From assembly GCA_905479565.1 (NCBI GenBank), contig CAJQMY010000002.1:1-42230 (forward strand): a stretch of 42,230 bases of DNA. Reading direction: 5' to 3'. The notes below the pieces were generated by a model. That model saw only the letters and a list, made by a program, of their open reading frames with translations, was not told where the DNA came from and made no database searches. Shown here piece by piece: positions 1 to 42,230 of this stretch. How positions within the stretch are numbered: position 1 is the first letter of the stretch; every line of letters starts with the position of its first letter. A program made the translations under genes and the position numbers. The stretch comes from an uncultured Candidatus Nitrosopumilus sp. (GTDB taxonomy: Archaea > Thermoproteota > Nitrososphaeria > Nitrososphaerales > Nitrosopumilaceae).

Positions 1-32
1 CAAAGCAAAATCAATGATTTTAGGATAATGTT

Positions 33-2900
33 ATGACAATTAATTGGAACGAAATAGAAACTAAATGGCGAAACGTATGGGCCAAATCAAAAGAATTTGA
101 GACAAATCCAAATGAGAAACCAAAAAAATTCATTACAGTTGCATATCCGTATCCCAACTCTCCACAACACATAGGACACGGTAGAACATACACGCTGGCT
201 GACGTTCATGCGAGATTTTATAGAATGCAAGGGTACAACGTATTATTCCCAATGGGATTCCATTACACTGGAACCCCAGTGTTAGGGATGGCCAAAAGGA
301 TTGAGAAAGGAGAAAAAGAGATTCTTGACGGATTACGAAATGTATACCATGTTCCCGAAGAAGACATCAAAACATTTGTTGAACCAATAAAGATTGCAGA
401 CTATTTCCATGAAGAGATAAAATCAGGAATGATTGAGATGGGTTATTCAATTGATTGGAGACGAGAGTTTACTACCATCGTTCCAGGTTATCAAAAATTT
501 ATCGAATGGCAAATTACAACACTAAAAGAAAATGGCAGAATCATTCAAGGTAGCCATCCAGTCGGATGGTGTCCAAAGGATCAAAATCCAGTTTCCCAAC
601 ACGATACAATGGGCGATGTAGAGCCAAAAATTGATGAAAAGAATTTCTTGATCAAATTCAAGCTTGGTGAATTTATTTTCCCAGTGACAACACTGCGACC
701 TGAAACAATTTTTGGAATTACAAATCTTTGGGCTAACCCAAATGTTACATACAAAAAAGTAGAAGTAGATAACGAAACATGGATTATTTCTGAAGAATGT
801 GCATACAAAATTGAATTCTTTGAAAAACAAGTAAAAGTGATAGGAGACATTGCAGGTAATGAAATTATTGGACAACGTGCCATCAATCATGATGGACGAG
901 AAATTCCAGTATTGCCTGCTGACTTTGTAGAGCCTAGCATGGGTACTGGATTGGTAATGTCAGTTCCGGCTCATGCGCCAAAAGATTACCAGGCATTGAT
1001 GGACTTGAAGGCTAAAAATTACAAATTAACCTCAAAAATCGAGCCCATTCCGATTATAATTACTGAAGGATATGGAGAATACCCTGCAAAACAGATTTGT
1101 GAAAAATTGGGAGTCTCAGACCAAACAGATGAAAAACTAGAAGAGGCCACAAAGGAATTATACCTTAAAGAATTCACAGACGGCAAGTTAAATGACAAAT
1201 GTGGAGAATTCAACAATGAGAAAGTACAATTTGGACGAGACAAAATTAGGACATGGCTTCAAGAGAATAACACCCTAGAAAAGTTTCCAGTCCTTGAAAA
1301 TTATCCAGTACATTGCAGATGTGGAGCAGAATGTGTTGTAAAAATATTGAACAATCAATGGTTTTTGAATTACGGAGACGAAGAATGGAAGGAACTTGCT
1401 CGTAATTGTTTTGATGAGATGAACATTCTACCGAGCAACATAGAAACAGAATTCAAAGAAGTGATAGAGTGGTTACACGAGCGAGCATGCGCAAGACAGC
1501 AAGGTTTAGGAACTAAACTTCCATGGGATAAGGACTGGATTGTAGAATCACTATCAGATAGTGTGATTTACATGGCATATTATACAATTTCACGATTTGT
1601 AAATGACGAAACTATATCTCCTCAGAATTTAACTCGAGAATTATTTGATTACATTCTGTTAGATAAAGGAGATATGAAACTAGCTGCTAGTACATCAAAG
1701 TTATCAGAGGACATCATCAACACAATGAAAAAAGAATTCCAATATTTCTATCCAGTTGATTCAAGACATTCAGGCAGAGATTTGGTTCAGAATCATTTGT
1801 CATTTTTTGTATTAAACCACGTCGCAATATTTGAGAAAAAATTATGGCCACAAGAAATTGTAGTCAATGGAAGTGTAATGATGGACGGAGCTAAAATGAG
1901 CAAGAGTATGGGAAATATCATCCCATTACGAACCGCAATTAGAGACCATGGGGCGGATCCAATTAGATTAGCAATAATATCATCAGCCGAATTACTACAA
2001 GATGCTGATTTTAACATGGAATCAGTATTTGGCATCCAAAACAAACTAGAATCATTATTACAAGAATGCTCTGGGCTCAAAAATAACACGATCTCAGAAT
2101 TACAAGCAGAAGATAGATGGATTTTATCAAAAACTCAGAGTATGATTGGCACAGTCACAGAATCCCTTGAAAAGATGAGATTAAGGGAAGGATTGCATGA
2201 GATATTATTTTCATTTGAATCAGATTTGAGCTGGTACAACAAACGAGTGCAAGCAAAAGATAGAGAAGATGTTTCAGGGATTTTATATAAAATAAATTCT
2301 GCTCGAGTTGCAATGCTGTCCCCATTTGCACCACACATATCTGAGGAAATATGGAAGAATCTTGGAAATGATGACCAAGTATCGAAATCAGCGTGGCCTG
2401 CACATTCTAAAGACGAAATTAATGCTACTGCAATTCAATCAGAGAATTTACTCAAAAGTACCATTGAGGATATTGCAAACATTCTCAAAGTCACAAAAAT
2501 TACTCCAAAAAAAATCATAATCTACGTAAATTCGGACTTAATGAAATCCAAAGTCTATCGCAAGATATTGAGTATAATGGTAGGCGGACAAAACAATATG
2601 GGAGTGGTAATGAAAGAGATAATTGCAGATCCTGAAACTACAGAGGCTAAAAAAATGCCCGACTATATCCAAAAAGTAATCAAAGATTTGCATTCAGAGT
2701 CTGAGGAGATCAAAAGTATGAAGCTTGGATCTGAAGGCTTTGATGAAAAAGAATTTTTAAAATCTGAACTAGTCGGTATTGGCAAAAAAGAATTTGGAGT
2801 TGGCATTACAGTGTGTTCAGAATCAGATAGCGACATTTATGATCCAAAAGGGAAAGCAAGGCATGCAAGGCCTTTCAAGCCTGCAATTTTGATTGAATAA
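33..2900 (+). CDS. leuS: Leucyl-tRNA synthetase, archaeal type
   Basis: Charges tRNA-Leu with leucine in the cytoplasm. The 955-residue length fits the archaeal/eukaryal LeuRS type. The class I signature HIGH is at residues 46-49 (in PQHIGHGRTY) and KMSKS at about residues 621-625 (GAKMSKSMGN). The CP1 editing domain lies between them; TTLRPETIFG near residue 220 is the conserved threonine-rich editing segment. The C-terminal part (after about 700) carries the anticodon-binding helical domain and the archaeal extension. The ATG start has little upstream sequence in the window (32 bases), so promoter and neighbours cannot be judged. Identification is from seen motifs and family length; very secure. 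Confidence 0.97.
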   Translation: MTINWNEIETKWRNVWAKSKEFETNPNEKPKKFITVAYPYPNSPQHIGHGRTYTLADVHARFYRMQGYNVLFPMGFHYTGTPVLGMAKRIEKGEKEILDGLRNVYHVPEEDIKTFVEPIKIADYFHEEIKSGMIEMGYSIDWRREFTTIVPGYQKFIEWQITTLKENGRIIQGSHPVGWCPKDQNPVSQHDTMGDVEPKIDEKNFLIKFKLGEFIFPVTTLRPETIFGITNLWANPNVTYKKVEVDNETWIISEECAYKIEFFEKQVKVIGDIAGNEIIGQRAINHDGREIPVLPADFVEPSMGTGLVMSVPAHAPKDYQALMDLKAKNYKLTSKIEPIPIIITEGYGEYPAKQICEKLGVSDQTDEKLEEATKELYLKEFTDGKLNDKCGEFNNEKVQFGRDKIRTWLQENNTLEKFPVLENYPVHCRCGAECVVKILNNQWFLNYGDEEWKELARNCFDEMNILPSNIETEFKEVIEWLHERACARQQGLGTKLPWDKDWIVESLSDSVIYMAYYTISRFVNDETISPQNLTRELFDYILLDKGDMKLAASTSKLSEDIINTMKKEFQYFYPVDSRHSGRDLVQNHLSFFVLNHVAIFEKKLWPQEIVVNGSVMMDGAKMSKSMGNIIPLRTAIRDHGADPIRLAIISSAELLQDADFNMESVFGIQNKLESLLQECSGLKNNTISELQAEDRWILSKTQSMIGTVTESLEKMRLREGLHEILFSFESDLSWYNKRVQAKDREDVSGILYKINSARVAMLSPFAPHISEEIWKNLGNDDQVSKSAWPAHSKDEINATAIQSENLLKSTIEDIANILKVTKITPKKIIIYVNSDLMKSKVYRKILSIMVGGQNNMGVVMKEIIADPETTEAKKMPDYIQKVIKDLHSESEEIKSMKLGSEGFDEKEFLKSELVGIGKKEFGVGITVCSESDSDIYDPKGKARHARPFKPAILIE

Positions 2901-3043
2901 ACTGGGTCTTTACGAAATAAAATATCATCGTCAAATTATCCTTCATTGAATAAATTCTTGGCTATTGCAAATCCCAGACTTTAATAAAACAATCTTACAT
3001 AAAATTATGAAAGTTTTAATCAACGACTATAACAGCATTATAC

Positions 3044-3193
3044 ATGGTAGATCTTAAAATATATGAAAAAATAAATGAAGAAATTAAATTTACCGAAGAG
3101 GAAACAGTAGAACTTTTGAAATTAAGTGAAAAAGAAATACTGGTTTTGATTCTTTCTGAATTAAAAAAGATAACAGCAAATACTGAAAAATAA
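3044..3193 (+). CDS. Small acidic helical protein, 49 aa
   Basis: A short open frame from ATG to TAA encoding 49 residues, rich in Glu and Lys, with a Leu/Ile heptad-like pattern (ETVELLKLSEKEILVLILSE) that predicts an amphipathic helix or short coiled coil. It lies in the gap between leuS and the tRNA 3' fragment and does not overlap either. An AT-rich TATA-like stretch (CTTACATAAAA) is near 2995. The composition looks protein-like, and the reverse-strand frame over the same bases looks less so. No family is recognised. It could be a real small protein or a chance frame. Confidence 0.4.
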   Translation: MVDLKIYEKINEEIKFTEEETVELLKLSEKEILVLILSELKKITANTEK

Positions 3194-3226
3194 CACAAGA
3201 GTTTAGAGGTTCTTTATTTTTAGATG

Positions 3227-3263
3227 GGGACCTGACGGGTCTTCGATTCCCATCGAGCCCACA
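3227..3263 (+). tRNA. Orphan 3' tRNA end (T arm plus acceptor strand)
   Basis: The bases resemble the 3' third of a tRNA: a T-loop-like TTCGATT followed by CCC, then CGAGCCC plus discriminator A as the 3' acceptor strand. A matching 5' acceptor (GGGCTCG) with D arm and anticodon arm is not found directly upstream; that sequence instead holds the end of the 49-aa frame and a T-rich stretch. The T arm is imperfect (GGG-TC-TTCGATT-CCC, two extra bases or a C:C opposition). This is best read as a tRNA remnant, for example the att-site scar of an integrated element. A trans-spliced tRNA half is a remote alternative. The full-length source tRNA is not in the window. Confidence 0.45.
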
Positions 3264-3314
3264 AAGAACAACATTTCTAAAAGGATAAAAATCATTTGAA
3301 GAGTTTAGAATCCA

Positions 3315-3503
3315 TTAATCATCATAGCCAACGGTCCTCATACCTACACAAGGCTTGTTTCCTTTGCTCCAACATTTGCAAGAACAGGAAACAGCTTTTC
3401 CGCTTTTCAAATTTTTAATGACTTTATGAAAAATTCCCTCTCTAATTTTTGATTCAATAGATATTATTTCATATCTATCTGATTCTTTATCAGACTCACT
3501 CAT
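3315..3503 (-). CDS. Small Cys-rich protein, 62 aa, end of the sugar-dehydrogenase operon
   Basis: A 62-residue soluble protein. The N-terminal 20 residues are charged (MSESDKESDRYEI). The C-terminal half holds three closely spaced cysteines (CSCKC) and a fourth near residue 52 (KPCVGM), plausibly a metal-binding knuckle resembling a minimal zinc ribbon or SWIM-like motif. Its ATG overlaps the stop of the propeller gene by 4 bases (ATGA), so it is almost certainly co-transcribed and translationally coupled. No family is recognised with confidence. The paired tiny Cys proteins on both sides of the secreted propeller are unexplained. Confidence 0.6.
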   Translation of the reverse strand: MSESDKESDRYEIISIESKIREGIFHKVIKNLKSGKAVSCSCKCWSKGNKPCVGMRTVGYDD

Positions 3504-5044
3504 TTTCTAATCCTCATAATTGCAAGTAGTGGAATTCCAACATACATCATTCCATTAAGTATAATCAGACTAATCCCGTATACCAACACTGAACTTTCTG
3601 AATCCATATCAACATAATTCAAAATCGACAAACTAGAAATCATTGGAGTAATTACAATCTTTACCATTTCACGAAATACTGGATTTTCTCTTTCATAATC
3701 TGCCATCACAGGAGAAAATGAATAGTAGAAATCGTTGAATATACCCATGAAACTAGTACCAGATTCTGTTTGGAGTAGGAAATTATCTCGAATTACACGT
3801 AATTGTTGTACTTGTGGTGCCAACTCTGAACCATAGGTGGCCGTTGCAACAAGACAGCCTCCACCTTCAGAATCAGCAGCGTCAACTGTATTTGCTGGCA
3901 ATATTCTGTAAATCGTACTCTCACTTAATGACACCACATAAAGAAACCCATCCGGACCTCTTTCAATGTCGGTGATACAGCCAAATCCAGTTCCGATTAT
4001 AATTTCATCCATTGTTTCATTTTTGTTTACCATATTGTCTTGAAGAAAATCACTAGAAAATTCAAAACCGTCTCGATTTTCATTTAATTCAAATCTGTAA
4101 AGATTTCCAGTATTACAATCCCCTACAAAAAGAGAATTGTAATAATCATCAATTTCATGAAATTGAGCAAAAGTTAATCCTGTTGGCGCCACAACTTTTT
4201 CCCAAGTAAATTTTGGATCATCATACGCATAATCCTCATAACCAGGAAGTTCTTCCAGTTCTGCCTCTGTTGCAGGACCCATAATGACTATCCATCCACT
4301 ATTAAATTTCTCAGGAACTAAATTGATTTCATCAAAATCATCATCCCCGTTTTCAGTTGCCCATAAATTCCCAGTTACAGGATCAATTGCCAGTCCAAAA
4401 CTATTTCGAATACCCATAGCAAAATACGGTTTTTCTGTTTCTAGTTCTAGAATCACACCGTTATCTTTAAAATCAATATCAGTGCCTTCCAGCCATTCTA
4501 TGGGCTTGTTCTGTAAAAGTGCATATCGTAAAGTATCCCCAATCACTGCATATACTTGATCATCTAATCCTACAACCATTGCTCCCCCATTATGAGAAAC
4601 ACTAGAAGGAAGTTCTTCAAGAAGGATAGGATCGATTAACTTTTCTCCATCCCAATCATACTTGTAAATTCTATTGCCCAATGCATCACCTCCATCTTTT
4701 TTAGATTCTGTAAAATAAAGATAAACAGATGATCCAACGCTAGTGATTCCAAGCATCCCTTTTTCCCCCTCAGAATTTACATTTACATCAAGTACAGATT
4801 CAGATTGCAATATTCCGTTTTGAATTAAACGAACTTGACCATCACTTTTTTGTAAAAATAAAATATCATCTCCAACAAATGTCATTGTAGTTATCATACA
4901 ACACAGATCCGACACATATTCTTCAACAATCAAGTCTTTAACGTTTAATGTCGGCTCATCAAAAACTCCTGCAAAAGCATATGAAATAATGTTTATAGAA
5001 ATAAATCCAATTAAAAATATAGAAATTATTATCAGGGATTTCAT
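3500..5044 (-). CDS. Secreted PQQ-dependent sugar dehydrogenase-like beta-propeller with CFI-box-type C-terminus
   Basis: 514 residues. A signal peptide (hydrophobic residues 2-25, ending near SYAFA) is followed by a glucose/sorbosone dehydrogenase-like six-bladed propeller (about 30-385). Seen marks include SHNGG near 150, GIRNSFGLAIDPVTGNLW near 210-228 and a C-terminal blade (GPDGFLYVVSLSESTIYRI). These resemble the PQQ-binding enzymes, which oxidise aldose sugars outside the cell, but cofactor and substrate are not proven here. The last about 120 residues are a separate module starting GGGCLVATATYGSELAP and ending in a hydrophobic segment. The same module ends the protein at 32054-33040, and it matches the CFI-box-CTERM type. 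The gene follows a 73-aa gene by 5 bases and overlaps a 62-aa gene, forming a three-gene operon. Confidence 0.8.
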   Translation of the reverse strand: MKSLIIISIFLIGFISINIISYAFAGVFDEPTLNVKDLIVEEYVSDLCCMITTMTFVGDDILFLQKSDGQVRLIQNGILQSESVLDVNVNSEGEKGMLGITSVGSSVYLYFTESKKDGGDALGNRIYKYDWDGEKLIDPILLEELPSSVSHNGGAMVVGLDDQVYAVIGDTLRYALLQNKPIEWLEGTDIDFKDNGVILELETEKPYFAMGIRNSFGLAIDPVTGNLWATENGDDDFDEINLVPEKFNSGWIVIMGPATEAELEELPGYEDYAYDDPKFTWEKVVAPTGLTFAQFHEIDDYYNSLFVGDCNTGNLYRFELNENRDGFEFSSDFLQDNMVNKNETMDEIIIGTGFGCITDIERGPDGFLYVVSLSESTIYRILPANTVDAADSEGGGCLVATATYGSELAPQVQQLRVIRDNFLLQTESGTSFMGIFNDFYYSFSPVMADYERENPVFREMVKIVITPMISSLSILNYVDMDSESSVLVYGISLIILNGMMYVGIPLLAIMRIRK

Positions 5045-5049
5045 TTAAT

Positions 5050-5271
5050 TCAGATCCTTATTTTTTCATTGTATTTTGATACTTCATCCAGAGGAATAGT
5101 AATTGCTCTATCTGAGCCTTTGCAATAGTTTTTTCCTTTGAAATGCTTGTGGATTTTAACTTTTGCCATCATAACACTATCTATCCCATAGCTTCCATGA
5201 TGGTCAGTAATTTCTTGACTGACAATATGACAAGTTTTTGAAACATTACACCATTTACACACAATTTTCAT
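5050..5271 (-). CDS. Small Cys/His protein, 73 aa, start of the sugar-dehydrogenase operon
   Basis: A 73-residue protein with a CxxC pair at the N-terminus (VCKWCN, Cys5 and Cys8), Cys14, a His pair (DHH) and a later Cys near residue 50 (NYCKG). This arrangement suggests zinc or other metal binding. It lacks a signal peptide and membrane segment, so it is probably cytoplasmic. It ends 5 bases before the ATG of the secreted propeller gene and is likely the first gene of that operon. I do not recognise the family. Confidence 0.55.
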   Translation of the reverse strand: MKIVCKWCNVSKTCHIVSQEITDHHGSYGIDSVMMAKVKIHKHFKGKNYCKGSDRAITIPLDEVSKYNEKIRI

Positions 5272-5593
5272 TTTTCATCATCAGTCATAGAATTTCTGCA
5301 AGGATTAGAAACTTAAGCGTATTGGAATTTAAAATCTATTTTATTTTATTCAGAATAACAAGAATTTCAACATTACTTTTAGTCCAAGTTTTCAAATATG
5401 CATAGAACAGATTTTCTAAATCATCGACTAGCATTCAAGCCTAGAATCATAGCAGATATTGTCAATTAGAATTCTCTAAAGTCACATTTAGTCGGGATTA
5501 GATACAGTGTCTTCTTAATTGCCTCACCCACAATCATGTCACAGTAAAAATATCTTAGATAATAAACGCACATAATTCTAAAACATCATACGC
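5272..5593. other. 322-base intergenic stretch with no supported gene
   Basis: This AT-rich gap lies between the 73-aa gene and the nitroreductase 3' end. The only open stretches are very short: 23 codons on the plus strand near 5399, and about 23-34 codons on the minus strand near 5465-5570 that run into stops. No tRNA, repeat or hairpin stands out. Minus-strand fragments could be remnants of a decayed small gene, but this cannot be established by eye. Confidence 0.5.
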
Positions 5594-6196
5594 TTAGAAA
5601 TGATTCTCAAAAAATACCTCATCTAGAGATAATTGCCCACCACGCTCTGCTGCATCCTTTAGTCTTTTACCAACCACTACCATCATGACAATCATGTGAT
5701 CTTTTGGTAATTGTATAATATCAGCTAGTTCATCATACTCAAAACCAACCATCGGACAAGAGTCAAGACCCATCTGGCGTGCCGTAAGCATGATGGTTTG
5801 AGCCGCAAAACCACAAGAACGCATTGCCTCATCACGTCTACTTTCTGGGCTGTTTTCATATTTTCGAATAAGGGAATTTTTTACTAGTTCTTGTTTTTCT
5901 ACAGGATGGTTTCTCCAGTAACGTAGTGGTTCTTCTTTCCATGCGCTAAGATTTCCACAAAGAACAATTACTAAAGAGCCGTCTCGAGGTTGGGCCTGAT
6001 CACGAGAAGCTTTTGATATCTTATCTTTAACTGTCTGATCAGTCACATACACAAACCTCCAGTTTTGCTGGTTATAGCTAGTCGGAGATAAAATTGTCAA
6101 TTCTTGGAGTACTTTGATGTCTTCAGGTGACATTTTGTATGAACTATCAAAGTTCTTAATAGCTCGTCGAGTCTTTATGGCATCAAAAGTATTCAT
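5594..6196 (-). CDS. Nitroreductase-family flavoprotein
   Basis: A 200-residue cytoplasmic FMN enzyme of the NAD(P)H nitroreductase fold, usually a homodimer. Seen motifs: the N-terminal phosphate-binding Arg pair in KTRRAIKNF; SPTSYNQQNWRFV near residues 37-49, matching the family's SPSxxNxQPW element; the middle helix GFAAQTIMLTARQMGLDSCPM, which packs on the flavin; and a C-terminal VVVGKR strand. Family members reduce quinones, nitro compounds or flavins, or act on cobalamin; the substrate cannot be deduced here. The gene is divergent from the geranylgeranyl-reductase-like gene, with a repeat-containing 295-base gap between them. Confidence 0.9.
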   Translation of the reverse strand: MNTFDAIKTRRAIKNFDSSYKMSPEDIKVLQELTILSPTSYNQQNWRFVYVTDQTVKDKISKASRDQAQPRDGSLVIVLCGNLSAWKEEPLRYWRNHPVEKQELVKNSLIRKYENSPESRRDEAMRSCGFAAQTIMLTARQMGLDSCPMVGFEYDELADIIQLPKDHMIVMMVVVGKRLKDAAERGGQLSLDEVFFENHF

Positions 6197-6246
6197 GGAA
6201 TAACCAAAAAAAATCCCAAATTTAATTGAATGAAAAGGTAACTGAG

Positions 6247-6341
6247 CTTAAGATCAATACCAAACAGCACTGATGACAGCTCACCACTTAAGATCAGTAA
6301 CTATAGTTATCCTGATGACAGCGACTTGTCTTAAGGTCTGA
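6247..6341. repeat. Intergenic tandem element, about 40-43-base units with two conserved boxes
   Basis: Two conserved boxes alternate. Box A (CTTAAG followed by ATCARTA or a variant) occurs at 6247, 6287 and 6330. Box B (CTGATGACAGC) occurs at 6270 and 6312. Units are therefore about 40 and 43 bases, with a decayed third. Between them is a perfect 12-base palindrome TAACTATAGTTA (6298-6309). The element sits in the divergent region between the nitroreductase and the geranylgeranyl-reductase-like gene, so it may hold operators or a small RNA. Box B resembles the C box of C/D guide RNAs, but properly placed D boxes are lacking except a CTGA at 6338-6341. Confidence 0.55.
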
Positions 6342-6456
6342 AATGGTCGTATTCAGACGAAAGACTCACCTTTTCTGAACATATTATGTAATTTTATTAT
6401 TTAACTCGTACTATCTTTTTCTACTATTGAGAATTTACATAAACAAATTCAGATAG

Positions 6457-6466
6457 TCTATTTATT
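6457..6466 (+). promoter_or_regulatory. TATA-like element before the GGR-like gene
   Basis: GTCTATTTATTA lies about 30 bases before the TTG start at 6492, a distance that fits an archaeal TATA box serving a leaderless or very short-leader transcript. Weak alone, but it supports the TTG start. Confidence 0.4.
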
Positions 6467-6491
6467 ACACCTCAAATTCACTGAAATCATC

Positions 6492-7505
6492 TTGAAGATT
6501 GCAGTAATGGGAATGGGAGTAGCAGGCTCTTATCTTATGGCCAGATTAAAGAATTCAGAACATGAAATTGTAGGATATGAAAGAATGATTGAAGAAAAAC
6601 ATGATTCTATTTGCGCATGGGGAACAATAAAACCAATATTAACAGAATTTTGTAAAAAAACAGGAAGAGATTTTAATGATTTTCTAATTCATGATGGCAA
6701 AAATATGCATGTCAAAATGAATGACGACGTGAAATTTGACATTGGACTAAAAGGACTATGTACATATAACAAACTAGCACTAATCAAAGATTTTATTAAA
6801 GATTCAAAGGTAATTTACGGTGCTCCACCATCAGTAGAAGAACTAGAAAAAGAATATGACATGATAGTTGATTGTACAGGATTTCACAGAGTATACTTGC
6901 CAAAATTAAAAGAAGATTTCTTTTTGCCAACATATGAATACAAAGTGGAATACGAGGACAAGGTTCCATATGATGACTTTTACATTGAACCATTTCCTGG
7001 AATGTCAGGCTACTTTTGGTATTTTCCGCTGGGTGAGAAATGGGCCCATATTGGAGCTGGAGATTACAATAAACAACACATGAAAGCAACAGATGATTTC
7101 TTAAAAAAACACGGAGGTAAAGTCCTTCAAACAAAGGGACGTCCAATTAGATTGGCAACACCTGATAAATGTAAGCCATATTATTTCGGAAAAGTAGTTG
7201 GAGTGGGAGAATCAATAGGAACTGTTTATGCATTGTTAGGTGAAGGAATTATCCCATCAATGCAATGTGTTGAGATATTTTTAGAAAACATGCATGATTT
7301 CAAAGCATATGAGAAAGCAGTAGAAAGACATTACAAAGTATATGCCAAAGTGTTTAATTTTGTACATGCAAAGATTCAGAAAAACTTTAGTTTCCTCAAA
7401 GCATTACCAGACTTCATTGCAATATTTCTTTACATGAAAAAATATGAAGACAGATTTGGAATGAATATCAAAATTGTAGATTTGATGAAAGTTGCAAAAG
7501 CTTAA
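6492..7505 (+). CDS. Geranylgeranyl reductase-like FAD oxidoreductase
   Basis: 337 residues. The N-terminus is a Rossmann dinucleotide-binding motif (IAVMGMGVAGSYL, GxGxxG) that needs the TTG start, since the next in-frame ATG would cut the first strand. Around residue 165-190 is PFPGMSGYFWYFPLGEKW followed by AHIGAGD, which resembles the YxWxFPxG element of the geranylgeranyl reductase family. A C-terminal GEGIIPSM segment corresponds to the second FAD contact. Such enzymes saturate isoprenoid chains of archaeal membrane lipids, though other flavoprotein roles are possible. It is somewhat shorter than typical digeranylgeranylglycerophospholipid reductases (about 400 residues). It converges with, and overlaps by 4 bases, the YkgJ-type gene. 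Confidence 0.75.
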   Translation: MKIAVMGMGVAGSYLMARLKNSEHEIVGYERMIEEKHDSICAWGTIKPILTEFCKKTGRDFNDFLIHDGKNMHVKMNDDVKFDIGLKGLCTYNKLALIKDFIKDSKVIYGAPPSVEELEKEYDMIVDCTGFHRVYLPKLKEDFFLPTYEYKVEYEDKVPYDDFYIEPFPGMSGYFWYFPLGEKWAHIGAGDYNKQHMKATDDFLKKHGGKVLQTKGRPIRLATPDKCKPYYFGKVVGVGESIGTVYALLGEGIIPSMQCVEIFLENMHDFKAYEKAVERHYKVYAKVFNFVHAKIQKNFSFLKALPDFIAIFLYMKKYEDRFGMNIKIVDLMKVAKA

Positions 7506-8206
7506 CTAAAACTTACAGAACCAAATCCTTCACGATTGGTTCTATTTGATGCCATGTTATAGTCATAGATTGTAGCAGAGTATGCTTTTAATTCATCTTT
7601 CATTTGATCTAAATTTTCCGCCAAGTAAAAGCCAGGACAATCACCAGTGAACTGATACGTTGCATGAACTCGTGCCTTTCCCTTTTCATTTTCTAACCAA
7701 CTTGCAAACGGATAGAGATAGCAAACTCCAGGTCTATCAGGATGCATGCTGCATCCACCCTTGTCATCTAAGAATCTACACGAAATATGAGTTCCATCTT
7801 CTTCTGTAGTCTCGTCTGTCTTTCTTTTGAGGTTGATTGTAGTCATGGTAGTCATTTGGCCTGATGGTCCAGGTTCCTGATATGTTACAGTAAGAGTTTC
7901 TTTTTTAATAAATTCTGATGTACTTTTGTATTTTAAACCCTTACCAATTGTAATTAAATCATCAGAAGTTAGTGGCAATCTTCCTTGTCTGTCACAGCAA
8001 TTATGACAGTCAGGCCAAAAACATTTCCACAGGATATATTTTTTTTCAGAATTCAAATAAGGAACATGAAAAACAACATCCTTGACTTTAATTGCATAAT
8101 CAGAAATATCCGTAATTTTACCTAATACAAATTTTCGAATAATTGGATCAACATCCCAATCTTTTTCCAACAAATCTAATGATTCTACAATTTCTTTTTG
8201 AGACAA
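7502..8206 (-). CDS. YkgJ-type Cys-cluster protein
   Basis: 234 residues with the clustered Cys pattern of the YkgJ family (putative zinc or iron-sulfur chelating proteins): CFWPDCHNCCD near residue 57-67, then CRFLDDKGGCSMH and RPGVCYLYPF near 145-170. The conserved PDRPGVCYLYP phrase is diagnostic. No signal peptide is seen. The biochemical role of the family is poorly defined. The start is TTG, just 35 bases from the divergent 106-aa gene, so the two share a promoter region. Its 3' end overlaps the GGR-like gene by 4 bases. Confidence 0.75.
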   Translation of the reverse strand: MSQKEIVESLDLLEKDWDVDPIIRKFVLGKITDISDYAIKVKDVVFHVPYLNSEKKYILWKCFWPDCHNCCDRQGRLPLTSDDLITIGKGLKYKSTSEFIKKETLTVTYQEPGPSGQMTTMTTINLKRKTDETTEEDGTHISCRFLDDKGGCSMHPDRPGVCYLYPFASWLENEKGKARVHATYQFTGDCPGFYLAENLDQMKDELKAYSATIYDYNMASNRTNREGFGSVSFS

Positions 8207-8241
8207 CTATTAAGTTATAACATCTTTTTCAGATGTTATTA

Positions 8242-8562
8242 ATGTTGAGTGAAAAAGGAAAATATGCCTCAGCCACAGAAAATAGAAGATGGGTATGGAG
8301 TGAAATAATTTGGCCCTTAATTTTACAAGCCAATGATGTAGCATTTTCATTAAAACAATTTCAAGAAAAACGTGAAAAAGTATGTAATGAAAAAAATATT
8401 TCAATAAATATTCCATCAAGAGGATTAGTATCGCTAATGCGGAAAGAAATTATCAGAAAAGAAGGAAAGATCTATTCAATTCATTATAGATTAATTCCTT
8501 ACATGCGATTAAAAGCAACATGCGATTATGCAACAGCAATTCATGAAGTCAGGTTAAAATAA
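8242..8562 (+). CDS. Conserved-looking small basic protein, 106 aa
   Basis: An open frame with protein-like composition, many aromatic and basic residues, and no signal peptide or membrane segment. The C-terminal half (IPSRGLVSLMRKEIIRKEGK, then YSIHYRLIPYMRLK) could be a winged-helix-like recognition helix plus wing, but this is only a guess. I chose ATG 8242 rather than ATG 8233 because a TATA-like TTATAA at 8215-8220 is about 25 bases upstream, the spacing of a leaderless transcript. It is divergent from the YkgJ-type gene and followed by tRNA-Gln. No family is recognised. Confidence 0.6.
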   Translation: MLSEKGKYASATENRRWVWSEIIWPLILQANDVAFSLKQFQEKREKVCNEKNISINIPSRGLVSLMRKEIIRKEGKIYSIHYRLIPYMRLKATCDYATAIHEVRLK

Positions 8563-8574
8563 TTACAACAAATG

Positions 8575-8582
8575 AATATATG
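8575..8582 (+). promoter_or_regulatory. TATA box of tRNA-Gln
   Basis: AATATATG is centred about 30 bases before the first base of the tRNA, the expected position for an archaeal TATA element. Confidence 0.5.
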
Positions 8583-8607
8583 CCAAATCACTAGGATTTA
8601 TTTCAGT

Positions 8608-8695
8608 AGCCCGATAGTCTAGTGGTCAAGGATTCTGCCCTCTGGATCTCAAGAGTGGATAGGCGGGGACGGCAGTTCGAATCTGCCTCGGGCTA
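8608..8695 (+). tRNA. tRNA-Gln (CTG anticodon) with a 15-base intron
   Basis: The cloverleaf can be folded by hand. The acceptor is AGCCCGA pairing with TCGGGCT, discriminator A8695. The D arm is GTC/GAT with loop TAGTGGTCAAG. The anticodon stem is CTGCC (8635-8639) with GGCGG (8662-8666). The T arm is GGCAG-TTCGAAT-CTGCC. The anticodon loop starts C-T-CTG-G, giving anticodon CTG (8642-8644). The loop is enlarged by an intron at 8646-8660, at the canonical position between bases 37 and 38. The splice region folds as a relaxed bulge-helix-bulge (bulges GGA and ATA, one mismatch in the central helix). CCA is not encoded. A Glu (CTC) reading would need an unusual intron site and is less likely. 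Confidence 0.85.
8646..8660 (+). other. tRNA-Gln intron (position 37/38)
   Basis: Fifteen bases interrupt the anticodon loop after G37. Removal restores a normal seven-base loop. The boundaries follow the archaeal splicing endonuclease rule (cut after the second base of each three-base bulge). Confidence 0.75.
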
Positions 8696-8721
8696 CCTAA
8701 AAAATTTCTAAAATAAAACAA

Positions 8722-9321
8722 CTATCTTGATGCTTGAGCAATGCGTTCCAACTCATGTCTCTTCTTAACAGAAGGAGAACTAGAATCATTATTCGCTGCA
8801 AGAATTAATTGTTCAGCCAAATGTTCTTCAATTGGTTTAGGATTAGAAAATGTTGCCTCTTTAACTGAATCAGCAATAAATTTTAAAGCCATATCAACTC
8901 TTCTGATTGGAGCAACATCAACTGATACGTGATATGTAGTACCACCATAAACAATTCTAGTAGTATCTTCAGTTGGAGCAGAAAATTCAATTGCTTTAAC
9001 TAAAACTTGAACAGGGTGCTGTCCTGTTTTTAATTCAATAATTTCAAAAGCAGTTTTTACAGTTTTAATTAATTTAGTTTTTTTACCAGTCATTCTACCA
9101 GTGTTCTTGGCATATTTTTTTCCAAAATGCATTGATTTATTGATTAATCTTTCAACAATGTTAACATCTGCTTTATTGAATCGTTTTAATGCTGAACGAC
9201 CAAAAGTATAAGGTAAAATTTGTTTTCTCAAAGAAATAGCAGTCTTTAATCCAGGATCTACAACTTCAATGTTAGATAAATCCCATTTTCGAAATAACAA
9301 CAAGTTTTTAGTTTCAGCCAT
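8722..9321 (-). CDS. rps7: Ribosomal protein uS7
   Basis: 199 residues, the archaeal S7 length. It binds the 3' major domain of 16S rRNA and nucleates assembly of the small-subunit head. Seen: the conserved TFGRSALKRFNKADVNIVERL region near residues 39-60, TGQHPVQVLVKAIE, and VAPIRRVDMALKFI. It lies 2 bases after rps12 in the order rpl30e-nusA-rps12-rps7 standard in archaea. It is the last gene of the operon and convergent with tRNA-Gln. Confidence 0.97.
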   Translation of the reverse strand: MAETKNLLLFRKWDLSNIEVVDPGLKTAISLRKQILPYTFGRSALKRFNKADVNIVERLINKSMHFGKKYAKNTGRMTGKKTKLIKTVKTAFEIIELKTGQHPVQVLVKAIEFSAPTEDTTRIVYGGTTYHVSVDVAPIRRVDMALKFIADSVKEATFSNPKPIEEHLAEQLILAANNDSSSPSVKKRHELERIAQASR

Positions 9322-9323
9322 TT

Positions 9324-9761
9324 CTATCTCCTTGGTTTCTCTTTCTTGCCAATTACTAATTCATGAAGTGATGTACCATTAACTTTAGAAACTTTAAATC
9401 TAACACCAGGAATATCCCCCATTGCACCTCCCTGTGTTGCACCCATTCCTTCAATTGTAACCTCATCGTGTTCATCAATGAAGTTCATTGCACCGTCTCT
9501 TGGCAAAAAGGCTGTTACAGATTTACCATTTCTAATTAATTGAACTCTAACACATTTTCTAATAGCAGAGTTTGGCTGTTTTGCAGCAATACCAACTTTT
9601 TCTAAAACAATACCACGTCCTTGTGGTGAACCACCCAGAGGATCGGATTTTTTATCAATACCCAATTTTCTTCTTTTGTAAGTGGATATTGCCCATCTTT
9701 GTTTCTTCTTTTTGATTGTAAGAACTCTGCCAGCAAATAATCCAAGAGGTGATTTTCTCAT
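9324..9761 (-). CDS. rps12: Ribosomal protein uS12
   Basis: 145 residues, archaeal length. It forms part of the decoding centre. The conserved [20 protein letters not shown] stretch lies near residues 62-81, and the PRDGAMNFI element corresponds to the loop mutated in streptomycin resistance in bacteria. It is 3 bases from the NusA-like gene upstream and 2 bases from rps7 downstream, so it is co-transcribed. Confidence 0.97.
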
Positions 9762-9764
9762 CTT

Positions 9765-10229
9765 CTACATCTCCAAAGTTGCCCGTTCAGGACTATTAAT
9801 CAATACACTACTAATATCAAAATATCGTTTTGCAAGGAGTCTTGCTTTCTCAGCATTTCTACCCTCTCTTCCAACTACAATTCCTTTCTTTCTTGGGTCT
9901 ACCATTACTATTGCCTGTTTTGTGCCATCAGCTCGTTTATTTATTTTTACTTCAGAAATTAGTTTAGAATTAAGTAAATTGGTCAAGAATTTGGCAGGAT
10001 CTTCATCAAATTCTACCAACTCAACATTTCTCTTAACAATATTTTGTAATGATTTGATATGGATGCCACCTTTACCAATTGCAAGTCCCATTTTACCAGT
10101 ATTAACTACAAAAATTACCCTATCTTGTTTTTCATCTTCCACACAATCACGTGCAGTTGCACCAGTAACATTTTGAAAAAGAGACATCATTCGCATTTGA
10201 TCAGTTGAGAGTTTAATTGATAACGTCAT
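9765..10229 (-). CDS. nusA: NusA-like KH-domain transcription factor
   Basis: 154 residues, matching archaeal NusA, which has only two KH RNA-binding domains and lacks the bacterial polymerase-binding domain. KH1 carries VNTGKMGLAIGKGGIHIK (GKGG loop, about residues 47-64). KH2 carries VDPRKKGIVVGREGRNAEKA (GREG loop, about 110-130). It is thought to act in transcription or rRNA processing and always clusters with rpl30e and rps12. It is separated from rpl30e by about 64 bases, a larger gap than the others in the operon. Confidence 0.93.
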   Translation of the reverse strand: MTLSIKLSTDQMRMMSLFQNVTGATARDCVEDEKQDRVIFVVNTGKMGLAIGKGGIHIKSLQNIVKRNVELVEFDEDPAKFLTNLLNSKLISEVKINKRADGTKQAIVMVDPRKKGIVVGREGRNAEKARLLAKRYFDISSVLINSPERATLEM

Positions 10230-10293
10230 AAGAATTCCTTTTTATCTCCGAACTAAAAATGTCTCATTTAAACTTACATTATAGAAACTATGG

Positions 10294-10617
10294 TTATTCA
10301 TTTTTTTCCTCAGCTTCTGTATCTTTTAAAATTGATTTGATACTTGCATCATCTATAGAGGTAAATGAAATTGTTGAAATTCTAAATTGTAAGCCACATA
10401 GTCTACCTAATGCGACTGAAGTTCCTTGAAAGTTAACCAAAGGTATTTTTTCTTTTTTTGCATCTGATTCAATTTGCTCAATCATTTCTTTTTTAATTGA
10501 TTGAGACAATACAACTAGCTTAGAATTTTTTATAGAGCTTAAAACTTGTTTAGCACCCATTATCAGTTTATCTTCTTTACGGGCATCTCTTAATGATTTT
10601 TCAAGTATCTTACTCAT
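10294..10617 (-). CDS. rpl30e: Ribosomal protein eL30
   Basis: 107 residues of the L7Ae/L30e RNA-binding fold. Seen: the initial GAKQVLSSIKNSKLVVLSQS helix-strand (cf. family G-x-x-x-x-k-a-i-k-x-g-k-a-k-l-V-i-a), and a C-terminal half LVNFQGTSVALGRLCGLQFR with the conserved LGrlCG. It is the first gene of the rpl30e-nusA-rps12-rps7 operon. It has its own TATA element at 10650-10658, unlike organisms where it directly follows rpoA. Confidence 0.93.
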   Translation of the reverse strand: MSKILEKSLRDARKEDKLIMGAKQVLSSIKNSKLVVLSQSIKKEMIEQIESDAKKEKIPLVNFQGTSVALGRLCGLQFRISTISFTSIDDASIKSILKDTEAEEKNE

Positions 10618-10649
10618 ATGTTTTCCTTATGTCGATCGTCTTGTCAGGG

Positions 10650-10658
10650 CTTTATAGG
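10650..10658 (-). promoter_or_regulatory. TATA box of the rpl30e-nusA-rps12-rps7 operon
   Basis: On the minus strand, CCTATAAAG is centred about 37 bases before the rpl30e ATG. This gives the ribosomal half of the block its own promoter, needed because two secreted-protein genes separate it from rpoA. Confidence 0.55.
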
Positions 10659-10692
10659 TTTATTGAAAAATTGTGCGTGGGATTTTAAGAAA

Positions 10693-12162
10693 TCAATTTA
10701 GAAAATCAAATAGCGAACCCAAGGTTGAAAATACAATTTCTACGTCAAAAAAATTGTCTGAATTCTGTTTTTCTAAATCTAAAATAACAACATTTTCAGA
10801 AAAAGATGATTCTAGATCAGATATATCTTCAACATTAGATATAGAACCAGTTCTATCAATATCAAGATTTGAAGATAATAAAATCTCAAGGTTTTCTCTA
10901 GCAGTTAGATAATTTGGATTCTCTTCCAATACTTCATCATATAGCAAAATTGCATCCTTGGGATTTCCCAAATTTGCAAGTGCGTTGGCTTTGTTATTTT
11001 TGGCAGGGAGAAAATCAGGATCAACCCTAAGAGCATGATCATAGTATATCATAGCATCAGAAAAATAACCAAGTTTCCCTAAAGCAGAACCTTTGTTTAC
11101 AAGAATCTCTACATCATTGGGGTTTTGGATTAATGATTCATTAAAAAAATTCAGTGAGCTATCAAATTTGCATAAACGATACAATGCAGGACCCATTCCA
11201 TCATAATATGAAATAGTATCAGTGTAAGTGCTGGAATCACATTCTAATTTAATTTGATTTAACAACTTTCCTAATTCTATATCCTCCACAGTGAGATTAT
11301 TTTCTTTCTTTATTGTGTTTAGTAAAATTTTTTCTTTAATTATTTTAGTTTGTAAATTAGACGTTTGATCTTTTGAATCATTGATGTCTTCATCCACTGG
11401 CTCATCCACTGGCTCATCCACTGGCTCATTTTCATCTATTTGATTTTCTGGGAAATTTTCTCCAACAACTGTTGGAGGAGTTTTGTAATAATCAAAAAAT
11501 GAAATTGCTTCAGATTCAGCATAACGTGCTTTTACAGAATATGTCCCATCAACTCTAAAATTTACACCGTCTTTTACAAGAAAACTTGTAGTAAATTCAA
11601 AGTTAGAATCAATTGAACCAAAATAAAATCCCGCAAGCATTCCAAAAGGATCATAGATTCCTATCAATGCTGTAGGAGAATCCGTTGCTGAAACTAATCC
11701 AGTAATTTTAACTGTATCTTTGTCAGTGTATTGTTTTTCTTCTGTATATAGTAAGATAATCTCAGGTTCCACAATTTCTTTAATTGAAATTTCAGGCTCA
11801 GAAAGAGTCCCATCTACCATGAAATAATGATTTTCAGAAATTGCTCCATAATCAAGTTTGACTAGGTATTCGCCAGTTTTTTTATAAAATGGGGAATCAA
11901 TAAAAAAAGTTTTACCAAATGTTTTTTCAGATGAAATTTCTATATTATTTGCAGATATGATTTTTCCATCAGGATCATAGATGCTCATGGCAATTACAGG
12001 CATTCCAACCTCTGAAATTTCTCCTGAAATAGTTAGCGAATCACCCAAGTCATAAAATTTCTTATCAAAGTTTACAATTAATGAATCTGCAAAAACATCT
12101 AGAAAAATCACAGAAGAAAATACGGCTAACACTAAGATAGCTCCAACCACAATTCCTAACAC
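10693..12162 (-). CDS. Secreted/membrane-anchored TPR protein with Ig-like domains
   Basis: 489 residues from a GTG start; the first 25 residues are a hydrophobic signal or anchor (LGIVVGAILVLAVFSSVIFL, then FADS). Two beta-sandwich repeats follow (about 27-120 and 135-225). They share the pattern K-x-Y-x-x-G-D-x-[LV]-x-[IV]-[ST]-G ... YDPDGKII ... GEYLVKLDYG with the PEFG-CTERM proteins at 21241-24825. A linker with EPVD repeats (residues about 246-260) precedes three to four TPR units (about 320-440), for example ALGKLGYFSDAMIYYDHALR. It probably scaffolds protein contacts on the cell surface. It sits between rpl30e and a decayed gene, an unusual position inside the rpo-ribosomal block. Confidence 0.8.
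   Translation of the reverse strand: MLGIVVGAILVLAVFSSVIFLDVFADSLIVNFDKKFYDLGDSLTISGEISEVGMPVIAMSIYDPDGKIISANNIEISSEKTFGKTFFIDSPFYKKTGEYLVKLDYGAISENHYFMVDGTLSEPEISIKEIVEPEIILLYTEEKQYTDKDTVKITGLVSATDSPTALIGIYDPFGMLAGFYFGSIDSNFEFTTSFLVKDGVNFRVDGTYSVKARYAESEAISFFDYYKTPPTVVGENFPENQIDENEPVDEPVDEPVDEDINDSKDQTSNLQTKIIKEKILLNTIKKENNLTVEDIELGKLLNQIKLECDSSTYTDTISYYDGMGPALYRLCKFDSSLNFFNESLIQNPNDVEILVNKGSALGKLGYFSDAMIYYDHALRVDPDFLPAKNNKANALANLGNPKDAILLYDEVLEENPNYLTARENLEILLSSNLDIDRTGSISNVEDISDLESSFSENVVILDLEKQNSDNFFDVEIVFSTLGSLFDFLN
11391..11426 (-). repeat. Three 12-base tandem repeats coding EPVD
   Basis: The 12-base unit CATCCACTGGCT (plus-strand reading) is repeated exactly three times. In the TPR protein it encodes an acidic Glu-Pro-Val-Asp linker. 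Exact identity of the copies suggests recent slippage expansion. Confidence 0.85.
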
Positions 12163-12213
12163 AAGAATAAAAATATGAATTTCTATTTAATAACCACGTA
12201 GAAATTATTCTTT

Positions 12214-13388
12214 TCAAAGAATAGTAATCATAGTGGACATAAATGGAGATAAAGCTGTTGGATCATTAACTGAATTCCAAACAAAAGTTTCTATTTCATA
12301 AATTCCAGGTTTTTTGGTACTCCATGATTGAGAAACATCTAAACTTTGTTTAAATGAAATTTTGCCCTGAATCCAGGATAAAGATTCAATAATATTTTTG
12401 TCATTTTTTACTTGAAACACGTAAACAAATTTTTGGTTAAAATCATGTTCATTTAAGATAGTTCCAACTATTTGTATTTGCGAATTTGTTGAAAAAGATG
12501 ATAAAGGATTTCCAAATCCATCAGAGAAAGAAATTAACGAATTTTTAATTCGTTCAATTGGAGAAATAGACAGATTAACTGTTGCAATAGTTTCAATTGC
12601 CAAATTATCTAATTTAGAATAAGGTTCAGGTAGAGGGTGATCATCATATTTGGCAAAAATTTTATCTCCTGAAAGCAAACAAAGCCTATTTCCACTAGAA
12701 GGAGAATTCCGAGATAGTGAAACTGTTGCAATAAAAGATCATGAACTTTCAGATATTTCTACAGCATTAGGATTAATTCCTGCAACATCAGAATCAGAAA
12801 AAATTTGTATTGGCAAATTATCTAGTGCTTCAGAATTTAGATTCATGTCGACATCAACTACACTAACGATTATAGATTTTTCCAAGTCCAAAACATCTTC
12901 AATGAAATTAATAGTTCCAATATTCCAATTAACTGGTACGGATTCAACTAATACAACTCCATTTGCAAATTTAAACGAAATAGTTATTGCAGAATCTCTA
13001 TCAACTTCTAAAAATCCACTAGTAGGACCATTTCCATCGGTTCTAGGGATAGTATCAAAATCCGTCACCATCTGCATCATGAATGAAACCGGTAAGGATA
13101 ACTTCTGTAGTAGAAATACCAGAATTTACATCTGTTTCTGTAAATCGATAGGGTTCTAGAGAATGTTCTGATGTACTAATTTTAATTGCATGTTCATTAG
13201 TTTCTCCAATTGAATCAATTAGATGTCTATCGGCATTCCAACCAGGCGATATGATAGTTATTTTTTTATTTTATCAGTCCAAGAATAAACCGGTTTATCT
13301 GTAAAAATTGGCGAATATGGATTATCATAATCAGGTGCAGATTGCCCAAATGCCGGCAGTAACAAAAAAATAATAAAAACGGGAACAT
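12214..13388 (-). pseudogene. Decayed secreted beta-sandwich protein gene (frameshifts plus in-frame TGA)
   Basis: One gene can be pieced together across frames. A signal peptide begins at ATG 13388 (FPFLLFF, then LLLPAFGQSAPDYDNP) with a frame change in a T7 run. It continues to DKPVYSWTDKIKK, then changes frame in an A7 run (about 13261-13267). It continues (ITIISPGWNADRH ... HDADGDGF) to a third frame change at TTTT near 13060. Then DTIPRTDGNGPTSGFLEVDR continues to VEISESS, followed by an in-frame TGA at 12739-12741. The same frame resumes with SFIATVSLSRN and runs to 12214. The restored product would be about 390 residues. The TGA may come from GGA (Gly). Homopolymer frame changes could be sequencing errors, but the TGA cannot be explained that way alone. 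Confidence 0.7.
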
Positions 13389-13424
13389 GTTGAAAATTAT
13401 AATTTATTGTTTGATGAACAATTT

Positions 13425-13655
13425 CTAAGATTCTTCTTTAGAGAATAAAATTGCCAATATGTTATCGCCACGAAGTAATATTTTCCCTAGCTTCTCATGC
13501 TTTTCCTCTGTAATATTTTCAGCATCATCCAATGTAAGATTCATGTGAATATCAAAGTCTTTTAGGGCTCCCTGGATAGTGGTGGTATTTCTTAATCGAA
13601 GTAAAACAACTTTGCCTTTACTGTTACTCATTAATGTAGAAATTTCATCGGCCAT
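13425..13655 (-). CDS. Archaeal Sm-like (LSm) RNA-binding protein
   Basis: 76 residues with the Sm1 motif (GKVVLLRLRNTTTIQGALKDFD, with MNLTLDDAE) and the Sm2 motif (KILLRGDNILAI, family consensus I-R-G-x-x-I/V). LSm proteins form heptameric rings that bind U-rich RNA in RNA metabolism. The gene starts 5 bases after the rpoA stop, so it is the last member of the rpoH-rpoB-rpoA operon. Confidence 0.92.
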   Translation of the reverse strand: MADEISTLMSNSKGKVVLLRLRNTTTIQGALKDFDIHMNLTLDDAENITEEKHEKLGKILLRGDNILAILFSKEES

Positions 13656-13660
13656 AATTC

Positions 13661-16600
13661 TTATTCAGTTTTCTTGTTTTTTTTGCTTACTTGCATGTAT
13701 AAGTCAACAGTACCACTACCAATTGGAATGTTACTTCCGACAATTACATTTTCTGTAATACCTTTGAGTTGTTCAATTTCACCACCAAGTGCGGCACGTG
13801 CAATTGTTGGAACTGTAATTTCAAATGCAGCTCTTGCAAGAACACTATCTTTAGTACCTGCAATTCCATGTCTGCCAATTTGTTGCATATAACCTCTAGA
13901 GCACATCAAATCAGATACTAACATAATGTATCTATTATCAACTTCTAATCCTTGATCACCCAATGTATGATTAAGTTCATCAATTAATGAATTTCTTGCA
14001 GCTTCAATTCCCAAAGTTCCTGCAATTTCAAAGACATTATTTGTTCTAACATTCTTTTTGTCAATCCCTTTTACTTCAAGTACTTTGGCAATATTAGAAC
14101 CGGTTGTTTGAATAACCCACTCTTCATCTTTTTGAACTAGTGTAACTCGTTCAACATCTGGAACTCCTTTAACAATGGTCTTAAGAACTTTATTTCTAAT
14201 TGCAATTGCAGTTGCCGTATCAGATTCGTCTACCAGATTCAAGGTGATTAATTCTCCTGTAATCTCCATTTTGAATTTTTTGTTAGATGAGAGTGCGGCT
14301 TCTACTTCAGCCATAGAACACCCTCTTTCATTTAGTCTGTTAGTACTCATAATTAATTTAATATTTGTAGAATAATCTGTTTCAGTATCAGCAACTAGTG
14401 CACTAACATTAGTTTGTAATACATTTCGTGCAACCTCAATTGCTTTTTCTCGTGATTTCTTTGATTCCTTATCAAGGTAAATATCCATAGTTGGAGTTAC
14501 AGGTTTCTTTCGAGCATCAACTAGTTCAATTAATCTTGGAAGACCCAATGTAACGTTCCTTTCTTTAATTCCTGCAAAGTGAAAAGTTCTCAAAGTCATC
14601 TGAGTGCCAGGTTCACCAATGGATTGTGCTGTGACAATTCCCACTGCTTGGCCAGGTTCAACCTTTGCTTTATTGTATAATGAAAGTCCTTTCTTACATA
14701 CTGCTTCAACACCATCTTTACTCAAATTGGATTTCTGTAAAGCATCAGTTACAAGACTAATTAATCTCGGATTGAATGTTTTTGTGTATTTTTTGGCTAA
14801 TATGTCAATCTCATCTTTAGTTGCTTTCTTTCCAGAATCAGTAATGGTTTGGGATTCTGCCAATCTACTTGCATTAAATGCTTCACCATGATCACTTTTT
14901 TGCACATCGATTCCATCTTCGCCATAAAGGAATTGAACAATGTGTCCATGTGGATCCCTTACAGTTCCATCATACTCTAATCTAATGTGCTCTAAAGCAT
15001 TAATCAGTCTACGCTGCATGTAACCACTTTGTTGAGTTCTAACTGCAGTATCTACTAGTCCTTCACGACCACCCATTGCGTGAAAGAAGAATTCCAAAGC
15101 TGTAAGACCTGTCCTATAATTTGATTTTACAAATCCATGTGCATCTGGATTACTATCATGTTCTTGATAGTGTGTTAATGCACGATTACTATAGCCATCA
15201 TTCATCCTGTTTCCTCTTCTTGATTGCTGTCCCAAAGCACCAGCCATCTGACCTACATTAAGTGCCGAACCTCTGGCACCAGTTGTGGCCATGATTTTTC
15301 CAGCATTACCATCATCTAGAGAGTTATTTGCAGTAGCACCTGCTTTCTCTCTTGCTTTACCCAACTCATTAACAATGTAAGCTTCTAAAGCTTCTTCTGC
15401 TTTCATACCCCTAGTTAGTTTTAGAGTTCCTTTTTCATATTGATCAGTTAAATCAGATACAGTATCATAAGTTACTTGAATGTCATCTAGAATTTGTTGT
15501 ACGTTCTTTTCTGGAACCTCAAGATCACCATAGCCATAACTGAAACCATAGTGCGTAATGAATTGTTTCACCATGATAAGAATAGAGTTTAAGAAAGTTT
15601 TACCAGCTGCGTTTCCATAGTCTTTTGTAATTCTGTGTAAGACACTTTCTGGTTCTTCTGCACCAATGGATGTTTTATCAATTACACCACTGATTAATTC
15701 ACCGTTTTTAATTACAACATCTTTTTCTGGACCCTTTGTTCCCTTTGACCATTTTGAAGTAAGTACATAGTTGAAATCTTTTGGAAGAAATAATGAGAAT
15801 AACTGTTTACCAGTATACGCAGGACCATCTTTTGTTTTGGTACCAGGTTTTGGAAGTGCACCAACATAACCACCCAACATTGCATAGTTTGAAAATTCTT
15901 GAATAGATAAAGTAGTGTCATCTTTAGTTAGAAGATATGCACCAGTTACGAAGTCTCTTAGTGCTCCAATAATTGGACCACCATATCTTGGAGAAATTAA
16001 CTGATCTTGAACTCTCATCAAAAGAATTGCTTCTGCTCTTGCTTCTTCACTTTGAGGAACGTGAAGATTCATCTCATCACCATCAAAGTCTGCATTGTAT
16101 GGTGGACATACAGATGGATGTAACCTGAAAGTTTTACCTGGAAGTACTCTCACATAGTGAGCCATGATAGACATCTGGTGAAGTGATGGTTGTCTATTGA
16201 ACATAACAATATCCCCATCTGAAAGATGCCTTTCAATCAAATATCCAACCTCAAGAGTTTCAGCAATTGTAGAACGATCTTCTACAAAATCTAATCTAAT
16301 CTTTACACCATCAGGCCTCACAATATAGTTTACACCTGGATGTTTTTCAGGTCCATTAATTACTAATTTTTTCATTCGATTAATGTTCCATTCAGTAACA
16401 ATTTCAGGAATAGTTAATTTCATTGCAACTTGTTCAGGAACTCCAACTTCAGACAAATCCAAATTAGGATCTGGTGAGATTACAGTTCTACTTGAAAAGT
16501 CAACTCTTTTTCCAGATAGTGAACCTCTAAATCTTCCTTCTTTTCCTTTTAGTCGTTGAGTTAATGTTTTGAGTGGACGTCCTGAACGATGATGAGCTTG

Positions 16601-17464
16601 TGGGATTCCAGAAACTTCGTTATCAAAGTATGTCGTGGAATGATATTGTAACAAATCAACCAAGTCTTGAACAATTAATGGTGGAGTTCCGGCTTCTTTA
16701 CTTTCCTTCAGTCTTTGATTAACTCTGATGATATCTACCATTTTGTGTGTTAGATCATCTTCAGATCTGATTCCGGTTTCAAGAATAATTGAAGGCCTAA
16801 CAGTTACTGGCGGAACAGGTAACGCTTGTAGAATAAACCATTCAGGTCTAGCAGTAATTGGATCATAAGATAATAACTCTAAATCTTCATCAATAATTTG
16901 TGAAAATCTTTCTCTAATTGTAATTGGCAATAATCTGTGTTCGCCAATTTCAGTTTTCTCTACAAAGATTGTAGGTTTTGTAAAAACTAATTCATATTGG
17001 GTTTTTCCACAATGAGGACATTCTTTTGCTTTTTTTGCTTTTTCAATAATTTGTTCTGGAATTCGTTTTTGTGAGATTACAGTATAAGCTGCATGTTTGT
17101 CTTTAATTTTTTGAAATGCATCAAGATCTTCTTTAGGTACTTTAAGTCGTGCACATGAACGACATGTTGATTGTAATAATTTGTAAATATTATCAATAAA
17201 TGCAATGTGTAAAATTGGTTCTGCAAGTTCAATATGTCCAAAGTGTCCAGGACATCTTGCAGCAGTGTTTCCACATGTAAGACATTTTTGTCCAGGCTCA
17301 AGAGTTCCAAGTCTACCATCCATAAGACCTCCTTGCACAGGCATCCCATCTTCATCATATGTTTCAGGAGCAGTAATTTCTGCTACAGAATATTTTCTAA
17401 TTTCAGTCGGAGACCATACTGAAAATCGAATTCCATCAATTGCTTTAATTGCTTGAACAGACAT
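13661..17464 (-). CDS. rpoA: DNA-directed RNA polymerase subunit A (A' and A'' in one chain)
   Basis: 1267 residues, the full length of A' plus A''. Most other archaea split this subunit into rpoA1 and rpoA2; one unsplit chain is typical of Thaumarchaeota. The N-terminal zinc site is CLTCGNTAARCPGHFGH (about 59-75), followed by CPHCGKTQYELV. The catalytic Mg-binding loop NADFDGDEMN is near residue 460. The bridge helix/trigger loop region includes GEPGTQMTLRTFHFAG near 965. The A'' part ends with GSGTVDLYMQVSKK. Its start codon overlaps the rpoB stop by one base. Confidence 0.97.
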   Translation of the reverse strand: MSVQAIKAIDGIRFSVWSPTEIRKYSVAEITAPETYDEDGMPVQGGLMDGRLGTLEPGQKCLTCGNTAARCPGHFGHIELAEPILHIAFIDNIYKLLQSTCRSCARLKVPKEDLDAFQKIKDKHAAYTVISQKRIPEQIIEKAKKAKECPHCGKTQYELVFTKPTIFVEKTEIGEHRLLPITIRERFSQIIDEDLELLSYDPITARPEWFILQALPVPPVTVRPSIILETGIRSEDDLTHKMVDIIRVNQRLKESKEAGTPPLIVQDLVDLLQYHSTTYFDNEVSGIPQAHHRSGRPLKTLTQRLKGKEGRFRGSLSGKRVDFSSRTVISPDPNLDLSEVGVPEQVAMKLTIPEIVTEWNINRMKKLVINGPEKHPGVNYIVRPDGVKIRLDFVEDRSTIAETLEVGYLIERHLSDGDIVMFNRQPSLHQMSIMAHYVRVLPGKTFRLHPSVCPPYNADFDGDEMNLHVPQSEEARAEAILLMRVQDQLISPRYGGPIIGALRDFVTGAYLLTKDDTTLSIQEFSNYAMLGGYVGALPKPGTKTKDGPAYTGKQLFSLFLPKDFNYVLTSKWSKGTKGPEKDVVIKNGELISGVIDKTSIGAEEPESVLHRITKDYGNAAGKTFLNSILIMVKQFITHYGFSYGYGDLEVPEKNVQQILDDIQVTYDTVSDLTDQYEKGTLKLTRGMKAEEALEAYIVNELGKAREKAGATANNSLDDGNAGKIMATTGARGSALNVGQMAGALGQQSRRGNRMNDGYSNRALTHYQEHDSNPDAHGFVKSNYRTGLTALEFFFHAMGGREGLVDTAVRTQQSGYMQRRLINALEHIRLEYDGTVRDPHGHIVQFLYGEDGIDVQKSDHGEAFNASRLAESQTITDSGKKATKDEIDILAKKYTKTFNPRLISLVTDALQKSNLSKDGVEAVCKKGLSLYNKAKVEPGQAVGIVTAQSIGEPGTQMTLRTFHFAGIKERNVTLGLPRLIELVDARKKPVTPTMDIYLDKESKKSREKAIEVARNVLQTNVSALVADTETDYSTNIKLIMSTNRLNERGCSMAEVEAALSSNKKFKMEITGELITLNLVDESDTATAIAIRNKVLKTIVKGVPDVERVTLVQKDEEWVIQTTGSNIAKVLEVKGIDKKNVRTNNVFEIAGTLGIEAARNSLIDELNHTLGDQGLEVDNRYIMLVSDLMCSRGYMQQIGRHGIAGTKDSVLARAAFEITVPTIARAALGGEIEQLKGITENVIVGSNIPIGSGTVDLYMQVSKKNKKTE

Positions 17465-20400
17465 TAAATTTTCTCCTTAATCAGTAATCGTGGCGCAACA
17501 TTAAGACTTTGCATTTCTTGCAATAATAATTTGAATGCATAAGCTACAGAAACAGAAGATACCTTGGCTTTATCACCACAAACTCTGCATACGTACTTTC
17601 TTTGTTTAACATCATGATATGCAACTAAACCACATCTTTCACATACAAAGATATCAGATTTGTCAGATTCATCTAACAATCTATCTTTAAGAATCATTGA
17701 AGCACCATAAGCAATTAAACAATCTCTCTCCATTTCACCAAACCTTAATCCACCACCTCTTGCTCTTCCTTCAGTTGGTTGTTTGGTTAACATCTGAACT
17801 TGTCCACGAGCTCTTGCATGAATTTTATCTGCAACCATGTGGTGTAATTTTTGATAATATACAACACCAATGAAAACATCCACTGGGAATGGTTTCCCAG
17901 TTCTACCATCATACATTGTTTCTTTACCAGAATATTCAAAACCGTGGCTATCCATTACTTCTTTAACTTCAGGCATTTTTTCTCCCACAAATGCAGAACC
18001 ATCAAATCTTTTTCCACGTAATGCAGCTGCCTTACCACAAATAGATTCCATCATCATTCCAACTGTCATTCTTGAAGGGAATGCGTGAGGATTAATCAAA
18101 ACATCAGGGGACATTCCATTTGCAGTGTATGGCAAATCTTCTGCTTTAGCTAAAATTCCAAGTACACCTTTTTGTCCATGTCGAGATGCAAATTTATCAC
18201 CAATTTCAGGAATTCTCATATCTCTTGCCCTAATTTTATACATTTTCCCTCCTTCATTAGATTGAGTCATAACTACAGTGTCAATTACCCCAGCTTCAGA
18301 AGGCCTTACACCAATTGATGTATCTCGTCTGTACGGACCAGAAGATTCGAATTCCCTATACTCTTCCATAAATCTTGGAGGGCTGGTTTTTCCAATCAAA
18401 ATATCTCCACCTTTAACTGGGGATTCAGATGCAACCACACCGTCATCTTCAAGTAATCTATAAGCGCGTTCACCTTTGTAACCTCTAATGTTATCTTCAG
18501 CATTAGGAATTTCAAAGCTATCACGCATTCCACCAGGGTATTGTTTTGCTTCAGCATCATAAATTCTAAAGAAGAAAGTTCTACCTAAACCTCTGTCAAC
18601 TGATGATTGGCTCAATACAATAGCGTCTTCAATGTTGTAACCATCAAATGGCAATACTGCAACAACACAATTTTGACCGGCAGGTCTATCTTCCAATCCC
18701 AAAAGTTTCATTGCTTTTGTATTAACAATTGGAACTTGAGGGTATAACATTAGGTGTTGCCTAACATAGGTACTTGTATTCATCATAGGTGTTGAAAAGC
18801 CTAAACTTTGTTTTGCCATTGCAGATTCGTAGGTATTTCTTGGAGATTGATTATGTTCAGGATATGGAATGATAGAAGCTCCTGCGCCCAGTATTGATGG
18901 TGGAAATACTTCCAAATGAGTATGTTTCTTTGTATCTTTTTCGTCTAAAGTGACATAGCAATTTTCTTCTTCATTTGCATCAATTACTTCCAAAATTCCC
19001 ATTCTCAGAAGATCAGTCCACGAAAGAAGTTTCTTTGAAATTTTATCTAATAACTCAGAAGTTAGTAGCGATTTATTATCTTTGATAATAATTAATGGAC
19101 GTAATACTCTACCTGCATTGCAATTAACATACAATCTTTTTGTTGATCCTTCAATTTCAGATTTATGGAAAGAGACCCCAACATGTGGATGAATCTTTGA
19201 GTTTCTTCTTAAATCTCTAAGAGATTGTGCTAAATCACCACCATCTTTGTAATAACCAATCAATCTACCATCTACGAATATTCTAGTTCCATCTTTTTTC
19301 AAATCTTCTTTTGCATCAAAGAAATGAACAGTGCCAAGATCATAGAGTTTTTCTACAATTTCCTCAGAGGGTACGTTTACTGAAATAATTCCAGACAATG
19401 CTAAATTTTTAACCAAACCACAGTTTGAGCCCTCAGGAGTTTCACTAGGACAAATTCTTCCAAAATGAGTCGCATGCAAATCTCTTGCTTCAAAGTTTGG
19501 TTGAGTTCTACTTAATGGTGATTGAATTCTTCTAAGATGGCTAATTGTTGAAAGGTAATTTGTCCTATCAAGTAATTGAGTAACACCAACTCGACCTCGC
19601 CCCCAATTTCCTGTTGCAATTGCATTGTTTAATTTATCAGTGATAATTCCTGGACGTATTGCTGCAGCAACTGCATTAATTCCACGTTTTTGACCAGAAC
19701 GTTCAAGTTGATATTTCATATCTCTAACTAAATTTCTAAACGCAGTTCTAAACAAATCTGCCAACATTTGTCCTGCAAATTTAATTACTTTATTTCCGTA
19801 ATGATCTTTATCATCAGGAGTAATCCAACCAAGTTTTAACTCCAATAATTTGCAAGCTGCTTCACCCAAAAATTGAGCTTTTTCTTTTCTATTTTCTATA
19901 TGTTTACCCAAGTGCGGTAAAAGCCCCCAATCAAGTAATGTTTCAGCACGTTTAATTTGAAATTCCTCTAACATTCCAGGTGCGATTCTTTTACTGATAT
20001 AAACAATAGCATCTTTTGATGTTGGAACATCTCCTGCTTTCTCAAAAGAGCCTTCTAATTCATCTTGAATATCATCAACCAACGAAACTACAGATGCGAT
20101 TTCTCTGTCAGACTCCAATCCAAGAGATCTCATCAATGTAACAACTGGGATGTCAACAGGTGACCCAGGAATTCTGGCAACAATTAATCCGTCATTTTTC
20201 ATGACAAGTTCTAGTTTTGCACGATAGCCAACAATTGAAGAATAAACTTTAGCTTTGAAAACAATATTACCACCGACAGTTTCTCTATCAACAATTATTT
20301 TATTGTAAGAAAGATCCTCTAATCCAACAATTACACGTTCTGAACCATTGATGATAAAATAACCACCAGGATCCTGAGGATCTTCACCATGTTCAATTAA

Positions 20401-20811
20401 TTTTTGGGAAGAAAAATTATGTAAAATACATGCATTTGATTTCGCCATTACTGGTACGTCTCCAATATGTACAAATCTAGATTCTAAAATTCGTCCATCT
20501 TCTAGAACACTAGCCTCCATCATAACAGGTGCAGAATAAGAAACATTTCTCAGTCTTGCTTCAGCTGGAGTAATATGTGTGATAGAACCATCAAGCTCCA
20601 TCATTCTTGGTTGTTGAAGTTTAACTTTGCCTAATTGAATTTTGTAAGGATATTCTGCATTTTCAATATCAATTTGCCCAACTTCATTTATTATACTTTG
20701 AAATCCTCTGTCCAAAAATTCATCAAACGAGTTTAGATGTTGACGAGCAATACCTTCACGTTTCAAGATATCTTGAATTACTGGCCATCGTTTAGTTGAA
20801 TGGTCTACCAT
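17464..20811 (-). CDS. rpoB: DNA-directed RNA polymerase subunit B
   Basis: 1115 residues, one unsplit subunit. Seen: RIQSPLSRTQPNFEARDLHA and HFGRICPSETPEGSNCGLV (fork loop region, about 430-460); GFSTPMMNTSTYVRQHLMLY; the hybrid-binding GYNIEDAIVLSQSSVDRG; KFASRHGQKGVLG; the clamp RARGQVQMLTKQPTEGRARGG; and a C-terminal zinc site CERCGLVAYHD ... CRVCGDKA. It follows rpoH immediately (stop TAG of rpoH adjoins the ATG) and overlaps rpoA by one base. Confidence 0.98.
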   Translation of the reverse strand: MVDHSTKRWPVIQDILKREGIARQHLNSFDEFLDRGFQSIINEVGQIDIENAEYPYKIQLGKVKLQQPRMMELDGSITHITPAEARLRNVSYSAPVMMEASVLEDGRILESRFVHIGDVPVMAKSNACILHNFSSQKLIEHGEDPQDPGGYFIINGSERVIVGLEDLSYNKIIVDRETVGGNIVFKAKVYSSIVGYRAKLELVMKNDGLIVARIPGSPVDIPVVTLMRSLGLESDREIASVVSLVDDIQDELEGSFEKAGDVPTSKDAIVYISKRIAPGMLEEFQIKRAETLLDWGLLPHLGKHIENRKEKAQFLGEAACKLLELKLGWITPDDKDHYGNKVIKFAGQMLADLFRTAFRNLVRDMKYQLERSGQKRGINAVAAAIRPGIITDKLNNAIATGNWGRGRVGVTQLLDRTNYLSTISHLRRIQSPLSRTQPNFEARDLHATHFGRICPSETPEGSNCGLVKNLALSGIISVNVPSEEIVEKLYDLGTVHFFDAKEDLKKDGTRIFVDGRLIGYYKDGGDLAQSLRDLRRNSKIHPHVGVSFHKSEIEGSTKRLYVNCNAGRVLRPLIIIKDNKSLLTSELLDKISKKLLSWTDLLRMGILEVIDANEEENCYVTLDEKDTKKHTHLEVFPPSILGAGASIIPYPEHNQSPRNTYESAMAKQSLGFSTPMMNTSTYVRQHLMLYPQVPIVNTKAMKLLGLEDRPAGQNCVVAVLPFDGYNIEDAIVLSQSSVDRGLGRTFFFRIYDAEAKQYPGGMRDSFEIPNAEDNIRGYKGERAYRLLEDDGVVASESPVKGGDILIGKTSPPRFMEEYREFESSGPYRRDTSIGVRPSEAGVIDTVVMTQSNEGGKMYKIRARDMRIPEIGDKFASRHGQKGVLGILAKAEDLPYTANGMSPDVLINPHAFPSRMTVGMMMESICGKAAALRGKRFDGSAFVGEKMPEVKEVMDSHGFEYSGKETMYDGRTGKPFPVDVFIGVVYYQKLHHMVADKIHARARGQVQMLTKQPTEGRARGGGLRFGEMERDCLIAYGASMILKDRLLDESDKSDIFVCERCGLVAYHDVKQRKYVCRVCGDKAKVSSVSVAYAFKLLLQEMQSLNVAPRLLIKEKI

Positions 20812-21063
20812 TTAGATTTCCACCACATATCGATAATAGAGACTTTCACCAGCTGTTGGACTTTTTCGAGTAATTTTTATCATATCTCCTGGTTTTACAC
20901 CAAGTCCTAAAATTGCAGGATCGTTTGTAAATATTAATGGTAATTCGGTTGGTTTACAATTGTATTTTTTTAAAACTTCTTCAGCTTCTTGTTTAGTAAT
21001 AATTTCATGTTTTGGAACGTAAACATGATCAGGTACTAGTACTTGGTTTTTCTTAGTTGCCAT
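20812..21063 (-). CDS. rpoH: DNA-directed RNA polymerase subunit H
   Basis: 83 residues, matching archaeal RpoH, the C-terminal domain of eukaryal Rpb5. Seen: VPDHVYVPKHEIITKQEAEEV (family VPKHxxL-like), the LPLIFTNDPAILGLGVKPGD segment (family P-x-I-x-x-x-D-P-v), and the terminal KITRKSPTAGESLYYRYV. First gene of the rpoH-rpoB-rpoA-LSm operon. Confidence 0.97.
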   Translation of the reverse strand: MATKKNQVLVPDHVYVPKHEIITKQEAEEVLKKYNCKPTELPLIFTNDPAILGLGVKPGDMIKITRKSPTAGESLYYRYVVEI

Positions 21064-21138
21064 TTAGAATACCCCACATCGAACATAACATGTAACACTA
21101 ATGAAAACACACAAACTGTCAAAAATTCACGCTCGGGT

Positions 21139-21150
21139 TAATATATATGT
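21139..21150 (-). promoter_or_regulatory. TATA box of the rpoH operon
   Basis: Minus strand ACATATATATTAACC is a strong TATA element (core 21139-21150). A start about 25 bases downstream would give a leader of roughly 55 bases before the rpoH ATG at 21063. Confidence 0.55.
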
Positions 21151-21209
21151 AATTTGAAACTGGGTGGAAAAGAGTCTTTTTCTATTTAGTCAACAAATTT
21201 TTTCACAAC

Positions 21210-21218
21210 CTTAAATAG
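21210..21218 (+). promoter_or_regulatory. TATA box of the first PEFG-CTERM gene
   Basis: CTTAAATAG is centred 27 bases before ATG 21241. This is the spacing expected of a leaderless archaeal transcript. Confidence 0.55.
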
Positions 21219-21240
21219 TCCAGATCTGAGCGTAAAAATA

Positions 21241-22071
21241 ATGAAAGCCCATCTATCGGTGTTTGCCTTAACTGCAATTTTGGTTGCAAGTATTGGTATA
21301 ACACCAGCATTTGGACAACAAAGCTCAATCGTTGTTACTACAGACAAATCTTCCTATTCAGAAGGTGAAACAATTCTAGTAACAGGTGAAGTGAGAGATC
21401 TGTATTCAGGAACTCCAGTTAGTATAATCATCAAGGCCCCTAATGGAAATATTGTAAGAGTTGCACAAGAGACAGTAGGTGCAGACAAAAAATTCAGTAT
21501 GGAACATACAGCCGGTGGAGGATTAATGAAAACAGAAGGAATCTATTTGATTACAGTAACATATGGAACTGTGAATCGAACAACAGAAACATCATTTGAA
21601 TTTGGAGGTTCTACAATTATTCCAACTAAAGAGCCATCCACAGTAACTGATACTACAGTTTCAGTTCAAGGTTCCAATGATTTAATAGGATATGAAATTA
21701 CAGGTGGAAAACTATTAGGCATTTCACCTGATGTGGAAGCAAATTCACTAATCATATCTATTGATGCCACAAGCAATGGTTCACTCACACTCACAATCCC
21801 TAGATCAGTATTAGATGCAACAATTAATGGTGGAGATGACGACTTTTTCGTCTTAATTGATGGAGAAGAAGTAGAGTTTGATGAAACAACAACATCAACA
21901 GACAGAACACTTACCATAGCATTTCCAGTAGGAGCTGAAGAGATTGAAATAATCGGTACCTTTGTAGTCCCAGAATTTGGTACAATCGCAGCTATGATTC
22001 TAGCAGTAGCAATTATCTCAATAATTGCAGTTTCTGCAAAATCAAGACTTAGTATTATACCAAGATACTAA
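21241..22071 (+). CDS. PEFG-CTERM secreted surface protein 1
   Basis: 276 residues. A signal peptide (residues 1-25, ending AFGQQ) is followed by a beta-sandwich domain (about 28-120) with the motif TDKSSYSEGETILVTGEV ... IIKAPNGNIV ... EGIYLITVTYG. A second beta domain (about 145-240) contains ISIDATSNGSLTLTIPR and FFVLIDGEEVEF. The tail is VPEFGTIAAMILAVAIISII followed by basic residues. This matches the PEFG-CTERM signal, which in Thaumarchaeota is thought to be processed and lipid-anchored by a dedicated archaeosortase. That enzyme is not in this window. The gene heads a tandem array of four such genes. Its last about 100 bases differ from gene 2 by only two bases. Confidence 0.85.
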   Translation: MKAHLSVFALTAILVASIGITPAFGQQSSIVVTTDKSSYSEGETILVTGEVRDLYSGTPVSIIIKAPNGNIVRVAQETVGADKKFSMEHTAGGGLMKTEGIYLITVTYGTVNRTTETSFEFGGSTIIPTKEPSTVTDTTVSVQGSNDLIGYEITGGKLLGISPDVEANSLIISIDATSNGSLTLTIPRSVLDATINGGDDDFFVLIDGEEVEFDETTTSTDRTLTIAFPVGAEEIEIIGTFVVPEFGTIAAMILAVAIISIIAVSAKSRLSIIPRY

Positions 22072-22073
22072 AT
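21969..22073 (+). repeat. PEFG-CTERM 3'-end repeat, copy 1
   Basis: Starting at CCAGAATTTGG, this stretch matches copies 2 and 3 over the coding tail and stop, with two differences seen (ACTTAGT here, ACTCAGC in the others). With copy 3 it also shares the preceding ATTGAAATAATCGGTACC. Near-identity at the DNA level far exceeds that of the protein bodies. Confidence 0.85.
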
Positions 22074-22087
22074 TTCATCTTTTTTCT

Positions 22088-22109
22088 ATTTTTAAATATA
22101 CATAAATAG
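22088..22109 (+). repeat. 22-base promoter repeat, copy 1
   Basis: This 22-base stretch, containing the TATA element TTTAAATATA, is identical to 23015-23036. Each copy lies 38 bases (TATA centre to ATG) before a PEFG-CTERM start, 22133 and 23060. The match shows that promoter and tail have been copied together. Confidence 0.85.
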
Positions 22110-22132
22110 CAATAATGCTGGATGAAATTAGG

Positions 22133-22993
22133 ATGAATTTTAGACGTTCTACAACATCAATGGCAATCGCTCTCATGGCATTGTCATTAGTTTCAATGAC
22201 TTCAATTCAACAAGATGCTTTTGCACAACAAAGTCAAGGGATGTCTATCATGGCAACAGCCGATAAAGGCTCAGATACAATCACTGTAATAGGCGAAACA
22301 GTTTCAAGTCTTACAGATGTCACATTTAGAGTAACATCTCCGAATATGAGTGTCGTATCTGTTGATCAAATTTCACCAGATAGTAATGGTAAATTTGTAA
22401 AAGAATTCAAAGTCGGACCAACATGGACTGAGGATGGACTTTATAAAATTACAGTAATGCAAGGTATAGGAAATAATTCATTATACACACTAAATGTTCT
22501 TGTTGAAGTAGTAAATGGCATGACTGAAAGAACTTCCATAACAGAATCTAACATGGAAGGAGTTTTCACATTGCCTCAAAACAATGCTGCAACAGATGCA
22601 GGACTCATACTTGATGCAATTATGATCGAAAATGGTTCTACAATGTTTGAAGTCACAGGATTGACGGATAGAGTAAGTCAAGATATCACAGTAACCGTAA
22701 CAGCACCAAACGGAAATGTGGTAACAGTTGATCAAATATCACCAATGCTTAGTGGAGAATTCGCTGCTAAAATTGCAGTAGGAGGATCATTATGGAAACA
22801 AGATGGTTTTTACACTGTAACTGTACAACAATTTGATGATCCAAAATATACTGTTTCAACTGAAGTAGACATATTGGACGGAGTTGTAGTACCAGAATTT
22901 GGTACAATCGCAGCTATGATTCTAGCAGTAGCAATTATCTCAATAATTGCAGTTTCTGCAAAATCAAGACTCAGCATTATACCAAGATACTAA
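22133..22993 (+). CDS. PEFG-CTERM secreted surface protein 2
   Basis: 286 residues from ATG 22133; an upstream in-frame ATG at 22115 adds six residues. I chose 22133 because it gives a clean basic-hydrophobic signal peptide (MNFRRSTTSMAIALMALS). It also places the start 38 bases from the TATA centre, exactly as in gene 3; a transcript would probably begin after 22115. Two beta-sandwich repeats follow (about 40-125 and 155-250): TVIGETVSSLTDVTFRV ... SPNMSVVSVDQISPDSNGK and VTVTAPNGNVVTVDQISP. The tail VVPEFGTIAAMILAVAIIS is the PEFG-CTERM anchor. The function is unknown, probably cell-surface structural or adhesive. Confidence 0.85.
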   Translation: MNFRRSTTSMAIALMALSLVSMTSIQQDAFAQQSQGMSIMATADKGSDTITVIGETVSSLTDVTFRVTSPNMSVVSVDQISPDSNGKFVKEFKVGPTWTEDGLYKITVMQGIGNNSLYTLNVLVEVVNGMTERTSITESNMEGVFTLPQNNAATDAGLILDAIMIENGSTMFEVTGLTDRVSQDITVTVTAPNGNVVTVDQISPMLSGEFAAKIAVGGSLWKQDGFYTVTVQQFDDPKYTVSTEVDILDGVVVPEFGTIAAMILAVAIISIIAVSAKSRLSIIPRY

Positions 22994-23012
22994 AAGTCAC
23001 ACAATTTTTTTC
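22892..23012 (+). repeat. PEFG-CTERM 3'-end repeat, copy 2
   Basis: 121 bases, identical to 23846-23966. The match begins at CCAGAATTTGG in the coding tail, crosses the stop codon and continues about 20 bases into the intergenic sequence (AAAGTCACACAA plus a T7 run). Confidence 0.9.
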
Positions 23013-23014
23013 TC

Positions 23015-23036
23015 ATTTTTAAATATACATAAATAG
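23015..23036 (+). repeat. 22-base promoter repeat, copy 2
   Basis: Identical to 22088-22109, including the TATA element. It provides the promoter of the third PEFG-CTERM gene, 38 bases (TATA centre to ATG) upstream of 23060. Confidence 0.85.
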
Positions 23037-23059
23037 AGACAGGTACAAATCGCAACAAG

Positions 23060-23947
23060 ATGTACAACCGTACGACATTCGCGTTACTAGCCTTAATAAC
23101 TGCAGTCGGTACTTTAACTATGTCATCAGCATATGCAGCAGAAATTCCTGAAGCATGTGTAGGGTGTTCCATGGAGGATGCAAGAGTAACAGCAAAACAA
23201 AGTTTACTTGATGCAACCCCGGTATCTGTTTGGACAGACAAAACAGATTATGGTCATAATGACATTATTATCGTAACAGGCCAAGTAGCAAACACATCCG
23301 GATTTCCAGTTACAATTACTGTGATTAGCCCTCTAAATTCCATCGTTACAGTTGATCAACTCGATGTAGCAGAAGATGGCAGTTTTGAGACAACACTAAG
23401 CACAGCAGGTGCAATATGGAAATACGACGGTACCTACACCATTAAAGCAAACTATGGCAGTGTTGAAAAAAGTAACAAAGCCAAAGTTGAACTAACTGGT
23501 GGAGTTGCATATACACAAATTTACAGTGCACCAACAAATGATAAGCAATGTGGTTCTAATGAACTATCTGCAAGTGGTCAATGCATACCATTTAGCATTT
23601 CAGGTGGAATGATAACTAGTGCAACCCTCAATACTAATGACAATTCAATTGTCATTAGCATCAATGCCGAAGATGACGGAACATTAACAGTATCACCATC
23701 AGCAACAATCCAAGAAGGTATCTTCATGGTACTAATTGATGGAGAAGAATGTAATGAACCTGAATGTGAAATTACTGGAAATAAAGTAACAGTAATGTTC
23801 CCAGCCGGCACTGAAACAATTGAAATAATCGGTACCCATGTGATTCCAGAATTTGGTACAATCGCAGCTATGATTCTAGCAGTAGCAATTATCTCAATAA
23901 TTGCAGTTTCTGCAAAATCAAGACTCAGCATTATACCAAGATACTAA
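23060..23947 (+). CDS. PEFG-CTERM secreted surface protein 3, with cysteines
   Basis: 295 residues. The signal peptide is residues 1-27 (ends SSAYAAE). Unlike its neighbours it carries cysteines: CVGC near residues 33-36, then CGS...GQC (about 162-171) and EECNEPEC (about 230-237), which could form disulfides or bind metal. A beta-sandwich domain (about 55-150) has the family pattern DKTDYGHNDIIIVTGQV ... SPLNSIVTVDQLD ... YDGTYTIKANYG. A second domain contains ISINAEDDGTLTVSPSA and FMVLIDGEE, as in gene 1. The tail is the PEFG-CTERM anchor, DNA-identical to gene 2. Confidence 0.85.
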   Translation: MYNRTTFALLALITAVGTLTMSSAYAAEIPEACVGCSMEDARVTAKQSLLDATPVSVWTDKTDYGHNDIIIVTGQVANTSGFPVTITVISPLNSIVTVDQLDVAEDGSFETTLSTAGAIWKYDGTYTIKANYGSVEKSNKAKVELTGGVAYTQIYSAPTNDKQCGSNELSASGQCIPFSISGGMITSATLNTNDNSIVISINAEDDGTLTVSPSATIQEGIFMVLIDGEECNEPECEITGNKVTVMFPAGTETIEIIGTHVIPEFGTIAAMILAVAIISIIAVSAKSRLSIIPRY

Positions 23948-23966
23948 AAGTCACACAATTTTTTTC
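23846..23966 (+). repeat. PEFG-CTERM 3'-end repeat, copy 3
   Basis: 121 bases identical to copy 2 at 22892-23012, spanning coding tail, stop and first intergenic bases. Confidence 0.9.
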
Positions 23967-24012
23967 ATTTTTTAATAGTAAAGGAAATATACAAATAAGT
24001 ATTGAAAACTTT

Positions 24013-24825
24013 GTGGGTTTGAGAATATTTTATGGCCTCATATTATTACTGATGATTTTTACTGGAACAGCTTTTGCTCAAGAACCTCCAATTTCTGTTC
24101 AAACAGATGATAATCACTATGATGAAGGAGATACCATCGTAATTTCAGGAAAAGTAGAAACTCCAATAGATGGGGTAAATGTTGTATTACAATTATTTTC
24201 AGAAGGCAACATGGTAGAAATTGCACAAATTATAGTTGCAAAAGATGGAAGTTATTCATACACAGTACTTGCAGAAGGTCCTCAGTGGAAAAAAACAGGC
24301 ACATATCTAGTAAAAGCGTCATATGAAGTTGGAGGAGGAACTGCAGTAGAATCTGAATTTTCTTATTCTCCAAAATCAGAAATAATTTTAACAACAACAA
24401 ATTTTGAAGTAGATGCAGGAAGTCATGGAACATTTGACGTAGAGTATACTATCAAAGGAGGCACTCTCAAAAACATGATGATAGACGCAGAAACATTTGC
24501 ATTAACAGCTCAAATAGATGCCACTGACGAAGGAATAATCACATTAGATCTACCAAGAGAGTTCATAGGAGCTGAAAAACAAAATGGTAAAGATGACACA
24601 TTCATAGTACTAATAGATGGAATTGAGATAAATCCAAAAGAAACATCATTAGTAGGTGGAGAATCCAGAGTAATATCAATTAATTTTTTACAAGGTGATT
24701 CAAATATAGAAATAATCGGAACCTACGTAATTCCAGAATTTGGAAATATTGTTATGGTGATACTGATCATGGGAATAATGATCACCATACTAATTTCAAG
24801 AAACAAATTAGGAATTACAATTTAA
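24013..24825 (+). CDS. PEFG-CTERM-like secreted surface protein 4, divergent
   Basis: 270 residues from GTG 24013 (TTG 24019 is an alternative). The signal peptide spans residues 1-23 (FTGTAFAQE). The beta-sandwich domain (about 25-120) has the family pattern TDDNHYDEGDTIVISGKV ... GTYLVKASYE. The second domain includes AQIDATDEGIITLDLPREF and FIVLIDGIEINP, matching genes 1 and 3. The tail VIPEFGNIVMVILIMGIMIT keeps PEFG but its hydrophobic segment differs from the other three, so it escaped the recent exchange. A degenerate form of the promoter repeat precedes it. It converges with, and overlaps by 4 bases, the cysteine desulfurase gene. Confidence 0.8.
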   Translation: MGLRIFYGLILLLMIFTGTAFAQEPPISVQTDDNHYDEGDTIVISGKVETPIDGVNVVLQLFSEGNMVEIAQIIVAKDGSYSYTVLAEGPQWKKTGTYLVKASYEVGGGTAVESEFSYSPKSEIILTTTNFEVDAGSHGTFDVEYTIKGGTLKNMMIDAETFALTAQIDATDEGIITLDLPREFIGAEKQNGKDDTFIVLIDGIEINPKETSLVGGESRVISINFLQGDSNIEIIGTYVIPEFGNIVMVILIMGIMITILISRNKLGITI

Positions 24826-25991
24826 TTTTTGGATGTAAAAGAATATTTTTCTTTAAACGGCGATACTGATCTTAGTTCTTCAACAATTTTTTTTAGTGAA
24901 TCCACTGTTTGATCAATTTCCTTTTCATTATTGAAGATTCCGAGAGTTAATCTCAAAGAACCAGTAATCTGTTCATGTGAAAATCCCATTGCATGTAAAA
25001 CATGTGAAGCCCTTTGAGTGTTTACAGAACATGCCGAACCCGTAGATGCAGCAATTCCATATTCATCAAGTTTGATAATTAGATCCTCACCGTTGACACC
25101 AAGAAATGTAAAATGAGCATTGTTGGGCAATCTAGATTTAGGATCTCCATTTAAAGTGACTTCAGGAATTTCATCCAAAACTTTTTTAATTAAAAGATCA
25201 CGAAGTTTTGTAACATATACTATATTTTCAGCCAAGTTATTTTTAGCAATTTCACATGCTTTACCAAACCCTACAACATTTGCAACATTTTCAGTACCAG
25301 AACGTAATCCATGTTCTTGACCACCTCCTAAAATTATAGGATTAATTTGGATACCATTTTTGACATATAATGCACCTACACCCTTAGGACCATGAAGTTT
25401 ATGAGAAGAAATAGACAGTAAATCTACGCCTAATTCTTTGACATCAATAGGGATCTTGCCAATAGTCTGAACAGCATCAGTGTGAAAAGGGATTTTTTTT
25501 TCATGGCAGATTTGAGATATTTTAGAAATTTTTTGAACAGTGCCAACTTCGTTGTTTCCAAACATTATTGAAACAAGGCAAGTATTATCAGAGATATGAT
25601 TTTTGAGTTCAGAAGGATCAATCATTCCAAATTTGTCAACCTGCAAATACCTAATTTCTAATCCATTTTGAGATAATCGTTTACAAGGCTCTAAAATTGC
25701 ATCATGTTCAATTGAAGAAGTAATGATATTACTAGAGGTATTTGCCATAGGAATTCCTCTCAATACAGTATTGTTTGATTCAGTACCACCAGAAGTGATT
25801 AAAATTTCAGAAGGATCAGCATTAATCAATGATGCAATTTGTTTCCTAGATTTTTCAATTGCCTTACGAGCCATTCTGCCATATTTATGAATGGATGATG
25901 CATTACCATATTGTTCTTTAAGGTAAGGTAGCATTGAAGTTAAAACATCCTCATGAATTTGAGTAGATGCAGCATTATCCAGATATATCAA
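24822..25991 (-). CDS. Cysteine desulfurase (NifS/IscS family)
   Basis: 389 residues, a PLP enzyme that releases sulfur from cysteine as a persulfide. Seen: the N-terminal YLDNAAST; HKYGRMARKAIEKSR; TSGGTESNN near residues 67-75 (PLP phosphate contacts); the Schiff-base lysine in SISSHKLHGPKGVGAL (about 193-208); GGGQEHGLRSGTENV; and the catalytic Cys in STGSACSVNTQRASHVL (about 320-330). It overlaps larE by 4 bases and is co-transcribed with larC-larE. It is therefore a likely sulfur source for the LarE iron-sulfur centre in NPN cofactor synthesis, as well as for general Fe-S or thio-modification. Confidence 0.93.
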   Translation of the reverse strand: MIYLDNAASTQIHEDVLTSMLPYLKEQYGNASSIHKYGRMARKAIEKSRKQIASLINADPSEILITSGGTESNNTVLRGIPMANTSSNIITSSIEHDAILEPCKRLSQNGLEIRYLQVDKFGMIDPSELKNHISDNTCLVSIMFGNNEVGTVQKISKISQICHEKKIPFHTDAVQTIGKIPIDVKELGVDLLSISSHKLHGPKGVGALYVKNGIQINPIILGGGQEHGLRSGTENVANVVGFGKACEIAKNNLAENIVYVTKLRDLLIKKVLDEIPEVTLNGDPKSRLPNNAHFTFLGVNGEDLIIKLDEYGIAASTGSACSVNTQRASHVLHAMGFSHEQITGSLRLTLGIFNNEKEIDQTVDSLKKIVEELRSVSPFKEKYSFTSKN

Positions 25992-26785
25992 TCTACAATC
26001 ACATTAATTTTTCCAGGTTTATAGCCTTCCGGATCAACTTCAACAGAAGTAAAACCAATCATCTGTAATTTTTCAGTAATTTGTTTCAAAATAATGTCAT
26101 CAAATTTAGATAGCATTTGTTTCTCGACTTCAATTTTTGCAGAACCATCAATATCTCGAACTCGAACTTGTTTCACGTGCATAAGTTGTTTAACTATATT
26201 TTCACCATATTCAATTCGAGTTAATTTTTCAGCAGTTACTCTTTGACCCCAAGGAATTCGTGAAGCCAAACATGAATTTGATGGCTTGTCAAATACAGAT
26301 AACCCAACCAACTTAGCAAATTTACGAATTTGAGATTTTGAAAAATTAGTCTCTACAAGAGGGCTCCTAATTCCATTTAGTTTTAATGCCTTAATTCCAG
26401 GTCTATAATCACCTAAATCATCAAGATTGGTTCCATCTACAATAATTTCCACATTTTGATCTTTTGCCAATTTAATCAAATGGTCTCCTAATTCCAGTCT
26501 ACAGTGGAAACACCTATCAGAATCATTTTTTGTGAAGTTTTCATTCTCAAGTTCACTATAATCTAAAAAAAATTGTTCAATACCAATTTCAGCACATATC
26601 TGTTTAGCAGTATCTAGTTCCTCAACAGATAAAGTTTTGTAATCAGCAGTGACTGCAATAGCTGAAGAACCAAGTTTTTGAAATGCAGCATATGCAACAA
26701 GTGCGCTATCAACTCCACCCGAAAGGGCAATCATGACTTTATTTTTGTCTTCAAACCAATTCACAAGTTCATCAAGTTTTGTCAT
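25988..26785 (-). CDS. larE: LarE-type sulfur transferase (NPN cofactor synthesis), iron-sulfur type
   Basis: 265 residues. LarE adenylates the biscarboxylated nicotinate nucleotide and converts its carboxylates to thiocarboxylates. The PP-loop SGGVDS is at residues 22-27. Family phrases seen: DGTNLDDLGDYRPGIKAL, RSPLVE and NSCLASRIPWG. Three cysteines stand at Cys92 and Cys95 (RCFHCR) and Cys172 (NSCLAS). LarE proteins with this trio bind a [4Fe-4S] cluster and transfer sulfur catalytically, whereas the Lactiplantibacillus type has only the last Cys and sacrifices its sulfur. The assignment to the cluster type is inferred from the residues. It overlaps larC by one base and the cysteine desulfurase by 4. 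Confidence 0.9.
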   Translation of the reverse strand: MTKLDELVNWFEDKNKVMIALSGGVDSALVAYAAFQKLGSSAIAVTADYKTLSVEELDTAKQICAEIGIEQFFLDYSELENENFTKNDSDRCFHCRLELGDHLIKLAKDQNVEIIVDGTNLDDLGDYRPGIKALKLNGIRSPLVETNFSKSQIRKFAKLVGLSVFDKPSNSCLASRIPWGQRVTAEKLTRIEYGENIVKQLMHVKQVRVRDIDGSAKIEVEKQMLSKFDDIILKQITEKLQMIGFTSVEVDPEGYKPGKINVIVD

Positions 26786-28008
26786 TAATTGGTCTCCAAT
26801 TTTTCAATTTCTCTTCTCAATAAAATTTCCGTTTCTTTAATTGATTTATCAACAACATTAGAGATTTTTTTCAAATCATCAAATTCTATTTTAAAATTAA
26901 TTTTACCTTTAAATGACGATTTTTTGTAATGCACTTTAAATGATTTACCATTCAGAATAATTGAAACATCATGTTTTGTTCTAGGAACAATGAATCTATT
27001 AGAATCTGAAATTCTAATTCCCAAAGTTCCAGTTTCTAAAACTAGTAAATCAATTATTTCATCAACAGTTTCACTAATGCAAATTATACATATAAGATTT
27101 GTAGGTCTGCCTTTTTTAGTAACTCCAGGATAAATTGACACATCTCTTGCTCCTTGTTCCATAATTTTTTCAATCAAATTACCTAAAATTTCACCAGAAA
27201 CATCATCAACATTTGTTTCAAGTATTTTTACAGAATCCATTTCAAAATCATTTTCAGTTCCTCTTACAATTTTCAAAACATTGGAAAAAGTTTTAAAATC
27301 TTTTTGTCCTGCTCCATAACCAATAGATTCCAACTTTAATTGAGGATAAAATTTTATAGATTCATCTACTAAATTTACTAAAATAGAGGCTCCAGTAGGA
27401 GTTGTGAGTTCCTCATTTGCATCATTTCCTTTAATTTCAAGATTTGAATTTTTAAAGATCTCAAGAATGGCATTTGCTGGATTAGACATTGTTCCATGTG
27501 AAAAAGTCACAGAACCGCCTCCAACAGAAATAGGCAAACAAACAATTTTTTCATCAAACAATCCTAGATCTTCCAATGCAATGGTAATACCTACAATATC
27601 CACCAGAGTGTCTATACTTGATGCCTCGTGAAAATGAACTAATTCTTCAGAAACTCCATGAATTATAGATTCTGAAGAAATTAGTGTATCAATACAAGAT
27701 ATGGCAAAAGATACTGCCTTTGAAGATAGGTTAATTTCTTGCACAGATTTAAAAATTGCATTTTTAATTTCAGAACCTTTTCTTTCATGAACATCTTCAT
27801 TAATTTCTAAAATTAAATAGACAGAATTAACTCCATGTTTTTGGGTTTTTTCAAAATCAATTTTTTTTATAGAAGAATTAGAAAAAAACTTTTCAGATTG
27901 CTTAATTCCGGAAATAATCTTATTTTTATCAGCACCAAGATCTACTAAGGAACAGAGAAGCATATCTCCAGATATACCTGCAATCTGAGGATCAATTACA
28001 AGAACCAT
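26785..28008 (-). CDS. larC: LarC, nickel insertion protein of NPN cofactor synthesis
   Basis: 407 residues in one unbroken frame; the Lactiplantibacillus gene needs a programmed frameshift, this one does not. LarC is a CTP-dependent cyclometallase that inserts nickel into the pincer nucleotide. Seen: the N-terminal DPQIAGISGDMLLCSLVDLG; HFHEASSIDTLVDIVGI (about 125-141); SHGTMSNPANAILEI; LTTPTGASILVNLV; and ETNVDDVSGEILGNLIE (about 265-281). The first gene of larC-larE-desulfurase on the minus strand, divergent from mdh-larB. Confidence 0.92.
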   Translation of the reverse strand: MVLVIDPQIAGISGDMLLCSLVDLGADKNKIISGIKQSEKFFSNSSIKKIDFEKTQKHGVNSVYLILEINEDVHERKGSEIKNAIFKSVQEINLSSKAVSFAISCIDTLISSESIIHGVSEELVHFHEASSIDTLVDIVGITIALEDLGLFDEKIVCLPISVGGGSVTFSHGTMSNPANAILEIFKNSNLEIKGNDANEELTTPTGASILVNLVDESIKFYPQLKLESIGYGAGQKDFKTFSNVLKIVRGTENDFEMDSVKILETNVDDVSGEILGNLIEKIMEQGARDVSIYPGVTKKGRPTNLICIICISETVDEIIDLLVLETGTLGIRISDSNRFIVPRTKHDVSIILNGKSFKVHYKKSSFKGKINFKIEFDDLKKISNVVDKSIKETEILLRREIEKLETN

Positions 28009-28097
28009 GTTTCAAAATTATCAAAAATGCTTATAAACTCGACTAATATTTCACGAATTTCATTAGATTTAATTATTCAAAAAAAAGACTAATTTTC

Positions 28098-29012
28098 ATG
28101 ATTACTATAATTGGTTCAGGCAAAGTAGGCGGAGATGCAGCATTATTCTCAGCTCTAAAACGATTAGATGATCAAATATTATTACTTGATGTGGCTAAAG
28201 GACTTCCTCAAGGAGAAGCAATGGATATCAATCATATGCTATCTGAACAAGGAATTGATGTTGAAGTCAAAGGTTCAAATAATTTTGCAGATATGAAGGG
28301 ATCAAACGTAGTAGTAGTGGTTGCAGGTTCTGGAAGAAAACCAGGAATGACAAGAATGGATCTTCTGAAAATTAATGCATCAATTGTAAAAAGCGTTGTA
28401 GAAAATGTAAAAAAATATGCAGACGATGCCATGATAATCCCAGTTACTAATCCATTAGACCCTATGGCTTACATTACTTACAAAGTTTCAGGATTTGATA
28501 AGAGTAGAGTATTCGGCATGGGTGGAATGTTAGATTTGTCAAGATTTAGACAATTTATCCATGAAGCAACTGGACATTCACGAGATTCTATCAGAGCATT
28601 GGTAATTGGTGAACACGGAGAAAATATGTTACCATTACCAAGATTTTCATCAGTATCAGGAATTCCCTTATCATCATTTCTCCCAAAAGAAAAATTAGAC
28701 GAAATAATTCTAGATACAAAACAAGTTGCAGCCAAGGTAATTGAATTAAAAGGCGCTACAGTTCATGCTCCAGGTAATGCAATTTCTGCAATTATTGAAT
28801 CGATGGTAAGAGACAGAAAACAAGTCATTCCAGTTGCAACTTATCTTGATGGGGAATACGGACATTCAGATGTCACAATTGGAGTTCCAGCAATCATCGG
28901 AAAGAAAGGCGTGGAGAAAATTATTGAATTAGATCTAAATGATGAGGAAAAGCAAGTTTTCAATAAAGGAGTAGAAAACGTAAAGAGTGCTATTTCAGGT
29001 ATTGAAATCTAA
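28098..29012 (+). CDS. mdh: Malate dehydrogenase, NAD-dependent
   Basis: 304 residues of the LDH/MDH family. N-terminal [20 protein letters not shown] is the NAD-binding glycine-rich loop. The acidic residue ending the second strand (ILLLDVAKG) favours NAD over NADP. The substrate loop reads [12 protein letters not shown], with Arg at the position that distinguishes malate from lactate enzymes. [12 protein letters not shown] and the catalytic His in [11 protein letters not shown] are present. It serves the citric acid cycle. It starts 89 bases from the divergent larC and is followed after 33 bases by larB, so it may share a transcript with it. Confidence 0.93.
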
Positions 29013-29045
29013 GCATTTTATTAGAATAACAAACAAAATTCATCA

Positions 29046-29828
29046 ATGGAAATTCATGAAATTTTACAATCATTAGAGAAAGGAAAAATATCAGTAAATA
29101 ATGCAAAGAAACTTTTGTCACTTTATTCAATTGAAGAAATTGAAGGTTTTGTCAAAATTGACATAAGTAGAAAAAAACGAAGAGGAATTCCAGAAGTAAT
29201 TTTTGCAGAAACTAAAGAACTAGACGAAATAAAAAAAATAGTTAAAAAAACAATAGAAAAAACAAACTCAGTAATAATATCAAGAATCAAAAAAGAAGAT
29301 TATACAAAAATACTATCATTCTCTAAGAAATTAAAAGTGAAAATTAAGACGGGAAAGAAATCATCATCATTGTTATTGTTTAAAAAACCAATTAAATTTC
29401 ACGGGGGTAAGGTGGGAATAATGACTGCAGGTACATCAGATATTGGGGTTGCGGAAGAATCAAGATTAATGTGCGAAGCAATGAATTGTAAGTGTATTAC
29501 AAGTTATGATGTAGGAGTAGCTGGAATCCAGAGAGTATTTCCAATTTTAAAAAAAATGATAAACGAAGATGTAGATTGCATCATAGTTGCAGCAGGAATG
29601 GAGGGAGCCTTAGCTACACTCGTATCTACACTAGTAGACATCCCAATCATAGGAATTCCAACATCTGTAGGATATGGATATGGAGAAAAAGGAATAGCTG
29701 CTCTTGCATCAATGCTTCAAAGTTGTTCTCTTGGATTATCAGTTGTGAATATTGATAATGGTATAGCTGCTGGAGGCATAGCTGCAAATATTGCAAACAG
29801 AGCCATCAGAAAAAATTATTCCAGCTAG
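29046..29828 (+). CDS. larB: LarB, nicotinate dinucleotide carboxylase/hydrolase (NPN cofactor)
   Basis: 260 residues. LarB carboxylates and cleaves nicotinic acid adenine dinucleotide in the first step of NPN synthesis. The C-terminal half is PurE-like: GIMTAGTSDIGVAEESRL (about 124-141); SYDVGVAGIQRVFP; VAAGMEGALATLVSTLVDIP; and IPTSVGYGYGEKGIAALASM (about 208-227). The N-terminal half is a basic helical segment (KRRGIPEVIFAETKELDEI is the conserved family entry). Together with larC and larE this gives the complete NPN pathway within 5 kb. Confidence 0.92.
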   Translation: MEIHEILQSLEKGKISVNNAKKLLSLYSIEEIEGFVKIDISRKKRRGIPEVIFAETKELDEIKKIVKKTIEKTNSVIISRIKKEDYTKILSFSKKLKVKIKTGKKSSSLLLFKKPIKFHGGKVGIMTAGTSDIGVAEESRLMCEAMNCKCITSYDVGVAGIQRVFPILKKMINEDVDCIIVAAGMEGALATLVSTLVDIPIIGIPTSVGYGYGEKGIAALASMLQSCSLGLSVVNIDNGIAAGGIAANIANRAIRKNYSS

Positions 29829-29852
29829 AATTTTAAGTCACCATCTCGTAAA

Positions 29853-29861
29853 TGATATATA
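29853..29861 (+). promoter_or_regulatory. TATA box of the radical SAM gene
   Basis: TGATATATAG is centred about 29 bases before the TTG start at 29886, consistent with a near-leaderless transcript. Confidence 0.45.
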
Positions 29862-29885
29862 GCATACATAAAAGAAGTTGGGTAA

Positions 29886-31466
29886 TTGGCTGGCAAACGT
29901 GTTGTACTTACTGCTGATCGTAGTTTAATGACAAATTATAGAGGAAATTTTCTTTATGGATTTATTGCATGTGGACCATATGAGGTTCTGCCAGAGTGGG
30001 TTTTTGATAAAGTGTTTTGCCCTTCAGTCGAAACTGACCCAATCACAGGAGAGGTAAAAGTTGCCCAAGTCGGATTAAGAAGAATTGAGAGTTCTTTGAT
30101 TCAAGGCGGATACAAAAGAGAAGACGTATTCATGGCACATCCAGAAATGCTTAGTAAATCAATTGGTCCAGACACCAAAGTTGTCGGAATTAACGTTATG
30201 GATCCATTAGGAATGGCACCAGTTACTACTACTATGTCCCCAGAAAAATTATCCTATGTTGCAATGAAATTTAAAAAAATGTGTGCAAGCATAATTCAGT
30301 TAAAAAAGAAATATGATTTTAAAGTCGTAGTTGGAGGTAATGGAGCATGGGAATTAGCAAAGTCAGATAGAATGAAAATACATGGAATTGATACAGTTGT
30401 AGTTGGGGAAGCAGACGAGTTAGCGATAGATTTATTCCAAGATTTGGAAAAAAATGATGCCCCAGAACTAATGCATTGCTTTGTAAGAAATCTTGAAAAC
30501 ATCCCAGTCATCGAAGGTCCAACAATTAATTCATTGATTGAAGCAATGAGAGGGTGCGGAAGAGGATGTGACTTTTGTGATGTAAATAAAAGATCAAAGA
30601 AAGATCTTCCATTGGAAAGATTGCAACATGAGGCTAAAACTAACTTAGATTATGGATTTGATTCTGTTTGGTTGCATTCTGATGAAATGCTACTTTATGG
30701 ATGTGACAATAGAGACTTTGTTCCAAACAGAGATGCCATTGTAGATTTATGGAAAGGACTCAAAGGATTAGGAGCAAACTTTATCGGAACCACACATATG
30801 ACATTTTCAGCAGTTGCAGCAGATCCTATATTGATGCAGCAAATCTCCCATGTTAATGAGCAAGACAAAACAGGCAGATGGCTTGCAACTAATCTTGGAA
30901 TTGAAACAGTATCACCAGCAATGGTAAAAAAACATCTCGGAGTTAAAACAAAGCCATTTGCACCAGAAGAATGGGGAAGTGTTGTAAGAGAGGGGGCAAA
31001 AATTCTAAATGAAAATCACTGGTTCCCAGCTGCGACAATCATTATTGGTTGGCCTGATGAAACTCCAGATGACGTTCAATATACCATAGATATGATGAAT
31101 GACTTTAGAGAAATGGATTTCAGAGGATTGGTCGCACCATTACTTTATCAAGACTTCAGTGAAAAGAATTCAATGCATTTTGGAAACTTAAATGAAGCTC
31201 AATTTACATTATTTTGGAAATGTTGGGAGAATAACTTACGAGTAATTAATGACATTATTCCTATTATTCTCAGAAACAAAACATATGGTCCACCGATGAA
31301 GGTATTCATGTATGGAATTCTCAAAGCAGGAACATGGGCCATTATGAGATATTTGCGAGGATTGTGTAAAGATCTTTTCAATGGGCGAACTCCAGATCAA
31401 ATTATCGATAAATATGCAAGAAGCAGATCTGTATCCGTACCTAAAATTCAAACAAAGAAACTATAG
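29886..31466 (+). CDS. B12-type radical SAM protein (possible membrane-lipid enzyme)
   Basis: 526 residues from TTG. The N-terminal about 200 residues look like a cobalamin-binding-type Rossmann region (KRVVLTADRSLMTNYRGNF ... VVGINVMDPLG ... KVVVGGNGAWEL ... IDTVVVGEADELA). The radical SAM cluster is RGCGRGCDFCDV near residue 222-233 (CX3CX2C). TIM-barrel segments follow (FDSVWLHSDEMLLYG, FIGTTHMTFSAVA, NLGIETVSP, WFPAATIIIGWPDETPDD). The architecture and the VLTADR opening resemble enzymes of the tetraether-lipid ring synthase (Grs) group, but I cannot verify this. Methylation or another C-H activation on a different substrate is possible. Confidence 0.75.
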   Translation: MAGKRVVLTADRSLMTNYRGNFLYGFIACGPYEVLPEWVFDKVFCPSVETDPITGEVKVAQVGLRRIESSLIQGGYKREDVFMAHPEMLSKSIGPDTKVVGINVMDPLGMAPVTTTMSPEKLSYVAMKFKKMCASIIQLKKKYDFKVVVGGNGAWELAKSDRMKIHGIDTVVVGEADELAIDLFQDLEKNDAPELMHCFVRNLENIPVIEGPTINSLIEAMRGCGRGCDFCDVNKRSKKDLPLERLQHEAKTNLDYGFDSVWLHSDEMLLYGCDNRDFVPNRDAIVDLWKGLKGLGANFIGTTHMTFSAVAADPILMQQISHVNEQDKTGRWLATNLGIETVSPAMVKKHLGVKTKPFAPEEWGSVVREGAKILNENHWFPAATIIIGWPDETPDDVQYTIDMMNDFREMDFRGLVAPLLYQDFSEKNSMHFGNLNEAQFTLFWKCWENNLRVINDIIPIILRNKTYGPPMKVFMYGILKAGTWAIMRYLRGLCKDLFNGRTPDQIIDKYARSRSVSVPKIQTKKL

Positions 31467-31530
31467 ATTTTCAATAAAAATAGAACATCTAGATACTTTT
31501 GAGAAGATGTAGATATATTATCGATTTAAT

Positions 31531-31659
31531 GTGTTGAGGAATAATCGATTACGATCTTCAATACGTCAAGATAAGATTGGAAATGGGAGAAAGATGCAAC
31601 CAGAAACTAGAGAATTTAATCTGAATGCAAACAGAAATGGTTTGGTTAGGAAGAATTGA
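31531..31659 (+). CDS. Possible small basic protein, 42 aa
   Basis: An open frame from GTG (or the adjacent TTG at 31534) to TGA. It is very basic and Asn/Arg-rich (LRNNRLRSSIRQDKIGNG ...), with an internal ATG. A TATA-like AGATATATTATC lies about 15 bases upstream, which is too close for a standard promoter. No family is recognised. It fills most of a 216-base gap; a chance frame remains quite possible. Confidence 0.2.
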   Translation: MLRNNRLRSSIRQDKIGNGRKMQPETREFNLNANRNGLVRKN

Positions 31660-31682
31660 GAATACAGATAGGGGTACTATTT

Positions 31683-32006
31683 TTAAAGATTTTCAATAGC
31701 AATATCAGCTATAGTATTTCTTATTGGCGTTATAGAAATAAAGTAAACTTTGTCCGCCCTCTCTACAGCTTCAACTTTTTTAAACGACTTTGACGCAACA
31801 TCAAATTCATAAATTCCAGGCTCAAGAGAACCCTTTGCATAAAGCATGAGATATGTTTCTCCAGTAGTAGGACTTAACGGAATAAAAGACATCACATGTC
31901 CTTTGTAAGAATTAATTGGTAACGTATTTTTCATTGGCGGAGCAGCTGATGCCATATACATTAGAAAATCTTCAATGGATTCAAATTCTTCATATTCAAC
32001 ATGCAT
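31683..32006 (-). CDS. Small soluble protein of unknown function, 107 aa
   Basis: The sequence is acidic at the N-terminus (MHVEYEEFESIEDFLMYMAS). It then shows a beta-rich pattern: HVMSFIPLSPTTGETYLMLY, a strand-turn-strand GIYEFDVASKSFKKVEAV, and a final KVYFISITPIRNTIADIAIE. No signal peptide, membrane segment or Cys. It looks like a real conserved protein by composition but I do not recognise the family. It lies 47 bases downstream of the CFI-box-type secreted protein on the same strand and could be co-transcribed. Confidence 0.6.
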   Translation of the reverse strand: MHVEYEEFESIEDFLMYMASAAPPMKNTLPINSYKGHVMSFIPLSPTTGETYLMLYAKGSLEPGIYEFDVASKSFKKVEAVERADKVYFISITPIRNTIADIAIENL

Positions 32007-32053
32007 AAAATATCAAATAACGTCTAAGTATAATAACCTAGAGTGAAATAGAA

Positions 32054-33040
32054 TTATTTTCTAGATTTGATAATTTGATTAACTTTGAATCCAATCAAAG
32101 CCGGTGCTGCAATATACATTCCCAAGTTCAAAGCAATTACAGAAATACCGAGCCCTAAGACTTCAACTTCTGAACCTTCGTCAGCCAAAGACATTATCGA
32201 TAATGTTGAAAGCATTGGAGTAATCATAGTTTTCACTACTTCTTTAAACATTGGACTTTCTCTTTCCCAATCTGCAATTGTTGGTGCAAATGAATAGTAT
32301 ACGGTATTAAAGCCGCTCATAAATGATGTTCCAGAAGTTGTACTGAATAGTGTATTATCTCTAATTTCTCTAAGCAATTGTACTTGAGGTGCTAGTTCAG
32401 TCCCATAAGCAGCAGTTGCAATAAGACAACCACCATCTTCTACACAAAGACCGTCCTTCATCGTGTATCCATCAGGGCATTGAGGTTGCGAAACAATACA
32501 AATACCGTTTGCATCAGGTTCAGTTCCTGCACCACATATTACTGGTTCTGGCTCGGTTGGTTCTGGTATAGATGGTTCGGTAACAACTGGTGGTTCTGGT
32601 TGGGTAACAACTGGTGGTTCTGGTTGGGTAGTGAGTACTTGTTCTCCACCAACATAATTAATTGTGACTTTAGATGTGTCTGCACCATAATGAAATTCAA
32701 TAGTATAATCGCCATTGGTTTTCCAATAAGGACCACCAGCAACAAAAGACTTTGTAAATGAACCATCAGAACTAATCTGATTTGGAGTTAGTTGTCCAAT
32801 TTGGGCAAAACTACCATTAGGAGACATAACAACGAAAGTTAGTCCTTTCCCAGATGAAGGCTCATAATCCGCGATACTTCCAGATATTGTTACAGATGCG
32901 CCGTTGGAAACAATTTCTATGTCAGTAGATACAGGTAATGCAGGATTAGGATCACTAGTTGCAAATGCAACATCGCTGATACCATAAGATAGAATTGAAA
33001 TAGATAATAATGTAAACGCTATAAATCCGGTTAGCTTCAT
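32054..33040 (-). CDS. Secreted Ig-like protein with CFI-box-type C-terminus
   Basis: 328 residues from ATG 33040 (a TTG at 33046 adds two). A signal peptide of about 28 residues (ends VAFATS) is followed by one beta-sandwich domain (about 35-135) of the same kind as the PEFG-CTERM proteins (FVVMSPNGSFAQIGQLTPNQ ... YWKTNGDYTIEFHYG). A Pro/Glu/Val linker comes next (about 142-170). A small Cys segment (CGAGTEPDANGICIVSQPQC) leads to a C-terminal module beginning GGCLIATAAYGTELAPQVQL. This about 120-residue module, with its terminal hydrophobic segment, is shared with the propeller protein at 3500-5044. It is probably surface-anchored; its function is unknown. Confidence 0.8.
   Translation of the reverse strand: MKLTGFIAFTLLSISILSYGISDVAFATSDPNPALPVSTDIEIVSNGASVTISGSIADYEPSSGKGLTFVVMSPNGSFAQIGQLTPNQISSDGSFTKSFVAGGPYWKTNGDYTIEFHYGADTSKVTINYVGGEQVLTTQPEPPVVTQPEPPVVTEPSIPEPTEPEPVICGAGTEPDANGICIVSQPQCPDGYTMKDGLCVEDGGCLIATAAYGTELAPQVQLLREIRDNTLFSTTSGTSFMSGFNTVYYSFAPTIADWERESPMFKEVVKTMITPMLSTLSIMSLADEGSEVEVLGLGISVIALNLGMYIAAPALIGFKVNQIIKSRK
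32580..32627 (-). repeat. Two exact 24-base repeats in the Pro-rich linker
   Basis: A 24-base unit beginning GTAACAACTGGTGG (plus strand) occurs twice head to tail, coding the Q-P-E-P-P-V-V-T linker repeat. Exact identity suggests recent expansion. Confidence 0.85.
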
Positions 33041-33066
33041 TTGCAATTTGACTCATTGGTTTGAGG

Positions 33067-33076
33067 TATTTATATT
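33067..33076 (-). promoter_or_regulatory. TATA box of the CFI-box-type secreted protein
   Basis: Minus strand AATATAAATA is centred about 31 bases before ATG 33040. It fits a short leader and supports the ATG over the upstream TTG. Confidence 0.45.
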
Positions 33077-33101
33077 TTCAATGAAAGAAAAATTGACCAG
33101 A

Positions 33102-36100
33102 TTATATTATTATGACGCCTTTTTTGATCAAGTATTGAATTGATTTTACAAAGTCTTCATCAGAAATTTGATCATTGCCCCACCATTTTGCATTATTTTT
33201 GATCCAATCTGGAATTTCTTGCTCAGAAATAGAGATACCAGATGGAACAGTAATGAATCCTTGTTCTACAAGATATTCAAGTCCCTCTATGAATTCAATG
33301 TCAGAAACAGTATCAAAAGACCACCACTTGGCATTATTTTTAATCCAATCCGGAATAATAGGATTTAAGACTACAAAAGAAACGGTCTCCATAAATGAGT
33401 TATTATAAAATAGATTAATTTTGTAAACACCAGATAAGGTATTTTCATCAACTGTAATTATAGAACGATAACTTCCCGTACCTGATAGAGTTGAAGCAAA
33501 ATTTTGAGTTTGGCCATCTGGAGTTGTAATAACCACATCTAACGAAATTCCTCTTTTAGGATTATCGACATTTCCTGAGAGAATAATCTCTTCGATATTT
33601 CCTGGAAGAGGTTTCACTACATTATATGCACTAAGTTTTGTCGGAGTGTAAAATGAAGTAGATTCATTTTTCAATAGACTGAAAATATTTGCATTACCAG
33701 AATTATCTCGAGAATCATAATATTTTGCATCAAGACTGCCCCCGGCTGAAGATATTAGTTTGGTTCCAGATTTATTACATATCTTTGAAGGCATTTTAAA
33801 CACACCTTCAAAGATTCCCGTACTTGACCCAGTTTCTACCAGAGTAAACCCAGTATCGGCTAAACCACCATATTCCACACCATCTACAGTACAACGTTTG
33901 AAACGAATATCTTTAATTAAAACTTCAAGTAAAGTAATCCCATTTTTTCCAACAGTGTCAACATTTGGCGAATTAGGATCATTGATTACAAAGTAAATAT
34001 CAACTAAGTCATTTTTTAAATTAAGATCCAGATCATTTAATGTTAAAGTGACAGGTTGGCCAAATCGATAAGATTTGGAATCAGAGGAAATTACCCCACC
34101 ACTTGTATTAATATCAGATTGTGAAGAAGTAGTAGTAAAAGTACCAGTAGCATCAAGATCAGAATAAGATACGAAGATCCCTTCATCATCAACCAATCTG
34201 TCAGTAACAATGAATTTTATTTCATCATCTATTGTTTGAACAGTTTTAATAAATTCAGGATCCAATATATTCAGTTGATTCGCTACAGAATACTCCATAG
34301 TTCCATCAAAGATAGAAGAATTATCGAATGTTTCTTCTAATTCAAAACGATAAATTGAATTGTTGACATCATCCGAATTTCTAACTCCAAACGAAAAGAA
34401 ATCAAATGTAATTGGTTGATCATTTACTTCACTAGAAATTATTAACACATCTCCGGCTGCTGTAGAATTAAAATCAATTACAAGAAATACAGTTCCACTT
34501 TGATCTGAAATTGATGCTATATCTACATCATCAAGTTGGATAAATCCATGAGATGTCGAGATATCACCAGCATCAACAATAACTATTGGGGAAATTCCTA
34601 GATTTCCAAAAGAAAGAGCGAACGAGGTATCACTAAAGTCAGAAATCCCATAATCATTTTCAAGGGATCTAAAATCATAATTAATCCAATTTGTTCCATC
34701 AGTATTTGATTTGGAAACATCAAGTAAAGTAGATGATAAAGTAGATGCAGAAATTCCCAAATTCATTGAAACCATTTCATATGGGCCATTTACGACATTA
34801 ACCGAATCTATTATGAGCCTATCAGAATTAGAGTCAGGCACAGATGAATTTGAATCATCACCTCCGACTAGAATAGGGGATGAAGAGTGAAATTGAACAT
34901 CTTGTGCATTCTCCAAAGTTATAGGATTTCCAATAGTCAAAGATGGAATAATGGCAGTTGCCCGAAATACATCAAGATGATCACGGGCATCAGAATTGAT
35001 ATTTTGATCAGGATCAATTAGAATTACAGGGAATTCAGTGCCAGGTTTTAAGGATTGAAAGCCAGCTCCAATAGTCAATGTAGGATTATCCAAAGAGACT
35101 GTAGCAGATGATGAACCTGTAAGAACCGAAATTGAATTTTTGTTATATGTGATAGAACCTGTTTGCCCTCTCGGAGCATCATCCAAAATCCCAATAACAG
35201 ATTGATCATTAGAATCTGCAGTATCAAAGATTCCAGAATTTGGGCCATCCTCAACTAAAGTAATGATTGTAGAATACGTTATAGTTCCATCAGTTACACT
35301 GGTGGAAGGTTGTTCATCATTAAATTGTAATTCAATTACAGAATTCAAATTTACAGATAATTTTCCATTATCTTCAAAACCAAGATTTGAAAGATTAGAC
35401 ATCAAATCAACTAATCCAGTCGCACCGTTTGCAGAACTTTGACCGTTTTCATCATATGCTTGGTAAAATACTGATGGCGCAGTTCCAACGCCAAAAGTCC
35501 AAGAATCTTCATCAGTAGGATCTTGATTTAATTGAAAATCATTTACGGTTAAGAAAACTTCGGCATTTTCAGGATAAAGATCTCTATCAAGACTAAAAGA
35601 AATATTTTGAATTTCATCATATTCAAGTGAAATCTGTTGCGATGGTCCTCCAGGATTGTATTGGATTGTTACATCATCAAAGGAATATAATTGAACTAAT
35701 GGCCAAGCATCAGAATCTAATCCAATTTGACCAGTAGGAATATTTGAATTTGTATTAATTGATTTGGCGTTTCTAACTACATTAATCAAATTTGTAGAAT
35801 CAGTTGGAAGACCAGTACATGAGCTAAACGAAAAAACTCCATTAGTGAATCCGCTTAACCCCGCAGATGATGGAACTGCAAATCCATCAGTGTCAGAAAG
35901 AGAAATCCCAAACACTGAAGATGATGTGTCCCTACTACAAAAAACACCAAAGTCTAACCCTTCTCCAGGTAAACCAACAGTAGAATCTGCAATCTTTGCC
36001 TTGTCAACATTTGCAAAATAAGCATACCAATTACCATCAGTTGCCTGAACCATTCGTAATGATTTTCCATTTATTGTTACATCAGGTTCACCCTTTCCTT

Positions 36101-36293
36101 CGCCAGTATCATTAAGGTTAGGATCAATTACCACAACTTCTACTACCATCGAACCTAAAAAATGATTATTAAATTGAGAATTTTCTGCAGAAACAAATAG
36201 ATTTGGATTACTTGATGCTTCTACATCAATTTGAGGAATAATCAGCAAAATTGAGAAAGTTACCACTAAAACAAAATATTTCATCTCCAGCAT
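33102..36293 (-). CDS. S-layer-type secreted protein, 1063 aa
   Basis: A large secreted beta-rich protein; signal peptide to about residue 26 (ends VEASS). The N-terminal domain (MVVEVVVIDPNLNDTGEGKG, EPDVTINGKSLRMVQATDGN, WYAYFANVDKAKIAD, GLDFGVFCSRDTSS) resembles the start of S-layer proteins of ammonia-oxidising archaea. Many acidic beta-sandwich domains follow. Two tandem about 50-residue repeats end the protein (IPDWIKNNAKWW ... LEYLVEQGFITVPSG and IPDWIKNNAKWWGND ... IQYLIKKGVIII); these may anchor it. It is shorter than the roughly 1700-residue S-layer protein known from Nitrosopumilus, so it may be a minor or alternative S-layer component. It lacks a PEFG tail. The gene is divergent from the CDF transporter gene, 93 bases away. 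MKYF at 36284 is an alternative start. Confidence 0.7.
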   Translation of the reverse strand: MLEMKYFVLVVTFSILLIIPQIDVEASSNPNLFVSAENSQFNNHFLGSMVVEVVVIDPNLNDTGEGKGEPDVTINGKSLRMVQATDGNWYAYFANVDKAKIADSTVGLPGEGLDFGVFCSRDTSSSVFGISLSDTDGFAVPSSAGLSGFTNGVFSFSSCTGLPTDSTNLINVVRNAKSINTNSNIPTGQIGLDSDAWPLVQLYSFDDVTIQYNPGGPSQQISLEYDEIQNISFSLDRDLYPENAEVFLTVNDFQLNQDPTDEDSWTFGVGTAPSVFYQAYDENGQSSANGATGLVDLMSNLSNLGFEDNGKLSVNLNSVIELQFNDEQPSTSVTDGTITYSTIITLVEDGPNSGIFDTADSNDQSVIGILDDAPRGQTGSITYNKNSISVLTGSSSATVSLDNPTLTIGAGFQSLKPGTEFPVILIDPDQNINSDARDHLDVFRATAIIPSLTIGNPITLENAQDVQFHSSSPILVGGDDSNSSVPDSNSDRLIIDSVNVVNGPYEMVSMNLGISASTLSSTLLDVSKSNTDGTNWINYDFRSLENDYGISDFSDTSFALSFGNLGISPIVIVDAGDISTSHGFIQLDDVDIASISDQSGTVFLVIDFNSTAAGDVLIISSEVNDQPITFDFFSFGVRNSDDVNNSIYRFELEETFDNSSIFDGTMEYSVANQLNILDPEFIKTVQTIDDEIKFIVTDRLVDDEGIFVSYSDLDATGTFTTTSSQSDINTSGGVISSDSKSYRFGQPVTLTLNDLDLNLKNDLVDIYFVINDPNSPNVDTVGKNGITLLEVLIKDIRFKRCTVDGVEYGGLADTGFTLVETGSSTGIFEGVFKMPSKICNKSGTKLISSAGGSLDAKYYDSRDNSGNANIFSLLKNESTSFYTPTKLSAYNVVKPLPGNIEEIILSGNVDNPKRGISLDVVITTPDGQTQNFASTLSGTGSYRSIITVDENTLSGVYKINLFYNNSFMETVSFVVLNPIIPDWIKNNAKWWSFDTVSDIEFIEGLEYLVEQGFITVPSGISISEQEIPDWIKNNAKWWGNDQISDEDFVKSIQYLIKKGVIII

Positions 36294-36386
36294 AGTCCTA
36301 AAACCCTATTTCATTACAAATAACATTTTCATAGGATTATTTCTGAGAAAACGGTAATACGTGATCATGTTATCAAAAAGAAGGAA

Positions 36387-37739
36387 ATGTTTGTTCAAAG
36401 AACTAAAGTTTTACAAATTTCACTTTTAGCTATATTTTCAGCATTTCTAGTTGAATTAATTTTTGGATTAATCTCCAACAGTCTGGCATTAATTACTGAC
36501 AGTATTCATGCACTACTAGATAGCGTGGTAACTTTGGTTTTACTTTTAGCTGCTAGATGGGCAATAAAACCTCCAGATGCTGAACACACGTATGGTCATG
36601 GAAAAATTGAATCACTTGGAGGTTTAATTGGAGGCATAGCAATTTTTCTGATTGCATGTTTTTTCATTTACGAGTCAATCAACAGATTACAAAGTCCACC
36701 TCCAAGTATTTTACCAGGATTATTTGCAATAATTGGCGGGCTATACACAATTGGAATTGACTTTTTTAGAATTATTCTCTTGAGAAGATCTATTAAAAAA
36801 ATTGGCGGGGCTACTTTGAAAGCAGATTTTTATCATGCATTTATGGATCTAGGCTCTACTTTAGTTGCAATAATAGGAATTGTTTTGGTTTCATATGGAT
36901 TGTATTTTGGAGATTTTGTTGCAGCATTAATCTTAGGAATTTTACTGGCGGCACTGAGTGTGAAATTAATACACAAAACAGCATTAGATTTGACTGACAT
37001 AATATCTCCAGAACTTGTCAAAAATGTCAGAGAAATTTCGAGCTCAACAAAAGGAGTTGTTAATACAGGATCAATTCTTATGAGAAGATCAGGGGACACA
37101 ATTTTTGCTGATGTCACAATCGCTCTCAGGGGAGATACTAGTTTTGATAAAGCTCATGAAATTAGCGATAGTGTTGAAAGAAACATAAAAAATAAAATCC
37201 CAAATGCATCAATTACAATTCATTTTGAACCGAATTGGAAAGATGTTCCATTGGATGCAAAGATCTTAGACATTGTGCAAAATGTAGATGGTGTTAAAGG
37301 AGTTCACAATGTCACCACGCATAAAACAAAGAATAAGACATATTCCAATTTGCATGTAATGGTACAACGAGAAATTGATTTATTTTCTGCTCATAAAATT
37401 TCAGAAATAATAGAACAAAAAATTCAAGAGCAAATTCCAGAGATTGAGCATGCCACCATTCATCTAGAACCATTTGTGACGGTTCCAGAAAATATCAATG
37501 TTGAAGATATTGAAACTGAAGAAAAAATTAAAACCATATTAGAAAAATATCCAGACATTAAGAAAATAGGTAGAATTGTATCTTTGAAATTTGAGAATAT
37601 TCTCAAAATAGATATTGACTGTTCATTTAACAAAGATTTGTCAATTGAAAAAGTTCACGATTTGACATCAGAAATTGAGCACATTATTAGAATTGAAATT
37701 AAAAATTCTGTGATTACTATTCATCCAGAACCAAATTAG
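36387..37739 (+). CDS. Cation diffusion facilitator, zinc-type, with three C-terminal domains
   Basis: 450 residues. CDF proteins export divalent metals from the cytoplasm in exchange for protons. Six membrane segments lie in residues about 8-205. The transport site reads HALLD in TM2 (within ITDSIHALLDS) and HAFMD in TM5, the HD-HD set typical of zinc-selective members; Mn transporters have DxxxD. The cytoplasmic part is unusual: three successive copies of the metal-sensing dimerisation domain (about 205-290, 293-372, 375-450). Each ends alike: ITIHFEPNW, ATIHLEPFV, ITIHPEPN. Typical members have one. The stop overlaps the convergent ZIP gene by 4 bases. Confidence 0.92.
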   Translation: MFVQRTKVLQISLLAIFSAFLVELIFGLISNSLALITDSIHALLDSVVTLVLLLAARWAIKPPDAEHTYGHGKIESLGGLIGGIAIFLIACFFIYESINRLQSPPPSILPGLFAIIGGLYTIGIDFFRIILLRRSIKKIGGATLKADFYHAFMDLGSTLVAIIGIVLVSYGLYFGDFVAALILGILLAALSVKLIHKTALDLTDIISPELVKNVREISSSTKGVVNTGSILMRRSGDTIFADVTIALRGDTSFDKAHEISDSVERNIKNKIPNASITIHFEPNWKDVPLDAKILDIVQNVDGVKGVHNVTTHKTKNKTYSNLHVMVQREIDLFSAHKISEIIEQKIQEQIPEIEHATIHLEPFVTVPENINVEDIETEEKIKTILEKYPDIKKIGRIVSLKFENILKIDIDCSFNKDLSIEKVHDLTSEIEHIIRIEIKNSVITIHPEPN

Positions 37740-38914
37740 ACCAAGATGCTAGTCAGATACATGATGATCATTCCAATTGCAAAGCCAGAGGCAACTGCGG
37801 CACTTGAGAGGTTTTTGTCACCCTCTTCGCGTATCCATTTTAGAATGGTAATGATAACTTGAAATATTGCACCTGCACCAATTGACAAAAATATAACTGA
37901 TGTAAATGGCGAATAAACAAAGCCACCTATCCATGCACCAAAAATAGCCGGAGCGCCAGCAATTAATCCCATGGCGATGAGTTTTCCAATCACTTTTTTC
38001 TCTCTAGACAATGGTGAAGCTATTGCAATTCCTTCAGTCGTATTATGCAGTGCAAAACCTATAATCAAAAATGTGCTAAAGGCAATAGATCCAAGACCTA
38101 CAGCAGCTCCTATTGCAAGTCCTTCACCAAAGTTATGAAGACCTATACCAATTGATATCATTAATGCAATTGCAACAGGTTTTGTTATCCTAGATGATTT
38201 TGCTCTACTTACTAATTTTTCACCAGTATAATATAATCCAAGAAATGACAATATCAAAACAGTCGCAACAAGCAATACTCCATTAAAGCTACCTGCAAGA
38301 CTTTCATCTGAGACTTCCAATGCTTCTTCAACGGAATCAATTCCTAAAAATAATAATAGTCCAGCAGTCAATGCCAAAAAAAAATGATATTTTTGTTTGC
38401 TAATTCGTCTAATAAATGGCAACCAAAGTAATCCAATCATTACAGGAATTATTCCAACATAAGTTCCGATTATTGCAAAAAATCCAAAAAGCTCAAGACT
38501 GGGTTCTAATGCAGGAGCGGCGGCTTCAATCTCTTTTTCAAATCTAGTTCCATCCTCAATCGTGATTCCAATTCTATAGGGTTCTGCCTCATTCCATTCA
38601 AAAGGAATTCTAACAAGAGCTGTTTCATATCGTTCTAGGTATCTATCAGGTTCAACTGCTGCAGGCTGTATCCTGTCATTGATATCAGCCATTGCAATTT
38701 CAACTGATATTGGACCAGTGTTTCTAACTGTAACCTGGATTTCGGAATTTAAAAAATCAACTTTTTCCATAGATATATCAGGCAATGGAACACCCAAATC
38801 CAGTAATTCAGATCCAGGACCAAAAATATATGCAATCAAGATGATTAAAAATACGAAGGGGATTGCACCGCTTGCAATCAATTTTCCTTTTGAAGACTTG
38901 TTACTAACTTCCAT
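37736..38914 (-). CDS. ZIP-family metal transporter with N-terminal extracytoplasmic domain
   Basis: 392 residues. ZIP proteins bring zinc or other divalent metals into the cytoplasm. The binuclear metal-site motifs are HNFGEGLAIG (TM4) and HNTTEGIAIA (TM5), in the C-terminal transporter part (about 145-392). Before that come a first TM (about 12-30) and a roughly 110-residue beta-rich soluble domain (KVDFLNSEIQVTVRNTGPIS ... YRIGITIEDGTRFE), predicted to lie outside the cell. Standard ZIPs lack it; it may deliver or bind metal. The start overlaps the end of the multicopper oxidase by 11 bases, so the two form an operon. Confidence 0.88.
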   Translation of the reverse strand: MEVSNKSSKGKLIASGAIPFVFLIILIAYIFGPGSELLDLGVPLPDISMEKVDFLNSEIQVTVRNTGPISVEIAMADINDRIQPAAVEPDRYLERYETALVRIPFEWNEAEPYRIGITIEDGTRFEKEIEAAAPALEPSLELFGFFAIIGTYVGIIPVMIGLLWLPFIRRISKQKYHFFLALTAGLLLFLGIDSVEEALEVSDESLAGSFNGVLLVATVLILSFLGLYYTGEKLVSRAKSSRITKPVAIALMISIGIGLHNFGEGLAIGAAVGLGSIAFSTFLIIGFALHNTTEGIAIASPLSREKKVIGKLIAMGLIAGAPAIFGAWIGGFVYSPFTSVIFLSIGAGAIFQVIITILKWIREEGDKNLSSAAVASGFAIGMIIMYLTSILV

Positions 38915-39962
38915 ATTCTTCAGACTCTATACTTTTTTTGTTTTCATTTACCAGAAATATTCCAACCCAGCCTTTTTCTGAAAATTCAACTTTGTGTGCA
39001 TGGAACAAATATTTTCCAGGGTATTGGTATTCAAATTCCATTATCCCTCTTTCTGTTTGCGATAGGGTAATCATATCAGTGTAAAATGATGGTACAATAT
39101 CAGTCCCAGTTGGATAATATTTGTACAGATTGCCATGTAGATGAAAATTGTTAATTGGATCAAATTCTACCATATTAACAACATAAACCCGAATTAATTC
39201 ATCAGTGTTAATCTGAATCGGGTGATGTTGATAATAGAATGGAATTGTATTAGCAGCATAAAAATTATTTTCAGTGTCAAAATCAGTATCTAATCCATTT
39301 AACACCATAACCATTTCATCAGCTGCTGGACGTTTTTCTTTTGGATCTACTATAAAGACACCATACAGACCATGTACGATATGCTCTTCTAAAGGCATCA
39401 CATGACAATGATATGGATGAACGCCGACAGGCCCTGCTTCAAATTCATAAATAAATTGTCCGCCATTGCCTCCAACTGGTTCAAAAACACCATCCATTCC
39501 AGCAGGATGAATCCCATGAAAATGAATAGTGTGTTCTTTTTCCCCATTGTTGATGAATTTGACTCGTACAATATCGCCTTCAGTCACTCGAATTGTCGGT
39601 CCTGGAACTGTTCCATTAAAGGTCCACACATTGTAAAATATCCCAGGAGATATCTCCATAATTTCGTCATCATTTGCAATAATTGTGAATTCTCTTAGAG
39701 TAGTGTTATCATCAAGTTGAGAGATTCGTCCATAGTTGAAATCACGTAGATACTCCATCGGATCAAATTCTACAGTTGCACTAGTGTATAGAGGATCTAA
39801 CACTTCACCAGTGGTTTTGACAACTGCACCACTATGAGTGACAAAAACATTTTCTTCTTGCTGAGCATTAATTCCTTCAGGAATGGCAACAAATAGAACA
39901 GATACTGCAATAATTACAAACATGGACATCATCATGACACCAGAACGAGATTTTATTTTCAT
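38904..39962 (-). CDS. Secreted two-domain multicopper oxidase
   Basis: 352 residues from ATG 39962; the longer reading to TTG 39989 would start inside the TATA box. The signal peptide ends near GINAQ. Copper ligands seen: domain 1 HTIHFHGIHP and HPYHCHVMPLEEHIVHGLYG (type 1 copper Cys-His, with the trinuclear His pair); domain 2 NNFHLHGN and YLFHAHKVEFSEKGWVG (His pair but no Cys). Type 1 copper is therefore in domain 1 only, the type C arrangement of two-domain oxidases. AOA encode several of these, suggested to act in nitrogen oxide or metal oxidation, but the substrate is unknown. Close coupling to a ZIP transporter favours a metal role. Confidence 0.9.
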   Translation of the reverse strand: MKIKSRSGVMMMSMFVIIAVSVLFVAIPEGINAQQEENVFVTHSGAVVKTTGEVLDPLYTSATVEFDPMEYLRDFNYGRISQLDDNTTLREFTIIANDDEIMEISPGIFYNVWTFNGTVPGPTIRVTEGDIVRVKFINNGEKEHTIHFHGIHPAGMDGVFEPVGGNGGQFIYEFEAGPVGVHPYHCHVMPLEEHIVHGLYGVFIVDPKEKRPAADEMVMVLNGLDTDFDTENNFYAANTIPFYYQHHPIQINTDELIRVYVVNMVEFDPINNFHLHGNLYKYYPTGTDIVPSFYTDMITLSQTERGIMEFEYQYPGKYLFHAHKVEFSEKGWVGIFLVNENKKSIESEEYGS

Positions 39963-39988
39963 TAACAAACGCATGAACAATAACAACA

Positions 39989-39996
39989 ATATAAAG
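39989..39996 (-). promoter_or_regulatory. TATA box of the multicopper oxidase-ZIP operon
   Basis: Minus strand CTTTATATTG. A transcript starting about 25 bases downstream would begin near 39967, just before ATG 39962. The element directly abuts the first 19-base repeat at 39997. Confidence 0.55.
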
Positions 39997-40053
39997 TTGG
40001 CCTAAGCTAACTTTCTTAGCCTACTCTAATTTTTTTAGTCCAATCTAACTTTG
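39997..40053. promoter_or_regulatory. Three abutting 19-base direct repeats, candidate operator
   Basis: Units: TTGGCCTAAGCTAACTTTC (39997-40015), TTAGCCTACTCTAATTTTT (40016-40034) and TTAGTCCAATCTAACTTTG (40035-40053). The consensus is TTAGnCYAanCTAAyTTT; a weaker fourth copy begins near 40059 (CTAGACCAAAT). They fill the space immediately upstream of the multicopper oxidase TATA box, in the divergent region before the 168-aa gene. Each unit holds inverted half-sites TTAG/CTAA, similar to the TTAGG/CCTAA half-sites of DtxR-family metal-dependent repressors. This regulator assignment is an inference. Confidence 0.6.
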
Positions 40054-40115
40054 TTTTACTAGACCAAATATTTATGAAAAATTAAGTTTAAACTAAAGAT
40101 AATCAGCCTAAATCT

Positions 40116-40622
40116 GTGCAAAAATCAGGATTAATTATTGTAATTTTTGGATTGTTAATTGTAACAGGACTAGTAATGTCAATTGTAGAAAATCAAATAA
40201 CGTTAGAAGGAATCAATCAAGGGAATGGAAAAGTTAGTTCTATTGAAACAGTTATAATTTCAGTGGATCTTGATAAAAAAATTACACCCGTAGGGATTTT
40301 TGCGGTTCAAATAATGGAATTCAAAGAAAATGCAATTTCTGCAATAATTTTAGACCCATCAAACATAGAAATTATTTCTCAAAAAATAAATGAAGAAACA
40401 CTTGAAAAAGAGTTTGATGTATTTGAAACTGGAACTTATCAATTAATTATTCAGAGTTCTGATGAAGATGAAATTTATGTAGCAGGCGCGATTGGTTCAT
40501 TACCAGATGCTAATAAAAAATTTATCCTATCTATAATTTCATTGAGTATTCTTATCATAGGAATGATGGGATTAGCCACTATGGCGGTAATTGGAATAAA
40601 GAATAAGAAAAAATCAATTTAG
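40116..40622 (+). CDS. Two-TM protein with extracytoplasmic beta domain, 168 aa
   Basis: It starts at GTG; a TATA-like GTTTAAACTA at 40087-40096 is about 25 bases upstream, so it may be leaderless. TM1 is residues 5-23 (LIIVIFGLLIVTGLVMSI). A beta-rich domain (about 30-125) has an Ig-like pattern (TVIISVDLDKKITPVGIF ... FETGTYQLIIQSSD). TM2 is about 137-160, with a basic tail KNKKKS. The predicted topology puts the middle domain outside the cell. No family is recognised. It shares the repeat-containing promoter region with the multicopper oxidase and may belong to the same response. Confidence 0.65.
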   Translation: MQKSGLIIVIFGLLIVTGLVMSIVENQITLEGINQGNGKVSSIETVIISVDLDKKITPVGIFAVQIMEFKENAISAIILDPSNIEIISQKINEETLEKEFDVFETGTYQLIIQSSDEDEIYVAGAIGSLPDANKKFILSIISLSILIIGMMGLATMAVIGIKNKKKSI

Positions 40623-40925
40623 ATAACTATCCATTTTTTCTAAACCACTAATTGCTTCATCAAAGTTATCACTATCCTCAATAATACTGGCGAGTTTTTC
40701 AGAATTTGCCGTTAGTATACATTTTTCATCATCAAAAGATTTTGAAATAAACCCATGTTCAATCAAATATTAAAGCCTTTCAAGAACTTCAGATTTAGAA
40801 ACAGATGATTGTTCAGCTAAAAAAGAGCATTCTTTTTGGCCGTCCTCAAGTTCTGCTAAAATTAATGAAGTGGTTGAATCAAACATACATTCAACAATTT
40901 TTTCTCGACTAATTGTATCGCTCAT
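40614..40925 (-). pseudogene. Small regulator-like gene broken by an in-frame TAA
   Basis: Read from ATG 40925, the frame gives MSDTISREKIVECMFDSTTS ... AEQSSVSKSEVLERL, then TAA at 40770-40772, and continues in the same frame with YLIEHGFISKSFDDEKCILT ... FDEAISGLEKMDSYLN and a proper TGA at 40614. The restored protein is 103 residues. The helix pattern followed by GFISKS suggests a winged-helix-like DNA-binding protein. A single G to T change (GAA to TAA) would explain the stop. Longer readings upstream of 40925 are not protein-like. Its 3' end overlaps the convergent 168-aa gene by 9 bases. Confidence 0.65.
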
Positions 40926-41009
40926 AATAAAATACAAAATTTTCAAAGTAATAACTTTTTGAATTTGTTCTTCCAATAAGATAATTAAGAAATAGAATGT
41001 CACAAAATC

Positions 41010-41162
41010 ATGCAAAAACTCTGCAGTAAGGATCCATCTGGAAAGGGAATACATTGTTTTTGTGTAGATATTGACGCTCAAAGAGGAGTCAAAAAATGCT
41101 GTAAATGTAATCTATGGAACATCCAAGGTAATAATTGGACTAGTGATGCGGATTTTCGATAA
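41010..41162 (+). CDS. Cys-rich small protein, 50 aa
   Basis: An open frame from ATG to TAA coding 50 residues with six cysteines: Cys5, CFC near 16-18, and CCKC near 30-33, plus several Lys and Trp residues. The spacing could build one zinc or Fe-S site. It lacks a signal peptide. It lies between the broken regulator-like gene and rps13. I do not recognise the family. The high Cys density and codon-like composition make it more likely real than chance. Confidence 0.55.
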   Translation: MQKLCSKDPSGKGIHCFCVDIDAQRGVKKCCKCNLWNIQGNNWTSDADFR

Positions 41163-41286
41163 TCAAGTTCAAAAAAATATCAAGATTAGGCATGATCTTA
41201 AAATCCTAGTTAGACAGTATTTTAAAAATAAGGTAATTTGATGCCTAGCATGGTTTTTATCTGGGATTCTTTGAATTTTTGAATAC

Positions 41287-41817
41287 TTGAGCACACAAGA
41301 ATATAGACACATTGTTAGAATTGTAGGAAACGATATCCGTGGAGAGAGAAAAACAGTTATTGGATTAACCCAGATTAAGGGTCTTGGCTTCATGTTTGCA
41401 ACAGCTATTCTTGACATCCTAAAAATTGACACAAATTCCAATATAGGTAATCTTACAGATGAAAATGTTCAAGCAATTGAGAAGTTAATTACAAATCCAA
41501 TTACAAGTAACATTCCAACATGGTTCCTTAACAGAAGAAAAGATATTGAAACTGGTACAAATTTACATTTGTTAACATCAGATATTCCATTTACATTAAG
41601 AAATGATATTGAAAGAGAAAGAATTTCTGCTAGTTGGAGAGGTTATCGTCATCTAAGTGGTCTTAAAGTTAGAGGACAAAGAACTAGAACTTCGGGTAGA
41701 AAGGGTGGAGCAGTAGGTGTCGCCAAAGGCGGATTGGCAGCTCCAGTTAAGAAAGGTGGTGCAGGAGCTCCAGCAGCGGCTCCAGCAGCGGATGCGGCGG
41801 CGGAGAAAAAAGAATAG
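41287..41817 (+). CDS. rps13: Ribosomal protein uS13
   Basis: 176 residues from TTG ([21 protein letters not shown] is the conserved archaeal start). The helix-two-turn-helix region [17 protein letters not shown], and the C-terminal [21 protein letters not shown] that contacts 16S rRNA, are present. An Ala/Pro/Gly/Lys-rich low-complexity tail (about 145-176, [13 protein letters not shown]) extends beyond the usual core. S13 forms bridges to the large subunit. It is followed after 9 bases by rps4, the standard archaeal order. Confidence 0.96.
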
Positions 41818-41826
41818 GTGTTTTGA

Positions 41827-42230
41827 ATGGGAGATCCTAAATATCCACGTAAAGTCTGGAGAAAACCAAAAAGACCACTCAATTATGAACTAAAAATGGA
41901 AGAGTTAGAAACTTTAGGAATATTTGGATTAAGAACTAAAAGAGAATTATGGAAAGCACATACGGAATTATCACGTGTAAGACATCAAGCAAGATCATTG
42001 CTAGCATTAAGACAAGAAGTCAGAGCAGAAAAAGAACCAATCTTAATGAAATCACTTGCACGAGTGGGGTTAGTAAATAATGATGCTACATTAGATGATG
42101 TTCTCAATCTTAATGCAACGGATTTACTTTCACGTAGATTACAAACTATTGTTACAAAGAAATTTGGATTCAAGACACCGTATCAAGCAAGGCAAGCAGT
42201 AATACATGGTCATATTATGATTGGAGAAAG
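41827..42230 (+). CDS. rps4: Ribosomal protein uS4, partial (runs off the window)
   Basis: An ATG-started frame open to the last base: 134 codons of an expected about 190-200. Seen: GDPKYPRKVWRKPKRPLNY at the start (archaeal S4 opening), LETLGIFGLRTKRELWKAH, then the S4 RNA-binding domain LSRRLQTIVTKKFGFKTPYQ and QARQAVIHGHIMIGER. It nucleates 30S assembly. Nine bases separate it from rps13, so it is in the same operon. Confidence 0.95.
   Translation, partial: MGDPKYPRKVWRKPKRPLNYELKMEELETLGIFGLRTKRELWKAHTELSRVRHQARSLLALRQEVRAEKEPILMKSLARVGLVNNDATLDDVLNLNATDLLSRRLQTIVTKKFGFKTPYQARQAVIHGHIMIGE

Follow-up and report, generated by a model that had tools for sequence, protein, structure and literature searches.

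A 19-bp repeat array at the promoter of a thaumarchaeal multicopper oxidase gene as a probable operator of an MntR-type regulator

Which protein reads the three repeats that precede the gene for the multicopper oxidase MCO1, and to which metal does the gene answer? Ammonia-oxidising archaea are major nitrifiers of the ocean, and MCO1 is widespread among them, with a role so far guessed as copper uptake. The window analysed here is a stretch of 42,230 nucleotides, one contig of the Nitrosopumilus-like genome G000 (1.42 Mb). The first-pass annotation of this DNA had taken the repeats for the operator of a DtxR-type metalloregulator, an interpretation that is supported as largely correct by sequence comparison and is here narrowed to the MntR subtype. 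With high probability, the repeats are a cooperative operator array of an MntR-type, Mn-sensing repressor (L033), which would block TFB/TBP at the promoter of MCO1 and its neighbouring ZIP permease gene, an Mn(II)-regulated uptake module.

The repeat array and the MCO1 promoter

MCO1 (38907..39962, minus strand) is a thaumarchaeal two-domain multicopper oxidase with Pfam Cu-oxidase_3 and Cu-oxidase_2 matches, and its orthologues are 61-91% identical; the name is the lineage name of PMC7785015, assigned by identity and ZIP linkage and not by a tree. Translation likely starts at the ATG at 39962 (MKIKSRSG...), which is likelier than the TTG at 39989 considered as another start. The adjoining gene (37736..38914, minus strand) encodes a ZIP-family metal permease, a class assignment resting on a weak Pfam Zip match under the curated cut-off. 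It overlaps the end of MCO1, is linked to it in nearly all relatives, and forms an operon with it.

On the minus strand, in the direction of MCO1, the array reads TTAGATTGGACTAA (unit 1, distal, 40035..40048), TTAGAGTAGGCTAA (unit 2, middle, 40016..40029, an exact pair with unit 1) and TTAGCTTAGGCCAA (unit 3, proximal, 39997..40010), followed by CTTTATATT. Each unit has the form TTAG-N6-CTAA, and the period of the three is exactly 19 bp, in agreement with the positions and strict period given by the first-pass annotation. The proximal unit touches the putative TATA box CTTTATA (39990..39996, minus strand), which lies directly downstream as had been proposed and which is kept in relatives as TTTAAATA/TTTATATT, and it overlaps the expected BRE; the distal unit is also kept in relatives. 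The array is the sole TTAG-N6-CTAA triple with at most one mismatch per unit within the 42-kb window, 300 dinucleotide shuffles of the full window yielded no such triple, and the two exact matches of the pattern TTAGNNTNGRCTAA in the whole genome both fall inside it. The observed three-unit repeat array is confirmed as real. The sites had also been thought to lie on nearly the same face of the helix, which does not hold, because with 10.5 bp to a helical turn a 19-bp step makes 1.81 turns, and each next site is rotated by about 65 degrees.

The divergent gene on the other side of the array, TM2 (40116..40622, plus strand), encodes a two-TM protein without a Pfam match. Its presence in the region, pointed out at first reading, is syntenic in relatives, but it is not tied to the sites. 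None of eleven loci with the wHTH gene (encoding an ArsR-like winged-helix protein), with or without TM2, that lack an adjoining transporter has an operator site at threshold, and the BRE/TATA-like element of TM2, AATTAAGTTTAAACTAAAG (40080..40098, plus strand), persists at several of them (L288, L289, L291). TM2 is therefore probably no target of the operators, and the presence of sites follows neither TM2 nor the wHTH gene. The segment TTTAGTTTAAACCTAA, considered as a fourth operator, remains with TM2 where the transporter is absent and is therefore read as the TM2 core promoter. The wHTH gene itself (40617-40925, minus strand) carries an in-frame TAA at 40770-40772, either a real nonsense mutation or an assembly error, and is intact in every relative read. 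Between it and uS13, a conserved 50-aa cysteine-rich protein is encoded at 41010-41162 (plus strand), syntenic in most Nitrosopumilus-like genomes.

The operator in relatives and at other importers

Absence of the repeats from the orthologous oxidase promoters of relatives had been named at the outset as what would speak against an operator, and the array is conserved there across the family. At orthologous MCO1 promoters it takes the form [AGTTAGATTAGGCTAAAAA][AGTTAGCCTAGGCTAACTT]TAAATA. In a set of 80 MCO1 loci (L164-L243), 70 have two or more units that reach the threshold, 82 of the 87 unit spacings are exactly 19 bp, and the proximal unit is 1 or 2 bp from a TATA-like element in 71. In many relatives the proximal unit is a perfect 16-bp palindrome, GTTAGCCTAGGCTAAC. 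A search of 121 genomes with the tandem pattern matched in 89, and among the matches listed most lay at MCO1, NRAMP or ABC promoters; the backward control gave few matches. A unit also adjoins the TATA box at MCO1 promoters of several genomes of the sister family f8, probably Nitrososphaeraceae (for example GTTAGCCTGGGCTAAC in L326), and sites are weaker in the other families of the order.

The scan of the genome and its relatives suggested by the first-pass annotation outlines a candidate regulon, in that MCO1-ZIP, NRAMP and MntABC-like promoters share the array. The scoring matrix was trained on MCO1 promoters only, and the threshold was the 99th percentile of upstream regions of the complete relative G068, put together from 80 stretches. 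By this matrix, 18 of 20 NRAMP/MntH promoters exceed the threshold, and when the spacing was left free between 14 and 30, 19 bp scored best in 18 of 20. Two NRAMP promoters, L353 and L358, lack a strong site, which counts against the MntR reading. All five promoters of MntABC-like (Mn/Zn/Fe-type) ABC cassettes carry the array as well; the operator overlaps the core promoter at importer genes of all three kinds. The ABC cassette adjoins TM2, in the slot held by MCO1 in the window, in four of the five genomes (L145/L244, L245, L246/L279, L247/L277), and lies about 3 kb away from TM2 in G018; two of the cassette genomes, G114 and G018, lack MCO1. NRAMP (E<1e-100) occurs in 22 of the 121 genomes, spread over genera g6, g8, g9, g14 and g17, 21 of them without MCO1 and one with it (Fisher p ~4e-14 by our own tally, uncorrected for relatedness). 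Thus, the MCO1, ABC and NRAMP systems have one common operator and largely replace each other.

The MCO1 promoter ranks top for a 19-bp pair among the 1502 upstream regions of G068, scoring 36.5 vs 15.3 at the next locus, and the regulon therefore looks small. Among the next-best pairs is a weak unit, TTTAGCTTATCCTAAT, at a PhnD/PhnC-type ABC cassette (L072:14871; G068 C1:754871). A site at 437190 at the end of an SOD gene and others scoring 11-15 were set aside as background-like, and TTAGATTGGGCTAA sites in genera g3/g12 as coding, since they encode LDWAK in PAC2-like proteins.

Several further occurrences were seen. In G046 MCO1-ZIP is present twice, with a separate MntR-type gene beside each copy, together with an ABC cassette, and all of these have operators (L005, L156, L145). 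In genus g19 the site TTAGCCTAGCCTAA, of the form TTAG-N6-CTAA, stands upstream of a SufB-like gene (L144:4170, L149:2928, L150:4052, L154:3573), and in G093 the gene for a 94-aa membrane protein is preceded by two TTAG-N6-CTAA units that lie about 14 bp from each other (L151:3758-3790). Three nearly complete genomes, G009, G056 and G075, have neither MCO1, a strong NRAMP nor the ABC cassette, which regulation by MntR leaves unexplained; they may have a fourth importer, and in G009 one site lies next to TM2, close to the end of a contig (L281:167).

The candidate regulator and the metal

The genome of the window encodes one MntR-type protein, DtxR_A (L033, contig C22), and a second DtxR-family protein, DtxR_B (L034, contig C18). 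In relatives, five loci (L005/L297, L006/L300, L023/L295, L156, L317) of genomes G030, G046 (twice), G059 and G041 have an MntR-type gene immediately upstream of MCO1; such a gene follows ZIP co-directionally in four genomes of the sister family f8 (G150, G158, G190 and G182; L329, L331, L332, L333); and it diverges from NRAMP with an operator between the two in L369, L375 and probably L370. These regulator genes all belong to MntR subtype A/C and none to subtype B. Because mntR-like genes stand beside MCO1, ZIP and NRAMP and because other importers have the operator in common, four kinds of gene context support a DtxR-family regulator, and an MntR-type protein would be the cognate one.

The closest PDB entries to DtxR_A are the MntR structures 6kta and 1on1, and all six metal ligands of Bacillus subtilis MntR (D8, E11, H77, E99, E102, H103) are kept in DtxR_A, as they are in DtxR_C and the sister-family homologue. 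Tyr22 of the inter-dimer contact is retained in DtxR_A. Counting against an MntR assignment, Arg24 and Arg58 of the Bacillus dimer-dimer contact are replaced by T and H, and the scores against the NCBIfam MntR model NF003025 are 130.6 (DtxR_A) and 132.4 bits, against a cut-off of 138. DtxR_B is without the MntR ligand set. Since the regulator would be of the MntR subtype, manganese rather than copper is expected, and the metal of the operon is probably manganese.

With enough Mn(II) in the cytoplasm, MntR dimers carrying Mn would occupy the TTAG-N6-CTAA sites next to one another in 19-bp steps, and the proximal dimer would cover the BRE beside the TATA box, blocking TFB/TBP and RNA polymerase and keeping MCO1-ZIP off. 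When Mn is scarce, the repressor would leave and the operon would be transcribed. Repression rather than activation is suggested because the sites sit at the BRE/TATA, and manganese, as co-repressor and as transported metal, by the ligand set and by the types of importer. MCO1-ZIP would then be one of three largely interchangeable uptake modules under the same operator, along with the MntABC-like ABC transporter and NRAMP/MntH. It is about as likely as not that the copper oxidase itself assists Mn(II) import via ZIP, as part of a manganese uptake module exchangeable with NRAMP and MntABC under cooperative 19-bp arrays of an archaeal MntR.

The main rival to manganese is iron, with DtxR_B (C18) reading the sites and the operon answering to Fe(II). 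TTAG...CTAA is also the frame of IdeR, near the D8 position DtxR_B carries a Met, and a Cys precedes its GIEHH (C-GIEHH) as in iron-sensing DtxR/IdeR, the pairing of a multicopper oxidase with a permease recalls yeast Fet3 with its permease, and the sufB-associated site of the one genus would fit iron as well and counts against manganese. However, no subtype B gene is found beside an operator and the array has the 19-bp packing published for MntR, which leaves iron improbable. A copper-responsive regulator, with MCO1-ZIP serving copper uptake as the literature proposes, would accord with MCO1 being a copper enzyme and with the modest rise of MCO1 (log2 0.81) and its ZIP (log2 1.33) under copper limitation in Nitrososphaera viennensis (PMC7785015), which likewise counts against manganese. 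It fails to account for the same operators on NRAMP and on an Mn/Zn-type ABC transporter or for the adjoining MntR-type genes, and the copper-limitation motif of that study is unrelated to the repeats, so that we regard copper as very unlikely.

Least probable of all is that the wHTH protein beside TM2 is the regulator. Its gene is conserved one gene away in most genomes, but the operator is missing from the wHTH-TM2 loci without a neighbouring transporter, MCO1 copies distant from the wHTH gene keep their sites (L005, L006, L015, L023, L156), and the window copy has its in-frame stop.

The preferred reading, an MntR-type array, suggests that a gene pair usually tied to copper uptake is manganese-controlled. 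The operator itself is of a known type, and the surprise lies in what it implies for MCO1-ZIP: if MCO1 shares a manganese regulon with NRAMP and MntABC, it gains a definite role open to testing, and ammonia-oxidising archaea would seem to manage their Mn supply actively. Among the papers searched, none described a DtxR/MntR regulon in Thaumarchaeota, and an earlier description is possible. Archaeal DtxR regulons are reportedly treated by Leyn and Rodionov (J Bacteriol 2015).

Comparison with known metalloregulatory sites

Among archaea, MDR1 of Archaeoglobus fulgidus is a metal-dependent repressor of the DtxR family for which one promoter carries several operators, an arrangement to which the present array bears a likeness. 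The copper-limitation motif of N. viennensis, TTCSGSMTTTGWACYANT, found on MCO4 and CopC/D genes (PMC7785015), likewise lies upstream and is tied to MCO genes in an ammonia oxidiser, but it is copper-linked and unrelated in sequence, and the repeats do not match it. The operators of IdeR/DtxR, of 19 bp (TTAGGTTAGSCTAACCTAA) or, for a single dimer, of 14 bp (TTAGGNNNNCCTAA; PMC8464063), have the same outer half-sites and the same 14-bp frame. However, IdeR places two dimers on one 19-bp site, a palindrome that the array units do not fit, whereas here separate units recur every 19 bp; its metal is Fe, and here Mn would be expected.

The closest likeness is to MntR. The units are inverted-repeat DtxR-type half-sites that fit the 14-18-bp dyad of MntR operators, and Bacillus MntR dimers occupy 18-bp sites with 1 bp between them, which gives a 19-bp period, with dimer-dimer contacts in arrays that involve Tyr22 (PMC11275975). 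The arrays of B. subtilis mneP/mneS and E. coli mntS have the same inverted-repeat dimer sites in exact 19-bp packing, the regulator there shares its six metal ligands and Tyr22 with DtxR_A, and at the importers mntA and mntH the sites overlap the promoter as they do here. The arrays at mneP/mneS, however, activate exporters, whereas the multi-site array found here stands at importers. The window would offer an archaeal example in which MntR is packed with the 19-bp period of Bacillus and E. coli, on a native promoter open to study, which differs from those systems in its archaeal TATA/BRE elements, in its site core TTAGCCTAGGCTAA and in having MCO-ZIP among its targets.
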